The position numbers were made by a program, and so were the translations under genes. A stretch of 64,000 bases of DNA, taken from the NCBI RefSeq assembly GCF_003660105.1, contig NZ_CP032823.1, forward strand, positions 620,001-684,000. The letters are read 5' to 3'. The notes under the pieces were generated by a model, which had not been told where the DNA came from, searched no databases, and saw only the letters and a list, made by a program, of their open reading frames with translations. Positions 1 to 64,000 of the stretch are shown here, piece by piece (the first letter of the stretch is position 1; every line of letters begins with the position of its first letter). The stretch comes from Aliarcobacter cryaerophilus ATCC 43158. GTDB lineage: Bacteria > Campylobacterota > Campylobacteria > Campylobacterales > Arcobacteraceae.

Positions 1-1926
1 AACATATCTAACATCTTGATAAGTATTTGTAGAGTTATAAACTTTATCAAAAAGATTATCAACTCCTAAAGTTAGTTCAAAATGTTTAAATAACTCTTGA
101 GTATATTTTAAGTTTGTAACAGCATATCCAGCTATTTCTTGCTCTTTTGCACTATTATCAAATTTACTCCATTTATCAACTGCTACAACTTCTGCTTTAA
201 ATTTAGATTTTTCATATTCATAACTTAAACCCAAATTTGCTTTTAAAGGCGGAATTTCAGCTAAATCTTTATCTTCAAAGTTTCCATCTTTTTTACCTCT
301 TTGGTAAGCAACTCCATAATCAAAGGCAAAATTATCTGTAAAATAGTAGTGACCACTTATATCAAATCCATAAATTTTTGCATCAATATTTTGAAATTGT
401 GTTCTATTAGTTCCAATTGTACTATTATAGATATAATCTTTTAAAACAGAGTAGAAAATTTTTGGTTTTATATAAAAATTACCAATAGTTTTTTCAAACC
501 CTAAATCTACTTCATAGTTTTTTGTTTGATCTAAATTTGGATTTGAAGTAGCATTTGTTACACCAGTTGCTCCTAATTGATAAAGTTCTCTAGCATCTGG
601 AACTCTTGAAGATTTACCAACTCCTGCAAAAACTTTACTTTGCTCATCAAAATTATAAGCTGTGAAAATATATCCATTTAAGCTATTATATTTTTTATCA
701 TCTACATTTGGTCTTTGCGTATCTATATTTGTATTGTCATATCTTAAACCAGCTTCTAAATCTAAGTTTCCAAAAGATTTTTCAACTTTTGTAAAAATTG
801 CTTTGTTTGTAGTATCAGTATCATACATTCTATTCATTGTAGCATTTGGAGTAACTACACCTGTAGCTATGATTGTAGAGTGCATTTGACCTCTCCAGTT
901 TCTAACACTTGTATCAAGCCCAACTGTTACTAAAGAATCTGCAACTTCTAAAGAGTTTTTAACTGTTGTTCCCCAAATAGAAGTTTTTAAATGGTTTGTC
1001 ATGTATGAAGTTCCATTTCCATTTCTTAGTTTCCCACTCATAGGATGATCAACTTTTGAGTAGTAGTAATCTAAATCTAGCTGTTTTGAAAAAGCACCTA
1101 AATCTCTTATTGTATAACCTAGTGTATAAATATCACTATCATCCCAATCAGCATCCATTGGACCAGCTGGATATAAAATACCATCACTTCTATTTGCAGT
1201 GTAAGATAGTCTTAAATCTTGATCATCTGTAATATTAAATTGAAGTTTTGTTAAAACACTATTTTTTTCAAATGCATCACTGTTACTACCTCTATATTGA
1301 GTTGCAAGAGGAACTCCTCTTTTTCTTTGTTGTTCTAAAAAGTTATCACCATTTCCATCTTTATATGCTTTGCTCTCTTCTGTTGAAGCTGATATTAATG
1401 CTTTTACTTTGTCATTTCCACCTTCAATTGTTGCACTTGCTTTTTTATAGTTAAAACTTCCAGCATTTAAATTTAATTCACCATGAAATCCCTCTTTTGG
1501 ATCTTTTGTTTCAACTTTTACAAGACCACTTAGAGTTCCAAAATTTTCAACATCAAAAGGTCCTTCTATAATCTTTACACTTTTAATATTATTTGTAACC
1601 ACATGAGAAGTTGGTGGATCCATTCTATTTGGACAAGCTCCATATATTTTTGCATTATCTATTAAGATATTAATATTATCTTTTTTTTGACCTCGTAAAA
1701 TAATATCATTTGCAATTCCATTTCTTCTTACAACTGAAATGTTAGCAGAGTTTTTAGTTAAAGCTTCAGCTAAATCAGCACTTTTTAGCTCTTCACTATT
1801 TATATCTTTTATAAGTTTTGAGTTTGATTTTTCTACTATAGTTATCTCGTTTAAAGTTGTTGCTTCATTTGCATTTAAAACTGTAGCAACAACAAATGAT
1901 AATAGAGTAATTTTTTTTACATTCAT
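1..1926 (-). CDS. TonB-dependent outer-membrane receptor, copper (OprC/NosA) type, 3' end outside the window
   Basis: The gene starts at ATG 1926, with AAAGGGA a few bases upstream, and is open for 642 codons to the left edge. A signal peptide of about 20 residues is followed by a plug domain (about residues 40-140) and a long beta-barrel. The last visible part contains LGVDNLFDKVY, a motif found near the C terminus of these receptors, so probably only a few dozen residues are missing. Two copper-ligand motifs known from Pseudomonas OprC can be read: C98-P-N-R-M102 (CxxxM) in the plug and H294-P-M296 (HxM) in the barrel. Established knowledge: OprC binds copper through such residues. Inference: copper uptake across the outer membrane, energised by TonB-ExbBD encoded elsewhere. 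A siderophore receptor is the alternative, but the paired motifs argue against it. Confidence 0.9.
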   Translation of the reverse strand, partial: MNVKKITLLSFVVATVLNANEATTLNEITIVEKSNSKLIKDINSEELKSADLAEALTKNSANISVVRRNGIANDIILRGQKKDNINILIDNAKIYGACPNRMDPPTSHVVTNNIKSVKIIEGPFDVENFGTLSGLVKVETKDPKEGFHGELNLNAGSFNYKKASATIEGGNDKVKALISASTEESKAYKDGNGDNFLEQQRKRGVPLATQYRGSNSDAFEKNSVLTKLQFNITDDQDLRLSYTANRSDGILYPAGPMDADWDDSDIYTLGYTIRDLGAFSKQLDLDYYYSKVDHPMSGKLRNGNGTSYMTNHLKTSIWGTTVKNSLEVADSLVTVGLDTSVRNWRGQMHSTIIATGVVTPNATMNRMYDTDTTNKAIFTKVEKSFGNLDLEAGLRYDNTNIDTQRPNVDDKKYNSLNGYIFTAYNFDEQSKVFAGVGKSSRVPDARELYQLGATGVTNATSNPNLDQTKNYEVDLGFEKTIGNFYIKPKIFYSVLKDYIYNSTIGTNRTQFQNIDAKIYGFDISGHYYFTDNFAFDYGVAYQRGKKDGNFEDKDLAEIPPLKANLGLSYEYEKSKFKAEVVAVDKWSKFDNSAKEQEIAGYAVTNLKYTQELFKHFELTLGVDNLFDKVYNSTNTYQDVRYV

Positions 1927-2012
1927 AATTTTTCCCTTTTTAAAAATTTTAGAAGTATTGCAAAGATGTGTTAATTTTTTATTAATTATTTATAAATTTT
2001 GCAAAGCTTTGA

Positions 2013-2018
2013 TATAAT
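2013..2018 (+). promoter_or_regulatory. candidate -10 box for the nth operon
   Basis: A perfect TATAAT lies 40 bases before the ATG at 2058, in the divergent gap between the TonB receptor and the membrane-protein gene. A purine-rich AAAAAAAGG ribosome site precedes the start. No clear -35 is seen, which is usual in AT-rich Campylobacterota promoters. Confidence 0.5.
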
Positions 2019-2057
2019 CGTATTTCATTACAAATTAATTAGAAAAAAAGGTTTAAA

Positions 2058-2468
2058 ATGCAGATTATTATTACAATTTCACTTTTACTTATAATTGCTA
2101 CAGTTATTATTTATAAAGTAAATGATAAATTTGAAAAAAGAGAGTTTATTATATTTTTAGCAACGATTTTTTTGGCAACAATTGCCTTTTTATATTATGA
2201 AAATAAACAAGAAAATTATCTTCCAAATATGTTTATTGAAAAATATGAGCAAGAGTACAAAACTACAATAAAAAGCTTAGATTACGAGCTTCTAAATAAT
2301 AAAGTTGTAAGTAGTAAAGATAAATTTGTATATAAATTTATCTACACAGTTTTAAAAGAAGAGAATGAATTTTTATGTACTCTAAGCAATGTTGAAATTA
2401 ATAAAATAAAAAATGAGTATATTTTTGTAAACTTTAATAGTTTAAAAGAGGAGTGCTTTAAAAAGTGA
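2058..2468 (+). CDS. Small membrane protein of unknown function
   Basis: A 136-residue protein with two hydrophobic segments near the N terminus (about residues 3-20 and 30-48), then a charged, mostly soluble C-terminal part of about 85 residues with two cysteines. No known catalytic motif is recognised. Its stop overlaps the GTG start of nth by four bases (GTGA), so the two genes are translationally coupled. Topology suggests an inner-membrane protein with the C-terminal domain on one side. The function is unknown. Confidence 0.8.
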   Translation: MQIIITISLLLIIATVIIYKVNDKFEKREFIIFLATIFLATIAFLYYENKQENYLPNMFIEKYEQEYKTTIKSLDYELLNNKVVSSKDKFVYKFIYTVLKEENEFLCTLSNVEINKIKNEYIFVNFNSLKEECFKK

Positions 2469-3112
2469 AAAAAGCAACAAAAGATGATATAAATATTATA
2501 AAAGAAGCATTTATAGAGCATTATAGTGATGCTGTTACAGAGCTTAATTATAAAAATGATTATGAACTTTTAATTGCTATAATTTTATCTGCTCAATGCA
2601 CAGATAAAAGAGTAAATATAATAACTCCAGCTTTGTTTGAAAAATATCCAACGGTTTTTGACCTAAGCCTTGCAAATCTTGATGATGTAAAAAAACTTAT
2701 AAATTCTTGTTCATTTTTTAATAATAAAGCTCAAAATATTATTAAAATGGCAAGAAGTGTTATTGAAAATTATGGTGGAAATATTCCACATGATCAAAAA
2801 GAGCTTATGAAACTTGCAGGTGTAGGAAATAAAACAGCAAATGTTTTTATGATTGAATATAAGCAAGAGAATCTTATGGCTGTTGATACACATGTTTTTA
2901 GAGTTTCTCATAGATTGGGACTTAGTGATGCAAAAAATGTAGAAAAAACTGAAGCTGATTTAGTAAAAAAACTAAAAGGTGATGATTTACATATTTTTCA
3001 TCAAGCTATGGTTTTGTTTGGAAGATATATTTGTAAGGCAATTAAACCAGAGTGTGATAAATGCTACTTCCCAGAAGTTTGTAAAACAAAAAGTAGTTTT
3101 AAGCCTAGCTAA
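2465..3112 (+). CDS. nth: Endonuclease III (DNA glycosylase/AP lyase)
   Basis: A 215-residue base-excision-repair enzyme that removes oxidised pyrimidines and nicks the abasic site. The helix-hairpin-helix reads LAGVGNKTANVF with the catalytic lysine at K123; the catalytic aspartate is D141 in AVDTHVFRV. The C terminus carries the four-cysteine [4Fe-4S] loop (C190, C197, C200, C206; spacing C-x6-C-x2-C-x5-C). Length is normal for the family. The start is GTG, overlapping the upstream stop, which fits translational coupling. Nothing unusual is visible. Confidence 0.97.
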   Translation: MKKATKDDINIIKEAFIEHYSDAVTELNYKNDYELLIAIILSAQCTDKRVNIITPALFEKYPTVFDLSLANLDDVKKLINSCSFFNNKAQNIIKMARSVIENYGGNIPHDQKELMKLAGVGNKTANVFMIEYKQENLMAVDTHVFRVSHRLGLSDAKNVEKTEADLVKKLKGDDLHIFHQAMVLFGRYICKAIKPECDKCYFPEVCKTKSSFKPS

Positions 3113-3160
3113 ATTATAAAATCTAAATATATTTTGCAAAACTTTGATACACTTCGCCTT

Positions 3161-4003
3161 ATGAATAAAGAAGATTTTTTTATAAAACAAATATCAAATA
3201 GCAAATACAATGGTGATGATGGAGCATTTATAGATGGGTATGTTTACTCACAAGATGCTTTCTTTGAAAATGTGCACTTCAAAAAAGATTGGATAGATAA
3301 AAATTTTATTAGCCTAAAGCAAATAGCTTATAAGTCAATGCTTGTGAATATTTCAGATGCAATAGCTATGAATGCAAAACCAAAATATGCACTTATTTCA
3401 ATAGCAATTCCAAAAAGTTATACAAATAAAGATTTAGAAGAGCTTGCAAGTGGTTTTAAAAAAGCTGCAAGTGATTTTGATTTTGAAATTATTGGTGGGG
3501 ATACTATTGAAAATTCAAAACTAGATATTAGTATAACAATAGTTTCAAAGACAAAAAATCCTATTTTCAGAAATGGTGTAAAAGAGGGTGATTATCTTTG
3601 TTATACTGGGAAACTTGGTTCTTGTAAAAGAGATTTAGAGACTCTTTTATCTGGAAAAAAGATAAAAAAGTCTTCAAAATTTATAAAACCAACTTTAAGA
3701 TCAGATTTTTTTTATGAAGCATCAAAATATATAAATGCTTCAATGGATATTTCAGATGGTCTTTTTTTAGATTTAGAAAAACTTTCAAACTCTTCAAATG
3801 TTGGATTTGAATTTTTTAAAGAGATAAAAGAAGAAGTTGGAATTTCAGGTGAAGAGTATGAAATACTTTTTTCTTGTAATCAAAAAAATTTAAAAAAGAT
3901 AGGAAATATTGCAAAAAAATATGAAATAAAATTAAATATTTTTGCAAAAGCAGTAATAGGAAGCTACAAAAGTAGTTTTTCAAACCATCATTTTAAAGAT
4001 TAA
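3161..4003 (+). CDS. thiL: Thiamine-monophosphate kinase
   Basis: ATP-dependent kinase making thiamine diphosphate from thiamine monophosphate, in the AIRS-kinase fold. Family motifs are NGDDGAF near the N terminus, IGGDTIEN in the middle, and MDISDGLFLDLEKL in the C-terminal half (Mg-ATP binding aspartates). I chose ATG 3161 (280 residues) over an in-frame TTG at 3134: it gives the usual N terminus, just before the first glycine/aspartate motif. No Shine-Dalgarno precedes it, and a GATACA -10-like box lies only ten bases upstream, so the mRNA may be almost leaderless. The protein is a little shorter than the roughly 320 residues common in the family. Confidence 0.93.
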   Translation: MNKEDFFIKQISNSKYNGDDGAFIDGYVYSQDAFFENVHFKKDWIDKNFISLKQIAYKSMLVNISDAIAMNAKPKYALISIAIPKSYTNKDLEELASGFKKAASDFDFEIIGGDTIENSKLDISITIVSKTKNPIFRNGVKEGDYLCYTGKLGSCKRDLETLLSGKKIKKSSKFIKPTLRSDFFYEASKYINASMDISDGLFLDLEKLSNSSNVGFEFFKEIKEEVGISGEEYEILFSCNQKNLKKIGNIAKKYEIKLNIFAKAVIGSYKSSFSNHHFKD

Positions 4004-4035
4004 AAAAAATATAAAACTTAATAAAAGGATAATAA

Positions 4036-5097
4036 TTGAAAGCACAAAGATTTCTAAATCACTCACAAATTGATGTATATTTTAAGCAAAGTAAAGATGA
4101 TTTTGTCGTAAATGAAGTACCACTTTATGATTTTAGTAATGAAGGTGAACACCTTATTTTAAAACTTAGAAAAAAAGATTTAGCTACTTGGGATGCCATA
4201 GAAATTTTGGCAAATTATTTAAAATGTAGTACTAGAGAGTTTGGATATGCTGGACTTAAAGATAAAAATGCAATGACAGTTCAACATATTTCTGTACATA
4301 GAAAATATGAAGATGCTTTGAAAAGTTTTACTCATGAAAATATTAAGATTCTTGAAACAACTTATCACAATAATAAGATAAAAATAGGGCATTTAAAAGG
4401 AAACAACTTTTTTATAAGATTAAAAAGAGTTGGACTTGTTGAAAAACAAAAAATAGAAGAGGCATTTTCGAAAATTGCAGTTTTTGGAATGCCAAACTAT
4501 TTTGGCTTCCAAAGATTCGGAATAGATGGAGAGAATTATAAAAAAGGAAAAGAGATAGTTGAAGGAACTTTAAAAGAGAGAAATAGAAATTTAAAGCAGA
4601 TGTTTATAAATGCTTATCAAAGTTATCTTTTTAATTCATGGTTATCAAAAAGAATAGAAATATCAAAGTTAATTGAAGCTTTTGAGCCAAAAGAGATTTG
4701 TGAAAAACTAAATTTTCCACTTGATGAGGTAAAAAGAGCTAAAAAACAACCACATCCTTTTAAAATATTAACTGGTGATTTATTAAGCCATTATCCATTT
4801 GGAAAGATTTTTATAATTGATGATTTAGAAACTGAAAGTCAAAAATTCTTTGAAAAAGATAGAGTTCCAACAGGTCTTTTATCTGGAAAAAGAGTAAAAA
4901 GATCAGAAGGTCTTGCATATGATATTGAAAAAGATTTTGAAGTACAAATGAATGAAGATGGAGCTAGAAGATTTGCTTTTGTTTTTCCAGAAAATTTGCA
5001 AAGTAATTATAAAGAGGACAAAAATCATATGGAACTCAGTTTTTATCTTCCAAAAGGTTCGTATGCTACGGAGTTAATAGCGGAGATTTTACACTAA
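4036..5097 (+). CDS. truD: tRNA pseudouridine synthase D
   Basis: A 353-residue enzyme converting uridine 13 of tRNA to pseudouridine. The catalytic aspartate is D76 in the family motif GYAGLKDKNAMTVQ. Other family stretches are NYFGFQRFG and GLLSGKRVKRSEG. The start is TTG at 4036, preceded by AAAAGGA with good spacing. It lies 32 bases downstream of thiL and may share its transcript. Length and motifs are normal. Confidence 0.95.
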   Translation: MKAQRFLNHSQIDVYFKQSKDDFVVNEVPLYDFSNEGEHLILKLRKKDLATWDAIEILANYLKCSTREFGYAGLKDKNAMTVQHISVHRKYEDALKSFTHENIKILETTYHNNKIKIGHLKGNNFFIRLKRVGLVEKQKIEEAFSKIAVFGMPNYFGFQRFGIDGENYKKGKEIVEGTLKERNRNLKQMFINAYQSYLFNSWLSKRIEISKLIEAFEPKEICEKLNFPLDEVKRAKKQPHPFKILTGDLLSHYPFGKIFIIDDLETESQKFFEKDRVPTGLLSGKRVKRSEGLAYDIEKDFEVQMNEDGARRFAFVFPENLQSNYKEDKNHMELSFYLPKGSYATELIAEILH

Positions 5098-5152
5098 TTT
5101 TTTAAGTGCTTTTTTGCTAGTATCAAGTTTAAACTACACAAGGGGAATAAAA

Positions 5153-5509
5153 ATGAGATACGAGGAACTGATTACGGAGCTGTGTGAGGTTATCAAAGAG
5201 ACAGAAAATGATGCAGAAGGAATTTTTGATAATGCTGATGAAATCTCAAAGATTATAGATAATATTAAAATTCCAATTCATAAAAGGGAAAAGCTTAAAG
5301 ATTTGTTATCAAATATCTATGGACTTTTACAAAGACAAGATTTGCATAGACAAAAAATTGAGAGAGTTGTAAATTTTGTTTGTGACAAAAATGATATAGA
5401 TAAAGCTCAATATAACTTAGCACCAAGTGCAAAAATAATAGATGCTACAGAAGATTCTCTAAGTGAAGATGAGTTAGCAGCCTTAATACAAAGTATGCAA
5501 AATAACTAA
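5153..5509 (+). CDS. cheZ: CheZ-like chemotaxis phosphatase (remote homologue)
   Basis: A 118-residue, largely helical acidic protein. Start ATG 5153 is chosen because AAGGGGA sits just ahead; an upstream in-frame TTG would only add a poorly supported leader. The stretch RQDLHRQKIERVVNFV matches the active-site helix of CheZ, in which an aspartate and a glutamine four residues apart (here D63 and Q67) dephosphorylate CheY-P. The C-terminal LSEDELAALIQSM, after a loose linker, resembles a short docking helix and could bind CheY. Divergent CheZ proteins are known in epsilonproteobacteria (Helicobacter HP0170 type). It is convergent with a chemoreceptor gene, which fits. The phosphatase role is inferred from this motif alone. 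Confidence 0.7.
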   Translation: MRYEELITELCEVIKETENDAEGIFDNADEISKIIDNIKIPIHKREKLKDLLSNIYGLLQRQDLHRQKIERVVNFVCDKNDIDKAQYNLAPSAKIIDATEDSLSEDELAALIQSMQNN

Positions 5510-5530
5510 AAAAGCTTATGCTTTTTTAGT
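5505..5530. terminator. Bidirectional terminator between cheZ-like gene and chemoreceptor
   Basis: A perfect 11-bp stem ACTAAAAAAGC / GCTTTTTTAGT closes a four-base loop (5516-5519). It overlaps the stop codon of the left gene and has A/T runs on both flanks, so it can terminate both converging transcripts. Confidence 0.85.
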
Positions 5531-5534
5531 TTTA

Positions 5535-7718
5535 TTAGCTTTTTTTACTAAACTTAATATCATCTAAACTTTTAAATATTTCAGTTGTACACTTTTCAGC
5601 TGCACTTGCTTTTATATTTAAAATTTCTGGTTTATCAGCATTTGAGTTTGATATTACTAAGTCTTGAAGATTTTTATAAAATGTTGTATCTAATACTTTT
5701 ATATTTTCTAAAAGTTTTTTATCTAATATTTTACTTGCATTATCGTTTGAATTTAACCAATCTTTTATAGAGTTATCATCAATAACATTAAAGTTTTTAT
5801 AATCTCCTAGTTTTGAGTAAACTTCATCTTTTTTCTTTAAAAGATTTGTTTTTAGCAAAGCAGTATCATATACTAAATCAACATTATCAACTTTATCTAA
5901 ACTATCTTTTATAAATGATGTTCTTGAAGAAGCAGTTACTAAATAATTTGATGTATAAGCAATAGAAGTTGCCATATTAGATATTTGCTCAGCTACTTGA
6001 GCATTTTTTTGTGTTGAAGCATCTAAAGAGCTAATTGCATCATTGATTTGTAAAATACCACTTTCTTGCTCTTTTGAAGCAGTTGCAACATTCTCTATAG
6101 TTACTAAAGTATTTGAAATACTACTATTTAACTCAGAGTAACCATCTATCATATTATTTGCAATACTTTTTCCATTGTTTGCTTTTGAACTTGCTTTTTC
6201 AACTATATCTTTTATCTCTTTTGCAGCTTGAGCACTTCTATTTGCCAAATTTCTAACTTCTCCAGCAACAACTGCAAATCCTTTTCCTGCTTCTCCCGCA
6301 GTTGCAGCTTCAACGGCTGCATTTAATGAAAGAATATTTGTTTGGAATGCTATTTGATCTATTACCTCAATAGCTTCATTTATAGAGCTAACTTCTTTAT
6401 TAATATCATCCATAGATTTAGCAGTTTGATTTGCCAATTCTTGACCTTTTTGTGCTGAAACACTTAGCTCTTGAGCCAGTTTTGACATTTTTATTGTTGA
6501 TTGAGTATTTGCTTGAATTGTTGCTGTTATCTCTTCAAGAGCAGCTGCAGTTTCTTCAAGACTAGCAGCTTGTTTGCTTGAAGAACTTTTAAGTTCCAAA
6601 GATGTATCTGAAAGTGTTTGAGTACTATTTTTTAAACTATTTCCAGTATTCATAACAATAGCTAAAAGTTCTGATGTATTATTTCCTACTAGATTTATTC
6701 CACTAGTAAGTGAGCCTAAATTTCCAAAAATAGTATCATCTTTTAATACATAATCATATTTTGATTCAGCATATTGTCTTAATGCTTCATTTATATTATC
6801 AAGAGTATCTTTTGTTTTTTCAATCATAACATTTAGTTTATTTTTTAAATCTTCAACATGATGATTTGAAGCTGTATTATGAACTTTATATACAAAAAAC
6901 CCATTTGCAGTTTTTTCTATTACATCATTTGCTTCTTCAATTACAATTTCATCTTGTTTTAAACCTTCTCTTACTTTATCCATATAAGAGTTGAAAAGTG
7001 CTGCAACATCTCCTATCTCATCATTAGATTTTACTTTCAAAGTAATATTTGTATCATTTGAATGAAGTAGATTACTAAAACCTTCTTTTAATATCTCTAT
7101 AGAGTTTGTTGCTTTTTTTACGATAAAAAATATTAAAATAATTGTAAGTAATCCTAAAATAGCAGAAGTAAAAGAGATCTCTTTTAGAAGTGATTGAATT
7201 CTTTTGTCTGTCTCTTCAAGAGAAAAAGTAAGGTCCATAACTCCAATTACATCTCCTACATTTTGATTTGCATGACAAGCCATACATTCAGGTGTAGCAA
7301 TCATTGGTTTTATCATTCTTATAGTATGACCATTTTCATCATTTGTTTGAATTATTTGATTCTCTTTTGAATCAAAACTTTTTAATATTTGTGGGTCATC
7401 TGTAAATGGAGTATCAACAGAGTATAGCTCCATTAGTTCTCTACTTTTTGCGACTGTTAGATTTTTTACACCTCTTATTTCTCTTGCTTCATTTTCTGCT
7501 TTTTGGATAAGTGCTGGATCTCCAGTATTCATTGTATTTCTTAAGGTTTGAAATATGGAAGCATTTAACATTTCTAAACTATCTTTTGCATTTGCTATTG
7601 AATCTTTTGTAACTTTTGTTGTAGTAGAATAAACTATAACTAAACTGCTAATAGACATCAGTAAAAATAGTGCAAATATAATCTTGCTGCTAATCTTTTT
7701 TGTTATAAAATCAAGCAT
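5535..7718 (-). CDS. Methyl-accepting chemotaxis protein with periplasmic c-type heme sensor domain
   Basis: A 727-residue chemoreceptor. TM1 is about residues 12-30, a periplasmic domain of about 150 residues follows, TM2 is about 182-200, then a HAMP region and a long coiled-coil signalling domain with the conserved hairpin tip ([20 protein letters not shown]). The periplasmic domain carries C145-M-A-C148-H149, a CxxCH covalent-heme motif, as in the DUF3365/Tll0287-like family; it likely senses redox state, oxygen or a small gas. About 100 residues follow the signalling domain. Their pattern resembles a chemoreceptor zinc-binding (CZB) domain, but the zinc-ligand histidines and cysteine are not evident. 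AAGGG precedes the ATG. It converges on a CheZ-like gene. Confidence 0.93.
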
Positions 7719-7747
7719 ATTAAAACCCTTATTTTTTAAGTGGAATT

Positions 7748-7753
7748 ATTATA
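7748..7753 (-). promoter_or_regulatory. candidate -10 box for the heme chemoreceptor
   Basis: A perfect TATAAT reads on the minus strand 30 bases before the ATG at 7718, in the divergent gap shared with ruvA. An AAGGG ribosome site lies between. No -35 is recognisable. Confidence 0.45.
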
Positions 7754-7849
7754 TACTTTAAAATATTTAAAAAGTATTAAATAGGAGTTTAGTTTTCTAA
7801 ATTAAGCACTCTTTATAAAAATGATAATAAAAAATAAAGTGAGAACATA

Positions 7850-8407
7850 GTGATAGTAGGATTAGTTGGTAGAGTTGTTAAAAAAGAACCAACATCGCTT
7901 CAGCTTAATGTTGGTGGTGTTATATATGAAGTTTTTGTATCTTTAAATTGTAGTTCAAAAATTATTTCAGATGAAATAACTCTTGAAATAACGGAGATAA
8001 TAAGAGAAGATGCACACAACTTATATGGTTTTTTGGATAGTAATGAGAAAAAATTATTTGATACAGTTATAAAAATAAATGGAGTTGGTCCAAAAGTAGC
8101 ACTTGCAATTTGTTCAACATTTACTCCTAGTTCATTTGCCCAAATTGTTACTTCAAATGATGTAAATATGCTAAAAAGAGTTCCAGGAATTGGACCAAAG
8201 GGTGCAAGTAGAATTTTGGTTGAGCTTAGTGGTTTTATTGTAGATGGAGCAAGTAATGATGAAGCGACAAATATAAATATTGAAGCTTCGTTGGCTTTGG
8301 AAAGTTTAGGATTTAAAAAAGATATTGTGACAACAATTTTAAAATCTTGTACAAGCACTACTACAGCTGAGTTAGTTCGTGAAGCACTTAGAAAATTACA
8401 AAAATAG
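7850..8407 (+). CDS. ruvA: Holliday junction DNA helicase subunit RuvA
   Basis: A 185-residue protein that binds four-way DNA junctions and loads the RuvB motor for branch migration. An N-terminal OB fold (residues 1-62) is followed by two helix-hairpin-helix motifs, [12 protein letters not shown] and [16 protein letters not shown], then a flexible acidic linker and a small C-terminal RuvB-binding domain. The start is GTG. It heads a run ruvA-ddl-hydrolase-murF-HIT on the same strand with short spacers or overlaps. Confidence 0.96.
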
Positions 8408-8423
8408 ATAAAGGGAAATAATT

Positions 8424-9464
8424 ATGAAAATAGCAATACTTTTTGGTGGTTTGAGTTTTGAGCATGAGATTTCAATAGTGAGTTCTATTGCTATGAAAGA
8501 TGTTTTAAAAGATGAGTTGATATATTTTTATATTGATGCAAAAAGAGATATTTATGAAATTCCAACACAGAAGATAAATTCAAAACTTTTTAGTAGTGGA
8601 GAGTATAAAAAATTTGATAAAGTTTATTTCAAAAAAGGTGGTTTTTATAAAATTTCTGGATTTTTTAAAAAAGAACAAAATATAGATTTTGATGTAGTTT
8701 TAAATCTATCTCATGGTGGAGATGGAGAAGATGGAGTTTTATCATCTATTTTGGATTTCTATAATATCCCTTTTATAGCTCCAAGAACTGAAGCTTGTGT
8801 TGTTAGTTCAAATAAATTCATCACAAAAGGTTATGCAAAAAGTGTTGGAGTAAATGTATTAGATTACAAATATTTTACAAAAAAAGATAGTGTAAAAGTT
8901 GATATGTTTCCAGTTATTTTAAAACCAGTTAAACTAGGAAGTTCTATAGGTGTTTCTATTGTAAAAAGTCAAGAAGAGTTATCTTATGCACTTGATGTTG
9001 CTTTTGAATTTGATGATGCTATTATAATCGAGCCATTTATTAGTGGAGTTAAAGAGTATAATTTAGCTGGAACAAAAGTAAATGGAGAGTTTATATTCTC
9101 AATTATTGAAGAGCCACAAAAAGCTGAATTTTTAGATTTTGATAAAAAATATTTAGATTTTTCAAGAACTTCAAAAGCAAAAGAGGTTGATTTGGGTGAT
9201 AAATTAAATTTAGAGATTAAAGAGAGTTTCAAGAATTTATATAACACACTTTTTGAAGGTTCAATAATAAGATGTGATTTTTTTGTAATAGATAATAAAG
9301 TTTATTTAAATGAAATAAATTCAATTCCAGGATCTATGGCAAACTATTTATTTTCTGATTTCCAAGATTTATTTACAAAAGTTGCTTCAACTCTTCCTGC
9401 AAAAAAAGAGATACCTATAAACTTTGAGTATGTAAATAAAATCCAAGTTGCAAAAGGAAAATAA
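8424..9464 (+). CDS. ddl: D-alanine--D-alanine ligase
   Basis: A 346-residue ATP-grasp enzyme making the D-Ala-D-Ala dipeptide for peptidoglycan. N-terminal AILFGGLSFEHEISIVS, the LSHGGDGEDG loop and the C-terminal Mg-binding LNEINSIPGSM are family signatures. AAGGGA precedes the ATG 17 bases after ruvA. The murF-like gene one gene downstream uses this dipeptide, which makes the neighbourhood a small peptidoglycan-precursor unit. Confidence 0.96.
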   Translation: MKIAILFGGLSFEHEISIVSSIAMKDVLKDELIYFYIDAKRDIYEIPTQKINSKLFSSGEYKKFDKVYFKKGGFYKISGFFKKEQNIDFDVVLNLSHGGDGEDGVLSSILDFYNIPFIAPRTEACVVSSNKFITKGYAKSVGVNVLDYKYFTKKDSVKVDMFPVILKPVKLGSSIGVSIVKSQEELSYALDVAFEFDDAIIIEPFISGVKEYNLAGTKVNGEFIFSIIEEPQKAEFLDFDKKYLDFSRTSKAKEVDLGDKLNLEIKESFKNLYNTLFEGSIIRCDFFVIDNKVYLNEINSIPGSMANYLFSDFQDLFTKVASTLPAKKEIPINFEYVNKIQVAKGK

Positions 9465-9466
9465 AT

Positions 9467-10186
9467 TTGGCTATTAAAAATATCGTAGTTGATGGTAAAA
9501 ATTTTGATTTATCTTATGATTTAATTAATACTACAAAAACAGAAGATATTTTGTTTTTACATGGTTGGGGTTCAAATAAAGATATTATGAAAAGTGCGTT
9601 TTCAAATTATTTAAAAGATTATAGACATATTTATCTTGATATGTCAGGTTTTGGTAAAAGCCCAAACAACTACGTTTTGACTACAAATGATTACTCAAAA
9701 ATTACAAAAGAGTTTTTAAACTCTATAAATTCAAATTGTAAAGTTATTTTTGGTCACTCTTTTGGTGGCAAAGTAGCTACTTTATTGGATCCAAAAAATT
9801 TAGTTCTATTAAGTAGTGCTGGAATTTTAGAAGAGAAGCCAATAAAGGTAAAAATAAAAATATTTTTTGCAAAACTTTTAAATAGTTTAGGTTTAAAAAA
9901 CTTTACAAAAGTTTTTAGAAGTAAAGATGTGGATAAAATGAGTGAAAATATGTATGCTACTTTTAAAAATGTTGTAGATGAAGATTTCTCTTCATATTTT
10001 TCAAATTTCAAAAATAGTGCTTTGATTTTTTGGGGAGAAGATGATATTGCTACATCTTTAAAATCTGGAGAAAAAATAGCAAGTTTGATTAAAAAATCAG
10101 TTTTTACTTCATATAGTGGTGACCACTATTTTTTCTTAAAACACGCAAAAAATATATGTGAAAGAGTAGAAAATGGAATATCTTAG
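9467..10186 (+). CDS. Alpha/beta-hydrolase between ddl and murF
   Basis: A 239-residue cytoplasmic alpha/beta-hydrolase. The nucleophile elbow is GHSFGG with S98. The oxyanion loop is FLHGWGS, and the final histidine lies in SGDHYFFLKH. Start TTG 9467 follows AAAAGGA at the end of ddl. The 3' end overlaps the murF-like gene by 14 bases, so it is coupled to cell-wall synthesis genes, but the substrate is unknown. Annotations such as hydroxy-oxo-dienoate hydrolase used for similar proteins are based only on the fold. Confidence 0.88.
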   Translation: MAIKNIVVDGKNFDLSYDLINTTKTEDILFLHGWGSNKDIMKSAFSNYLKDYRHIYLDMSGFGKSPNNYVLTTNDYSKITKEFLNSINSNCKVIFGHSFGGKVATLLDPKNLVLLSSAGILEEKPIKVKIKIFFAKLLNSLGLKNFTKVFRSKDVDKMSENMYATFKNVVDEDFSSYFSNFKNSALIFWGEDDIATSLKSGEKIASLIKKSVFTSYSGDHYFFLKHAKNICERVENGIS

Positions 10187-11609
10187 TATAGTTACTAAAA
10201 TTGTTTTAAGTTTTAGTTTGGGTTGGTATTTGATTACTAACTTACAGTGGTACAACTATAAATTAAGCAGAGTTATATTTAAACACCACAAATGGCAGTG
10301 GCATTTAACATTTTTTATCTCTCCAATAGTTCTGTTTTTTCTAATTCCTAGCCCATATTTTGATATATACTTTTTTGTTTTATATTTTGTAAGCTTTATT
10401 TTATGGAATAGAAAACTTGATAGAAGTTTAGTTCTTACAAGTAGAGTAAAAAGATTTTTGACTATTTTACTAATAACACTTTTTACTCAAATTTCATTAT
10501 GTTTAGATGATGATTTTTGTGCAAAAGTAACTCTGTTTTTAACTCTTATTGTGACATTAATTTTTTCAAATATTATAGAAAAGATACTGTTTTTAGCTTT
10601 TAAAAATAGAGCAAAAAAGAGATTATTAGAAAACAAAGATTTAAAAATTATTGCAATTACAGCATCTTATGGAAAAACATCTATAAAAAACTTTTTACAT
10701 CATGTTTTAAAAAATCACTTCAAAACATATAAAACTCCAAGAAGTGTAAATACAATTGTAGGGCTTGTTCTTGATGTAAATAAAGATTTACCAAAAGATA
10801 CACAAATATATATAGCAGAAGCAGGGGCAAGAGTAAGAGGTGATATAAAAACGATAGCAAACTTTTTAGAGCCACAAATTGCTATTATAGGAAGTGTTGG
10901 AGAACAGCATATTGAATATTTTAAAACTTTAGAAAATATTAAAAATACAAAAAAAGAGCTTTTGTTGTCTCCAAGACTACAAAAAGCATTTGTTCATAGT
11001 AGTGCAAATGTTACTCAAAGTGAAAAAATAGAGGAGTTTCCAAACAATCTTCATATAGTAAAAAGTAATCTTGATGGACTTTGGTTTGATATGGAATTAA
11101 ATGGAAAAATTGAGCATTTTTATGCTCCAATTTTAGGAAGTTTCAATGCTATAAATTTAGCAGCAGTTGTTTTAGTAGCAACTCATTTAGGAATGAGTGT
11201 TTTAGAGATAAATGAAGCTTTAACAACTTTACCACAAGTAGAACACAGACTTCAAAAAATTGAAGCAAACGGAAAAATTATAATAGATGACTCTTTTAAT
11301 GGAAATCTTGAAGGAATGTTAGAAGCTATTAATATTTCTTCAAACTATAATGGAAGAAAAATAATAATAACTCCAGGACTTGTAGAGTCAACTGATAGTG
11401 CAAATATTCTTTTAGCAAAACAAATAGATAAGGTTTTTGATTTTATAATAATAACTGGAACTTTAAATGCAAATATTTTAAAAGCAAATATAAATGAAGA
11501 TAAAGTTTTTGTACTAAAAGATAAGACAATGCTAGAAACAACTTTAGCAAGAACTACAAAAAGTGGCGATTTAATATTATTTGCAAATGATGCACCAAAT
11601 TTTATATAG
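10173..11609 (+). CDS. murF: MurF-like UDP-N-acetylmuramoyl-tripeptide--D-alanyl-D-alanine ligase
   Basis: A 478-residue Mur ligase that adds D-Ala-D-Ala to the muramoyl tripeptide. An unusual hydrophobic N-terminal region of about 140 residues with several membrane segments replaces the usual UDP-binding domain. The ATP-binding loop ITASYGKTSIKN follows, then the central motif IYIAEAGAR and the C-terminal VEHRLQKIEA with IDDSFNGN. A similar N-terminal membrane region is known to me from other Campylobacterota MurF proteins. ddl two genes upstream supports the assignment. Confidence 0.88.
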   Translation: MEYLSIVTKIVLSFSLGWYLITNLQWYNYKLSRVIFKHHKWQWHLTFFISPIVLFFLIPSPYFDIYFFVLYFVSFILWNRKLDRSLVLTSRVKRFLTILLITLFTQISLCLDDDFCAKVTLFLTLIVTLIFSNIIEKILFLAFKNRAKKRLLENKDLKIIAITASYGKTSIKNFLHHVLKNHFKTYKTPRSVNTIVGLVLDVNKDLPKDTQIYIAEAGARVRGDIKTIANFLEPQIAIIGSVGEQHIEYFKTLENIKNTKKELLLSPRLQKAFVHSSANVTQSEKIEEFPNNLHIVKSNLDGLWFDMELNGKIEHFYAPILGSFNAINLAAVVLVATHLGMSVLEINEALTTLPQVEHRLQKIEANGKIIIDDSFNGNLEGMLEAINISSNYNGRKIIITPGLVESTDSANILLAKQIDKVFDFIIITGTLNANILKANINEDKVFVLKDKTMLETTLARTTKSGDLILFANDAPNFI

Positions 11610-11617
11610 GATAAAAA

Positions 11618-12106
11618 ATGGAACACATTTATGCCCCTTGGCGATATAATTATGTAACTGATGAAAAAGTCAAAGGGTGTATTTTTTGTCATATTGCAGA
11701 AAATTTAAAAGATGAAAAACTACAAGTAATATTTAGTGATGAATATTGTTATGTAGTTATGAATAAATTTCCATATAGTCCAGGACATATTATGGTTATT
11801 CCATATTTTCATACTTGTAATGTTGAAGATTTGGATGAAACTATTTGGTTGAAAATGAGTATGAGAGTACAACAAGCAGTGAGGCTTTTAAAAGAAGTTA
11901 TGCCATGTGAAGGTGTGAATATTGGTATGAATTTAGGAAAAGTAGCAGGTGCTGGAATAGAACAACATATACACTATCATTTAGTTCCAAGATGGATTGG
12001 AGATACAAATTTTATTACAACAATAGCTCAAACAAGAGTTTATCCAGCAGATTTTAATGATATTTTTGAGAAATTAAAAGCTAGTGCTTTAAAATATTTT
12101 TTATAG
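11618..12106 (+). CDS. HIT-family nucleotide hydrolase/phosphorylase
   Basis: A 162-residue HIT (histidine triad) protein. The catalytic triad motif reads HIHYHLVPRW, and an N-terminal CIFCH pair with a nearby histidine probably binds zinc, as in Ap4A phosphorylase-like HIT proteins. It likely cleaves dinucleoside polyphosphates or nucleoside phosphoramidates in the cytoplasm. It lies eight bases after murF and ends the operon before a strong hairpin. Confidence 0.92.
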   Translation: MEHIYAPWRYNYVTDEKVKGCIFCHIAENLKDEKLQVIFSDEYCYVVMNKFPYSPGHIMVIPYFHTCNVEDLDETIWLKMSMRVQQAVRLLKEVMPCEGVNIGMNLGKVAGAGIEQHIHYHLVPRWIGDTNFITTIAQTRVYPADFNDIFEKLKASALKYFL

Positions 12107-12129
12107 ATTTTATTTTTAAACTCTTTTAT

Positions 12130-12162
12130 AAATATATTAAAAACCTTACTTTTAATATATTT
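12130..12162. terminator. Hairpin ending the ruvA-HIT gene run
   Basis: Perfect 13-bp arms (12130-12142 and 12150-12162) enclose the seven-base loop ACCTTAC, with T residues at the 3' end. The stem is almost all A/T but long. It lies 24 bases after the HIT stop and 41 bases before the restriction-modification gene, so it separates the two units. Confidence 0.65.
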
Positions 12163-12203
12163 TAGTAGAATATTCACTTTAGAATTTAGGGGAAACTATA
12201 AAA

Positions 12204-15200
12204 GTGCAACAAATAAATAACTACATAGAAAACATAAATAGACTTTTTGCTACAGGAAATGCAAGAGAACACAGCTATAGAGGCGATTTACAAGATTTAC
12301 TAAACAAAATCATAAATGATAAAGATATAGTTGTAACAAACGAACCAGCAAGAATAGTAAATGTTGGAGCTCCTGATTATAGTATTACAAAAAAAGATAT
12401 TCCAATAGGATATATTGAAGCAAAAGATATAAACAAACCACTAAATAGCAAGGATTACACCGAGCAGTTTGATAGATATAAAAATGCTCTTGATAATCTT
12501 ATAATCACAGATTATATCGATTTTTGGTTTTATAAAAGTGGCGAACTTACAAATAAAATTAAAATAGCAAAAATAGTAGATGATAAGATTATTGCTATTG
12601 AAGAAAATTTTTTGTTATTTACAAACAACATAAAAAGCTTTACAACACAAATCTCACAAACAATCACAAGTCCTAGTAAACTAGCGAAAATGATGGCTGG
12701 AAAAGCAAGACTTCTTCAAAATGTAATTGAAAGAGCGATAATAAGTGAAGATGAAAGCGATGCAAACAACTCTTTAAGAGAGCAGTTAGAAGTTTTTAAA
12801 GCTACTTTAATTCACGATATTACACCTGATAGTTTTGCAGATATTTATTCTCAAACTATTGCTTATGGAATGTTTGCAGCAAGACTTCATGATACAACTA
12901 TGGATACATTTTCAAGACAAGAGGCTGTTTTTTTAATACCTAAATCAAATCCATTTTTAAGAGGATTATTTAACTATGTTTCTGGTGCTGAGTGTGATGA
13001 TAGAATTATTTGGATTATAGACTCTCTTGCAGAGATATTTTTGGCAACAGATGTTAAAAAACTTTTAGATGGTTTTAGCCAAAAAAGTGGAATGAACGAC
13101 CCAATAATTCACTTTTATGAAACTTTTTTAAGTGAATACAACCCAGCACTTAGAAAAAGTAGAGGAGTTTGGTACACTCCACAAGCTGTTGTAAACTTTA
13201 TAGTTCGTGCTTGTGATGAAGTACTTAAAGATGAGTTTGATTTAAGTGATGGATTAAGCGATGAGACAAAAATCAAAATAAAAGTAGATGATATAAACGC
13301 AGGTTACACAAAATCAGGGCAAAAGATAAAAAAAGATATTGAAGTTCATAAAGTGCAGATTCTTGACCCAGCAACAGGAACTGGAACATTTTTGGCTGAG
13401 ACTATAAAGTTTATTAAAAAAGATTTTTGGGGAGGAAGTTGGAGCTCTTATGTAGAAGAGCATCTAATTCCAAGGCTAAATGGTTTTGAACTTCTTATGG
13501 CATCTTATGCTATGGCACATTTAAAGCTAGATTTACTTCTTCTTGAAACTGGATATAAACCAACAAAAGAGCAAAAAAGGTTTAATATCTTTCTTACAAA
13601 CTCACTTGAAGAGCATCATGAATCATCTGGAAATCTTTTTGCTAGTTATTTGGCAAATGAGAGTAAAGAGGCTGATAGAGTAAAAAAAGATGTGCCTGTG
13701 ATGGTTGTGATGGGAAATCCACCATATAGTGGAGAGAGTTCAAATAAAAATGATTTTATTGATAAACTACTTGAAGATTATAAAAAAGAGAGTGATGGAA
13801 GAAAACTTCAAGAGAAAAACTCAAAATGGCTAAATGATGATTATGTAAAATTTATAAGATATTCTGAAAGTTATATACAAAAAAATGAAGAGGGAATTTT
13901 AGGATTTATTACAAATCATAGTTATATTGATAATCCAACTTTTAGAGGTATGAGATACCATCTTTTAAGTACATTTGATAAAATTTATATTATAGATTTA
14001 CATGGAAATAGTAAGAAAAAAGAAGTAAGTTCAGATGGAAGTAAAGATGAAAATGTCTTTGATATTATGCAAGGTGTTGCAATTATAATTGGTATTAAGA
14101 AAAAAACTAAATCAAAAAAACTTGCAGAACTTTTTATGTATGATTTATATGGAAAAAGAGATTTTAAATATGAATTCTTGAATAAAAATAGTTTGAAGAG
14201 CTTAGATTTTAAACAAATAAAATATAGTGAACCTGATTTTTATTTCTTTAACAAAAACCTTGATTTGGAATATGAATATAAAAAGAATATTTATATAAAA
14301 GATTTTTTTCATTTAAACTGTGTTGGTATTGCAACTTCTAGGGATGGCTTAGTAATTGATGATAATAAAGAAAAATTAGAGTCTAAACTTCAAGAATTTT
14401 TTGATAATGATAAAGCATATGTTCAAAATATAATGAAAGTAAAAGAAAATAGTAGTTTCAAAATTGATAAAATAAAAGAAATATCAACTTTAAATTTTTC
14501 TTTTATTAAACCTTATTCGTATAGAACTTTTGATATTAGATATATTTATTATAGTAGTAGTTTTATTGAAAGAAGTAGAGAAAATGTAATGAAACATTTT
14601 ACTAAAGATAATATTGGACTTATTACAAATAGACAATGTCAAACAGAAAATTATCAACATACATTTATTACAAAAGTTATGAATGATTTACATATAACAG
14701 AAACAGCAAATGCAAATCCATATACTTTCCCATTATATTTATACCCAGATGAAAACTCTCTAACAAATGAACCAATACCAAATTTCAATATGGAAATTAT
14801 AAAAGATATAGAGAAGAGTTTAAATCTTAATTTCGGAAATTTGACTTTAGTCCAATCACTAGAAAAAACTGGTGGGACTGAAGTTTTACTTCCAAAAGAA
14901 AAAATAGATGGAACTGAAGATTTACTTCCAAAAAAAGAGTTTCAAGCTCTTGATTTGTTTGATTATATTTATGCAGTTTTACATAGTCCAAATTATAGAG
15001 AAAAATACAAAGAGTTTCTAAAAATAGACTTCCCAAGAGTTCCATATCCAAAGCCTGAAACTTTTTGGCAACTGGTTAGTTTGGGAGGAAAATTAAGAAG
15101 CTTACATTTACTAGAAGATACAAGTTTAGATGAAAGGATCATAGATATAAAAGGTGAGGGCGAACTACTTATCAAAAATAGTCTAAATAAAAAAGATTTT

Positions 15201-15437
15201 AGTGTAGAAAATTCTCAGGTAGAGCTTAGATTAAATGATGAAATTAGTATTATAAATATTCCTTTGGTTGCATGGGAGTTTTATATAGGTGGTTATCAAC
15301 CTGCTCAAAAGTGGTTAAAAGATAGAGTGGGAAGAACACTAAACAGAGCCGATATGAAGCACTATAATCGCGTTATAAATGCACTTTATATGACAAACAA
15401 TATTATGAAATCTATAGATAAGATTGCTCATTTATAA
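12204..15437 (+). CDS. Type IIG-like restriction-modification enzyme (fused endonuclease and adenine methyltransferase)
   Basis: A 1077-residue single chain. The N-terminal domain has a PD-(D/E)xK nuclease pattern: D58 after a proline, then E72-A-K74. A helical connector leads to a gamma-type N6-adenine methyltransferase with SAM motif DPATGTGTFL starting at D388 and the catalytic N505-P-P-Y508. The C-terminal part (about 600-1077) should recognise the target. No helicase domain is seen, so it is not a full type ISP enzyme. GTG start 12204 follows AGGGGAAA. No separate specificity subunit or second methylase is nearby. Recognition sequence is unknown. Confidence 0.9.
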   Translation: MQQINNYIENINRLFATGNAREHSYRGDLQDLLNKIINDKDIVVTNEPARIVNVGAPDYSITKKDIPIGYIEAKDINKPLNSKDYTEQFDRYKNALDNLIITDYIDFWFYKSGELTNKIKIAKIVDDKIIAIEENFLLFTNNIKSFTTQISQTITSPSKLAKMMAGKARLLQNVIERAIISEDESDANNSLREQLEVFKATLIHDITPDSFADIYSQTIAYGMFAARLHDTTMDTFSRQEAVFLIPKSNPFLRGLFNYVSGAECDDRIIWIIDSLAEIFLATDVKKLLDGFSQKSGMNDPIIHFYETFLSEYNPALRKSRGVWYTPQAVVNFIVRACDEVLKDEFDLSDGLSDETKIKIKVDDINAGYTKSGQKIKKDIEVHKVQILDPATGTGTFLAETIKFIKKDFWGGSWSSYVEEHLIPRLNGFELLMASYAMAHLKLDLLLLETGYKPTKEQKRFNIFLTNSLEEHHESSGNLFASYLANESKEADRVKKDVPVMVVMGNPPYSGESSNKNDFIDKLLEDYKKESDGRKLQEKNSKWLNDDYVKFIRYSESYIQKNEEGILGFITNHSYIDNPTFRGMRYHLLSTFDKIYIIDLHGNSKKKEVSSDGSKDENVFDIMQGVAIIIGIKKKTKSKKLAELFMYDLYGKRDFKYEFLNKNSLKSLDFKQIKYSEPDFYFFNKNLDLEYEYKKNIYIKDFFHLNCVGIATSRDGLVIDDNKEKLESKLQEFFDNDKAYVQNIMKVKENSSFKIDKIKEISTLNFSFIKPYSYRTFDIRYIYYSSSFIERSRENVMKHFTKDNIGLITNRQCQTENYQHTFITKVMNDLHITETANANPYTFPLYLYPDENSLTNEPIPNFNMEIIKDIEKSLNLNFGNLTLVQSLEKTGGTEVLLPKEKIDGTEDLLPKKEFQALDLFDYIYAVLHSPNYREKYKEFLKIDFPRVPYPKPETFWQLVSLGGKLRSLHLLEDTSLDERIIDIKGEGELLIKNSLNKKDFSVENSQVELRLNDEISIINIPLVAWEFYIGGYQPAQKWLKDRVGRTLNRADMKHYNRVINALYMTNNIMKSIDKIAHL
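14874..14945 (+). repeat. In-frame 36-base tandem repeat inside the restriction-modification gene
   Basis: Two adjacent 36-base units encode 12 residues each: GTEVLLPKEKID, then GTEDLLPKKEFQ. They differ at a few positions and lie in a linker-like part of the C-terminal, putative target-recognition half. Copy-number change would lengthen or shorten the protein by 12 residues without breaking the frame. Confidence 0.85.
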
Positions 15438-15491
15438 GCTTAATTATAGCTTGTTAAGTAGCTAATACCACTACTTTATTCCTTTATTAAA

Positions 15492-15517
15492 GGAAATAAA
15501 TTTAATAATTTATTTCC
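15492..15517. terminator. Inverted repeat after the restriction-modification gene
   Basis: A 10-bp stem GGAAATAAAT / ATTTATTTCC with a TTAATA loop, 54 bases after the stop codon. A smaller CCTTTATTAAAGG palindrome overlaps its left arm. No long T run follows, so termination is uncertain. Confidence 0.45.
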
Positions 15518-15533
15518 AAAAGTCCCATAATTA

Positions 15534-15562
15534 TTGACATTTAACCGCACTTAAGTTATAAT
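15534..15562 (+). promoter_or_regulatory. Strong sigma70 promoter of the ribosomal-protein operon
   Basis: Perfect consensus TTGACA (15534-15539) and TATAAT (15557-15562) are separated by exactly 17 bases, about 68 bases upstream of rpsJ. This is the best consensus promoter in the window and matches the need for high ribosomal-protein expression. Confidence 0.9.
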
Positions 15563-15568
15563 CCGCGT

Positions 15569-15606
15569 CCACTTAATGTGGTTAGAGCCATTTTTTGGTG
15601 TCTAAC
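15569..15606 (+). promoter_or_regulatory. Structured leader of the S10 operon
   Basis: Two adjacent inverted repeats fill the untranslated leader: CCAC-TTAAT-GTGG (15569-15581), and GTTAGA / TCTAAC (15581-15586 with 15601-15606) around a loop that can itself pair CCA with TGG. Such structures could be a target for autoregulation by a ribosomal protein (L4 in E. coli). That link is inference. Confidence 0.45.
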
Positions 15607-15630
15607 GAGTTCTTTAAAGGAAAAAAATAT

Positions 15631-15945
15631 ATGGAAAAAATCAGATTAAAGCTAAAAGCTTATGATCATAGAGTTTTAGACAGAAGTGTTGCTTCAATAG
15701 TTGAAGCTGTTAAAAGAACTGGTGCTGATTTAAGAGGTCCTATTCCTCTTCCTACAAAAATCAGAAGATATACAGTTATCAAAGGTCCTCACGTAAACAA
15801 AGATTCAAGAGAGCAGTTTGAGATTAGAGTTCATTCAAGAATTATAGACATTATTTCAGCAACAGCTGATACAGTTGATTCATTAATGAAACTAGACTTA
15901 GCTCCAGAGGTTGATGTTGAAGTAAGATCAATGGGTCAAGAATAA
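15631..15945 (+). CDS. rpsJ: 30S ribosomal protein S10
   Basis: A 104-residue S10 (NusE), part of the 30S head and also a NusB partner in antitermination. ATG 15631 is chosen because AAAGGA precedes it and it gives the standard [17 protein letters not shown] beginning; an upstream in-frame GTG at 15595 would add 12 unsupported residues. First gene of the operon. Confidence 0.98.
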
Positions 15946-15964
15946 GTAGAAAGGGTAATACAAG

Positions 15965-16540
15965 ATGGAATTTATAGTTCAAAAAATCGGTATGAGTAGA
16001 ACAGTATCTGTTCCTAGTACAGCGGTTACACTTTTAAAAGTTATTGATACAAAAGTATGTCAAGTAACTGATGGTGTAGCACTAGTTTCTTATAGCAGCG
16101 GTAAAAAATTTAACAAAGCTATTGAGGGACAACAAAAAAAATATAACCTATCTAAAGAGTTTAACAGATTTGCAACAATTACTGTAGCAAATAGTGAAGC
16201 TGGAGATTTAGATGTTGCTGGTTTAGGTGAAGCAAAAATCGTTAAAACAACTTTTAGAACAAAAGGTAGAGGTTTTACTGGTGTTGTAAAAAGATGGAAT
16301 TTTGCTGGTGGAAGAGGTTCTCACGGACATAGAATGGGTAGAAGAACAGGTTCAATTGGTAACTGTGAGTTCCCAGGAAGAGTTCAACCAGGTAAGAAAA
16401 TGCCAGGACAATACGGAAATACAAATGTATCTGTAAAAAATGAAGTTTTATCATTTGATGCGGAAGCTGGAGTTTTAGTTCTTAAAGGTTCAGTATCTGG
16501 TCCAAATGGTTCATTAGGAAAAGTAAAGGTTGCTAAATGA
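15965..16540 (+). CDS. rplC: 50S ribosomal protein L3
   Basis: A 191-residue primary 23S rRNA-binding protein near the peptidyl transferase centre. The conserved loop [17 protein letters not shown] and the [10 protein letters not shown] segment are clear. AAAGGG lies ahead of ATG. The stop overlaps rplD by four bases. Confidence 0.98.
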
Positions 16541-17148
16541 GTAAAGCAATAGTATTAAATACAAAATTTGAAAATAGTGGTGAAGTAGTTTTACCTGCTA
16601 ATTATGAAGAGATAAATAAACACAATTTATACTTATATGTAAAATCGTATTTATCATCTTTAAGATCTAATACAGCAGCTGCAAAAACTAGAGCACAAGT
16701 AAGTGGTGGTGGTAAAAAACCTAAAGCACAAAAAGGTAGTGGAGCAGCAAGATGGGGATCTAAAAGATCACCTTTATTTGTTGGCGGTGGAGTTACTTTT
16801 GGTCCTACAAAAAGAAACTACGAGCAAAAAGTAAACAAAAAACAAAAAGCTTTAGCACTTAAATATGCTTTAAATGCACAAGCTAGTAATGGTTCACTTT
16901 TTGCTGTTGATTCAGTTAAATTAGAATCAGGTAAAACTAAAGATGCGGTTGCAGTTTTAAGTAAATTAAACAAAAGAGATACATTAATTGTAGTTGATAC
17001 AATTGATGAAAAAACTTATTTAGCGTTTAGAAATATTAAAAACTGTTATATGATTGAAAAGCAAGAAGTAAATGCATACTTAATTGCTGTATATCACTCT
17101 GTACTAATTGAAAAATCAGTACTAGAAGCATTAACAAAAGAGGCTTAA
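16537..17148 (+). CDS. rplD: 50S ribosomal protein L4
   Basis: A 203-residue L4 lining the peptide exit tunnel. The extended loop rich in K/G ([19 protein letters not shown]) and [13 protein letters not shown] are diagnostic. In E. coli this protein represses its own operon through the leader; a structured leader is present here too. Coupled to rplC by ATGA. Confidence 0.98.
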
Positions 17149-17149
17149 G

Positions 17150-17431
17150 ATGGCAGATATAACAGATATTAAATCAATTTTATATACAGAAAAAACAATC
17201 GAGCTTCAAGAAAATGGTGTAATCGTTGTTCAAACTAGTCCTAGAATGACTAAAACGGGTTTAAAAGAGGTTTTCAAAGAGTATTTTGGCGTTGTTCCAA
17301 CAAAAATTAACTCTTTAAGACAAGAAGGAAAAGTTAAAAGATTTAAAGGAAAACTTGGAAAAAGAGTTGACTTCAAAAAATTCTATGTAACATTACCAGA
17401 AGGCGCAGCAATTGCGAACCTTTCAGCATAA
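17150..17431 (+). CDS. rplW: 50S ribosomal protein L23
   Basis: A 93-residue L23 at the tunnel exit, where trigger factor and SRP dock. Starts [16 protein letters not shown], one base after the rplD stop. The basic loop [21 protein letters not shown] is typical. Normal length. Confidence 0.97.
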
Positions 17432-17441
17432 GGAGTAAAAA

Positions 17442-18269
17442 ATGGCAATTAAAAAATTTAGACCTATAACTCCTGCTAGAAGATTTATGTCAGTTATTGA
17501 TAGCTCTGATATTACTTCAAAACCAACAGTTAAATCTTTACTTGTAAGAGTAAAAGCAAATGCTGGTAGAAATAATAACGGAAGAATTACTTCAAGACAC
17601 AAAGAAGCAGGTGCAAAAAAACTATACAGAATTATTGATTTCAAAAGAGATAAATTCGATGTTGTTGGTACTGTTGCAACTATTGAGTATGACCCATATA
17701 GAAATTGTAGAATTAGCTTAATTTCTTATGCTGATGGAGATAAAAGATATATTATTCAACCTGCTGGATTAAAAGTAGGAGATAAAGTTCAAGCTGCTGC
17801 TTCAGGACTTGATATTTTACCAGGAAATGCAATGAGATTGGTAAATATTCCTATTGGAACAATGGTTCATAATATTGAGTTAAAACCAGGAAAAGGTGCA
17901 CAATTTGCTAGATCAGCTGGTGGATATGCACAAATTATGGGAAGAGAAGATAAATATGTTATCTTAAGATTACCATCTGGTGAAATGAGAAAAATCCTTA
18001 ATGTTTGTATGGCTACTATTGGTGTAGTTGGAAACGGGGATTATATAAATATGGTAATTGGTAAAGCTGGTAGAACAAGACACTTAGGAATTAGACCTCA
18101 AACAAGAGGATCTGCGATGAACCCTATTGATCACCCACACGGTGGAGGAGAAGGTAAAACGAATTCTGGAAGACATCCTGTTACTCCATGGGGTATGCCA
18201 ACTAAAGGTTATAAAACTAGAAAGAAAAAAGCTAGTGATAAACTAATCATTTCAAGAAAAAAGAAGTAA
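17442..18269 (+). CDS. rplB: 50S ribosomal protein L2
   Basis: A 275-residue L2, needed for subunit association and peptidyl transfer. The C-terminal [20 protein letters not shown] contains the conserved histidine region near the peptidyl transferase centre. AAGGAG precedes ATG. Confidence 0.98.
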
Positions 18270-18278
18270 GGGTTTAAG

Positions 18279-18554
18279 ATGGCAAGATCAATAAAAAAAG
18301 GACCTTTCGTAGATGCACACTTATTAAAAAAAGTTGTGGCTGCTAATAGTTCAAAAGATAAAAAACCAATTAAAACATGGTCAAGAAGATCTACAATTCT
18401 TCCAGATATGATTGGACTAACATTTAATGTACATAATGGTAGAAACTTTGTTCCTGTAAATGTTACAGAGAACCATGTTGGATATAAATTAGGTGAGTTT
18501 GCACCAACTAGAACATTTAAGGGCCACAAAGGTTCTGTTCAAAGAAAGGCGTAA
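18279..18554 (+). CDS. rpsS: 30S ribosomal protein S19
   Basis: A 91-residue S19 of the 30S head. The start [12 protein letters not shown] and the C-terminal [16 protein letters not shown] are invariant family features. Ten-base spacer from rplB. Confidence 0.98.
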
Positions 18555-18556
18555 TA

Positions 18557-18889
18557 ATGGCAAGAGCGATATTAAAATTTATTAGAGTTTCTCCTATTAA
18601 AGCAAGATTAATTGCAAGAGAAGTTCAAGGAATGAATGCAGAGTATGCAATTGCATCTTTACAATTTACTCCAAACAAAGCTGCTGGAATTATATCTAAA
18701 GTAATAGCTTCTGCTGTTGCAAACTCAGGATTAGATTCAGCTGATGCAGTAATTACAAGTGCTAGAGTAGATAAAGGACCAGTTCTTAAAAGATTTACTC
18801 CAAGAGCAAGAGGTTCAGCTTCACCGAAGCATAAGCCAACTGCACATATTATGATTGAAGTAGCTGCATCTACAAAAGGAGACAAGTAA
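18557..18889 (+). CDS. rplV: 50S ribosomal protein L22
   Basis: A 110-residue L22 whose long beta-hairpin reaches the exit tunnel constriction. [16 protein letters not shown] and the C-terminal [18 protein letters not shown] are diagnostic. Its stop overlaps the rpsC start by one base (TAATG). Confidence 0.97.
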
Positions 18890-19593
18890 TGGGTCAAAAA
18901 GTTAATCCAATAGGTTTAAGATTAGGTATTAATAGAAATTGGGAGTCTAGATGGTTTCCAAAATTTGAAACAATGCCTGCAAATGTAGCTGAAGATGACA
19001 AAATAAGAAAGTTTGTTAAAAAAGAGTTATATTATGCTGGAATTGCTCAAACTGTTATTGAAAGAACTGCAAAAAAAGTTAGAGTTACTGTTGTAGCTGC
19101 TAGACCTGGAATTATCATTGGTAAAAAAGGTGCAGATGTTGAAAAACTAAAAGACTCTTTATCTAAACTTGTAGGAAAAGAGATAGCTGTAAATATTAAA
19201 GAAGAGAGAAAACCTCAAACTTCTGCACTACTTTCAGCTGAAAATGTTGCTCAACAATTAGAAAGAAGAGTTGCATTTAGAAGAGCAATGAAAAGAGTTA
19301 TGCAAAATGCACTAAAAGGTGGAGCAAAAGGTATTAAAGTATCTGTTTCAGGAAGACTTGGTGGTGCTGAAATGGCAAGAACTGAGTGGTATTTAGAAGG
19401 AAGAGTTCCTTTACATACATTAAGAGCTAGAATTGATTATGGTTTTGCAGAAGCTCATACAGCTTATGGTTGTATTGGGATTAAAGTTTGGATATTTAAA
19501 GGTGAGGTTCTTGCAAAAGGAATTCCAACTGAAAAATCTGAAACTGCTGATTCTAAACCAAAAAGAAGACCAGCAAAGAAAAGAGGTAAATAA
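18889..19593 (+). CDS. rpsC: 30S ribosomal protein S3
   Basis: A 234-residue S3 at the mRNA entry. The KH domain motif [15 protein letters not shown] and the C-terminal domain [20 protein letters not shown] are present. A basic tail rich in K and R closes the protein. Coupled to rplV. Confidence 0.98.
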
Positions 19594-19595
19594 TT

Positions 19596-20021
19596 ATGTT
19601 AATGCCTAAAAGAACAAAATTTAGAAAAATGATGAAAGGAAGAAATCGAGGTGAAGCTCACAGAGGTAACTCTTTAGCTTACGGAGATTTCGGAATTAAA
19701 GCTGTTGAGCATGGACGAGTAGATTCAAGACAAATTGAAGCTTCTAGGGTTGCCATGACAAGAAAAGTAAAAAGACAAGCGAAAGTTTGGATTATGGTAT
19801 TCCCTGATAAACCACTAACTGCTAAACCTCTTGAAACAAGAATGGGTAAAGGTAAAGGAAGTGTTGATAAATGGGTAATGAACATTAAGCCAGGAAGAGT
19901 TTGTTTCGAAATGGCTGGAGTAGATGAAAGTTTAGCAAGAGAAGCTTTAGCTTTAGCTATGCATAAACTACCATTTAAAACTAAATTTGTAACAAGAGAT
20001 AGCGAAAATGAACTATACTGA
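19596..20021 (+). CDS. rplP: 50S ribosomal protein L16
   Basis: A 141-residue L16 next to the A site. Begins [19 protein letters not shown]; both ATG codons (19596, 19602) are possible and the first matches the common MLMPKR start. [11 protein letters not shown] and the C-terminal LPFKTKFV are typical. Overlaps rpmC by 14 bases. Confidence 0.97.
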
Positions 20022-20199
20022 AATTAAAGATAAAAGCTTGAGCGAATTACAAGCGTTATTAAAAGAAAAAAAGGTGCTTCTTTTTGAATTAAAAGCTAAG
20101 CTAAAAACTATGCAGCTAACAAATACATCTGAGTTAAGAATAGCAAAAAAAGACATTGCTAAAATTCAGACTGCTATGACAGCTCTAAATGCTAACTAA
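20008..20199 (+). CDS. rpmC: 50S ribosomal protein L29
   Basis: A 63-residue two-helix L29 at the tunnel exit. [20 protein letters not shown] and [18 protein letters not shown] are the family helices. Begins inside the last codons of rplP. Confidence 0.96.
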
Positions 20200-20209
20200 G
20201 GATCTAAGT

Positions 20210-20461
20210 ATGACACATAAAAGAGAGATTCAAGGTGTAGTAGTAAAAAGATCAGGTGATAAAACAGCTTCTGTTTTAGTAACTAGATCAGTTTTACACC
20301 CAAAGTATCATAAAACTGTAAAAAGATTTAAAAAATATTTAGTTCATGATGAAAAAAATGAGTTAAATGTTGGTGATAGTGTTATTGCCGTTGAGTGCAG
20401 ACCACTATCTAAAACTAAATCTTTTAGATTAAAAACGATCCTTGCTACAGGAGTTAAATAA
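20210..20461 (+). CDS. rpsQ: 30S ribosomal protein S17
   Basis: An 83-residue OB-fold S17. ATG 20210 is chosen ([13 protein letters not shown]), with AAGGA eight bases ahead; an upstream in-frame TTG at 20189 would lie inside rpm[15 protein letters not shown] and [12 protein letters not shown] are family features. One-base overlap with rplN. Confidence 0.97.
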
Positions 20462-20829
20462 TGATTCAAAGTTTTACAAGATTAAACGTAGCAGACAATA
20501 CAGGAGCTAAAGAGATTATGTGTATCAAAGTTTTAGGTGGTTCTAAAAGAAGATATGCAACTGTTGGTGATGTTATTGTTGCGTCTGTTAAAAAAGCTCT
20601 TCCAACTGGAAAAATTAAAAAAGGTCAAGTTGTTAAAGCTGTAATTGTAAGAACTCATAAAGAAGTTCAAAGAGAAAATGGTTCATTAATTAGATTTGAT
20701 GACAATGCAGCTGTTATTTTAGATGCTAAAAGAGAGCCAGTTGGAACAAGAATTTTTGGACCAGTTGCTAGAGAAGTTAGATATTCAGGATTTATGAAAA
20801 TCGTTTCACTTGCACCGGAGGTACTATAA
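20461..20829 (+). CDS. rplN: 50S ribosomal protein L14
   Basis: A 122-residue L14 at the subunit interface. [19 protein letters not shown] and [11 protein letters not shown] are invariant features of the family. Overlaps rpsQ and rplX by single bases. Confidence 0.98.
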
Positions 20830-21065
20830 TGGCTATTAAATTAAAAATAAAAAAAGGTGATACAGTTAGAATCATCGCTGGTGATGACAAAGGAAAAACT
20901 GGAGAAGTTTTACAAGTATTACCAAAAGTAAACAAAGTAATCGTAAAAGATTGTAAAGTTGCTAAAAAAACTGTTAAACCTGATCAAGAAAAAAATCCAG
21001 ATGGTGGATTTGTAAACAAAGAGATGCCAATTGATATTTCAAATGTGGCAAAAGTGGAAGGGTAA
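20829..21065 (+). CDS. rplX: 50S ribosomal protein L24
   Basis: A 78-residue L24, an assembly initiator of the 50S subunit. The KOW motif GDTVRIIAGDDKGKTGEVL is near the N terminus. Shorter than the roughly 100-residue E. coli protein, as is common in this phylum. Confidence 0.97.
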   Translation: MAIKLKIKKGDTVRIIAGDDKGKTGEVLQVLPKVNKVIVKDCKVAKKTVKPDQEKNPDGGFVNKEMPIDISNVAKVEG

Positions 21066-21068
21066 AAG

Positions 21069-21617
21069 ATGGCATCAAGATTATTAGAAAAATATAAAGC
21101 TGAAATCAAGCCAGTTCTTGAAGCAGAATTTGCAAAGAATAAAACTTTAACAGCAAAAGTTGATAAAGTTGTTATCTCTGTAGGTGCTGGTGAAGCTATG
21201 AAAGATACTAAGTTAATCCAAAATATGCAAGATACAATCTCTTTAATTGCTGGTCAAAAAGCAGTTAAAGTTATTGCTAAAAAATCTGTTGCTGGATTTA
21301 AAGTAAGAGAAGGAATGCCTGTTGGTATTAAAGTTACTTTAAGAGGTGAGCAAATGTATCACTTTTTAGATAAATTATGTAACATTGCATTACCAAGAGT
21401 AAAAGACTTCAGAGGTCTTAACAAGAATGGATTTGATGGAAGAGGAAACTTTAACTTCGGACTTGATGAGCAGTTGATGTTCCCTGAAGTAGTTTATGAT
21501 AACATCATTAAAACACACGGAATGAATATCTCTATTGCTACAAGTGCAACAAGTGATGCTGAGTCATATAGATTGTTAGAGTTAATTGGAATTCCATTTA
21601 CAAAAGGAAGAGCGTAA
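21069..21617 (+). CDS. rplE: 50S ribosomal protein L5
   Basis: A 182-residue 5S rRNA-binding protein. [20 protein letters not shown] and the K-rich segment following [17 protein letters not shown] are characteristic. Overlaps rpsN by one base. Confidence 0.98.
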
Positions 21618-21802
21618 TGGCAAAGAAATCTATGATCGCTAAACAACAAAGAACACCTAAGTTTGCTGTAAGAGCATATACTAGATGTTCTGTTTGTGGA
21701 AGACCTCACTCTGTTTATAAAGATTTTGGTCTATGTAGAGTTTGTTTAAGAAAAATGGCTAACGAAGGTTTATTACCTGGTGTTAGAAAAGCTAGTTGGT
21801 AG
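21617..21802 (+). CDS. rpsN: 30S ribosomal protein S14, zinc-binding (type Z)
   Basis: A 61-residue short S14. Four zinc-ligand cysteines are at C24, C27, C40 and C43 (CSVC ... CRVC). This is the zinc (C+) form; the longer zinc-free paralogue is not in the window. Confidence 0.97.
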
Positions 21803-21814
21803 GAGAAAAAAGCT

Positions 21815-22213
21815 ATGATGAATGATTTAATCGCAGATGCTTTAACTAGAATTAGAAATGCTGCAATGAGAAGATTAGAAGTTGCAACATTATTACACTC
21901 AAACACAGTTGTTGGAGTAATGAATGTACTTTTACAAAAAGAGTATATTGCTGGATTCAAAGTTATTGACGGACAAAATAATAAAAAGACAATTCAAGTT
22001 GAATTAAAGTATGATGATAAAGAGAAATCAGCAATTAACGAAATTGTAAGAGTTTCTAAACCAGGTAGAAGAGTTTATAAACCAGCTTCTGAAATTAAAA
22101 ATTTCAAAAACGGATACGGTACTATTATTCTTTCAACTAACAAAGGTATTGTTGCAAATGATGAAGCATTTGCTGCCAATGTTGGTGGAGAAGTACTTTG
22201 TACTGTTTGGTAG
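21815..22213 (+). CDS. rpsH: 30S ribosomal protein S8
   Basis: A 132-residue S8, a primary 16S rRNA binder and the spc-operon repressor in E. coli. [14 protein letters not shown] and the C-terminal GGEVLCTVW are diagnostic. ATGATG at the start: MMNDLIAD; the second methionine (21818) may be the true start. Confidence 0.97.
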
Positions 22214-22222
22214 GAGAGAATA

Positions 22223-22759
22223 ATGTCTAGAATTGGAAAAAAACCTATCGCAATTCCTGCTGGAATTGAAGTAACAGTAAACGGTACACTAATTAGTGTT
22301 AAAAAAGGAAACAATGTTTCTACAGTTGAGACTCATGGAAGAGTTGGAATTGAAGTTGCAGATAGCCAAGTTGTTTTAACAAAAATTGGTGAAACAAAGG
22401 AATCTGCAGCGTTTTGGGGAACTTACAGAGCATTAACAGCAAATGCAGTTAATGGTTTACATGAAGGTTTCACAAAAACTTTAGAAATCAATGGAGTTGG
22501 ATATAAAGCAGCTGTAAAAGGTGATGTTTTAGAGTTAATCTTAGGTTATTCTCATCCAATTAATTTCGAAATCCAAAAAGGATTAGATATTTCTGTTGAG
22601 AAAAACATTATTACAGTTAAAGGTGCAGATAAACAACAAGTTGGGCAAGCTGCTGCTATTATTCGAGGCTTTAGAAAACCAGAACCGTACAAAGGTAAAG
22701 GTGTTAAGTATTCTGATGAGAAAATCATTAGAAAAGCCGGAAAAACTGCTAAGAAATAA
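22223..22759 (+). CDS. rplF: 50S ribosomal protein L6
   Basis: A 178-residue L6 near the GTPase-associated centre. [12 protein letters not shown] at the start and [21 protein letters not shown] near the end (shown here as family consensus positions 155-176) identify it. AGGAGA precedes ATG. Confidence 0.98.
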
Positions 22760-22768
22760 GGTGTAACT

Positions 22769-23128
22769 ATGAGTAGAGAAAAAGATTTAGCAAAAAAAGT
22801 TGCTTTAAGAATAAAAAGAAAAAAAAGAGTTAGAGCTAATATTTTTGGTACAGCTGAAAAACCAAGAGTATCGATTTTTAAATCTAACAAATACATTAGT
22901 GCACAAGCTATCAACGATGTTGAAGGTAGAACTTTGGCAGCAATTAGCTCACAAACTATGGGTTTAGGTGGAAATAAAGAGGGTGCTGCTAAAGTTGCAG
23001 CTGAGTTTGCTTCTAAGTTAAAAGCAGCTGGTATTGAAACAGTTGTTTATGATAGAAACGGGTATCTTTATCATGGTGTTGTTGCAGCATTTGCTGACGC
23101 ATTAAGAGAAAATGGTATTAAATTATAA
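22769..23128 (+). CDS. rplR: 50S ribosomal protein L18
   Basis: A 119-residue 5S rRNA-binding L18. Basic N-terminal [18 protein letters not shown] followed by [21 protein letters not shown] are typical. Confidence 0.97.
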
Positions 23129-23137
23129 GGATTAATG

Positions 23138-23578
23138 ATGGCAGTAAATAGAGAAGATTTTCAAGAAGCAATCGTTAAAATCGGAAGAGTAACAAAAGTT
23201 GTAAAAGGTGGAAGAAGATTCAGATTTACAGCTTTAGTTGTTGTTGGAGATAAAAACGGTACAGTAGGTTTTGGAACAGGAAAAGCAAAAGAGGTTCCAG
23301 ATGCTATTAAAAAAGCTTTAGATGATGCATTCAAAAGCTTAGTGACAGTTTCTATAAAAGGAACAACAATTGCACATGATATTGAACACAAATATAATGC
23401 AAGTAAAATTTTATTAAGACCAGCTTCTGAAGGAACTGGACTAATTGCTGGAGGAGCTGCAAGACCTGTTCTTGAGCTTTCTGGAGTTAAAGATATTATT
23501 GCAAAATCTTTAGGTTCAAATAATCCAAATAACCTTGTACAAGCTACAGTTGAAGCTTTAGCAAGAATAAAAGGATAA
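23138..23578 (+). CDS. rpsE: 30S ribosomal protein S5
   Basis: A 146-residue S5 in the decoding region. The first of two adjacent ATGs (23135) is only four bases from AAGGA; the second (23138) has better spacing and gives [34 protein letters not shown] and [16 protein letters not shown] are family signatures. Confidence 0.97.
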
Positions 23579-23582
23579 GAAT

Positions 23583-23981
23583 ATGATATTAGAAAATTTA
23601 AAACCAGCTTGCGGAAGCACAAAAGCTCCAAAAAGAAAAGGTAGAGGTCAAGGAAGCGGTAACGGTAAAACTGCTGGAAAAGGTAATAAAGGTCAAAAAG
23701 CTAGATCTGGATACAGTGTAAAAAGAGGTTTTGAAGGTGGTCAACAACCACTATTAAGAAGACTTCCTAAAGTTGGATTTGTATCAAGAGTAGTTAAACC
23801 ATATACAATTAATGTTGAAAAAGTAACTGCAATTGCTGAATTACCAGAAATTACAGTTGAATCAATTAGATCTGTATATAAATTATCAAAAACTGTTGTA
23901 AAAGTAAAACTTATTGGTGCAACAGCTAAAAATTTAAGTGCTAAGATTAAAGACGAAAACGTTACAACTACTGGAAAATAG
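23583..23981 (+). CDS. rplO: 50S ribosomal protein L15
   Basis: A 132-residue L15, a late assembly protein. The glycine-rich N terminus ([20 protein letters not shown]) and [14 protein letters not shown] are diagnostic. It follows rpsE directly: the L30 gene found here in many bacteria is absent. Confidence 0.97.
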
Positions 23982-23983
23982 TT

Positions 23984-25246
23984 ATGAGTAAAGATCTAGT
24001 AAATAAGATTCTTATTACATTAGGCTTTATTTTTCTTTACAGACTACTGGCATATGTGCCAGTACCTGGAGTTAATATTGATGTAGTTAAAGAGTTTTTT
24101 GATTCAAATGCAAATAATGCATTAGGTCTTGTAAATATGTTTAGTGGAAATGCAGTTGAAAGACTAAGTATTATCTCACTAGGAATTATGCCTTACATTA
24201 CAGCTTCGATTATTATGGAGCTTCTAGCAGCAACTTTCCCAGCACTTGGTAAAATGAAAAAAGAGAGAGATGGGATGCAAAAATATATGCAAATCATCAG
24301 ATATACAACTATTGTTATTACATTAATACAATCAATTGGAGTATCTATTGGACTTAATTCATTAACTGGACAAAATGGGCAAGCAGCAATTTCTATTGAT
24401 ATGAATACATTCATCGCAGTTTCAGCTATTTCAATGCTTACAGGAACAATGCTTTTAATGTGGATAGGTGAGCAAATAACTCAAAGAGGTATAGGAAATG
24501 GTATTTCACTGATTATCTTTGCAGGTATCGTTTCAGCAATTCCTAGTGCTATTGGTGGAACTATAGATTTAGTAAATAACGGTCAAATGCACTTCTTAAC
24601 TGTAATTGGTATTTTACTTGTAATTTTTGCAACGGTTGGAGCTATTATTTATGTTGAATTAGGAGAAAGAAGAGTTCCTGTTTCATACTCAAGAAAAGTA
24701 ATTATGCAAAACCAAAATAAAAGAGTTATGAACTATATTCCAATTAAAGTAAATTTAAGTGGAGTTATTCCTGCTATTTTTGCAAGTGCAATTTTAATGT
24801 TTCCAGCAACAGTTTTGCAAGGAAGTGAAAATAAATACTTAGTAATGATAGCTGATTATATGAATCCTAGTTCATATACATTTAACTTATTTATGTTTTT
24901 ATTTGTAGTTTTCTTTGCATTTTTTTATGCTTCAATTACATTTAATGCAAAAGATATAAGTGAAAACTTAAAAAGACAAGGTGGATTTATCCCTGGAGTT
25001 AGACCAGGTGCTAGTACAGCTGAGTTTTTAAATACAGTTGCTGGTAGATTAACTTTCTGGGGAGCTATTTATATGGGATTAATCTCTACACTTCCTTGGT
25101 TAATTGTAAAAGCAATGGGTGTTCCTTTTTATTTTGGAGGGGTTTCAGTTTTAATTGTAGTTCAAGTTGCTATTGATACTATGAGAAAAATAGAGGCTCA
25201 GCAATATTCAAATAAATATCAAACTTTAAGTGCAGTTGGACTATAA
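23984..25246 (+). CDS. secY: Protein translocase subunit SecY
   Basis: A 420-residue inner-membrane channel with ten transmembrane helices, forming SecYEG with SecE and SecG. RLLAYVPVPGVN in TM1/plug, GIMPYITASIIMELL in TM2 and the cytoplasmic loop FIPGVRPGASTAEFL are conserved. It starts two bases after rplO. Confidence 0.98.
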   Translation: MSKDLVNKILITLGFIFLYRLLAYVPVPGVNIDVVKEFFDSNANNALGLVNMFSGNAVERLSIISLGIMPYITASIIMELLAATFPALGKMKKERDGMQKYMQIIRYTTIVITLIQSIGVSIGLNSLTGQNGQAAISIDMNTFIAVSAISMLTGTMLLMWIGEQITQRGIGNGISLIIFAGIVSAIPSAIGGTIDLVNNGQMHFLTVIGILLVIFATVGAIIYVELGERRVPVSYSRKVIMQNQNKRVMNYIPIKVNLSGVIPAIFASAILMFPATVLQGSENKYLVMIADYMNPSSYTFNLFMFLFVVFFAFFYASITFNAKDISENLKRQGGFIPGVRPGASTAEFLNTVAGRLTFWGAIYMGLISTLPWLIVKAMGVPFYFGGVSVLIVVQVAIDTMRKIEAQQYSNKYQTLSAVGL

Positions 25247-25248
25247 AA

Positions 25249-26013
25249 ATGTCTATTGCTCTTAGAAAACCTGAAGAGATTGAAAAACTTTATGTTGCAA
25301 ATCAAGCTGTTGCAAAAACGCTAAAATACCTAGAAGAGAATGTAAAAGCTGGAATGACTTTAAAAGAAGTTGATGCTATGGGCGAAAAATTCATTTTAAG
25401 CCTAGGAGCTAGACCTGCTTTTAAAGGATTATATGGATTTCCAAATGCTGTTTGTACTTCACTAAATGAAGTTATAATTCATGGAATTCCAAGCAATACA
25501 ATTTTAAAAGATGGTGATATTTTAGGTCTTGATATTGGAACTGAAGTTGATGGTTGGTATGGTGATAGTGCTATTACTATGCCAATTGGAGAGATTTCGA
25601 AAAAAGATGAAGAGCTGATAGCTTGTTCAAAAGATGCTTTGCATTATGCTATTGATATAATTGAAGATGGTATGAGATTTAAAGAGTTATCAAAAGCAAT
25701 TGAAGATTTTATTACTTCAAGAGGTTATCAGCCATTAGTAAGATTTTGTGGACATGGAATTGGAAGAAAACCACATGAAGAACCTGAAATTCCAAACTAC
25801 TTAGAACATGGTGGTACAAAATCTGGACCAAAAATAAAAAATGGAATGGTGTTTTGTATAGAACCCATGATATGTCAAAAAGATAGAAACCCTGTTATTC
25901 TTAAAAATGGTTGGGATGTTGTTTCAGCCGATGGTTTAAGAGGGAGTCATTATGAGCATACGGTTGCTGTAGTTGATGGACGAGCAGTTATTTTAAGTAA
26001 TAGAGAAAATTAA
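25249..26013 (+). CDS. map: Methionine aminopeptidase, type I
   Basis: A 254-residue metalloprotease that removes the initiator methionine. Metal ligands lie in LDIGTEVDGWYGDSA (two aspartates), GHGIGRKPHEEP (histidine), CIEPMI (glutamate) and the last glutamate in HYEHTVAV. Starts two bases after secY, the usual spc arrangement. Confidence 0.97.
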   Translation: MSIALRKPEEIEKLYVANQAVAKTLKYLEENVKAGMTLKEVDAMGEKFILSLGARPAFKGLYGFPNAVCTSLNEVIIHGIPSNTILKDGDILGLDIGTEVDGWYGDSAITMPIGEISKKDEELIACSKDALHYAIDIIEDGMRFKELSKAIEDFITSRGYQPLVRFCGHGIGRKPHEEPEIPNYLEHGGTKSGPKIKNGMVFCIEPMICQKDRNPVILKNGWDVVSADGLRGSHYEHTVAVVDGRAVILSNREN

Positions 26014-26022
26014 GGGGCTAAT

Positions 26023-26241
26023 GTGGCAAAAGATGATGTAATAGTTGTTGATGGAAAAGTAATAGAAGCTTTACCAAATGCAATGTTTAGAGTTCAGTTA
26101 GAAAATGGTCATGTTGTATTGTGTCATATCTCTGGAAAAATGAGAATGCACTATATAAAAATACTACCAAATGATACTGTAACAGTTGAGATAACACCTT
26201 ATTCACTTGATAAGGGAAGAATTGTTCATAGAAAAAAATAA
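26023..26241 (+). CDS. infA: Translation initiation factor IF-1
   Basis: A 72-residue OB-fold factor that occupies the 30S A site during initiation. [20 protein letters not shown] and [14 protein letters not shown] are family features. Start is GTG 26023 after AAGGGG. It ends the long operon: a large palindrome follows, and neither rpmJ nor the alpha operon (rpsM onward) is here. Confidence 0.97.
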
Positions 26242-26273
26242 TTATTAAATAGAGAATCTTCTCTATTTAATAA
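26242..26273. terminator. Long palindrome after infA
   Basis: A nearly perfect palindrome whose arms (26244-26256 and 26259-26271) can pair over 13 bp with a tiny TC centre; the outer TTA/TAA also match. It begins at the infA stop. No T run follows, so it may stop transcription weakly or protect the 3' end. Confidence 0.6.
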
Positions 26274-26320
26274 ATCTTCTTAAAAATTGATACTAAAGCA
26301 TATTTTTTGTAAAATCAAGT

Positions 26321-26986
26321 ATGACAAATAAAGTTAAGAATCAAGTTTTAAAATACCTATATAATCAAAAACTTTTTGGAATCAAATATCATAGTGAACT
26401 AAATATAAACTTTTATAGTAGTTGTGATTTTACATTGCCAAATGGTTTAGAAGAGCTTAAAAAATCAGTTTCAAACTGCTATTTGTGTGATTTATCAAAA
26501 ACTAGAAAACATACACTTTTTGGATATGGAAATCAAAATTCAAAGATTATGTTTATTTGTGATGAACCATCAAAAAGTGAAGATGATTTGGGATCTTTTT
26601 TTGTTGGAAATGCTGGTGAAATGTTAGCAAAAATGATTGAAGGTAGCTTAAAAATAAAAAAAGAGGAAGTTTATACTACTAATTTAGTAAAATGTAGAGG
26701 AACAAAAGAGGCAAGTTTTCAAAATTTTGAGAGTTGTAATTGTTATTTGTTAAAGCAAATAGATATTATAAAACCAAAGATTATTGTTGCTGTGGGAGAG
26801 AGAGTTTATGATTATTTGTTAAAAAATAGTGGTGACTTTTCCAAAAATAGAGGAAAAGTTTTGAGCTTTAATTCTACTATTTTAGTACCAATCTTTGCAC
26901 CTCTTTATCTACTAAAAAATCCATCTTTAAAAAAAGATACTTATCTTGATATGTTAAAAATTAAAAATCTATATGAGGAGAGTTAA
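26321..26986 (+). CDS. Uracil-DNA glycosylase family 4-like protein
   Basis: A 221-residue protein resembling the iron-sulphur uracil-DNA glycosylases. Two cysteines (CYLC) precede a DLSKTRKHTLFGYGN segment, then FVGNAGEMLAKMIE, YTTNLVKCRG, and two more cysteines in ESCNC, giving a four-cysteine set for the cluster. The active-site stretch usually read as GEAPG is CDEPSKSEDD here, so activity is uncertain. No ribosome site precedes the ATG; TAAAAT ends six bases before it, suggesting a leaderless mRNA. The 3' end runs close to a lipoprotein gene. Confidence 0.75.
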   Translation: MTNKVKNQVLKYLYNQKLFGIKYHSELNINFYSSCDFTLPNGLEELKKSVSNCYLCDLSKTRKHTLFGYGNQNSKIMFICDEPSKSEDDLGSFFVGNAGEMLAKMIEGSLKIKKEEVYTTNLVKCRGTKEASFQNFESCNCYLLKQIDIIKPKIIVAVGERVYDYLLKNSGDFSKNRGKVLSFNSTILVPIFAPLYLLKNPSLKKDTYLDMLKIKNLYEES

Positions 26987-26987
26987 A

Positions 26988-28166
26988 TTGAAGCATTTAC
27001 TTACTTTAATTTTTATGGCTTTTTTAATTGCAGGTTGTACGCAAAAAGTTGTAAAACTGAAAATGCCAAATCAAAATATGCCAGTAAAAAAAGTTGAGGA
27101 AGATAAAAAAACAGTTGTAGAAGAGTTTATTTCAAACGATAGTGTAATCCAAGAAGAGATTATAAACAATAATGGTTCTAGCAATGAGATAACTCAAGAA
27201 GATAATAATGAAGTTTTAGCATCTAGTGAACCTGAAATAAAATTTGATAGTACAAAGGCAAATCTTAAGATTGCCTTTGTTTATCCATCGTCTTTAGTAT
27301 CTAAATATGCAAAAAATTCTATAAATACAGTTGCTGGGTATTTAACATTTTTAAATGCAAATTACGATTTAATTGTAATAGATAGTCAAAATGAGAGTGC
27401 TGATAGTATAAATAATGCATTTAATAAAGTTAAAGAGCAGGGTATAACAAAAGTAATTGCACTATATACACCAAACTCAATAAATAATTTAAATACAATG
27501 GAATTAAATGATATTATGGTTTATCTTCCACTAATAGAAAAAAAAGATTCTTTAGCACAAAACGATAATTTAATTTTTGGTTCTATCTCTTATGAAGATC
27601 AACTTAAAAAATTAAGTTATTACTCTGATGGTCCAAATGTATTATTTTATCAAAATACATATTTAGGAAATAAGTTAAAAAATAGTTATGAAAATGTTGT
27701 TAGCTATACAACTGCAAGAAAAGAGATCAAAAGTAGTGAAACTAACTTTAAAAATATTGTTGTGGATTCAAGATTGAGAAATAGCTCAATATTTTTAAAT
27801 CTAGATATAGTAAAAAGCTCACTTATAATGTCTCAATTAAGAGCAAATGACATTTATCCAAAGTTTATATTTTCAACACAAATAAATTTTGATCCTATGT
27901 TAATGACGCTAACTCAGGATAAAGATAGAGAAAAAATGGTTCTTGCAAACTCTATTGAAAAAATTGATAACAAATTAAGAGATGAAATTTTAAATTTTGG
28001 TGGAAATATAAATTTTGAGTGGGTTGATTACTCAACTTTGGTTGGCGCAAACTATTTAGTAAATGGAAATAATAATTTAATACCAACTAAAATAGTAGAA
28101 AATCAAGCTGTTTATACTCCAAGACTATTTAAAAGTACAGAGTATGGATTTGTAGAAATTAAGTAG
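26988..28166 (+). CDS. Lipoprotein with periplasmic-binding-like domain, unknown function
   Basis: A 392-residue protein. TTG 26988 is chosen because GAGGAG lies seven bases ahead and the resulting N terminus is a clean lipoprotein signal (MKHLLTLIFMAFLIAGC, lipobox cysteine at residue 17); an upstream ATG at 26973 would overlap the glycosylase gene and the ribosome site. A low-complexity acidic linker (to about residue 85) leads to a domain beginning LKIAFVYPSSLVSKYAKN that looks like a type-I periplasmic-binding fold, loosely similar to LpoA-type penicillin-binding-protein activators. Anchoring in the outer membrane is inferred. The function is not known. Confidence 0.8.
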   Translation: MKHLLTLIFMAFLIAGCTQKVVKLKMPNQNMPVKKVEEDKKTVVEEFISNDSVIQEEIINNNGSSNEITQEDNNEVLASSEPEIKFDSTKANLKIAFVYPSSLVSKYAKNSINTVAGYLTFLNANYDLIVIDSQNESADSINNAFNKVKEQGITKVIALYTPNSINNLNTMELNDIMVYLPLIEKKDSLAQNDNLIFGSISYEDQLKKLSYYSDGPNVLFYQNTYLGNKLKNSYENVVSYTTARKEIKSSETNFKNIVVDSRLRNSSIFLNLDIVKSSLIMSQLRANDIYPKFIFSTQINFDPMLMTLTQDKDREKMVLANSIEKIDNKLRDEILNFGGNINFEWVDYSTLVGANYLVNGNNNLIPTKIVENQAVYTPRLFKSTEYGFVEIK

Positions 28167-28210
28167 ATTTTGGATAAAATCACCGCTTATTTAGAAAATG
28201 GAGTTTAATT

Positions 28211-29962
28211 TTGAGAACACATTATAATACAAGTGTAAAAGAGAATTTAATAGGTCAAAAAGTTACAGTAGCTGGTTGGGTTAATAGTAGACGTGATCAT
28301 GGTGGAATTATTTTTATAGATTTAAGAGATAAAAGTGGTTTAGTTCAGCTTGTTGCTGATCCACAAGATTGTAAAGATGCTTTAAGTGTAGCTGAAACTG
28401 TTAGAGATGAGTATGTTTTAATAGCAACTGGAACGGTAAGAGCTAGAGGTGAAGGATTAGAAAATCCAAACTTAGAGACTGGAAAAATTGAGATTATTTT
28501 AGAAAATCTTGTTATTGAAAATAGATCTAAAGCTATGCCTTTTGATATCAATGATGAAAAAGTAAATGATGAGATAAAATTAAGAAATAGATTTTTAGAG
28601 CTTAGAAGTAAAAAATCTTTTGATATTTTTCAATTAAGAAGTAAAGCTACTATTCAAGCTAGAAATTCACTTGATGAGTTAGGCTTTTTAGATGTTGAAA
28701 CTCCAATTCTTACAAAATCAACTCCAGAAGGTGCAAGAGATTATTTAGTTCCAAGTAGAGTTCATGCAGGTGAGTTTTATGCGCTTCCTCAATCTCCTCA
28801 ACTATTCAAACAACTTTTAATGGTTGCTGGATTTGATAGATATTTTCAAATTGCAAAATGTTTTAGAGATGAAGATTTAAGAGCAGATAGACAACCTGAA
28901 TTTACTCAAATAGATGTTGAGATGAGTTTTTGTACACAAGAAGATGTTATAGCAGTTGCTGAAAAATTGATTTACGATATCTTTACAAAATGTGGTAAGA
29001 ATATACCTTCAACATTTAGAAGAATGAAATACGCTGAAGCAATGGAGAGTTATGGAAGTGATAAACCTGATTTAAGATTTGATATGCCTTTAATTGATGT
29101 TATTGATATATTTGAAAAATCTTCAAATGAGATATTTACTGATATTGCAAAAGATAAAAAAGCAAATAGAATTAAAGCTTTAAGATGTCCAAATGGAGAT
29201 AATATTTTCTCAAAAAGACAGATGAAAGGTTTTGAAGATTATGTAAGAAAGTTTGGAGCAAAAGGTCTTGGATACTTCCAAATGAAAGAGGATGGATTAA
29301 AAGGTCCATTAACTAAATTCTTTACAGATGCTGACTTAGAAGAGATTGTAAAAGTTACAAATCTTGAAGTTGGAGATGTAGTATTCTTTGGAGCAGGGGA
29401 TAAAAAAACTGTTTGGGATTATATGGGAAGATTTAGATTATTCCTAGCAAATGAGATGAATATTATTCCAAAAGATGCTTATGAGTTCTTATGGGTTGTA
29501 GATTTCCCAATGTTTGAAGTTGAAGATGGAAGAACAAAAGCACTTCATCATCCATTTACAATGCCAAAAGATTTAAATAAAACTGATTTAGAAGAGATTG
29601 AATCAATTGCTTATGATATCGTTTTAAATGGAACAGAAATGGGTGGAGGAAGTATAAGAATCCACAAAGAAGAGATTCAATCAAAAGTATTTGAACTTAT
29701 GGGAATAGGTCAAGAAGAAGCAAAAGAGAAGTTTGGATTCTTACTTGATGCTTTACAATATGGAGCACCAAGTCATGGTGGATTTGCTCTAGGACTTGAT
29801 AGAATGATAATGCTTTTAGCTGGAACAGATTCAATTAGAGATGTTATAGCTTTCCCTAAAACTCAAAAAGCTCAATGTTTACTAACTCAAGCTCCATCAA
29901 GTGTTGATGAAGCTCAACTAAAAGAGTTACATATTCGTGTGCGAAAAAGTGTTGAGAGCTAG
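28211..29962 (+). CDS. aspS: Aspartyl-tRNA synthetase
   Basis: A 583-residue class IIb synthetase. The N-terminal anticodon OB fold contains [21 protein letters not shown]; the catalytic core has [21 protein letters not shown] (motif 2) and [14 protein letters not shown] (motif 3), with the bacterial GAD insertion between. TTG start 28211 follows GGAG. In organisms without AsnRS it also charges tRNA-Asn for GatCAB amidation; whether it is discriminating here cannot be read. Confidence 0.97.
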
Positions 29963-29972
29963 AAATAGCTCT
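29955..29972 (+). terminator. Terminator of aspS
   Basis: A seven-base-pair stem AGAGCTA / TAGCTCT capped by a GAAA tetraloop, followed by TGCCTTTT. It includes the aspS stop codon. Typical intrinsic-terminator form, short T tract. Confidence 0.65.
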
Positions 29973-29998
29973 TGCCTTTTAAATAAAACAGATACTTC

Positions 29999-31786
29999 AT
30001 GCAAAATCAAAATATAAAAAATTCTTTAGAAAATCTTCCACAAAACAAATTTTTACCAACAACAAAAGATGAGATGAATGCCCGTGGTTGGGATGAGCTT
30101 GATGTTGTTTTAATCACTGGAGATGCTTATATAGATTCCCCTTTTATGGGAATTGCTGTTGTTGGAAGAATTTTAGAAAGTGTTGGATTAAGAGTTGGAA
30201 TTATTGGACAACCAGATATTTCTAGTGATGTTGATATAAAAAGACTTGGTGAACCAAAACTATTTTGGGGAGTTAGTGGTGGAAGTATTGATTCTATGGT
30301 TTCAAATTATACTGCAACAAAAAAGTTTAGAAACGATGATGACTACACTCCAGGTGGAAAAAATAATAAGCGACCAGATAGGGCAACTTTAGTATATACA
30401 AATCTTATAAGAAGATATTTTAAAAATACAGTTCCTATTGTTTTAGGTGGGATTGAAGCAAGCCTTAGAAGACTTACTCATTATGACTATTGGTCAAATA
30501 CTCTTAGAAAACCAATTTTATTTGACTCAAAAGCTGATTATATGATTTATGGAATGGGTGAACAAGCAATAATAGATTTAGGTCTTTTTCTAAAAGATGG
30601 TAAAGATGTAAGAACTATTTCTGGACTTTGTTATATCTCAAAAGAGCCTGTAAATGAATATATTAAAATTCCTTCACATAAAGAGTGTTTAAGTGACAAA
30701 GAGAAGTATATAGACCTTTTTAGAACATTTTATGACAATAATGACCCAATGTATTCAAAAGGTCTTTGTCAAGAAGTAGATGGAAGATATTTAATTCAAA
30801 ATCCACCAAGCAGGCATTTAGAAGAAAATGAGATGGATAAAATTGCATCTTTTCCATATCAAAGAGATTTACATCCATATCATGCAAAAGATGGTAAAGT
30901 AAAAGCAATAGAGACTATAAAATTTTCAATTATGACTCATCATGGATGTTGGGGAGAGTGTAATTTTTGTGCAATTGCTGCTCATCAAGGAAGAACAATA
31001 AGAACAAGAAGTGAGCAAAATATTTTAAGTGAAGCCAAACATTTTACAACACTCAAAGATTTTAAAGGAATTATTTCAGATGTTGGAGGACCAACGGCAA
31101 ATATGTACGGATATGAGTGCAAAAAGAAGATTAATCTTGGAACTTGTATAGATAATAAAAGATGTGTAGATGCCCATAGACTTTGTCGCACTATGAAGAT
31201 AGACCATAGCAGAAATATAAAACTTTTAAGAGATATAAGAGCTATTCCAAAGGTTAAAAAAGCATTTATAGCTTCAGGTATTAGATATGACTTTATAGCT
31301 GCTGATAAAAATCATGGAAAAGAGTATTTAAAAGAGATAATAGACCATCACATTTCAGGACAGATGAAAATAGCTCCTGAGCATACAAGTGATGAAGTGC
31401 TTCACCATATGGGAAAACCAGGGAAGCAAACTCTTATTGATTTTAAAAGAATGTTTGATGAGTTAAATAAGGAAACTGGGAAAAAACAGTTTTTAACATA
31501 CTATTTAATTGCAGCACATCCAGGGTGTAAAGAGAGCCATATGCACGAACTTAAACAATTTACTACCCATGAGCTTAAAATTAATCCAGAACAAGCTCAA
31601 GTTTTTACGCCAACTCCAGGAACTTATTCTGCTGTTATGTACTATACAGAGCTTGATCCTTTTACAAAGAAGAAAATATTTGTTGAAAAAGATACACTAA
31701 AAAAAGAGAAACAAAAAGAGATAGTAGTTGCAAAAAAAAGTTTTTGTAAAACAAAACAAAACTCTACTTTTGGAATGCAAGGTTAA
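29999..31786 (+). CDS. YgiQ-family radical SAM protein
   Basis: A 595-residue protein. An N-terminal region (FLPTTKDEMNARGWDELDVV, ITGDAYIDSP) resembling a cobalamin-like fold is followed by the radical-SAM cluster motif C-x3-C-x2-C in HHGCWGECNFCAIAAHQGR. Further cysteines lie in the C-terminal half. YgiQ proteins are widespread but their reaction is unknown. The ATG lacks a clear ribosome site. It ends before a strong hairpin shared with the convergent pigment operon. Confidence 0.92.
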   Translation: MQNQNIKNSLENLPQNKFLPTTKDEMNARGWDELDVVLITGDAYIDSPFMGIAVVGRILESVGLRVGIIGQPDISSDVDIKRLGEPKLFWGVSGGSIDSMVSNYTATKKFRNDDDYTPGGKNNKRPDRATLVYTNLIRRYFKNTVPIVLGGIEASLRRLTHYDYWSNTLRKPILFDSKADYMIYGMGEQAIIDLGLFLKDGKDVRTISGLCYISKEPVNEYIKIPSHKECLSDKEKYIDLFRTFYDNNDPMYSKGLCQEVDGRYLIQNPPSRHLEENEMDKIASFPYQRDLHPYHAKDGKVKAIETIKFSIMTHHGCWGECNFCAIAAHQGRTIRTRSEQNILSEAKHFTTLKDFKGIISDVGGPTANMYGYECKKKINLGTCIDNKRCVDAHRLCRTMKIDHSRNIKLLRDIRAIPKVKKAFIASGIRYDFIAADKNHGKEYLKEIIDHHISGQMKIAPEHTSDEVLHHMGKPGKQTLIDFKRMFDELNKETGKKQFLTYYLIAAHPGCKESHMHELKQFTTHELKINPEQAQVFTPTPGTYSAVMYYTELDPFTKKKIFVEKDTLKKEKQKEIVVAKKSFCKTKQNSTFGMQG

Positions 31787-31840
31787 TAACTTTATAAAAG
31801 TTTTTTTTAATAGGATTGTTCAGATTTTTTATAAATTACT

Positions 31841-31863
31841 AAGTAACCATTTGATGGTTACTT
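31841..31863. terminator. Bidirectional terminator between ygiQ-type gene and pigment operon
   Basis: Ten-base-pair stem AAGTAACCAT / ATGGTTACTT around a TTG loop, followed by TTTT on the plus strand. It sits between two converging genes and likely ends the plus-strand gene; it may also end the 14-gene minus-strand operon. Confidence 0.8.
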
Positions 31864-31870
31864 TTTAAAA

Positions 31871-32689
31871 CTATTTGCTAAAATAAAAGATATAGGCTCT
31901 TTTTTTATTATCTAAGCTAATAAATATTGAGTTTCTAAATTCATCATTTAAAAGATTTATAATATTTGAAGAACTAAAAAAGTTTTGATAAGTTTTGATT
32001 AAAGAACTATTTATATTTAATTCATCTTTAAATAGTGTTGCAAAATTGTTTAAAGATATTGCATCATATTTTTGAGTATTTAAAAAATTATTTAAATCAT
32101 CTATTGAATAAAAATATTTTACAAATTCTAGTTTTGCTATTGAGTTATTTGAAATATCATCAAGATATAGCCATGATGAAATATCATTTGAAATACTATT
32201 TTCAAAAGTAGATAAATCTCCTAAATATGGAAGATTTTCTAAAGAACTATCAACTTCTCCTACTAAAAAACTACTATTAATTCTATTTTTATACTCTAAA
32301 AATATTGTATATAGAGTTTTTTCAAAAGATAAAAAATCTGATGATATAGTGTAGTTATTTCCTATAGTATTTAAAGCTTTACTTATATAAAAACCCATAT
32401 TATTTGTATTTATATTTAAAAAATCAAAAGGCATAACTGGATTTTGAGATTTTAACTCTTTTAATATTTTGTAAGTTTCTTGAATACAAGCAAAATTTGA
32501 TGCAGCATATAGGCTTAAATCTTTTTTATACTCTTTATCTTTCAAAGTTTTAATAGCACCATAAATTGCAAGTAGGTTAAGTTTTGATATTCTTCTTACA
32601 TCAAGAGTTGTAATCTCTTTTAAAAGTGCTTTGTAATCTTTTTCATTTTTTGAAGGAGTTTCATGTTTAAAACAATATTTTATATACAT
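31871..32689 (-). CDS. Ketosynthase-like partner protein (no catalytic cysteine), APE locus
   Basis: A 272-residue protein resembling the truncated ketosynthase-like subunits (Ketoacyl-synt_2/chain-length-factor type) found in aryl polyene clusters. The segment LDVRRISKLNLLAIYGAIKT matches the start of that domain. No TACTSS cysteine motif is present, so it cannot condense by itself; it probably pairs with the ketosynthase encoded directly upstream. It is the last gene of the minus-strand operon and starts right after the ketosynthase stop. The tail beyond residue 150 is not recognised. Confidence 0.7.
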   Translation of the reverse strand: MYIKYCFKHETPSKNEKDYKALLKEITTLDVRRISKLNLLAIYGAIKTLKDKEYKKDLSLYAASNFACIQETYKILKELKSQNPVMPFDFLNINTNNMGFYISKALNTIGNNYTISSDFLSFEKTLYTIFLEYKNRINSSFLVGEVDSSLENLPYLGDLSTFENSISNDISSWLYLDDISNNSIAKLEFVKYFYSIDDLNNFLNTQKYDAISLNNFATLFKDELNINSSLIKTYQNFFSSSNIINLLNDEFRNSIFISLDNKKRAYIFYFSK

Positions 32690-33823
32690 TTAAGACCTTT
32701 TGTTTGATAAAATAAGTGAAGCATTACTTCCACCAAATCCAACAAAATGAAATAAAATAGTGGCACTATTTACAATTTTATCTTCTAAAAGAGGTTTGAA
32801 ATCTATATTTTCATATCCATTTTTAAAATTTATTGTTTTTGGCAAAGTTCCATTTTTTATACTTTCACATAAAAGAATTATTTCATTTGTACCACAAGAA
32901 CCCAAAGTATGACCAATATATGGTTTTAAAACTACCACGTCACAACTATTTTTATGATGCTTAAATAGATTGTTTATTGCATTTACTTCTGAAAGATTTG
33001 AATTTTCACTTCCTGTTGCATGAGCTTTTAGACAAGTTACATCACTAATTTCTAAATTAGCATTTTTTAAAGCTTGATTTAGGCAATTAAAAGTAGCTAC
33101 TGCATCTGGATTTGAACTAGTGATTGAGTAATTATCAAAGCTATTTGAATATGAAACTATTTCAAAATCATCATCTGCTTTTTTAGTATTCTCTAAGATT
33201 ACACAGCTACAAGCTTCACCTAGAATCAAACCATCACTATTTTTATCAAATGGCTTATATTCACCGCTAGAACTAAGTAGCATTAAAGATTCAAATCCCT
33301 TGTATGTTGATTGATTAAAAAATTCAAAACCAATTATTATAGCTTTTTGGATATCTTCATCTTTTATCTCATTGCTAGCTTTAATAATTGCATTTGCACT
33401 AGATGTACAAGCTGTTTGAATAAATACACAAGGATATTTTGAAGAGATAATATTCTCTACAAAGTTTGAAATCTCTTCAAAATTAATAGCGTGAATACTA
33501 TTTTTTGTTGAAAAACTCTCTTCTATTAAAGATATATTCATAGATGTTGAACTTAAATAAATATGTAATTTTTCTCTATCTTCTTTTGATAGTTTTGCAT
33601 CATTAATAGAATCTAAAATAGTTTTTTCTAAAATAGAGAAAAATTTCTCTTTTTGAGTTTTAAAATTTTGTTTTATTTTATAATAATTTATATCTTCAAA
33701 GTTATCTTTTAGGTACTCTTTATAGTTTTTATTATTAATATTTTTAAGTTTATTTATAGACTCTTTTTTATTATTTCCCAAAGCACAAATTATTGAAGAG
33801 CCAGTAATGAAAACTTTATGCAT
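32690..33823 (-). CDS. Beta-ketoacyl-ACP synthase of the APE locus (left operon)
   Basis: A 377-residue FabF-like condensing enzyme. The catalytic triad is intact: C139 in QTACTSSANA, a histidine in KAHATGSENS, and a histidine in YIGHTLGSCG. It should add malonyl-ACP units to the growing polyene. It overlaps the ACP gene by eight bases and is followed by a non-catalytic ketosynthase-like partner, the usual arrangement of type II polyene synthases. Confidence 0.9.
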   Translation of the reverse strand: MHKVFITGSSIICALGNNKKESINKLKNINNKNYKEYLKDNFEDINYYKIKQNFKTQKEKFFSILEKTILDSINDAKLSKEDREKLHIYLSSTSMNISLIEESFSTKNSIHAINFEEISNFVENIISSKYPCVFIQTACTSSANAIIKASNEIKDEDIQKAIIIGFEFFNQSTYKGFESLMLLSSSGEYKPFDKNSDGLILGEACSCVILENTKKADDDFEIVSYSNSFDNYSITSSNPDAVATFNCLNQALKNANLEISDVTCLKAHATGSENSNLSEVNAINNLFKHHKNSCDVVVLKPYIGHTLGSCGTNEIILLCESIKNGTLPKTINFKNGYENIDFKPLLEDKIVNSATILFHFVGFGGSNASLILSNKRS

Positions 33824-34070
33824 TATTTCTTAAATACTCTTCCATAGTGTTTATCGATTCCATTATTTTTCGCAGTTCCTTACTATCTGTTGTTTTTAAA
33901 CCATATTTTTTATGAATTGCCATAGATATTTGTAAAGCATCCATAGAATCTAGTTCTAAAACAGAATCAGGTCCAAAAAGTGGTTCATCATCTTTTATAT
34001 CTTCGATTTTACAATCTTTTTCACACTCTTCTATTATTAATTTTTTTAGTTCATATTTTAAATCAGACAT
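33816..34070 (-). CDS. Acyl carrier protein (left operon)
   Basis: An 84-residue acidic ACP. The phosphopantetheine serine lies in LELDSMDALQ. It probably carries the starter or growing chain. ATG at 34070 overlaps the stop of the ABC permease by one base. A second, divergent ACP is in the right operon, so the two may serve different steps. Confidence 0.92.
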   Translation of the reverse strand: MSDLKYELKKLIIEECEKDCKIEDIKDDEPLFGPDSVLELDSMDALQISMAIHKKYGLKTTDSKELRKIMESINTMEEYLRNNA

Positions 34071-35233
34071 TAGTTTTTCCCTCTATTTAGTATAAAATTT
34101 GCAAAAATGAGGCATATTGTACCAAAAATTATTAAGTATAACAAATATGATTTTATATCATCAAAGTTACCATTATTAACTAAAATTTCTATGAAACTTT
34201 CAAGCCCCCAAGACATTGGAGAAAATAGACTCAAATCTTGCATAAATTGTGGCATAACAAATTTAGGAACCATTATTCCAGCAATTGCTGCAAAAATAAT
34301 ATTTATAACTCCACCAATTGATGTAGCTTCTTCAGTTGTTTTACTAATATTTGCAATTAAAAGTGCAAAACTAATAGCTGCAAAAGATATAGCAAAAGAT
34401 ATTAAAATAATTAAAAAATAGCTTCCTTCTATTTTTAAAGAGTCACCACCAAATAAAGGAACAAGATAAATTCCAATTAAAATCATAAAAATTAGCTGTA
34501 TTTGGTTGATTATAAAGTAGGGTAAAATTTTCCCTAAAAGTAGAGTATAAAGTGGAATATTTATACTTTTTATTCTTTGAATTGTTCCAAAATTTTTTTC
34601 ATTTATAAATGTATTTGAAATTGGAATAAGTATAAAAAACATAGAAAAAATTAGCCAAGCTGGAACACTTTGCTGTACTGAATTTATGATTGAGCTATCT
34701 TTTTCATTTTTAAAGATATATTTATTTGATATTAAATTATCAAGATTATCAAGATTTTTTGCATCAATTTGTGAATTTATAAAAAAATCTTTTGTTATTG
34801 ATTTTGAAATATTTTTAACTATCTCATTTTTTAAAATTGTGTAAAACTCATATTTTATATTTGGTTTGCTAAATATTTCTATAAAAAAATCTTTACTGTT
34901 TTTATTTATCTGATTTTTAAAATCTGCATCAATTTTAATAATAAAGTCATATTTTAATTCATAAATTAAATCTTTATTTGAAATGCTATTTTCTATTTTA
35001 GCTTCAAAGTAAGGATTTTTATTTAATTGTTCTATTAAAATATCGACATCTTTGCTATTGTGGCTAATAATTGCAACTTTTAATTTTGATTCAATATTTT
35101 GTGAATATGTATTTTTAAGAGCTAAAGACATAATTAATATAAATATTGATGGCATCAAAAATAGAACTAACAAAGCATGAATATCTCTAAAAATTAATTT
35201 AAACTCTTTTTTTAAAATATAGTAAAACATCAA
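34070..35233 (-). CDS. ABC-2 type transporter permease
   Basis: A 387-residue inner-membrane protein: one N-terminal TM (about 18-40), a large periplasmic loop, and five TMs in the C-terminal half, including the ISFAAISFALLIANISKTTEEATSIGG region typical of ABC-2 permeases. It overlaps its ATPase gene by four bases. Within a pigment operon it probably exports a polyene lipid or a precursor. Drug export is the generic alternative. Confidence 0.9.
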   Translation of the reverse strand: MMFYYILKKEFKLIFRDIHALLVLFLMPSIFILIMSLALKNTYSQNIESKLKVAIISHNSKDVDILIEQLNKNPYFEAKIENSISNKDLIYELKYDFIIKIDADFKNQINKNSKDFFIEIFSKPNIKYEFYTILKNEIVKNISKSITKDFFINSQIDAKNLDNLDNLISNKYIFKNEKDSSIINSVQQSVPAWLIFSMFFILIPISNTFINEKNFGTIQRIKSINIPLYTLLLGKILPYFIINQIQLIFMILIGIYLVPLFGGDSLKIEGSYFLIILISFAISFAAISFALLIANISKTTEEATSIGGVINIIFAAIAGIMVPKFVMPQFMQDLSLFSPMSWGLESFIEILVNNGNFDDIKSYLLYLIIFGTICLIFANFILNRGKN

Positions 35234-35961
35234 TCTCTTAAACTCTTTTTTGTGATATCTAAAAATAACTCTTCAAGAGTTAAATTGTTATTTTGTTTTA
35301 AATTTTTTATACTATCTTTTAAAACTATATTTTTATTTTCTAAAATAGCTACTTCTTCACATAAAAATTCAATTTCATCCATATAATGTGAAGTATAAAA
35401 AATAGTTGTACTACTATTTTTATTTATATCTTTTATTATCTCCAAAATATATCTTCTTGAATGTGGGTCAATTCCAACTGTTGGTTCATCAAGATACAAA
35501 ATTTTTGGCGAATTTAAAAGACCAATAGCAATATTTAGTCTTCTTTTTACACCACCACTAAAATTTAAAGCTCTTTTATCTACATATTTTTCCAATGCAC
35601 AAGCATTTATAGCAATTTCTATTTTATCTTTTAATATCTTTTGTTTTAATCCATATAAAGAACCAAAAAACTCTAAGTTTTCATATGCTGTTAAATTTGG
35701 ATAAAAAGCATAGGTTTGTGGAACAAAAGATGATATAGCTTTTATTTTATTTAATTCAGTGTCTAAATTATAATCATAAATAAAAACTTCTCCGCTATCC
35801 TTTTTTATCAAACTATTTAAAATAGATACTAAAGTTGTTTTTCCAGCTCCGTTTGGTCCTAAAAGTCCAAAAATAGAGCCACTTTTTATCTCTAAATTTA
35901 GATTTTCTAAAATTTTTGTATCTTTATATGTTTTATTTAAATTTTTTATAATAATTGACAT
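35230..35961 (-). CDS. ABC transporter ATPase subunit
   Basis: A 243-residue ATPase. Walker A GPNGAGKTTL, Q-loop FVPQ, signature NFSGGVKRRLNIA, and Walker B ILYLDEPTVGID are present. It works with the ABC-2 permease encoded by the overlapping next gene. One base separates it from the AMP ligase gene, so the pair is embedded in the operon rather than inserted beside it. Confidence 0.95.
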   Translation of the reverse strand: MSIIIKNLNKTYKDTKILENLNLEIKSGSIFGLLGPNGAGKTTLVSILNSLIKKDSGEVFIYDYNLDTELNKIKAISSFVPQTYAFYPNLTAYENLEFFGSLYGLKQKILKDKIEIAINACALEKYVDKRALNFSGGVKRRLNIAIGLLNSPKILYLDEPTVGIDPHSRRYILEIIKDINKNSSTTIFYTSHYMDEIEFLCEEVAILENKNIVLKDSIKNLKQNNNLTLEELFLDITKKSLRD

Positions 35962-35962
35962 T

Positions 35963-37189
35963 TTATTGAATAGCCAGTTTTTTACCAGTTGATGATGTTT
36001 TTATTTTATCAACTAGTTTTAGATTTATAGAAAACTTTAGATTTGAAAGCTCTTTTTTCAAAATATTTTGAATATCTTTTGTTGTAAACTCTTTTTGTGT
36101 TTCCAAAGTAATATCTAAAATTTCACCTCTTAGTGAGCTATTATTACTACTTACTAAAACTAATGCTTTAGATATATTTTCTTCTTTTTCTAGGATATTT
36201 TCTATTTGAACTGTAGAGTATCTTTTACCTGCAATTTTTAATATTTGAGAACTTCTTCCAATAAGTTTAAATTTATCATTATAAACCTCTATGTAATCAA
36301 AAGTTTGTATCTCATAATTTGTTTGTTTGAACTCTTTTTCATATATTATATTTGATACATAAGGAGAGTTTACTTTTAATTTTTTATCTTCATTTGTAGA
36401 AATTTTCACACTTTTTAGTGGTGTCCATAACTCTTCATCACTGTATTTATAAGCAATTCCACCAGTTTCAGTTGAACCAAATATTTGAATAATAGTTGAA
36501 TTAAATTTCTCTTTAAACTCCTTTGCATCTTCACTTAATAGTGGAGCTGTTGAGCTTATAAAAATAGCTTTGCTTAAATCTTTTTTTGAGCCCGTTTTAT
36601 TTAAAGCTTTAATATATAGTGGAGTTGTAATTACCAAAGAGTAATCTTCAATTAAATCTAATAAATCATTTGGTAAAAAATGCTCTTTTAAAATAATATC
36701 AATATTGTTATGTAGTGGATAAAAAAGTCCAAATAAAGAGCCGTAAATATGTATAAATGGAACAGTAACAATAACTTTTTTGGTAGTATAGCTACTTAAA
36801 AGAGCTGTTAAATCTTCTATTTCACTACTAATATTCTCTTTTGTTTTTAGTGCAGCTGTTGGAAATCCTGTACTTCCTGAAGTGTAATATAAAAAAGAGA
36901 AGTTATGTTCTTTAAAAATATTTTCTGAATCTTTAGTTTCATTTTTAATATCTGAAAATTTTGGAATATTTAAATCTTCCAACTCAGTTTGTAAAATCTT
37001 ATTTGAATCATCAAATAGTATTGATTTTGCATCACTAAAGTATGATTTAAAAATTTTTAGTGCATTTTGTTCTTTATTTGAACTTGCTATATATGAAACA
37101 CAATTTTGCAAGTTTTTATCAAAAAATAGCTCTTTTGATATTTTATATTTGCTAATTGTTTTATCATCATTATAGATTATTAGATGCAC
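35963..37189 (-). CDS. AMP-dependent acyl/aryl ligase
   Basis: A 408-residue adenylate-forming enzyme. The nucleotide loop YYTSGSTGFPTAAL, the IFGSTETGGIAYK motif and the C-terminal catalytic lysine in SSTGKKLAIQ are clear. Shorter than typical acyl-CoA ligases, like those of aryl polyene clusters. Likely role: activate the aromatic acid made by the ammonia-lyase and load it on an ACP. Its start overlaps the exporter gene by 20 bases. Confidence 0.88.
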   Translation of the reverse strand: MHLIIYNDDKTISKYKISKELFFDKNLQNCVSYIASSNKEQNALKIFKSYFSDAKSILFDDSNKILQTELEDLNIPKFSDIKNETKDSENIFKEHNFSFLYYTSGSTGFPTAALKTKENISSEIEDLTALLSSYTTKKVIVTVPFIHIYGSLFGLFYPLHNNIDIILKEHFLPNDLLDLIEDYSLVITTPLYIKALNKTGSKKDLSKAIFISSTAPLLSEDAKEFKEKFNSTIIQIFGSTETGGIAYKYSDEELWTPLKSVKISTNEDKKLKVNSPYVSNIIYEKEFKQTNYEIQTFDYIEVYNDKFKLIGRSSQILKIAGKRYSTVQIENILEKEENISKALVLVSSNNSSLRGEILDITLETQKEFTTKDIQNILKKELSNLKFSINLKLVDKIKTSSTGKKLAIQ

Positions 37190-39320
37190 TTTCTTCCTTT
37201 TTTAAAAATATTAGTAAAAATAAAATCGATAAAACTCCAATAGTTGCTGAAATCCCTATTGAGAAAAGAGCATTAATACTAGAAAAAATTAAAACCCCAA
37301 ATCCTGCAAATGTTGTAAGAATTGAGTAAAATATTGCTTTGTTGGTATTTTTATCTTTTTTGTATGAACTTATATAAATTCCATAATCAATTGAGATGGA
37401 TAATATAATAAAAAGAATAAAAATATGTAAAATGTTTAATTCTATAAATAGTGTTAATGATAAAATCATAGAAAATGGGAAAAATAGAAATGATAGATAG
37501 ATTAGAAGATTTTTTCTGTAACTTATTGAAATAATTGAGATTATAAAAAATATTGATAAGGCTCCATAAAATATCAACTCTTTTTCTATTTTAACTAGTT
37601 CATCTTCAAACATAGATTTAAGACTTAAGTTTATAACAAAATCAAAATTATTTAGAAGCAATATATCTTCTTTTGATACATTTATATATGAAATAAATGA
37701 GTCTTTAAACTCTATAATTTCAAAATCTAATTTTTGAAGATATTCTAAAGTATAGTTTTGCTCTTTTTGTGGAATTTTGTAAGAGTCTTTAAAATATCCA
37801 TTTTTAAAGCCAAACTCTTTTGCTTTATTTTCTATTTGTAAGTTTATATCAGCTATGTTTTGATTTTTTAAAAGCTCTTGTTTTTTTAAAAACTCATCTT
37901 TACTTACAAGAGTTGATAAAGGAGCTAAACTAGATGGAAATCTCTCTTTTAAAGTTTTAGAATTTTGTATTAATTCATCAATAGTTTTTGCTTTTATTAA
38001 AAAAGGAACTTTGTCATTGTTTGCAATATCTTTATTAAAAAACTCTTGTAAAGAGTTCAATTTTTTGTTTTCAACATCTAAGTTTTTTAAATTTGAGTCA
38101 AATTTAAAGTTGTAAATAGCTAAAAATAGGATAATGAGAGTAAAAACTAATATGTATTTAGCAGATATATTGTTTATAGTTTTGATATTAAAAATATTGT
38201 TTTCTTTATATGTAAATCCTATTTTTTGATATATAAAAGAAAATTGAATATATGAAAAAATAAGAGTAAAAAATGTAAATATACTTAGTTGTTTGATTAA
38301 ATTAAAAGAGATAAATGATAGTATAAAAAATGCTGTAATAGTTGTAACCATTCCTAAAAATACATCTTTGTTGAATTTAAACTCTCCTTCATACTCTTTA
38401 TGAACATAATGATGAAACATATAATCAATAGCAACAGTTGATATAGATATTCCAAAAACAACTACAAATATACTTATTTCAGGAAAAATAAAAGAACAAA
38501 CCAATAGTGCAAATAAAATAGAAGAACTAAGAGTTAATAAAGTATTAAAAAGAAGTTTTAAATCTCTTAAAATAATCAAATAAAGAAGTGCAAGAATAAA
38601 AGTTGCAATATAGATTATCTTATTTACATCATCTTTTATTATTTTTGAGTTCTCTACAAAATAGAATATTGATGAAAATATTTTTATATCTTTATCGTTT
38701 TTTGTTATATTTGAAATTTCATTGTATAAATTTTCATAATCATCAATAGAGTTTACACTACTTGAAATTGAAAAAATAGAAAAATATCCTCTATGCTTAA
38801 CAGCTAAATGGTTGTTTTTTATAAAAAAATTACTATTTTCTTCCTCTTTTTTAAAAAGTGAAAAAGGATCGCTACTATTTACAAAATATCCAAATTGTGA
38901 GTTTATAAGATTTGATTTTAAAATCTCTAACTCTTTGTCTATATTTAATCTATTTAATTTCTCAAAGTTTAAGCTATTTTGGTATAAAAAATACTCTTTT
39001 TTATACTCATTTAAAGCTTGATTATCTTTTTGTTTATCTAAAGTTAGAGTTGGAATTTTTAGAAGTTCTCTTTCAATCTCTTTTATCTTTTTTAAAGATA
39101 TATCATCTAAATTATCTACATACAAAAATAGTTTTTTGCTAATCTTAAATTCATTGAATTTTTTTAAAAGCTCTTTTTTTTCACTATTTGAAACTACGGC
39201 TTCTAAATTTGTAGATATAGTTTTAAAAGAGTTAAAGGCTAAAACTAAAGCTAATATAAAAGCAAATATTATTAAAGAGAAGTAGTTTTTAATTTTGAAC
39301 AATTTGAATATAATCCTCAT
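37170..39320 (-). CDS. MMPL/RND-family exporter
   Basis: A 716-residue membrane protein with about 12 transmembrane helices in two halves (TM1, a large periplasmic domain, five clustered TMs, then the same again). The first half holds ISISTVAIDYMFHHYV and the second ILSISIDYGIYIS, the GxxxD/Y-like TM4 motifs of MMPL lipid exporters. Such exporters are regular members of aryl polyene clusters and are thought to move the lipid toward the periplasm. It overlaps the LolA-like gene by 32 bases. Confidence 0.9.
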   Translation of the reverse strand: MRIIFKLFKIKNYFSLIIFAFILALVLAFNSFKTISTNLEAVVSNSEKKELLKKFNEFKISKKLFLYVDNLDDISLKKIKEIERELLKIPTLTLDKQKDNQALNEYKKEYFLYQNSLNFEKLNRLNIDKELEILKSNLINSQFGYFVNSSDPFSLFKKEEENSNFFIKNNHLAVKHRGYFSIFSISSSVNSIDDYENLYNEISNITKNDKDIKIFSSIFYFVENSKIIKDDVNKIIYIATFILALLYLIILRDLKLLFNTLLTLSSSILFALLVCSFIFPEISIFVVVFGISISTVAIDYMFHHYVHKEYEGEFKFNKDVFLGMVTTITAFFILSFISFNLIKQLSIFTFFTLIFSYIQFSFIYQKIGFTYKENNIFNIKTINNISAKYILVFTLIILFLAIYNFKFDSNLKNLDVENKKLNSLQEFFNKDIANNDKVPFLIKAKTIDELIQNSKTLKERFPSSLAPLSTLVSKDEFLKKQELLKNQNIADINLQIENKAKEFGFKNGYFKDSYKIPQKEQNYTLEYLQKLDFEIIEFKDSFISYINVSKEDILLLNNFDFVINLSLKSMFEDELVKIEKELIFYGALSIFFIISIISISYRKNLLIYLSFLFFPFSMILSLTLFIELNILHIFILFIILSISIDYGIYISSYKKDKNTNKAIFYSILTTFAGFGVLIFSSINALFSIGISATIGVLSILFLLIFLKKEESASNNL

Positions 39321-39765
39321 TTTTGAAATATATTTTTAAAAACTCTAGTTTATTTGAAACTTTTTTGAACTCAATTTTAGAAATAGAGTTTGATAAATAA
39401 TCATTTGGAATTAGAACAGTTTTATTTTCAATCTCTTGTAGTTTAAAAAATTCTTCAATTCCATCTTTTTTATCTTTATAAATAAAATTTATTAATTTAT
39501 AAAATAGGTTTAATTCAACTCTATCTTCATAGTTTAATCTTTGCTCTGTTTGATTATCTTTTGATATAAAATAATCATCAAAAAAAAGATAAGAGGTACT
39601 TAGATTTTTATATGAAACCTCTATATAATCTTTTTTAAAATCTATTTTTCCATCTTTATAAACACTTGTTTGCAAAGCATTTAGGAACTTCTCTTCTTTA
39701 AAAGTTATATTTTGTGCAAAAATATTTAAAATAGAAATAGATAAAAATATAAAAATTTTAAGCAT
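39289..39765 (-). CDS. LolA-like periplasmic lipid/lipoprotein carrier
   Basis: A 158-residue protein with a signal peptide (MLKIFIFLSISILNIFA), then a beta-rich domain. Low similarity, but size, position after the COG4648-like gene and before the MMPL exporter match the LolA-like carriers of aryl polyene clusters. Probable role: shuttle the hydrophobic product across the periplasm. Confidence 0.7.
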   Translation of the reverse strand: MLKIFIFLSISILNIFAQNITFKEEKFLNALQTSVYKDGKIDFKKDYIEVSYKNLSTSYLFFDDYFISKDNQTEQRLNYEDRVELNLFYKLINFIYKDKKDGIEEFFKLQEIENKTVLIPNDYLSNSISKIEFKKVSNKLEFLKIYFKNEDYIQIVQN

Positions 39766-40294
39766 AGTTTTCCTTTTTAAAGAATAGTTTTTTATGAATT
39801 ATTTGGATAATCAGACCAAAAATAAAAACAAAATACCAAGCAAAACTTGAGTATATTGTCCAAATCACAATATCATTGTAGTATAAAATAAAAATGTGTA
39901 ATAATAAATTTGTAAGAGCCACAAAAAACCAAAATAGAGTTGAGTTTTGAAGATAAATCTTATCTTCTATGCTTAGATTTTTTTTGAACTTCTCAATATA
40001 ATAAATCACAAAAGAATTTTTTGTAAGATATGAGTATAAAACAAATGCAGTAACTATAAATGCAAGGATAGATGGTGTAATTTTAAGAAATAGGCTATCT
40101 TCTACAAAGTATGCCGCTAGAGCAAAAATCATATAAAGAAGGGAAAATCCATACTCTTTTAAACCTTTTTTTACATTTAACAAGAACCAAAAAAAGGAGA
40201 AGATAAAAATATAAATAGATGCTGTTTGTATATCAAAATATTTTAAAGAAAAAAGTACTATTGGAGCATAGATTAAAGATATGATTAAATTCAT
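39758..40294 (-). CDS. Integral membrane protein, COG4648-like, APE locus
   Basis: A 178-residue protein with about six hydrophobic helices. Size and hydropathy match the uncharacterised membrane protein that accompanies aryl polyene genes. The segment SIEDKIYLQNSTLFWFF resembles the loop conserved in that family. Overlaps the LolA-like gene by eight bases. Function unknown. Confidence 0.7.
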   Translation of the reverse strand: MNLIISLIYAPIVLFSLKYFDIQTASIYIFIFSFFWFLLNVKKGLKEYGFSLLYMIFALAAYFVEDSLFLKITPSILAFIVTAFVLYSYLTKNSFVIYYIEKFKKNLSIEDKIYLQNSTLFWFFVALTNLLLHIFILYYNDIVIWTIYSSFAWYFVFIFGLIIQIIHKKLFFKKENYA

Positions 40295-40295
40295 T

Positions 40296-40994
40296 TTATC
40301 TAATCATACCACCACTAATATTTAAAACTTCGCCACTAATATAAGTTGCATCAACTCCTACAAAATAGGCACACTTTGCTACTTCACTAGCTTTTCCAAA
40401 TCGTCCTAGAGGAATTGCTTTTTTCATCTCTTTTAGGTTTGGTATATCTTTTGTCATTTCTGATTCTATGATTGCAGGTGCAAGAGCATTTACTCTAATA
40501 TTATAACGACCAAGCTCAATACATAGCGTTTTTGTTAGAGCTATAATTGCACCTTTACTTGCACTATAATTTGCTTGACCAGCATTTCCACTAACTCCTG
40601 AAATAGATGCAATATTTACAATACTTCCTTTTTTATTCATCATCATATTTTTTGATATTATTTTTGTAATATAAAAATTTCCATTTAGATTTGTATTTAT
40701 TACATCTTCCCACTCATCATCACTCATAAAGAAAAAAAGATTATCTTTTATTATTCCAGCATTATTTATTAAAACATCAACATCAAGATTTTCTAAAGCA
40801 TTTCTAATCGAGTTTTTATCTTTAATATCAAAAGATATAAGCTCACCGTTGTTATTTATCTCTTTTAGTAAATTTTGAGCTTTTTGGTGGTTACTATTGT
40901 AATGAATATATACAAAAAAACCATTTTTTGCATACTCTTTTACAATCTCTTCGCCAATATTTCCAGTAGCACCTGTAACTAATACTTTTTTCAT
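40296..40994 (-). CDS. fabG: 3-oxoacyl-ACP reductase (FabG-like)
   Basis: A 232-residue short-chain dehydrogenase. The NADP(H) loop is TGATGNIGEEIV; NNAG, the serine in NIASISG and the catalytic Y-x3-K in YSASKGA are all present. It should reduce the beta-keto group in each polyene extension cycle. It sits between the ammonia-lyase and the COG4648-like gene with one-base or no gaps. Confidence 0.93.
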   Translation of the reverse strand: MKKVLVTGATGNIGEEIVKEYAKNGFFVYIHYNSNHQKAQNLLKEINNNGELISFDIKDKNSIRNALENLDVDVLINNAGIIKDNLFFFMSDDEWEDVINTNLNGNFYITKIISKNMMMNKKGSIVNIASISGVSGNAGQANYSASKGAIIALTKTLCIELGRYNIRVNALAPAIIESEMTKDIPNLKEMKKAIPLGRFGKASEVAKCAYFVGVDATYISGEVLNISGGMIR

Positions 40995-42509
40995 TTATAT
41001 AAACTTTTTCATTTCAATTAGAGTGTAAATTTTTTCAATATCAAAATCCATTCTTCTATCTTCATATAAAGGTTTTGCATCTTTTCTAATATTTTCATAA
41101 ATATTTGTAAGATGAGGTGAAACCAAATCTTTTCCTCTTATATCAACAGCTTGTGCCATTCCTATAAAAGCTATAGAAAGCATATTATATAAATCAGGAA
41201 TCATTTTAGAAAAATCATTTGCAGCTGTTGTCCCCATAGAAACTTTATCTTGGTTTAGAGATTCTGTTGGTCTTGAAAATATTGAAGCAGCAGTTGTATT
41301 TTTCATAACATCAGCACTAAGCGAACTAAGAGTTATTTGCATAGCTTTAAAACCATGATAAAAAGGCTCAGTTGATAGTTTTAAATTTTCACCTAAACCT
41401 CGATTGAATTTATGATCAATTAAAAGTGCAAACTCTTTATCTAGTAAATCAGCTAAATTTCCAGCACAAATTTTTAGTGTATCCATAGCATGAGCAACAT
41501 AACCACCATAGAAGTTTCCAGAAGTATATATTTTTTTATTTACTCCATCAATTAAAGGATTGTCATTTACAGAGTTTATCTCTTGCTCTACCCAATTTTT
41601 AGAAATTTCAAGATTGTCTCTAATTACTCCTAAAACCTGCGGAGCACATCTCATTGAGTAGTTATCTTGAATATTTAAGTCATTATCAGCAAAAAATTTA
41701 TCATATCTATCATCTCTTCCATGAGTTAATTTTGAGCCTTCTATTTTTCTTTGTATATTTTTTGCACTTTGTATTTGTCCGCTAAAAGGTTTTGAAAGGT
41801 GTACAAAATCAGCAACTGGTGTGTCATCTCCCAATAAAACTTCAAACATTCCTGCAACAAATGATTCCATAGAGTCTAAAATTGTTTCAAACTCTTCAAT
41901 AGCATCTAGGGCGATTGCGCTCATTATTGTTGTTCCATTCATGATTGCAAGTGCTTCTTTTGGTTTAAAAGTATAAGGTTTAATGTTTAGTTCTTTATAA
42001 ACTTCCATTACATCTTTTATCTCACCTTTATAATAAACTTCTCTCTCCCCTGCAACAACACTAGCAACATATGAAAGTGGCGTTAAATCTCCACTAGCTC
42101 CTACTGAACCTTGAGATGGAATAACAGGAATAATATCTTTTTGTATCAACATCTCAAGTCTTTTAAGAAGTTCTATACTAACCCCAGATTTTGCTTTACT
42201 TAAAGAGATAGTTCTAGCAATTACAGCATATTTGCAAACTTTATAAGATAGTTTTTTACCGACTCCACATCCATGAAATCTAAAAAGATTTGTTTGTAAA
42301 ATCTTACTATCTTCATAACTTACATAGTTTTTCCCACTAGCTCCATATCCTGTTGTAATACCATATATTGGCTTCCCATCTTTTATCTCATTTATTAAGA
42401 AATTATGAGTTTCATTTATATGATTTACAAAATTATTATCATTTGAAATCTCTATTTTATCACTATTTATAATCTCACTTAGAGTTATATATCTTTCATC
42501 TATTATCAA
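40995..42509 (-). CDS. Aromatic amino acid ammonia-lyase (HAL/TAL family)
   Basis: A 504-residue MIO-dependent lyase. The MIO-forming triad is A138-S139-G140 in GSVGASGDLTP; the catalytic tyrosine is Y49 in PIYGITTGYG. At the substrate-selectivity pair the chain reads NLFRF78-H79, not the Ser-His of classical histidase. No other histidine-degradation gene is nearby, so removal of ammonia from tyrosine (or phenylalanine) to give the pigment starter is more likely. TTG start follows AAAGG. Whether it uses Tyr, Phe or His cannot be settled from sequence. Confidence 0.9.
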   Translation of the reverse strand: MIIDERYITLSEIINSDKIEISNDNNFVNHINETHNFLINEIKDGKPIYGITTGYGASGKNYVSYEDSKILQTNLFRFHGCGVGKKLSYKVCKYAVIARTISLSKAKSGVSIELLKRLEMLIQKDIIPVIPSQGSVGASGDLTPLSYVASVVAGEREVYYKGEIKDVMEVYKELNIKPYTFKPKEALAIMNGTTIMSAIALDAIEEFETILDSMESFVAGMFEVLLGDDTPVADFVHLSKPFSGQIQSAKNIQRKIEGSKLTHGRDDRYDKFFADNDLNIQDNYSMRCAPQVLGVIRDNLEISKNWVEQEINSVNDNPLIDGVNKKIYTSGNFYGGYVAHAMDTLKICAGNLADLLDKEFALLIDHKFNRGLGENLKLSTEPFYHGFKAMQITLSSLSADVMKNTTAASIFSRPTESLNQDKVSMGTTAANDFSKMIPDLYNMLSIAFIGMAQAVDIRGKDLVSPHLTNIYENIRKDAKPLYEDRRMDFDIEKIYTLIEMKKFI

Positions 42510-42515
42510 TTTTAA

Positions 42516-43373
42516 TTACCTTTCCCAAAAATTATATAAATTAAACCACTGATTTGGATGTTTTTTCACAATCTCTTCAAAATTCTTTACATACTCTTTT
42601 AAAGAGTTTGTAACAGCACTATTTTCATCTAATGAAAAATCCATTTTTATCTCTTTACTATGAACATAGTAGTTTTGTAAACCTTTATGTACTATAAAAA
42701 ATAAAGTTAAAGGAGCTTTTGTTTTATATGCAACTTTAAATGGATTTGTATTAAAAGATGCTAATTCTCCTAAAAACTCTACTTTTTGTGTAAATCTTGG
42801 ATCTACTGCTCTATCTGCCATAAATGCTACACACTCTTTATTAGAAATTGCATTTGCTATTTTTATAGAGACCTCTATTGGATTTAAGGATTGATCAATT
42901 ACTCTAACATTTTTTAAAGGATTATTAATAGAATTTTCAATTTGCTTAATACTATTTAAAATAACCTCTTTCATTACAACATTAATAATATTATTACTTA
43001 ATGTATTACAAGTAGAAGATGACCATCCTCCAAAGTGAGAAAGAAGTAAAATAGAGCCATTATCAACTCTTTCTTTTATAAAATCTTTATTTTCATAATT
43101 ATAAGTATAAGAAGCACAATCATATTTTGAGATAAATCTATCTACCATGCACATAGCAAACATAAAAAGGTGATTGTAGTAAATTTTTTTTGTAAATGGA
43201 ATATTTAATTTTTCATAATATATTTTTAAAGATTTATAAACATTATTTGCAAAAATAAAATAGAAAAAAGTAACAGGATACATTAAGTAGTATGTAAATT
43301 TATAACCAAGAAATTTATAAAGAGTAAAAACTAACTTTATACTCCATCCGCTTCCTCTTTGAATAGTAGACAT
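42516..43373 (-). CDS. LpxL/COG4261-type acyltransferase
   Basis: A 285-residue membrane-associated acyltransferase. The histidine of the H-x4-D/E motif is in LLLSHFGGWSSS, but the acidic residue expected four positions later is replaced by serine. ADRAV and the C-terminal NQWFNLYNFW match aryl polyene acyltransferases. Likely role: attach an acyl chain or join the polyene to its lipid anchor. One-base overlap with the glycosyltransferase. Confidence 0.82.
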   Translation of the reverse strand: MSTIQRGSGWSIKLVFTLYKFLGYKFTYYLMYPVTFFYFIFANNVYKSLKIYYEKLNIPFTKKIYYNHLFMFAMCMVDRFISKYDCASYTYNYENKDFIKERVDNGSILLLSHFGGWSSSTCNTLSNNIINVVMKEVILNSIKQIENSINNPLKNVRVIDQSLNPIEVSIKIANAISNKECVAFMADRAVDPRFTQKVEFLGELASFNTNPFKVAYKTKAPLTLFFIVHKGLQNYYVHSKEIKMDFSLDENSAVTNSLKEYVKNFEEIVKKHPNQWFNLYNFWER

Positions 43374-44095
43374 TACTTATTTTTTCTTCTAAATAGATTT
43401 AAAAACATATTTGTCCACTTTATTGGAAGCATTTGTACATGAACCCAAACAATAGCCATAGTATCTTCAAATTTTCTAAAATGGCTAACTCTCTCTTCGG
43501 CTTTTGGATAATAGCACTCTATAACTGTTTCAACTATCTCATTTCCAGCCCAAGCATGCCTTACTAAAACTTCCATTTCCCAATCAAATTTTGAAGTTTT
43601 GTATGGAAGATTTAGTATAGAAACAGGATAAATTCTAAATCCTGATAAAGAGTCGGTTATTTTATATCCAGTATCCCAACAAGCCCAAAAATTACTAAAC
43701 CATCTTCCAAATTTTGAGCCATTTGGAACATTTGCTATGTCGAAATTTCTAGCCCCAATAATTATTTGATTATTTTTTGAAATTGTATTTTGAAGCTTTT
43801 TTATTTCACTTGCCATGTGTTGTCCATCACCATCTAAACTAGCAAAATATTCATAACCTAGCTCTTTTGCTTTTTTAGCTCCACTTAATATAGCTTCACC
43901 CTTGCCTCTATTTTTTTCATGTCTAATTATAGTCACACTATCATGTTGTTTTAAAAAATTTGATACAGGATTTGTGTACCCATCATCAATTACAATAACT
44001 TTATATCCAAAAGATAAAATATCATCCACAACATTTTGAATTGTTAAATCATTGTTTAAAGTAGGGACAATAACTATAATATCTTTATATTTCAT
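43373..44095 (-). CDS. Family 2 glycosyltransferase
   Basis: A 240-residue GT-A enzyme starting at MKYKDIIVIVPTLNND. ATG 44095 is chosen because it gives the usual N terminus; an upstream in-frame ATG would overlap the dehydratase gene. The metal/nucleotide site is LDGDGQH. In aryl polyene clusters a GT2 of this kind accompanies the acyltransferase. The sugar and acceptor are unknown. It overlaps the dehydratase gene by 11 bases. Confidence 0.88.
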   Translation of the reverse strand: MKYKDIIVIVPTLNNDLTIQNVVDDILSFGYKVIVIDDGYTNPVSNFLKQHDSVTIIRHEKNRGKGEAILSGAKKAKELGYEYFASLDGDGQHMASEIKKLQNTISKNNQIIIGARNFDIANVPNGSKFGRWFSNFWACWDTGYKITDSLSGFRIYPVSILNLPYKTSKFDWEMEVLVRHAWAGNEIVETVIECYYPKAEERVSHFRKFEDTMAIVWVHVQMLPIKWTNMFLNLFRRKNK

Positions 44096-44408
44096 AACTA
44101 AACTCACTAATTTTTTTATTTTCTTTGTTTTTAATAATAATTTTATACGATATATTGTCTTTTGAACTAATACAATATTTAATAATATCATCTGGTTTTA
44201 TTATAGATAAAAATTTTGCCTTATTTATTTTTTTAATATTGTGTTTCAAAATATCTGCAACAATATCTATTTGTAAAAATCCAGCCAAAATTTCATTTTT
44301 TGGGAAATGGGCTTTAAAAAAAAGATGACTTTTATTTGTTAATAAAACAGTTATCTCTTTTTCATTCTCATTTTTTGTTATCTCTAAAATTTTAAATAGA
44401 TTTTTCAA
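44085..44408 (-). CDS. Hot-dog 3-hydroxyacyl-ACP dehydratase (FabZ/ApeI-like)
   Basis: A 107-residue single hot-dog protein. The catalytic histidine lies in KAHFPKNEILAGFLQID, the FabA/FabZ-type motif. It should dehydrate 3-hydroxyacyl-ACP to the trans-enoyl product, leaving the double bond for the polyene. TTG start at 44408; ribosome site weak. First gene of the 14-gene minus-strand operon. Confidence 0.8.
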   Translation of the reverse strand: MKNLFKILEITKNENEKEITVLLTNKSHLFFKAHFPKNEILAGFLQIDIVADILKHNIKKINKAKFLSIIKPDDIIKYCISSKDNISYKIIIKNKENKKISEFSYEI

Positions 44409-44442
44409 AATATAATGTACCTAGGATAAATTTTTGGTAGGG

Positions 44443-44448
44443 ATTATA
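44443..44448 (-). promoter_or_regulatory. candidate -10 box of the left pigment operon
   Basis: A perfect TATAAT on the minus strand, 35 bases before the TTG start at 44408, inside the 129-base divergent region. It lies 15 bases from the outer inverted repeat. Confidence 0.55.
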
Positions 44449-44457
44449 TAATAAATT

Positions 44458-44488
44458 CTCTTAATATTATTTTTTTAAAGCTTAAGAG
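44458..44488. promoter_or_regulatory. Outer inverted repeat in the pigment control region
   Basis: CTCTTAA (44458-44464) and TTAAGAG (44482-44488) are perfectly inverted with 17 bases between. The element lies between the two divergent -10 boxes, where a shared regulator could act on both operons. Confidence 0.45.
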
Positions 44489-44497
44489 TAATATCGA

Positions 44498-44503
44498 TAT
44501 AAT
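44498..44503 (+). promoter_or_regulatory. candidate -10 box of the right pigment operon
   Basis: A perfect TATAAT 35 bases before the ATG at 44538. The predicted start of transcription falls at about 44510, so the untranslated leader would be about 28 bases. Confidence 0.55.
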
Positions 44504-44504
44504 A

Positions 44505-44530
44505 ATTCCCTAATTTTTTGATAAGGGAAT
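44505..44530. promoter_or_regulatory. Inner inverted repeat covering the ribosome site of the right operon
   Basis: ATTCCCT (44505-44511) and AGGGAAT (44524-44530) are inverted around a 12-base spacer. The right arm contains the Shine-Dalgarno AAGGGA of the ACP gene. It may be an operator just downstream of the -10, or a hairpin hiding the ribosome site if transcription begins early enough. Confidence 0.4.
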
Positions 44531-44537
44531 ACAAAAT

Positions 44538-44795
44538 ATGGGAATTTCAATAGATAATTTTAAGCAAGTGTTAATTGATGGTTTAAAGCTAGAAGATATA
44601 ACAGTTGACGATATAGATAATAATTCGGCTTTGTTTGGAGAAGAGGGGATTGGTTTAGACTCGGTTGATTCAATAGAGTTAGTTTTAATTATTGAAAAAG
44701 AGTATGGAGTAAAAATTAGTAATAGTGTTGATTATAAGACTATTTTTTCATCAGTTCAAAATTTATTAAACTATATAAATGAAAATTTAAAATAA
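44538..44795 (+). CDS. Acyl carrier protein (right operon)
   Basis: An 85-residue ACP. The phosphopantetheine serine is in GLDSVDSIEL. It differs strongly from the ACP at 33816-34070, so the two carriers may be specific to different enzymes. First gene of the right operon, with AAGGGA ten bases ahead of the ATG. Confidence 0.93.
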   Translation: MGISIDNFKQVLIDGLKLEDITVDDIDNNSALFGEEGIGLDSVDSIELVLIIEKEYGVKISNSVDYKTIFSSVQNLLNYINENLK

Positions 44796-44804
44796 GAAGT
44801 TGTC

Positions 44805-46031
44805 ATGGAAGAAAATTGTGATGTACTTATAATTGGGGGAGGACCTAGCGGTTCTATTGCTGCTTGTAAACTTTTAAAAGCTGGGTTTAGTGTAACAATT
44901 TTGGAAAAATTAGAGTTTCCAAGATTTGTAATAGGTGAGTCACTTCTTCCAAAATGTAATGAAGTTTTAGAAAGTATTGGAATTTTAGATGTAATAAAAG
45001 ATCAGGGTTTTATGTTAAAACCTGGAGCTATTTTTATTGATGAAGATAAAATTGAAGAGATAATTGATTTTAGAGAGAATTTAGGTCAAAAGTGTAATAC
45101 AAGTTTTCAAGTAAAAAGAGAAGAATTTGACAATGTTTTACTTCAAACAGCTATTAAATTAGGGGCTGATGTAAGACATAAAGTTGAAGTTATAGATTAT
45201 GATAATGAAAAAAATATTATATACGCACAAAATGAAGATGGAGTAAAAAGTAGTTTTAAAGCAAGATTTGTTTTAGATGCTTCTGGATATGGAAGAGTTT
45301 TACCGCAACTTTTAAATCTTGATGAGCCATCTGATTTAAAACTAAGAAATGCAATTCTAACAAGAATGACAGGTGAAATAAGAAGAGATAAAGAGCATGA
45401 AGGCTTCATCGATATTGTTATACATGATGATAATAAAGCTTGGTTTTGGGGAATTCCTTTTAGTGATGGAGTAACTTCTATTGGTATAGTTTGTGAAGAG
45501 AACTATTTTTTGGATACGGGACTTTCAAAAGAAGAATTTTTATTAAAAGCTATAAATAGCCATAAATATTTAAAAGAAAAATATAAAAATGCAAAACAAG
45601 TGGCACCTGTAAGAATTATAAATGGTTACTCTGCATCTATTAAAAAGATGTATGGAAAAGGTTTTGCAATGAGTGGAAATGCTACAGAGTTTTTAGATCC
45701 AGTTTTCTCTTCAGGCGTTACATTGGCATTGGAGTCATCTTCAAGAGTTGCATCTTTGATTATTGATGAGTTAAATGGAAAAGAAGTAGATTGGCAAAAA
45801 GATTATGAAGATTATATGATGATGGGCATAAATGTTTTTAGGGAGTTTGTATATGCTTGGTATAGTGGAAAACTAAGAAAAATTTTTTATGCTAAAAATA
45901 AATCTAAACAGATAAAACAATCTATTGCTTCAATACTTTCAGGCTATGTTTGGGATGAAAATAACTATTTTGTAAAAAATACAAAACAAAGAATTGATGC
46001 ACTTGTTGAGATGAGTGAGAGCCAAAATTAA
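44805..46031 (+). CDS. Flavin-dependent halogenase-like oxidoreductase
   Basis: A 408-residue FAD protein. The Rossmann loop is G11-G-G-P-S-G16; the halogenase signature WxWxIP reads W213-F-W215-G-I-P218; a candidate catalytic lysine is K72 in FMLKPGAIF; DPVFSSGV follows in the C-terminal half, as in halogenases acting on carrier-bound phenols. It may chlorinate or brominate the aromatic ring of the pigment, as in flexirubin- and xanthomonadin-like compounds. A monooxygenase or geranylgeranyl-reductase-like role is the alternative. A partner flavin reductase is not nearby. Confidence 0.8.
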   Translation: MEENCDVLIIGGGPSGSIAACKLLKAGFSVTILEKLEFPRFVIGESLLPKCNEVLESIGILDVIKDQGFMLKPGAIFIDEDKIEEIIDFRENLGQKCNTSFQVKREEFDNVLLQTAIKLGADVRHKVEVIDYDNEKNIIYAQNEDGVKSSFKARFVLDASGYGRVLPQLLNLDEPSDLKLRNAILTRMTGEIRRDKEHEGFIDIVIHDDNKAWFWGIPFSDGVTSIGIVCEENYFLDTGLSKEEFLLKAINSHKYLKEKYKNAKQVAPVRIINGYSASIKKMYGKGFAMSGNATEFLDPVFSSGVTLALESSSRVASLIIDELNGKEVDWQKDYEDYMMMGINVFREFVYAWYSGKLRKIFYAKNKSKQIKQSIASILSGYVWDENNYFVKNTKQRIDALVEMSESQN

Positions 46032-47158
46032 TGAATTTTAAAAATAGGGTTTTTATAAACTATTTTGACACTATTTCTTGTGCAGGAGATAATGCGAATG
46101 AGCTTTTCTCTTCAATTTGTGAAAAAAAAGATACTATAACTTTAGATACAAATTATGTAAAACATAGAGTTGTAGCTATTGGAAAGATAAAAAAAGAGAA
46201 CGCTTTAAATGATATTTTGCTTGAAAGATTAAAAGAACTCTTGAAAAACTTAAATTTAAAAGATTTTCAAGATACTCTTTTGGTTGTAGGTTCAAGTGTT
46301 GGTGGAATGAGTGAAACTGAAAATATATATTTTAAAGATAAAAACTATAAAAATATAGATTATAAAAAACATCCAATAGATTCAATAGCATATTTTTTAA
46401 AAACACACTTTACTTTTTATGATGATATATCTTTTTCAACTGCTTGTACTTCAAGTGCAAATGCTCTTGGTTATGCAAAAGAGGTAATACAAAAAGGTGT
46501 ATATAAAAATGTTTTAGTTGTTGGAATTGATGATTTATCCTATACAACTGTTTGTGGATTTTCAGCTTTAAGTGTCTTATCTTCAAAGCCTTGTACCCCT
46601 TTTGATAAAAATAGAGAGGGTATGAATGTAGCTGAAGGTTTTGGTATTTTATTTTTACAAGATAAAAAACAAGATAGTTCAATAGAAATTTTAGGTGCTG
46701 GATATAGTTCAGATGCACACCATATGACACAACCACATCCTCAAGGTTTAGGAGCATTTGAAGCCATGAAAAATGCTTTAAAAGATGCTAAACTAAAACC
46801 AGATGATATTGAGTACATAAATGCTCATGGAACTGGAACTTATGCAAATGATTTTTCAGAATTAACAGCAATTAAAGAGCTTTTTAAAGATACTAAGTTT
46901 AAGCCAAAAGTTAGTTCTACAAAATCAGTTACAGGACATACTTTAGGAGCTGCTGGAGCTATTGAAGCAATTATATGTTGTATGGTTTTAAAAAATCAAA
47001 CTATTTTGCCAAATAAAAGTTTAAATGAGATAGAAATAGATGGAATAAACTATCCCATGACTACTTCTAAACAAGATATAAAATATACTCTTAGTAACTC
47101 TTTTGCATTTGGTGGGAATAATACATCTTTGATTTTTGGATTGTGTAATGAAGATTAA
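46031..47158 (+). CDS. Beta-ketoacyl-ACP synthase of the APE locus (right operon)
   Basis: A 375-residue FabF-like condensing enzyme. C139 lies in FSTACTSSANA; histidines are in NAHGTGTYAND and VTGHTLGAAGA. It overlaps the upstream stop by one base and is followed by its own non-catalytic partner. Two complete ketosynthase/partner pairs therefore exist in the locus, as in E. coli-type aryl polyene clusters, where separate synthases start and elongate the chain. Confidence 0.93.
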   Translation: MNFKNRVFINYFDTISCAGDNANELFSSICEKKDTITLDTNYVKHRVVAIGKIKKENALNDILLERLKELLKNLNLKDFQDTLLVVGSSVGGMSETENIYFKDKNYKNIDYKKHPIDSIAYFLKTHFTFYDDISFSTACTSSANALGYAKEVIQKGVYKNVLVVGIDDLSYTTVCGFSALSVLSSKPCTPFDKNREGMNVAEGFGILFLQDKKQDSSIEILGAGYSSDAHHMTQPHPQGLGAFEAMKNALKDAKLKPDDIEYINAHGTGTYANDFSELTAIKELFKDTKFKPKVSSTKSVTGHTLGAAGAIEAIICCMVLKNQTILPNKSLNEIEIDGINYPMTTSKQDIKYTLSNSFAFGGNNTSLIFGLCNED

Positions 47159-47789
47159 TTTAGAAATATTAGATGCTTTTTATCTTTTTGATAAAGATAG
47201 TATTGAAGAGTTAAATACAAAAGAGTTAGTACCTCAAATGGTTTTTAGAAGAAGATTAACAAAAGCTTCAAAGCTTGTAATTGAAGCCTTACATAAAATA
47301 GATGCAAAAAATAGCAGAATTATATATGGTACATCTTTTGGAGAGTTATTATCAACAGCTAATATATTAAAAGCTATTTTAGATGAAAGTATGTTATCTC
47401 CAACAGATTTTCAAAATTCTGTTTATAATACAGCAGTTTCTTATGCTTCTATTTTATTTGAAAATAAAAATGAGATACTCACTATTTCAAGTGGAGATGA
47501 AACTTCTTTAAAAGTTTTAAAAGCAGGTGCAATTAAAGCTTTGGATAAAGATGAGGTAGTTTTGATTTGTAGTGAAACTTTAAATATTCCAAATATAAAA
47601 GAAGTAAACTCTTGTATCGATTTTTTGGAATCTGTTGTTGCTTTAAAAGTAAAAATAAGTGAAGAAAATAGCACTATAAATCTTGAAAATATACCTTTAA
47701 AAGGTTTTTCTAACTCTATACAACATCTTATGTTTATTGCTCAAAATTTTGATAAAACTAAAAAAAATATCCTAAGAGTTGATATATGA
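47148..47789 (+). CDS. Ketosynthase-like partner protein (right operon)
   Basis: A 213-residue truncated ketosynthase-like protein of the Ketoacyl-synt_2 type. PQMVFRRRLTKASKLVIEAL, YGTSFGELLSTANIL and SPTDFQNSVYNTA are family features; the catalytic cysteine is absent. ATG 47148 is chosen over a TTG 12 bases upstream. Likely the chain-length-factor-like partner of the preceding ketosynthase, whose gene it overlaps by 11 bases. Confidence 0.82.
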   Translation: MKINLEILDAFYLFDKDSIEELNTKELVPQMVFRRRLTKASKLVIEALHKIDAKNSRIIYGTSFGELLSTANILKAILDESMLSPTDFQNSVYNTAVSYASILFENKNEILTISSGDETSLKVLKAGAIKALDKDEVVLICSETLNIPNIKEVNSCIDFLESVVALKVKISEENSTINLENIPLKGFSNSIQHLMFIAQNFDKTKKNILRVDI

Positions 47790-48136
47790 AAAATTTACCT
47801 CACCAAAAACCAATAAGATTTGTAGAAGAAATTGTAAAAAAAGATGGAGATTTTATTTTTGTATCTTGCTCTTTTCCTTATTTTCCAACACTTCCAATGA
47901 TATGTGAAGCGGCAGCTCAAAGTAGTATTGTTTTTTCACAAAATGAAAAACCACAAATTGGATTTTTACTTAGCCTTAAAGATGTTGAACTTTTAAAAGA
48001 TTGTAATATTTTGGAGTTTCAAATAAAAATTAAAAAAGATACAAGCTTTGATTTATTAAATGAGTTTAGTTTTGAATTTATAAATCAAAATGATATTTAT
48101 GCAAAAGGAACTTTTATTGTTAAGTTGCAAGATTAA
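47786..48136 (+). CDS. Hot-dog thioester dehydratase (ApeP-like)
   Basis: A 116-residue hot-dog protein. LPHQKPIRFVEEIVKKD matches the PHxxP...D start of aryl polyene 3-hydroxyacyl-ACP dehydratases, with H6 as the candidate catalytic residue, and FPTLPMICEAAAQSS corresponds to the central helix. A second dehydratase is at the head of the left operon; ApeI/ApeP-type pairs are known to act together. Four-base overlap with the previous gene. Confidence 0.82.
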   Translation: MKNLPHQKPIRFVEEIVKKDGDFIFVSCSFPYFPTLPMICEAAAQSSIVFSQNEKPQIGFLLSLKDVELLKDCNILEFQIKIKKDTSFDLLNEFSFEFINQNDIYAKGTFIVKLQD

Positions 48137-49451
48137 ATATATTTTTGTAATATTTTTTCTGTTTTCTAAGATATTTGCAGATGAGTTTTATATACAAGAA
48201 CCAATTTTAAACTCTCAAGTATATATAAATGTTGATGGAAATATTGAAAATGAACCAATAGTTTTTGTACATGGTTTAGGTGATGAAGCTTCAACTATTT
48301 GGCAAGAAACTATTCTAAAATTAAAAGATAACTACTATGTAATAACTTTTGATTTACCAGGTTTTGGAAAATCATCAAAAGATAATGTTGAATATACACC
48401 AGAAAAATATGCACAAGTTTTAGATTTTTTAGTTTCTAAATTTTTAGATAATAGACAATTTTATTTAGTTGGACACTCTATGGGTGGAGCTATTAGCCTT
48501 AAATATGCCACTTTACATCAAGATAAAATTAAAAAACTTTTTGTTATTGATTCTGCTGGGATTTTACATAAAGATTCTTATGGTGAATTTATGATAAAAA
48601 ATCAAGTTAGTAAAATGGTTGATGAAAATAGTAGAAGTGAATTAAATGGTCAAATATCACAATTTGCAACAAATATCACAAATAGTTTAGCAAGTATTTT
48701 ACCAAAGGATTTAAGTAGCGTTGTAAGAGATGAAAGAATTAGAACCAAATTTTTAAATTCACCAACTTCAATAGCAGCATTAGGACTTATGACTGAAGAT
48801 TGGTTTGAGTTACATAATATTAAAATTCCTACAATGATATTATGGGGAGAAAATGATGGAGTTACTCCTTTAAGAAGTGGATACGTTTTAAATTTTTTAT
48901 TGGATAATTCAAAACTATTTATAATAAAAAATAGTGGGCATGTTCCAATACTTGATTCAAAAGAAGATTATTTTGGATATTTAGATTATTTTTTAATCGA
49001 TGATATAAAAAAAGATGAAAAAATATATAAGCAAAGTAGTTTAAATAGAGAGTTAAAAAATAGTAAAGGTGAATTAAAAGATTGTAGTTATAAATACTTA
49101 AAAATTGTTAATTCAAATAATTTATATTTAAATAATTGCAATATAGAAAAACTTATAATTGAAAACTCTGATGTTTATATTATAGATTCAAATATAGGCT
49201 CAAGTTCCAACTCAATACAAGCAATAAACTCTAATATAAATATTACATCTACTATTATAAAAGGTGATACTGCAATAAATCTGTTTAATTCAAAACTTGA
49301 TATTGCAGGTTCAAAAATAGAAGCTAATAGCACAGCTATTTTTAGTCAAGGAATAAATGATATAATTTTTTCTTTAACTACTATTGTAAGTCCAGTAACA
49401 AAAAAAGTATTTCATAAAAAAGTAACAATGAATAATAAAGAAAAATATTAG
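48117..49451 (+). CDS. Secreted alpha/beta-hydrolase with a beta-helix-like C-terminal tail
   Basis: About 444 residues from TTG 48117, chosen because it gives a clear signal peptide (MLSCKIKYIFVIFFLFSKIFA); earlier in-frame ATGs at 48090 and 48099 are possible but deeper inside the dehydratase gene. The hydrolase part has VFVHGLGDEAS, the nucleophile elbow GHSMGGA, LWGENDG and the final histidine in NSGHVPI. After about residue 300, a tail of short repeats rich in N, I and S (NSNNLYLNNCNIEKL, ENSDVYIIDSNIG) looks like a right-handed beta-helix. Substrate unknown; release or attachment of the pigment ester is one possibility. Confidence 0.78.
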   Translation: MLSCKIKYIFVIFFLFSKIFADEFYIQEPILNSQVYINVDGNIENEPIVFVHGLGDEASTIWQETILKLKDNYYVITFDLPGFGKSSKDNVEYTPEKYAQVLDFLVSKFLDNRQFYLVGHSMGGAISLKYATLHQDKIKKLFVIDSAGILHKDSYGEFMIKNQVSKMVDENSRSELNGQISQFATNITNSLASILPKDLSSVVRDERIRTKFLNSPTSIAALGLMTEDWFELHNIKIPTMILWGENDGVTPLRSGYVLNFLLDNSKLFIIKNSGHVPILDSKEDYFGYLDYFLIDDIKKDEKIYKQSSLNRELKNSKGELKDCSYKYLKIVNSNNLYLNNCNIEKLIIENSDVYIIDSNIGSSSNSIQAINSNINITSTIIKGDTAINLFNSKLDIAGSKIEANSTAIFSQGINDIIFSLTTIVSPVTKKVFHKKVTMNNKEKY

Positions 49452-49459
49452 GAAAATAT

Positions 49460-50524
49460 ATGGAAAACAGTTTCTTTCAAGATGCGCAAAATTTATCAAC
49501 GGTAGAGGCTTTATACGAAGCACAAAAAATAGCTTTTGCTCCAATAGTGTTTCAAGTTGCTAGAGTTTTAAGAGATACAAATATTTTAAATATTTTATCA
49601 AAGAATAAAAATGGTTTAAGTATTGAAGAGTTGTCTAAGCTTTCTGATTTATCTATTTATGCTATAAAAGTCTTAAGTGAAACGGCAATAAGTGCAAATA
49701 TTTTATATGAGAAAGATAATAGACTTCTTATTTCAAAAATTGGTATATTTATAAATAGTGATAAGATGACAAAAGTAAATATGAATTATAATCACTATGT
49801 AAACTATCTTGGACTTTATAATTTAGAAGAGTCAATAAAAAATAAAAAACCTGAAGGTTTACAAGTCTTTGGAGATTGGGAAACTATATATCCAGCACTT
49901 TCAAGCTTACCACAAAAAGTTCAAGATAGTTGGTTTGATTTTGATCATTTTTACTCTGATTCTGGATTTCCAAAGGCAATAGAATATTTGAATAATTTAA
50001 ATATCAAAACTATTTTGGATATTGGTGGAAATACAGGTAAGTTTGCTATGGAGTTATCAAGTAATTATCCACAAATCGATATTACAATAATGGATTTACC
50101 GCAACAAATAAAATTAGCAAAAAAAAATATTTATGAAAAAAATTTAACAAATGTTTCATTTATTGAGACTAATGTATTACTTAATGATATTAATATACCA
50201 GAAAATATAGATATTATCTGGATGAGCCAATTTTTAGATTGTTTTGAAGATGAACAAATAGAGCAGATTTTATTAAAAGTAAAAAACTCTATGGGTAAAA
50301 ATAGTCAAGTTTGTATAATGGAGCCATTTTGGGATAGACAAAACAATGAAATAGCTTCATATTGTGTAATTAATACAAGTCCATATTTTACGGCTATTGC
50401 AAATGGATATAGTAAAATGTTTAGGTATAGTGATTTTGAGAAAGTCTTGCTAAAAGTTGGTTTTGAGATTGTTGAAATAACTGATAATATTGGATTGTGT
50501 CAAACAATTATTAGATTAAAATAA
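49460..50524 (+). CDS. SAM-dependent O-methyltransferase
   Basis: A 354-residue class I methyltransferase of the type that acts on small phenolic molecules. An N-terminal winged-helix dimerisation domain (about residues 20-95) precedes SAM motif LDIGGNTGKF, the acidic IMDLPQQI end of beta-2, and the C-terminal MEPFWDRQNNE and MFRYSDFEKVL. Likely adds a methyl group to the aromatic head of the pigment. Eight bases after the hydrolase; last gene of the right operon before a flagellin gene with its own promoter-like sequence. Confidence 0.85.
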   Translation: MENSFFQDAQNLSTVEALYEAQKIAFAPIVFQVARVLRDTNILNILSKNKNGLSIEELSKLSDLSIYAIKVLSETAISANILYEKDNRLLISKIGIFINSDKMTKVNMNYNHYVNYLGLYNLEESIKNKKPEGLQVFGDWETIYPALSSLPQKVQDSWFDFDHFYSDSGFPKAIEYLNNLNIKTILDIGGNTGKFAMELSSNYPQIDITIMDLPQQIKLAKKNIYEKNLTNVSFIETNVLLNDINIPENIDIIWMSQFLDCFEDEQIEQILLKVKNSMGKNSQVCIMEPFWDRQNNEIASYCVINTSPYFTAIANGYSKMFRYSDFEKVLLKVGFEIVEITDNIGLCQTIIRLK

Positions 50525-50536
50525 AAAATATTTTTT

Positions 50537-50558
50537 TATAATATCTTAAACTTTTAAG
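50537..50558 (+). promoter_or_regulatory. candidate flagellin promoter and palindrome
   Basis: TATAAT at 50537-50542 is followed by the palindrome CTTAAA-CT-TTTAAG (50545-50558), which would overlap the start of transcription. The flagellin ATG with AAGGAG lies 35 bases further on. No sigma28-type or sigma54-type element is recognised. Confidence 0.4.
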
Positions 50559-50593
50559 TAATACAATGGAAATATTATTATAAGGAGTTTCAA

Positions 50594-51421
50594 ATGCAAA
50601 TAAATTCTAATCCTCTTTTTAATCAAAGTTCATATTTAAATGCAAGTCAATCGCTAAATAGGATTGCAACTGGTCTTGAATTGAATAAATCAAGTGATAA
50701 TGCCTCAAATTTAGCAATAGCTAATAGTCTATTGTCACAATCAAACGGATATTCACAAGCACTAGAAAATACAAATTCAGCAATTGCAGCAACTCAAATA
50801 GCTTCTGGTTCTACAAATGAACAATCAAAAATATTGGACAATGTAAAAGAAAAACTTCTTCAAGCTTCAACAGACACTACAAGTCAAGAAGGAAGAGATA
50901 ATATTTTAAAAGATATAAAATCTCAACTAGAACAGTTTGATAAAATTGCAAGTAGTACAAATTACAATGGTCAAACGCTACTTCAAAAAAGTGCAACTGA
51001 TAAATCAAATTCAGATGTACAACAATATCAATCAGGTTTAAAAGGTGAGGATATTATTGAAACATCTGGTATTGCTTCAAATACAACTGCATTTGGACTT
51101 AGTGGTTTAGTAAATCAAGATGCCTCAACATTTACAGCACAAACTGCTAGAGATTTTTTAGAAACAGTTGATAAGTCTATTACTAGTTTGAATAGTATTA
51201 GAGGTGAAATAGGTACTGTTCAAAATCAACTTGAAAGCTCTGGAAGAAATCTAATGACACAAAGAACAAACACTTTAAATGCAGCTTCAATGTTTGATAC
51301 TGATTACGCAAAAGAATCTTCAAACTTTTCAAAAGAGAATATTTTGGCAAAAATGGGTGCTTTTGGACAAGTTCAAGCAAATTTTATAAACCAACAGATG
51401 GTTTCAAGATTACTTGTATAA
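50594..51421 (+). CDS. Flagellin-like protein, short form
   Basis: A 275-residue flagellin. The N-terminal D0/D1 region contains ASQSLNRIATGLELNKSSDNASNLAIA and NYNGQTLL; the C-terminal coiled region ends ANFINQQMVSRLLV. Only a short central part (about residues 140-175) remains, so the surface-exposed domain is nearly absent. It is a single copy, next to no flagellar assembly gene. It could be a minor filament protein, or one of several flagellins encoded elsewhere. Confidence 0.9.
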   Translation: MQINSNPLFNQSSYLNASQSLNRIATGLELNKSSDNASNLAIANSLLSQSNGYSQALENTNSAIAATQIASGSTNEQSKILDNVKEKLLQASTDTTSQEGRDNILKDIKSQLEQFDKIASSTNYNGQTLLQKSATDKSNSDVQQYQSGLKGEDIIETSGIASNTTAFGLSGLVNQDASTFTAQTARDFLETVDKSITSLNSIRGEIGTVQNQLESSGRNLMTQRTNTLNAASMFDTDYAKESSNFSKENILAKMGAFGQVQANFINQQMVSRLLV

Positions 51422-51447
51422 TCCTTTTTGATAACATTTACTTAAAG

Positions 51448-51474
51448 TAAGAGGGAATTTTTATATCCCTCTTA
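51448..51474. terminator. Bidirectional terminator between flagellin and Ntn-hydrolase genes
   Basis: Nine-base-pair stem TAAGAGGGA / TCCCTCTTA with a nine-base AT loop, between two converging genes. The only GC-rich hairpin in this gap. T run is short. Confidence 0.75.
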
Positions 51475-51483
51475 TCGAGTATT

Positions 51484-52518
51484 TTATTTTAACCATTTAA
51501 AAGGATTTGCATCTTTAAATTGTGCTGATACTTCTCCAGAGTATGTAGGATAATCTGTAAGGTCTAGTTTTTTAACTTTTGCACCCTTTTTTAAATCAAG
51601 CTTTGAAATATCTACCCAAAAAATAGATGGTGAAGTTGCTGAATCAAAGTAGTATTGAAGTGATTTTTGATCAGATACTGTTCTCCACAAAGTTGATGCT
51701 ACGTTTGGTTCACTTGGGCTACTTATTCCTCTTGGAACACTTACATTTCTAATAATACTAAATGCTGTTGAAACAGCTTCTCTTTGTGTGATAGCAGGAG
51801 TTATTGTATTTGTATAATAACTAGCTCTTGCAAATCTATCTGCTGCTCTATAGGTTCCTGGAAGCATCTGTTTTCCATCAACTAATTTCCAATATCCAGA
51901 AATTGCTAACTGTTCTTCAAAAATAGGTGAATTTGTCATAGTTTTGTACTCTTTTGAGTGATGAATTACCATTTTCCCTTCTATAAATTCTATAATTGCA
52001 GAATCTCCTTTGGCATCAGAAATTGATAAATGCAAACTTGCTTTTTCACCTTTTGGCATTGATGGAGCAACTATTTGAAAATATGGTGGTTTTTCCAAAG
52101 TTTCAACAACTTCTTTTACAGAAGCAAAATTATCTAAAACATATTGAGTAATAGCAGCTATTGACATAGTTGGATTTGTAGATGATCCATAATCAGACTC
52201 TACAAGATAAAGTAAGTTCGCAACTAATCCTTTTTCATTCATTCCATCATTTGTAGCAGCTTCATAACCAACTGTTACAACGCTTCCATATTTTGATGTC
52301 CACTTAATAGAATTTTCATCAATTCCACCATCTTTACTCATTCCTCTTGGGAAAACCCAAAGAGAAGTTGGAATGTCTTCTTTCCAATCCATACTTCTAG
52401 CTGTTATAAATCTAGAATCAGCACCTTCATATATTACACGAGAGCAAGCAAATGCTTGACTTGTAAAACTTTGAAACATTAAAAATGAAACAACTATTCC
52501 TATTTTGAATTTTGTCAT
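51484..52518 (-). CDS. Periplasmic choloylglycine hydrolase/penicillin V acylase-family enzyme
   Basis: A 344-residue Ntn-hydrolase. A signal peptide of 24 residues ends in QAFA and is followed directly by C25, the N-terminal nucleophile once processed (CSRVIYEG). D46 in RSMDW and the NDGMNEKGLV stretch match the family's substrate-binding residues. Such Gram-negative enzymes cleave linear amides, and some degrade acyl-homoserine lactones or penicillin V. Here the substrate is unknown. GGAG lies ahead of ATG. It stands alone between the flagellin and the response regulator gene. Confidence 0.9.
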   Translation of the reverse strand: MTKFKIGIVVSFLMFQSFTSQAFACSRVIYEGADSRFITARSMDWKEDIPTSLWVFPRGMSKDGGIDENSIKWTSKYGSVVTVGYEAATNDGMNEKGLVANLLYLVESDYGSSTNPTMSIAAITQYVLDNFASVKEVVETLEKPPYFQIVAPSMPKGEKASLHLSISDAKGDSAIIEFIEGKMVIHHSKEYKTMTNSPIFEEQLAISGYWKLVDGKQMLPGTYRAADRFARASYYTNTITPAITQREAVSTAFSIIRNVSVPRGISSPSEPNVASTLWRTVSDQKSLQYYFDSATSPSIFWVDISKLDLKKGAKVKKLDLTDYPTYSGEVSAQFKDANPFKWLK

Positions 52519-52560
52519 ATTTTTCTCCTTAATAATTTTATTTTTATAAATATAAATTTT

Positions 52561-53271
52561 CTACTTTTTTAATATATAACCAAAATTAGAGATATTTTCT
52601 ATATTTATATTAATTAACTTTTTTTTAAGTCTTGAAACAAGATCACGTAATGTTGAATCAGAAACACTTTTATTAATCCATATAATATTTTTTAAATATT
52701 CGTAAGAGATGTTTTTGTTTATATTTTTGCACAAAATATGAAAAACTTCTAACTCTTTTTTTGTAAGAGATACAGGAGAATTTTTAAAAGTAAGAGTTTT
52801 TGAATCAAAGTAGTAAATATATTTTTCACCTAAGTTAATCTCTTTTATATTTATTTCTTCATCTTTTTTTTGTTCTTGAAGTTTTTTAATACGATTTATA
52901 CTTGAAATTGCAACACTTAAAGTGGCTTCTACATCTGATATTTGAAAAGGTTTTATCAAATACCCAAAAATATTTTCATCTTTTGCTTCATCTATTGTTG
53001 CTGTATCTGCATATGCTGTTGCAAATATTATTGGAATAAAATATTTTTCATTTAGCAAAGCAGAGCATTTTATTCCATCAACTCCACCTTGAATATTTAT
53101 ATCCATAAAAACTAAATCTATTTGATGATTGCTTACAAGTTCAAGTGCTTCATTTGAGTTTTTTGCTTTGAAAATAGTTTCTGCTCCAAATGAGTCAAGT
53201 ATTTGATATAGATATTCAGTTGCTATAAAATCATCCTCTACAATTAAGATAGAGTAATTTTTAATTTTCAT
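52561..53271 (-). CDS. Response regulator, receiver plus winged-helix DNA-binding domain
   Basis: A 236-residue regulator. ATG 53271 gives MKIKNYSILIVEDDF, the usual receiver start; longer in-frame starts would run deep into the kinase gene. The phosphoacceptor aspartate is in LVFMDINIQGG, with the acidic pair in VEDD. A C-terminal OmpR-type winged helix begins at LTKKELEVFHIL and ends GYILKK. Its gene overlaps the kinase stop by 11 bases. It is the best candidate to bind the 41-base element found twice nearby. Confidence 0.92.
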   Translation of the reverse strand: MKIKNYSILIVEDDFIATEYLYQILDSFGAETIFKAKNSNEALELVSNHQIDLVFMDINIQGGVDGIKCSALLNEKYFIPIIFATAYADTATIDEAKDENIFGYLIKPFQISDVEATLSVAISSINRIKKLQEQKKDEEINIKEINLGEKYIYYFDSKTLTFKNSPVSLTKKELEVFHILCKNINKNISYEYLKNIIWINKSVSDSTLRDLVSRLKKKLININIENISNFGYILKK

Positions 53272-55141
53272 TATCTTTTTCCTTAAATGATAGCTCAAAT
53301 ACTGTTCCATTTTCTTTATAAAAAGAGTATTTTGCATTTGGAAGTTTATTTATAAAATCTTTTATAAGTTCAAGTCCTAATCCAGTTTTTTGAATATTTT
53401 CATCAAATCCAAGCCCATTATCAAATATAATTAAAATTACACTATCGTTCTTTTTATAGCAAGTAATATCTAAAATAATAGCTTTTTCTTTTGGGTGGTG
53501 TTTTATACTATTGCTTATTATTTCATTTACAACAACTCCCAATGACATCATATTTTCAAACTCAATATTTGTCTTTTCTATATTTGTGTTAATCTGTAAA
53601 GTAGGAATACTATATGTTTGTACAATAGTTTTTACAAGTTCATCTATATACTCTTTTAAATCAATATCTATTAAATCTTTTGAGTTGCACAAATATTCAT
53701 GAATTAAAGACATAGATTTTATTCTATTTATTAGTTCTGTAAATCTATGTTTGTTATCGTTTTTTTTGCTTTCAAACCATAAAAAAGCAGTTATTACATG
53801 GAAATTATTTTTAACACGATGAAATACCTCTTTTACTAAAAGTTCTCTTTCTTTTACAAGTCTTGTTAGTTTTAAAGTCTTTTTCTCAACTTCATCTTCA
53901 AGAATTTTGTTTTGATTTATTTGTAAAGAAATTAACTCATTTTGAGTTTTTATTTGCTCATTTTTTATAATATTATAACGATTAGAAAGTATTAATGCAA
54001 AAACTATTATTTCAAGGCATAGTGAATATAAATATGAATATCTATTAAAATAGTTATATTCAAGAACCCCTGTTAAGAATAAAATAAAGATAATAACAGA
54101 AGTAAAATATATTGAAATAGCAAAAATATAGTACTTTAAAAAGTATTGGCCTTTTTTATAAATTTTTATTGATGAGATTATTAAAGTAATTAGTATTAGT
54201 GTTATTATGTGATTCATATAGTTATTCCAAGGGCTATACGAAATTACTATCATCATAAAAGCAAACACAAAAAGAAGTAATATTAATATTTTAATAATAA
54301 AAACACTGGCTTTAAAATATTTATTTGCTTCAAAATATTCAATAGAAAATAAAGCTAAAAATATAATACTTAAAGAGACTGCAAAATGTAGCTTATACAT
54401 ATATTGTTGTAAATCAAAATATATTAAAAATCCACTAATATTTATAAAGTAAACGAGTGCAAAAAAAGTATATCCAACATAATAAATATATACTTTTTCT
54501 TTTAAACTAAGCCATAAAAATAGATTAAACACAATAATAATAAATAAGATACCAAATTGAAATATAAAAAAAGAATCAATATTCAAAAGCTTATTTGTAA
54601 AGAAATAATCTTTTGAATAAACAGCAATATTTCCAAAATAGGGATATTTTCCTTTTAATTCTATAAATATTGTTTGTGAGTTATTTTGTTGGATTTTAAA
54701 ATTAAAAGCTAGTTTAGAAGTTTGTATATCTCTTTTTTCTATTGGTGTGAAAACACCATTTTCTAATACTTTCCATGATTTTTCTAAATCATCAAAATAG
54801 TGCATATTCGCTTTTTCATAAAAGTGTTCGTTGATTGATAAAATAAAATCTTCTTTAAAGCTTTTGTTTTTTAAATCAACTTTTATCCAAATAGTATCTG
54901 GTAAATAACCCAAAGAGAACTTATTTGAATGTTTTTGAAAATAATTTGAATTTGATACTTCTTGTATATTTAATTCATTACTTGAATCTTTCAAATAAGA
55001 TATTTCAAAGTTCTCATTAGAATTAAAACCATCTTCTAATATAAGTGTTGAAGAGTTTGCATATAAAAAATTAATAAATAAAAATAGAGATATAAGATAT
55101 TTCAAAAATTGCCTTAATTTATAATGATAAGATTTTAACAT
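53261..55141 (-). CDS. 7TM sensor histidine kinase (7TMR-DISM, HisKA_2)
   Basis: A 626-residue kinase. ATG 55141 is preferred over an in-frame TTG nine bases upstream. A signal peptide is followed by a periplasmic 7TMR-DISMED2 domain (LGYLPDTIWIKVDLKN), seven transmembrane helices (about residues 185-385), a coiled coil, the H-box FHRVKNNFHVITAF and an ATPase domain with NEIISNSIKHHP and FDNGLGFDE. DISM domains are thought to sense carbohydrates or other small ligands. It pairs with the overlapping response regulator gene. No ribosome site is seen. Confidence 0.92.
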   Translation of the reverse strand: MLKSYHYKLRQFLKYLISLFLFINFLYANSSTLILEDGFNSNENFEISYLKDSSNELNIQEVSNSNYFQKHSNKFSLGYLPDTIWIKVDLKNKSFKEDFILSINEHFYEKANMHYFDDLEKSWKVLENGVFTPIEKRDIQTSKLAFNFKIQQNNSQTIFIELKGKYPYFGNIAVYSKDYFFTNKLLNIDSFFIFQFGILFIIIVFNLFLWLSLKEKVYIYYVGYTFFALVYFINISGFLIYFDLQQYMYKLHFAVSLSIIFLALFSIEYFEANKYFKASVFIIKILILLLFVFAFMMIVISYSPWNNYMNHIITLILITLIISSIKIYKKGQYFLKYYIFAISIYFTSVIIFILFLTGVLEYNYFNRYSYLYSLCLEIIVFALILSNRYNIIKNEQIKTQNELISLQINQNKILEDEVEKKTLKLTRLVKERELLVKEVFHRVKNNFHVITAFLWFESKKNDNKHRFTELINRIKSMSLIHEYLCNSKDLIDIDLKEYIDELVKTIVQTYSIPTLQINTNIEKTNIEFENMMSLGVVVNEIISNSIKHHPKEKAIILDITCYKKNDSVILIIFDNGLGFDENIQKTGLGLELIKDFINKLPNAKYSFYKENGTVFELSFKEKDNEN

Positions 55142-55151
55142 AAAAAACAAC

Positions 55152-55192
55152 TATAAAATCCGACAGATTTAAGATAATTTCTTAATAAAATA
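55152..55192. repeat. 41-base regulatory repeat, copy 1
   Basis: Identical over 41 bases to 56775-56815. It lies 58 bases ahead of the diguanylate cyclase start and only ten bases from the divergent kinase start. It contains the inverted repeat TTAAGA-N5-TCTTAA (55169-55185) and ends in an AT-rich -10-like sequence. Confidence 0.9.
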
Positions 55193-55250
55193 TATAACAT
55201 TAATTATACAAGTATAAAAAATTCATTTATAAAATCACTAGGGAACAAAT

Positions 55251-56684
55251 TTGAAATTATCAAAATTTTTAACAAAATTTATATTTATTACTGCATTTAC
55301 ATCTTTTATATTAGCATTCTTAATCTCTATTATTTTTCAATACTTAAATTTTAAAAATGAATTTAATCACTATAAAAAAGAGTTTACAGAGCAAAAGAAG
55401 AAAGAGGTAAAAAATGAAGTTTTAATGATTTATGGATTAATAAATTATAAAGAAGAGTTATTAATAAAAAATCTTGAACAGAAATTACAAGAGAAGGTAA
55501 ATCAAGATTATGATTTAGCTATGGATATTTATAAAAGTAATAAAAATATAAAAACAGAAGATGAAATAAAATATTTATTAGAACAAAATAAAGAAGAAAT
55601 TTTATCATGGATTTCTTCTTTAAAATATGAAAATAGTAGTTACTCTTTTTTAAATACTACAGATGGATATACTTTAATTTTTGAAGAAAAAAAAGTTGAG
55701 CCAAAGCCTCATCCATTTCCTGAACTATTTAATCAACAACTTGAAACTGCAAAAAATCCTAATGGTGATTTTTTTGAATATAAGTTTAAAAAACCAAATA
55801 GCAATGAAGAGTTTGATAAAATTTCTTTTGTAAAAAAATATGAAAAGTATAATTGGATTATTGGTTGTGGAGTTTATTTGGATGAAATTAATGATGAATT
55901 AAAAAAGAAAGAAGAAATTTTTTATCAAAATATCAGAAATCAAATTACTTCAATGATAATTGTATTTCTACTTATTTTAATTGGTATATATTTTATATCA
56001 AAAAAAATAGGAGATTTTATAAATATTAATATAAATAATTTAGTAAAAGCTTTTTCAAAAGCATCTTTAGATAATAAAAAAATAGATACAGAAAAATTAA
56101 CTTATACAGAATTTGTAATTCTTGCAAATAATTTAAATGAAACTTTGGAAAATAAAAACAATCTCGAAAAAGAGCTTCAAAATCTATCAATTACTGATGA
56201 ATTAACTCAACTTTATAATAGAAGATTTTTTAATTCAAAAATTGAAGAAGAGATAAATAGAGCAAAAAGGGAGAATAAACATCTTTGTTTAATGGTTTTA
56301 GATATTGATTTTTTTAAACAATATAATGACACTTATGGGCATCAAAAAGGTGATTTTGTTTTACAAGAAATTTCAAAAGTATTAAAAAATAGAACAAACA
56401 GAGCTAGTGACTTTGCTTTTAGAATTGGTGGTGAAGAGTTTGCAATACTTGTAAACTTAGAAAAAAATAGAATTTCTGAATTTGCGGAAGCTATAAAAAA
56501 TGATATTGAAAATCTTAAAATTGAACATTCAGGAAATAAAGTATCAAAATATGTAACAACTTCTATAGGTGTTAATTTTAAACAAGCTGATGAGTTAAAA
56601 AATATTGATGAACTATTTAAAGTAGCTGATGATAATCTTTACGAAGCTAAAAAAAACGGAAGAAACTGTGTGGTTATACAATAG
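55251..56684 (+). CDS. Membrane diguanylate cyclase with periplasmic Cache domain
   Basis: A 477-residue c-di-GMP synthase. TM1 about residues 8-32, a periplasmic single-Cache-like domain (YENSSYSFLNTTDGYTLI, NWIIGCGVYLDEI), TM2 about 225-247, then a coiled linker and a GGDEF domain. The active site reads GGEEF, preceded at the right distance by the inhibitory I-site R-A-S-D, so it is probably active and product-inhibited. TTG start 55251 has AGGGA ahead. It sits between a two-component system and adhesin genes that it may control. Confidence 0.93.
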   Translation: MKLSKFLTKFIFITAFTSFILAFLISIIFQYLNFKNEFNHYKKEFTEQKKKEVKNEVLMIYGLINYKEELLIKNLEQKLQEKVNQDYDLAMDIYKSNKNIKTEDEIKYLLEQNKEEILSWISSLKYENSSYSFLNTTDGYTLIFEEKKVEPKPHPFPELFNQQLETAKNPNGDFFEYKFKKPNSNEEFDKISFVKKYEKYNWIIGCGVYLDEINDELKKKEEIFYQNIRNQITSMIIVFLLILIGIYFISKKIGDFINININNLVKAFSKASLDNKKIDTEKLTYTEFVILANNLNETLENKNNLEKELQNLSITDELTQLYNRRFFNSKIEEEINRAKRENKHLCLMVLDIDFFKQYNDTYGHQKGDFVLQEISKVLKNRTNRASDFAFRIGGEEFAILVNLEKNRISEFAEAIKNDIENLKIEHSGNKVSKYVTTSIGVNFKQADELKNIDELFKVADDNLYEAKKNGRNCVVIQ

Positions 56685-56774
56685 ATTTTTAAAAATTTCT
56701 ATTATAAAAAAATAAGTCTTTTAATATATTTCTAACTTTTATTTTTTAACTCAACTTTTATCTAAAAAAATAAA

Positions 56775-56815
56775 TATAAAATCCGACAGATTTAAGATAA
56801 TTTCTTAATAAAATA
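56775..56815. repeat. 41-base regulatory repeat, copy 2
   Basis: Exact copy of 55152-55192, 26 bases ahead of the adhesin start. The inverted repeat TTAAGA-N5-TCTTAA is at 56792-56808. The AATAAAAT at its end fits a -10 box with transcription starting near 56822, which would put the inverted repeat over the -35 region, a typical activator site. Confidence 0.9.
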
Positions 56816-56841
56816 CATAAAAATATTATTAAGGATAAAAA

Positions 56842-59800
56842 ATGAACTTTATACCTAGCTATAAAAATAGTTTCCGTATCTTAAAAGGTGGAAAGATAAG
56901 CCTAGTAGTATCATCTTTTCTAGCAAGTACAACTCTTACTTTTGCAGCCCCAAGTGGTGGAACTGTAACAAGTGGAAGTGCAAATATATCTCAAAATGGA
57001 AAAGTAACCGATATAACTCAATCTACTCAAAAAGCCTCTATAAACTGGAATAAGTTTAATATAGCAAGTGATGAAACAGTAAACTTCAAACAACCAAACT
57101 CTTCTTCAATTACACTAAATAGAGTAGTAGGAAATGAAAAGTCTATTATCAATGGTGCTTTAAATGCAAATGGACAAGTTTGGATTATAAACTCAAATGG
57201 TGTTTTATTTGGTAAAGGTGCAAGTATTAATACAAGTGGACTTCTTGCAACTACAAAAGATATAAGTGATGCAGACTTTCAAGCAGGAAACTATAAATTT
57301 ACAGGTAACTCAAAAGAATCAGTTATAAACCTTGGAACCATAGATGTAGTAAATGGTGGTTCTGTAATACTTGCTGCAAACGAAGTAAGAAATGAAGGAA
57401 CAATAAAAGCTATAAAAGGAAAAATACACCTTGTAGGTGCAAATGAATACTCAGTAAACCTAAATGGAAACTCACTTGTAAATCTAACAGTAAATAAAGG
57501 AGTACTAGATGCTCTTGTACAAAACTCAGGAACTATTATTGCAAATGGTGGAGAAATATATCTTACAACAAATGCTGTAAATGAACTACTAAAAGGTGTA
57601 GTTAATAATACAGGAGTTATTGAAGCAAATAGCTTAGCTGGGATAACTGGTCATGTAGAACTCTTTGCTCATGGTGGAACTGCAAATGTTGCAGGGACTA
57701 TAAATGCTACTGATGGGTTTGTGGAGACTAGTGGAGATAAAGTAAAAATAGACGATAGTTTTAAAGTAAAAGCGGATAAATGGCTTATAGACCCAACAGA
57801 CTTTACAATTGCAGCTAGTGGTGGAGATATAAGTGGTGCTACACTATCAAATACCTTAGCAGGTGCAAATGTAGAGATACAAAGTGTAAGTGGAGCTAAG
57901 GGAACAAAAGGAGATATAAATGTAAACGATACTATCACATGGAGTAGTGATAAAAAGCTTACTTTAAACGCTCAAAACGATATCTTCATAAATAAAGAGA
58001 TTACATCATCTCATGCAAATGGAAAACTAGAACTTCTTTATGGACAAAAAGCAGTAGCAGCTGGAAATACATCAGATTATCATGTAAATGCAAAAGTAAA
58101 TTTAAAAGCTGGTCAAAACTTCATCACAAAAAAAGGAAGTGATGGAACTGCTACAGACTGGATAGTAGTAAATGCTTCAAATATGAACTCAGCTATGAAT
58201 ACAGATAAAACAAAGAGCTATGTTTTAGGTGAAGATATAACTCTAAGTGGTACTAATAACTGGACTTCCATCGGAACATTAAGTGCCAAATTCAAAGGAA
58301 AGTTTGACGGTTTAGGTCACACTATCTCTAACTTATCTATTATAGATAATTCTTCAGATTATATAGGGCTTTTTGGTCATACAGAATATGCAACAATTCA
58401 AAATATTGGATTAGTTAATGTAGATATTAAAGGAAAAGATTATGTAGGTGGGTTAGCTGGAAAGCACTTAGGTATTATCAGAAATTCATACATCACTGGG
58501 AGCATAGAAGGAACTCAGTATGTGGGTGGATTAGTAGGACTTAATGGTACCATTTCTGTTCCTGGCTATATAAAAAATTCTTATGCTAATGCTACAGTAA
58601 AAGGAACAAAGTTTGTAGGTGGACTAGCTGGAAATGCTAATGAAGGTGGCATAGATTACTCTTATGCTTCAGGCAGTGTAACAGGTACTGAGGAAGTATA
58701 TGGATTATCTCGTAATATACAAAACAATATTACTAAATCTTTTTATGACAAGGAAGCAAACACAGCTATTATGAGCGATAGTGCTACTTATGGAAGAACA
58801 AAAGCAGAGATATTAGATGCATTTTCAGGTAAGGAAGCTTGGCTAGTTGGTGGTGCAAGAGATGAAGGATACACTTTAATCGAGCTAACATTGCCAGCAC
58901 TGAAAACTTTTAACACCTCTGTAACAACACTGTTTGCAGGTGGTTTTGGAACAGTAAACGATGCCTACACCATAACAAACTGGAACCAACTGCAAAATAT
59001 AAACTATGCATGGTTTACTAAAAACAAAAACTACAAACTCTTAAATAACATAAGTAGCACAACAGCTGGTTATATGGGTACAGGTGAGGGTTGGAATCCT
59101 ATAGGTACATTTTCTGGAAACTTTGATGGCTTAGGTCATAGCATCTCAGACTTATATATAAATAGACCCTTTAACAGGCAAAGTCTGTTTGGACAAACTG
59201 AAGATGCTAGTATTGTGAATGTAAATCTTATTAATGTGAATATTACAGGTAATAATGAAGTTGGGGCATTAGTAGGATCTGCAATTGAAACACATATAGA
59301 AAATGTAAGTTCTAGTGGAAAAGTTGTTGGAGAAGAAGAAGTTGGTGGATTAGTTGGATATATGACTGATTCGGCTATTACAGTACTAAAAAGTCATTCT
59401 AGTGCTGAAGTAACTGGAATTGAAAATGTAGGTGGACTTGTAGGACAATTAGATAATAGTGCTATAAGAGAAAGCTATTCAACTGGAAAAGTAACAGGAA
59501 TAGGTACTAGTAAAAATATCGGTGGTTTAGTTGGTATGAGTTTATATTCAACAATTGAAAACTCTTATGCTACGGGAGAAGTTAGTGGCGCTACTAATGT
59601 TGGTGGTTTAGTAGGAAGGAACACTAGCAGTAGCGTAACTAAATCTTTTTGGGATACACAAACGTCAGGGCAAGCAACTTCAGCAGTTGGAGTAGGTAAA
59701 ACAACAGCACAGATGCAAGATAAATCTACTTTTGATGGTTGGGATATCCAAGAAGATAGCACAATTGCTAAAGGCACACCATTTTTAGCATGGCAAACAG

Positions 59801-60252
59801 CAGGAAATAGTTATACAAAAACATGGGTAATAGGAACTAAAGGTGCAACACCGCCAACACCAAATCCAGTTGATCCAAAACCACAAGATACAAATAAAGG
59901 TGTAGAAAGAATAGTAAGATCAATTGCAAATCAAACAGCTACAACTGTAAATTTACCTAATATGGAAACGAGTACTACTCCAAATAATAGTGGAAGAAAT
60001 ACAAATATCTCTTTTTCTCAAGGTGAGAATCAAATGTTAGTTTCAAGACCAATTGAAGGACAAGCTACAAAAAGAGTAAGTTTAAGCGAAGCTAGACAAA
60101 TGCAAATACAAAATGGTGGAAGCGGTGAAGAAGTAATAGTTCCTTTATCAAATAGCTCAATTATACAGCTTGTTGATGGTGGAGTTAATCTTCCAAGTGG
60201 AGTAGAACAAGAGTTTTATTTAGCAAATGCAAATACACAAGAGGGAAAATAA
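56842..60252 (+). CDS. TpsA: large secreted adhesin of a two-partner secretion system
   Basis: A 1136-residue filamentous-haemagglutinin-type exoprotein. An extended signal peptide ends in TLTFAA; the TPS secretion domain follows (about residues 38-290), with QVWIINSNGVLFGKGA corresponding to the NPNGI-type motif (here NSNGV). Two GLUG-repeat arrays lie at about residues 490-640 and 745-950 (for example YVGGLVG, EVGGLVG, NVGGLVG). No cysteine and no C-terminal membrane anchor are seen, so it may be released or stay attached by other means. AAGGA precedes the ATG; the 41-base repeat lies just upstream. TpsB follows with overlap. Confidence 0.92.
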   Translation: MNFIPSYKNSFRILKGGKISLVVSSFLASTTLTFAAPSGGTVTSGSANISQNGKVTDITQSTQKASINWNKFNIASDETVNFKQPNSSSITLNRVVGNEKSIINGALNANGQVWIINSNGVLFGKGASINTSGLLATTKDISDADFQAGNYKFTGNSKESVINLGTIDVVNGGSVILAANEVRNEGTIKAIKGKIHLVGANEYSVNLNGNSLVNLTVNKGVLDALVQNSGTIIANGGEIYLTTNAVNELLKGVVNNTGVIEANSLAGITGHVELFAHGGTANVAGTINATDGFVETSGDKVKIDDSFKVKADKWLIDPTDFTIAASGGDISGATLSNTLAGANVEIQSVSGAKGTKGDINVNDTITWSSDKKLTLNAQNDIFINKEITSSHANGKLELLYGQKAVAAGNTSDYHVNAKVNLKAGQNFITKKGSDGTATDWIVVNASNMNSAMNTDKTKSYVLGEDITLSGTNNWTSIGTLSAKFKGKFDGLGHTISNLSIIDNSSDYIGLFGHTEYATIQNIGLVNVDIKGKDYVGGLAGKHLGIIRNSYITGSIEGTQYVGGLVGLNGTISVPGYIKNSYANATVKGTKFVGGLAGNANEGGIDYSYASGSVTGTEEVYGLSRNIQNNITKSFYDKEANTAIMSDSATYGRTKAEILDAFSGKEAWLVGGARDEGYTLIELTLPALKTFNTSVTTLFAGGFGTVNDAYTITNWNQLQNINYAWFTKNKNYKLLNNISSTTAGYMGTGEGWNPIGTFSGNFDGLGHSISDLYINRPFNRQSLFGQTEDASIVNVNLINVNITGNNEVGALVGSAIETHIENVSSSGKVVGEEEVGGLVGYMTDSAITVLKSHSSAEVTGIENVGGLVGQLDNSAIRESYSTGKVTGIGTSKNIGGLVGMSLYSTIENSYATGEVSGATNVGGLVGRNTSSSVTKSFWDTQTSGQATSAVGVGKTTAQMQDKSTFDGWDIQEDSTIAKGTPFLAWQTAGNSYTKTWVIGTKGATPPTPNPVDPKPQDTNKGVERIVRSIANQTATTVNLPNMETSTTPNNSGRNTNISFSQGENQMLVSRPIEGQATKRVSLSEARQMQIQNGGSGEEVIVPLSNSSIIQLVDGGVNLPSGVEQEFYLANANTQEGK
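58340..59640 (+). repeat. GLUG-type repeats coding for the adhesin stalk
   Basis: Degenerate repeats of roughly 30 residues, with a core V/I-G-G-L-V/A-G. Array 1 (about 58340-58700) and array 2 (about 59180-59640) are each preceded by a similar FDGLGHxISxL block, so the whole unit looks duplicated once. A non-repeat insert lies between. Confidence 0.8.
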
Positions 60253-61928
60253 TGAAAATTAAAAACACTATATTATTATCAAGTCTTTTAGCAAGTACAA
60301 TTTATGCAAATCCAATACCACCAAAAATTGGTGATGTTTTAAAGGAGGTAACTCCTCCTAAAATAGAGCGTGAACAAAAGCAAATACCAAAAATACAACA
60401 AGAACAAATAACAACTCCAAAAGAGTTTGAAGATGATAAAAAAGTAAGGATTGAAAGATTTTTTATAAGCGGTGCAACTCATATGAGTAATGAAGAATTA
60501 AAACAAATAGTAGCTCCTTATGAAAGTCAAGATTTGAGTTTTAATCAAATTCAAGAAGTAACTACTCTTATTACAAAAGCCTATAGAAGTAAAGGTTACT
60601 TTGTCGCAAGGGCTTATATTCCTGAACAAAATATAATGACACAAGATAATAGATTAAAAATAAATGTTATTGAAGGAAACTATGGAGAGTTTAAATTAGA
60701 AAATAAATCTTTGGTTAAAGACTCTATTATTCAATCAAACCTTGATGATATAAAAGATAAAGATATTGTTTCAACCAATACACTTGAACGTGCAATGTTA
60801 ATTATAAATGATACTCCAGGAGCTGTTGTTACAAAAGCAGATGTAAGACCTGGAAAAGAAGTAGGAACTAGTGATTTTTTAATTGGAACGGAAGCTACAA
60901 ATAGAGTAAATGGATATTTAATAGGTGATAACTATGGTTCACAATATACAGGGAAACATAGAATTATGGCAGGAGTTGATATTAACTCTCCTTTTAATAT
61001 TGGAGATAAAATATCTGCTTTTGGATTTACATCTGAAAAAGAGGGACTTTTAAGTGGAAAGCTAGCTTATGATTTTCCAATTCATGCAAATGGAACAAGA
61101 GGAGAAATTAGTTACTCAAAAACTACTTATGAACTAGGAAGTTCATATAAAGAGCTTGATGCTGTTGGAAAATCTGATAGCTTAACAGGAAGAGTTACTT
61201 ATCCTATTTTAAAAACAAGAGTTGAGAATTTAGACTCATATGTAGAAGTTTCATATAATAAAATGAAAGATGAAATTCAATCTGTTGATTCAAAAGTTAA
61301 AAAAGATTCATATGTAGCAACAACTGGGCTTGATTACACAAAAGACTCACTTGTTTTTAATAAAAACTCTCAAACAAGAGCAGGAGTTTCAATTACATTT
61401 GGAAGACTAAGTTTTAATGATAGAAAGGACAAAGAAGATGATAAAAATGGAGCAAATACTCAAGGAAAATTTTCAAAAATAAATCTTGAATTAGGTAAAG
61501 ATATAGATATCTTTACTAGTTTAAAATGGAGTAATACTTTACAAATGCAATACGCACTTGGAAATAAAAACTTAGATGGAAGTCAAGATTTAAGTGTTGG
61601 TGGAATAAATGGAGTTAGATTTTATCAAGATGGTGAAGAGAGTGCTGAAAATGGATATATCTATAATACAGAATTTATATATACATTTCCAATAATCGCA
61701 GGAATTGATAATAAAATATCACTGTTTTATGATATAGGTCGTGTTTATATGAGTAAAAATTTTACTCAAGAAAAATCAAGAACACTGCAAGATATAGGTC
61801 TTGGATATAAAGTTTCTTACAAAAATTTCTTTGCAAATAGTTACTTAGCTTATAATATTGGTAATGAAGTAACTTCACAAAAAAACTACAATAGTAGAGC
61901 TATGTTGCAAGTGGGTTATGTTTTTTAA
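60252..61928 (+). CDS. TpsB: outer-membrane transporter of the two-partner secretion system
   Basis: A 558-residue FhaC/ShlB-family Omp85 transporter. Signal peptide (about 19 residues), a proline- and glutamine-rich N-terminal linker, a POTRA_2 domain (RIERFFISGATHMSNEELKQI) and a 16-strand barrel ending in YVF with terminal phenylalanine. It exports TpsA. Start ATG overlaps the tpsA stop by one base (TAATG). Confidence 0.95.
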   Translation: MKIKNTILLSSLLASTIYANPIPPKIGDVLKEVTPPKIEREQKQIPKIQQEQITTPKEFEDDKKVRIERFFISGATHMSNEELKQIVAPYESQDLSFNQIQEVTTLITKAYRSKGYFVARAYIPEQNIMTQDNRLKINVIEGNYGEFKLENKSLVKDSIIQSNLDDIKDKDIVSTNTLERAMLIINDTPGAVVTKADVRPGKEVGTSDFLIGTEATNRVNGYLIGDNYGSQYTGKHRIMAGVDINSPFNIGDKISAFGFTSEKEGLLSGKLAYDFPIHANGTRGEISYSKTTYELGSSYKELDAVGKSDSLTGRVTYPILKTRVENLDSYVEVSYNKMKDEIQSVDSKVKKDSYVATTGLDYTKDSLVFNKNSQTRAGVSITFGRLSFNDRKDKEDDKNGANTQGKFSKINLELGKDIDIFTSLKWSNTLQMQYALGNKNLDGSQDLSVGGINGVRFYQDGEESAENGYIYNTEFIYTFPIIAGIDNKISLFYDIGRVYMSKNFTQEKSRTLQDIGLGYKVSYKNFFANSYLAYNIGNEVTSQKNYNSRAMLQVGYVF

Positions 61929-61958
61929 CTGTTTTTTTAAACTTATTATTTTTAAGAG

Positions 61959-61981
61959 GTTCCACAATGTTTTTGTAGAAC
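61959..61981. terminator. Hairpin between tpsB and the second chemoreceptor
   Basis: Stem GTTC-C-ACAA / TTGT-A-GAAC with one mismatch and a five-base loop, between two converging genes. A second, overlapping hairpin near 62003-62019 covers the chemoreceptor stop. Either could terminate. Confidence 0.5.
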
Positions 61982-62010
61982 ATTAAATCTTTTATTTAGT
62001 CTGGCAAGTT

Positions 62011-63966
62011 TTAAAAACTTGTCCATTCTTCTGAATCTTCATTTTTTGAAGGAGTATCTTTTGATTTCTCTTTTTTTAAATTAGGTTTTTTGATATCTAA
62101 AACAGATTTATTTGTGCTATTTTCATCTAAGTTTTTAGATTTTACTTCATTTTTTCCAATAAACTCTTTTGAATTTGCATTTGAAACAATAAGTTTTGCA
62201 ATAGTATCTGTTTGCATTGCAACATTATATGTTTGTGAAGCAATTTGTGCATTTTGTTGAGTTTGTTGGTCTAAAGAGTTAATTGCATGATTTATTTGTT
62301 CAATTCCAGCAAGTTGCTCTTTACTAGAAGATTCAACACCTTTGATTAAAGTAATAGTTTGAATAATATTTTCATTTAATGTTTTATACCCACTTATCAT
62401 ATCTTCAGAGATTTTTTTACCCAGATCTGCTTTTTTTGTAGCATTTTCAACTATTGCTTTTATCTCACGTGCTGCTTCTGCACTTCTTGTTGCTAGATTT
62501 CTCACCTCTTGAGCAACAACTGCAAAACCTTTTCCTGCTTCTCCTGCAGTTGCAGCTTCAACTGCAGCATTAAGAGAAAGAATATTTGTTTGGAATGCTA
62601 TTTGATCAATTACAGTTATTGCTTCGTTTATTGAATTTACTTCTTTATCTATTTCATTCATAGATTCTGTTGTTTGATTTGCAAGAGTTTCGCCTTTTGT
62701 TACAGAATTTGTAACATTTGAAGCTAATTTTGACATTTGAATAATATTATCTGTATTATTTGAGATATTACTAGAAATTTCTTCAACTGCAGCTGCTGTT
62801 TCTTCTAATGCAGCTGCTGCTTCATTTGAATTTTTATTTAAAATATCTACATTATTTAATAAAATTCCACTACTTACATCAAGAGTCAAACCATTTGATT
62901 TATTTTCTACTAACATACTATTTATAATATCTGCTAAATTATTTAGTCCAACAGTAACTCCACTATTACAACCTTTTATTCTATGAGTAAAATCAAGTTT
63001 AGAATATTTTTCAAGAGCATAAGAGATATCATTTACATTTGTACAAATTCTAAGTTGTAAACTATATAACATCTCATTTATATGAATTCTTAATTTTTCC
63101 ATACTTTGCGATTCAACTTTTTCTTCAAGTCTTTTATTTAAATAACCATTTTTTACAATTTCTACAACTTCATTTATTTGTTCTAAAAATTTATTATCAG
63201 AATCAATTGTTTTTTTTGTTTTTAGAATATTTTCATTTACAATTTTTGCCATATTTCCGAATTCATCTTCATATTTCTCATCTAACATTTCAACATTTGT
63301 ATTCTCTTTATTTACATATCCAAAGAAACTTAATAAACCTTTTTGGAAGTTTTTTAATGAGTTAATTAACTGATTTGATAAAATAATAGAAAAAGTTAAA
63401 AAAATTATTATAGAAATTATTGCAATTAAGATTAAAACAGTAGTCATGGTTTTTTCTGATTTAGATTTTAGCTCTATAGTATTTTTATTCATAAGTGCCA
63501 ATTTTTCTTCAAGTTCTAATCCTACACTTACCATTTGTTTTATAATAGTTGAGATTTCATCACTCTCATTTTGTATCCCACTATTATAATCACTAATTCT
63601 TTTTTGATAAAACTTATCAAAATTAGAAATATAATCCGCAGACAATTTTAAAATTTGATTACTTAAATCAATATTCTCTTTTTCTGTCAATAAAGGTTTT
63701 AAGTTTTCAACAAAGTTATCTAACTCTTTAAAGTCTCTCTTAACTTTTTGAGCATTTTGTTCTGAAGGAACTCTTAAAAATTGATATACAGAAATTCTCC
63801 CCTTTAATACTTGTTGTATAAAAATATCTGTTTGGGTCGCAGTTTTAATTCTTTGATTACTTATTTGATTAAAATAACTGAATACTAAACCACAGACAAT
63901 TACAATTACTACAAATGTAATTGGTAAAAGCATCAATTTCTTTTTTGTAGAAAGATTATTTAACAT
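62011..63966 (-). CDS. Methyl-accepting chemotaxis protein with C-terminal CheR-type pentapeptide
   Basis: A 651-residue chemoreceptor. TM1 about residues 12-32, a helical periplasmic domain (about 33-172, four-helix-bundle-like), TM2 about 173-195, a HAMP region and a signalling domain with the same tip as the receptor at 5535-7718. After the signalling domain comes a flexible, lysine-rich tail of about 50 residues ending in E-W-T-S-F. This fits the x-W-x-x-F pattern of the NWETF tether that recruits CheR and CheB in E. coli. GGAG precedes ATG 63966. Ligand unknown. Confidence 0.94.
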
Positions 63967-64000
63967 AGTATGAACTCCAAAGTTTTATAAGGTTACTATT

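Follow-up and report, generated by a model that had tools for sequence, protein, structure and literature searches.

Organization of the locus

The window analysed here is a stretch of 64,000 nucleotides from Aliarcobacter cryaerophilus ATCC 43158 (genome G000; related genomes carry handles of the same form). To the left of the first copy of a 41-base element, on the minus strand, lie the genes for a sensor kinase and then a response regulator, while to the right, on the plus strand, a diguanylate cyclase gene is followed by the second copy of the element, an FHA-type adhesin gene and the gene for its TpsB partner (Table 1). The regulator has both a receiver domain and a Trans_reg_C domain scoring above the Pfam cut-offs, which places it in the OmpR/PhoB type. 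The adhesin gene begins at ATG 56842, with TTAAGGA upstream. The open frame of the kinase would allow a start at TTG 55150 or ATG 55141, and the first-pass annotation placed the kinase start next to copy 1. TTG 55105 is the more likely start, because a signal peptide (LKYLISLFLFINFLYA) follows directly and AAGG lies upstream; the kinase would then begin about 50 bp from the element.

A second pair of 7TMR-DISM kinase and response regulator genes is found on the 101-kb contig C2 of the same genome (G000:C2:18505-20325, L054), and it has no box of the kind described below. A 7TMR-DISM protein adjoining a response regulator has been reported on an A. cryaerophilus plasmid (PMC6690266).

Table 1. 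Genes and promoter features of the locus, in window coordinates
Feature	Position	Strand	Evidence or remark
Response regulator, receiver + Trans_reg_C winged helix (OmpR/PhoB type), candidate ligand	52561..53271	-	PF00072 3.6e-21, PF00486 3.4e-9
Sensor kinase, 7TMR-DISMED2 + 7TMR-DISM_7TM + HisKA_2 + HATPase_c	53261..55105	-	Open frame to 55150
Possible divergent -10 of the kinase-regulator operon, TAAAAT	55132..55137	-	Weak, inferred
Element copy 1, putative operator-promoter facing the diguanylate cyclase gene	55152..55192	+	Identical to copy 2; joint best matrix score in the window
Half-site 1, copy 1, TCCGACA (consensus TCCGWCA)	55159..55165	+	Alignment with 17 promoters
Half-site 2, copy 1, degenerate TAAGATA, 11 bp after half-site 1	55170..55176	+	Register with other species
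-10 hexamer, copy 1, TAAAAT, 9 bp after half-site 2	55186..55191	+	17-promoter alignment
Diguanylate cyclase, Cache sensor + GGDEF	55251..56684	+	RxxD...GGEEF intact
Element copy 2, putative operator-promoter facing the FHA-type adhesin gene	56775..56815	+	Positional orthologue of the single element of G007
Half-site 1, copy 2, TCCGACA	56782..56788	+	
Half-site 2, copy 2, degenerate TAAGATA	56793..56799	+	
-10 hexamer, copy 2, TAAAAT	56809..56814	+	17-promoter alignment
FHA-type adhesin, TPS secretion domain (TpsA, HecA-like)	56842..60252	+	PF05860 3e-31
TpsB outer-membrane partner (ShlB/FhaC/HecB)	60252..61928	+	PF03865 4.8e-24, PF08479 4e-18

The duplicated element

Direct comparison confirms the base-for-base match reported in the first-pass annotation: the two elements agree at all 41 bases (TATAAAATCCGACAGATTTAAGATAATTTCTTAATAAAATA), and the bases immediately flanking them are unlike (C and A at the left, T and C at the right). 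About 1.7e-12 such 41-base pairs would be expected by chance. The annotation had named many copies elsewhere as an argument against its reading, and the 2.1-Mb genome holds just the two. The element is not a dispersed repeat, since its 26-base core, searched with up to three mismatches, is found nowhere else in the genome. In the dinucleotide-shuffled window the 39-base core gave no match at up to three mismatches, and none of the genomic matches to AATCCGACAGATTTAAGAT with up to three mismatches is a further site bearing TCCGACA. The end of a mobile element was also considered and rejected, as only two copies are present and no transposase ORF lies between them.

The accompanying claim that the region has no other duplicated DNA is not entirely accurate: the last 1,066 bp of the intervening diguanylate cyclase gene are 99.5% identical to a second, chromosomal diguanylate cyclase gene. 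During the same check a 300-nt direct repeat, 77% identical, was seen at 6139-6438 and 62387-62686, one copy of which lies inside a methyl-accepting chemotaxis protein gene (62011-63966).

Architecture of the probable promoter

In distant relatives, whose response regulators are about 47-53% identical to the one in the window, direct repeats of TTCCGTCA recur every 11 bp in the intergenic region, as in G020 (TTCCGTCAGCATTCCGTCAGTATTCCGTCACCGTTCCGTCA). The stretch AAATCCGACAGATTTAAGATAAT of G000 lines up with AAATCCGTCAGATTTCCGATTAT of G055, which identifies TCCGACA as half-site 1 and TAAGATA as a degenerate half-site 2; the latter is in register with TCCGATT in G055, TCCGATA in a Sulfurovum MAG and TCCGWCA in the other species. 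Other species have tandem direct half-sites with a period of about 11 bp, of which the window shows a form that is degenerate at the second half-site. The core that is conserved reads TCCGWCA-N4-TCCGWCA-N9-TANNNT; its two 7-base half-sites (the box) have an 11-bp period, and a -10 hexamer follows exactly 9 bp downstream.

When 17 promoters are aligned on the last half-site (with the less clear of two Sulfurovum sites, L141 10780, left out), a TA...T hexamer lies exactly 9 bp downstream in every one of them. This hexamer matches TATAAT at a mean of 4.9 of 6 positions, and almost none is found at other offsets. The AT-rich, -10-like end that had been described for the element is supported. The 41-mer starts 7 bases ahead of half-site 1 and ends one base past the -10 hexamer. 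Wherever the target gene, which is never that of the regulator, is on the contig, the box faces it. On the other side, 11 of the 17 promoters have a TATAAT-like hexamer on the opposite strand, 20-21 bp from half-site 1; this is a weaker pattern than that of the main -10, but it fits a divergent kinase promoter. Autoregulation of the kinase, which had been suggested for copy 1, is plausible from this arrangement.

Promoters of other species, 16 in number and with G000 and G007 excluded, were used to build a position matrix, which was then applied to the window on both strands. Of about 128,000 window positions, the 41-mers take the top two places, with a score of 14.36 versus 1.1 for the next best; a set of 20 random 64-kb sequences contained one position that reached 14.4. 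The matrix gives the G000 site 14.4 and the G007 site 17.2, and all training sites score higher (24-47). Because of its half-site 2, the G000 site is recognisable yet weaker than every training site. The low scores of G000 and G007 may mean that affinity is low or that a second site was missed.

Association with the response regulator

In about 100 family genomes and 399 order genomes, nearly all occurrences of this architecture adjoin orthologues of the response regulator and its 7TMR-DISM kinase. The tandem repeat TTCCGTCA-N3-TTCCGTCA, with at most one mismatch, occurs in 7 of 104 family genomes and not in the control, and all matches are at the regulator/kinase module except that of G045, which lies at a contig end. 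The full pattern with its -10 hexamer gives 12 matches in nine family genomes, again with none in the control. It adds G012, where the match is at the module, and G063, which has two boxes on a contig that ends just past the outer one. In the order genomes the full pattern has seven matches in six genomes (control, one). All seven are at regulator/kinase loci, and a separate protein search finds a regulator orthologue in each of the six. One-mismatch tandem boxes occur in the order at about control frequency, mostly inside genes. A contig scan with the regulator alignment returned mostly unrelated receiver domains because its peptide patterns are generic; it added one useful locus, in the Sulfurovum MAG (L141).

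The sequence S-T-x-R-D in the recognition-helix region is common to all 14 orthologues that have a box, and regulators of 40% identity or less are mostly without the box and without the S-T-I/L-R-D...SR pattern. The box-less relatives G113, G125 and G031 carry S-T-x-R-D nonetheless, and no recognisable box adjoins the orthologues of 46-49% identity in G125 and G031.

The genes behind the box differ among species. They encode FHA-type adhesins in G000, G007, G002, G020, G056, G063, G085 and G230, autotransporter beta-domain proteins in G012, G055 and G085 (from Pfam) and in G063 (by resemblance), and giant surface proteins with NHL/Ig or ricin-B-lectin domains in G186 and G188. In G053 a periplasmic-binding (NMT1/SBP3)-GGDEF diguanylate cyclase is directly behind the box, followed by the kinase and the regulator (L138 6312-8594). 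This would be a second, independent link of the two-component system to c-di-GMP. G063 and G085, like G000, have two boxes before two adjacent targets at one locus. The same box design appears to guard surface-adhesion genes across the order.

Occurrence of the box beside regulator orthologues throughout the order supports the earlier suggestion that the neighbouring regulator is the candidate ligand. That the element is a shared operator and promoter is strongly supported by the cross-species box and by the matrix; the exact identity of the two copies, on which the suggestion was based, is not by itself functional evidence. Because the element appears to have been duplicated together with the insertion or acquisition of the diguanylate cyclase gene, that identity says little about constraint.

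Proposed mechanism

PhoB operators are located upstream of the -10 hexamer and replace the -35 element. By analogy, each 41-mer would be a complete, directional operator-promoter, in which two regulator subunits bind head to tail on TCCGACA and the degenerate TAAGATA, 11 bp apart, in place of a -35 element. The bound regulator would recruit RNA polymerase to the TAAAAT hexamer 9 bp downstream, so that an active kinase would lead to activation of both genes. Phosphorylation of the regulator by the membrane-bound 7TMR-DISM kinase is predicted to turn on the FHA-type adhesin and its TpsB exporter from copy 2 and the diguanylate cyclase from copy 1. Adhesin and c-di-GMP would then increase together, which is the physiological link that we infer. 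The account as a whole, with both 41-mers as promoters driven by the regulator and the second copy duplicated along with the cyclase gene, is very probably correct.

Activation, rather than repression, is the preferred mode. The same box could in principle serve a repressor that obstructs RNA polymerase at a promoter which is otherwise constitutive, and the site does overlap the promoter. Such repression is unlikely: a -35 hexamer cannot be discerned, and the half-site keeps a fixed distance of 9 bp from the -10 hexamer, the usual position for activators of the OmpR/PhoB type. Promoter overlap is itself stated to be typical of activators, in the case of HP1043 (PMC8345958).

Origin of the second copy

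The closest relative, G007, whose kinase is 87% identical, has just one element, located between kinase and adhesin, and its locus lacks a diguanylate cyclase gene. G002, G020, G056 and G230 also have the order kinase, box, adhesin without a cyclase. The cyclase in the window is a paralogue of the chromosomal gene G000:C1:1341310-1343068 (L089 3311-5068). Over its first 336 bp it shares only 80% identity with that paralogue but 87-89% with the cyclase genes of G007 and G008, and a 324-bp in-frame sensor stretch is missing. Together with the nearly identical 3' part, these features indicate that the window gene is a mosaic, whose 3' part was recently copied or, probably, gene-converted. The chromosomal copy, for its part, is without the PAS-like stretch of the 701-residue orthologues in G007 and G008. 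G008, whose cyclase is close to that of G007, has only a 75-residue TpsB remnant (89% identical; G008:C13:91500-91724), which suggests that the adhesin locus has decayed in this genome.

As no cyclase accompanies the kinase, box and adhesin of the outgroups, insertion of the cyclase gene with duplication of the element would be the simplest account. Kinase and adhesin would have been separated by one element in the ancestral locus, and a copy of the chromosomal cyclase gene would have been placed between two elements in this lineage. Alternatively, this may have happened in an ancestor shared with G007, and the cyclase may later have been lost in G007 through recombination between the repeats. 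Either way the cyclase gene would have been recruited to the regulon along with its promoter.

The 41-mer could also be mainly a recombination scar or junction repeat of the insertion, with one copy a passenger and the cyclase not co-regulated. The two copies lie exactly on either side of the inserted gene, a single copy is present in relatives, and the sequences beyond the 41-mer are barely alignable (shuffling p of 0.2 on the left and 0.03 on the right). However, the repeat begins shortly before half-site 1, ends one base past the -10 hexamer and is oriented toward the cyclase. Twin promoters occur before adjacent targets in G063 and G085, and G053 has a cyclase behind its box. A scar without function is thus rather improbable, and passenger origin and later function are in any case compatible. 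Duplication of a working promoter remains the preferred reading; through it, c-di-GMP synthesis seems to have become part of the adhesin regulon.

Other candidate sites within the element

The first-pass annotation pointed to the inverted repeat TTAAGA-N5-TCTTAA, to which a dimer would bind. This palindrome is indeed present in both copies, but it is not the core of the operator. Of the 41 positions, 2 differ between the 41-mer and the G007 element (TTAAGATAATTTTTTAA), and one of these differences disrupts the palindrome, whose right arm becomes TTTTAA at a locus that is otherwise intact. The palindrome is absent from the distant relatives and is kept in no other species, whereas TCCGWCA and the 9-bp spacing are kept in nearly all. 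A genome-wide search allowing three mismatches finds 73 matches versus 76 in the control, no excess. The palindrome is a coincidence of the degenerate half-site 2 (TAAGATA) and the 9-bp spacer, and a palindromic operator is highly improbable. Least credible is a site for an orphan regulator of the HP1043/HsrA/CosR type: TTTAAG does occur in the element, and HP1043 has a validated site of the form TTTAAG-5bp-CTTAAA (PMC8345958), but here 7 bp, not 5, separate TTTAAG from CTTAA, the second hexamer of the consensus is absent at 5 bp, TTTAAG is not kept beyond G000 and G007, and the box tracks the regulator linked to the 7TMR-DISM kinase.

Relation to known systems

The tandem half-sites resemble the Pho box, which is 22 bp long with two 11-bp direct repeats (PMC3978041), each of a conserved 7-bp part (CTGTCAT) and a looser 4 bp (PMC2648988). 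Both have this 7 + 4 layout and share a GTCA core. However, the half-site here reads TCCGWCA instead of CTGTCAT, a 7TMR-DISM/HisKA_2 kinase is linked to the regulator, and the targets are adhesins, autotransporters and diguanylate cyclases rather than phosphate genes. HP1043/HsrA and CosR of Helicobacter and Campylobacter are likewise OmpR-type regulators of related bacteria with promoter-overlapping sites, and G000 shares TTTAAG with them. Their consensus, ttTAAG-N5-tTTAAg for HP1043 (PMC8345958), is not found in the element, and the box is conserved elsewhere without TTTAAG. The adhesin and its partner resemble HecA and HecB of Arcobacter butzleri, an FHA-family adhesin with a ShlB/FhaC-type partner. 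The passages of that report considered here describe no regulator or promoter for hecAB (PMC2147049), whereas a dedicated two-component system and operator are predicted here. A search of full-text literature, which mostly does not include subscription papers, found no description of a TCCGWCA operator, nothing relevant on 7TMR-DISM together with two-partner secretion, and no regulator described for FHA-type adhesin genes in Arcobacter relatives.

It is quite possible, though still tentative, that the system is a portable surface-attachment regulon of the order, consisting of a 7TMR-DISM system with its own TCCGWCA class of operator. Its layout would be kinase, box and gene X, box and adhesin, with X exchangeable (an autotransporter in G063 and G085, a diguanylate cyclase in G000). 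Genes would be recruited by duplication of an operator-promoter unit of about 40 bp, and c-di-GMP synthases would have been captured at least twice (G000 and G053). The analysis provides a testable operator sequence, and with it a predicted regulon, for the two-component system beside the FHA-type adhesin genes of Arcobacter relatives. The locus appears to show such a regulon in the middle of its growth, with a gene for making c-di-GMP behind a duplicated adhesin promoter. That duplication would tie second-messenger output to adhesin export in one evolutionary step.
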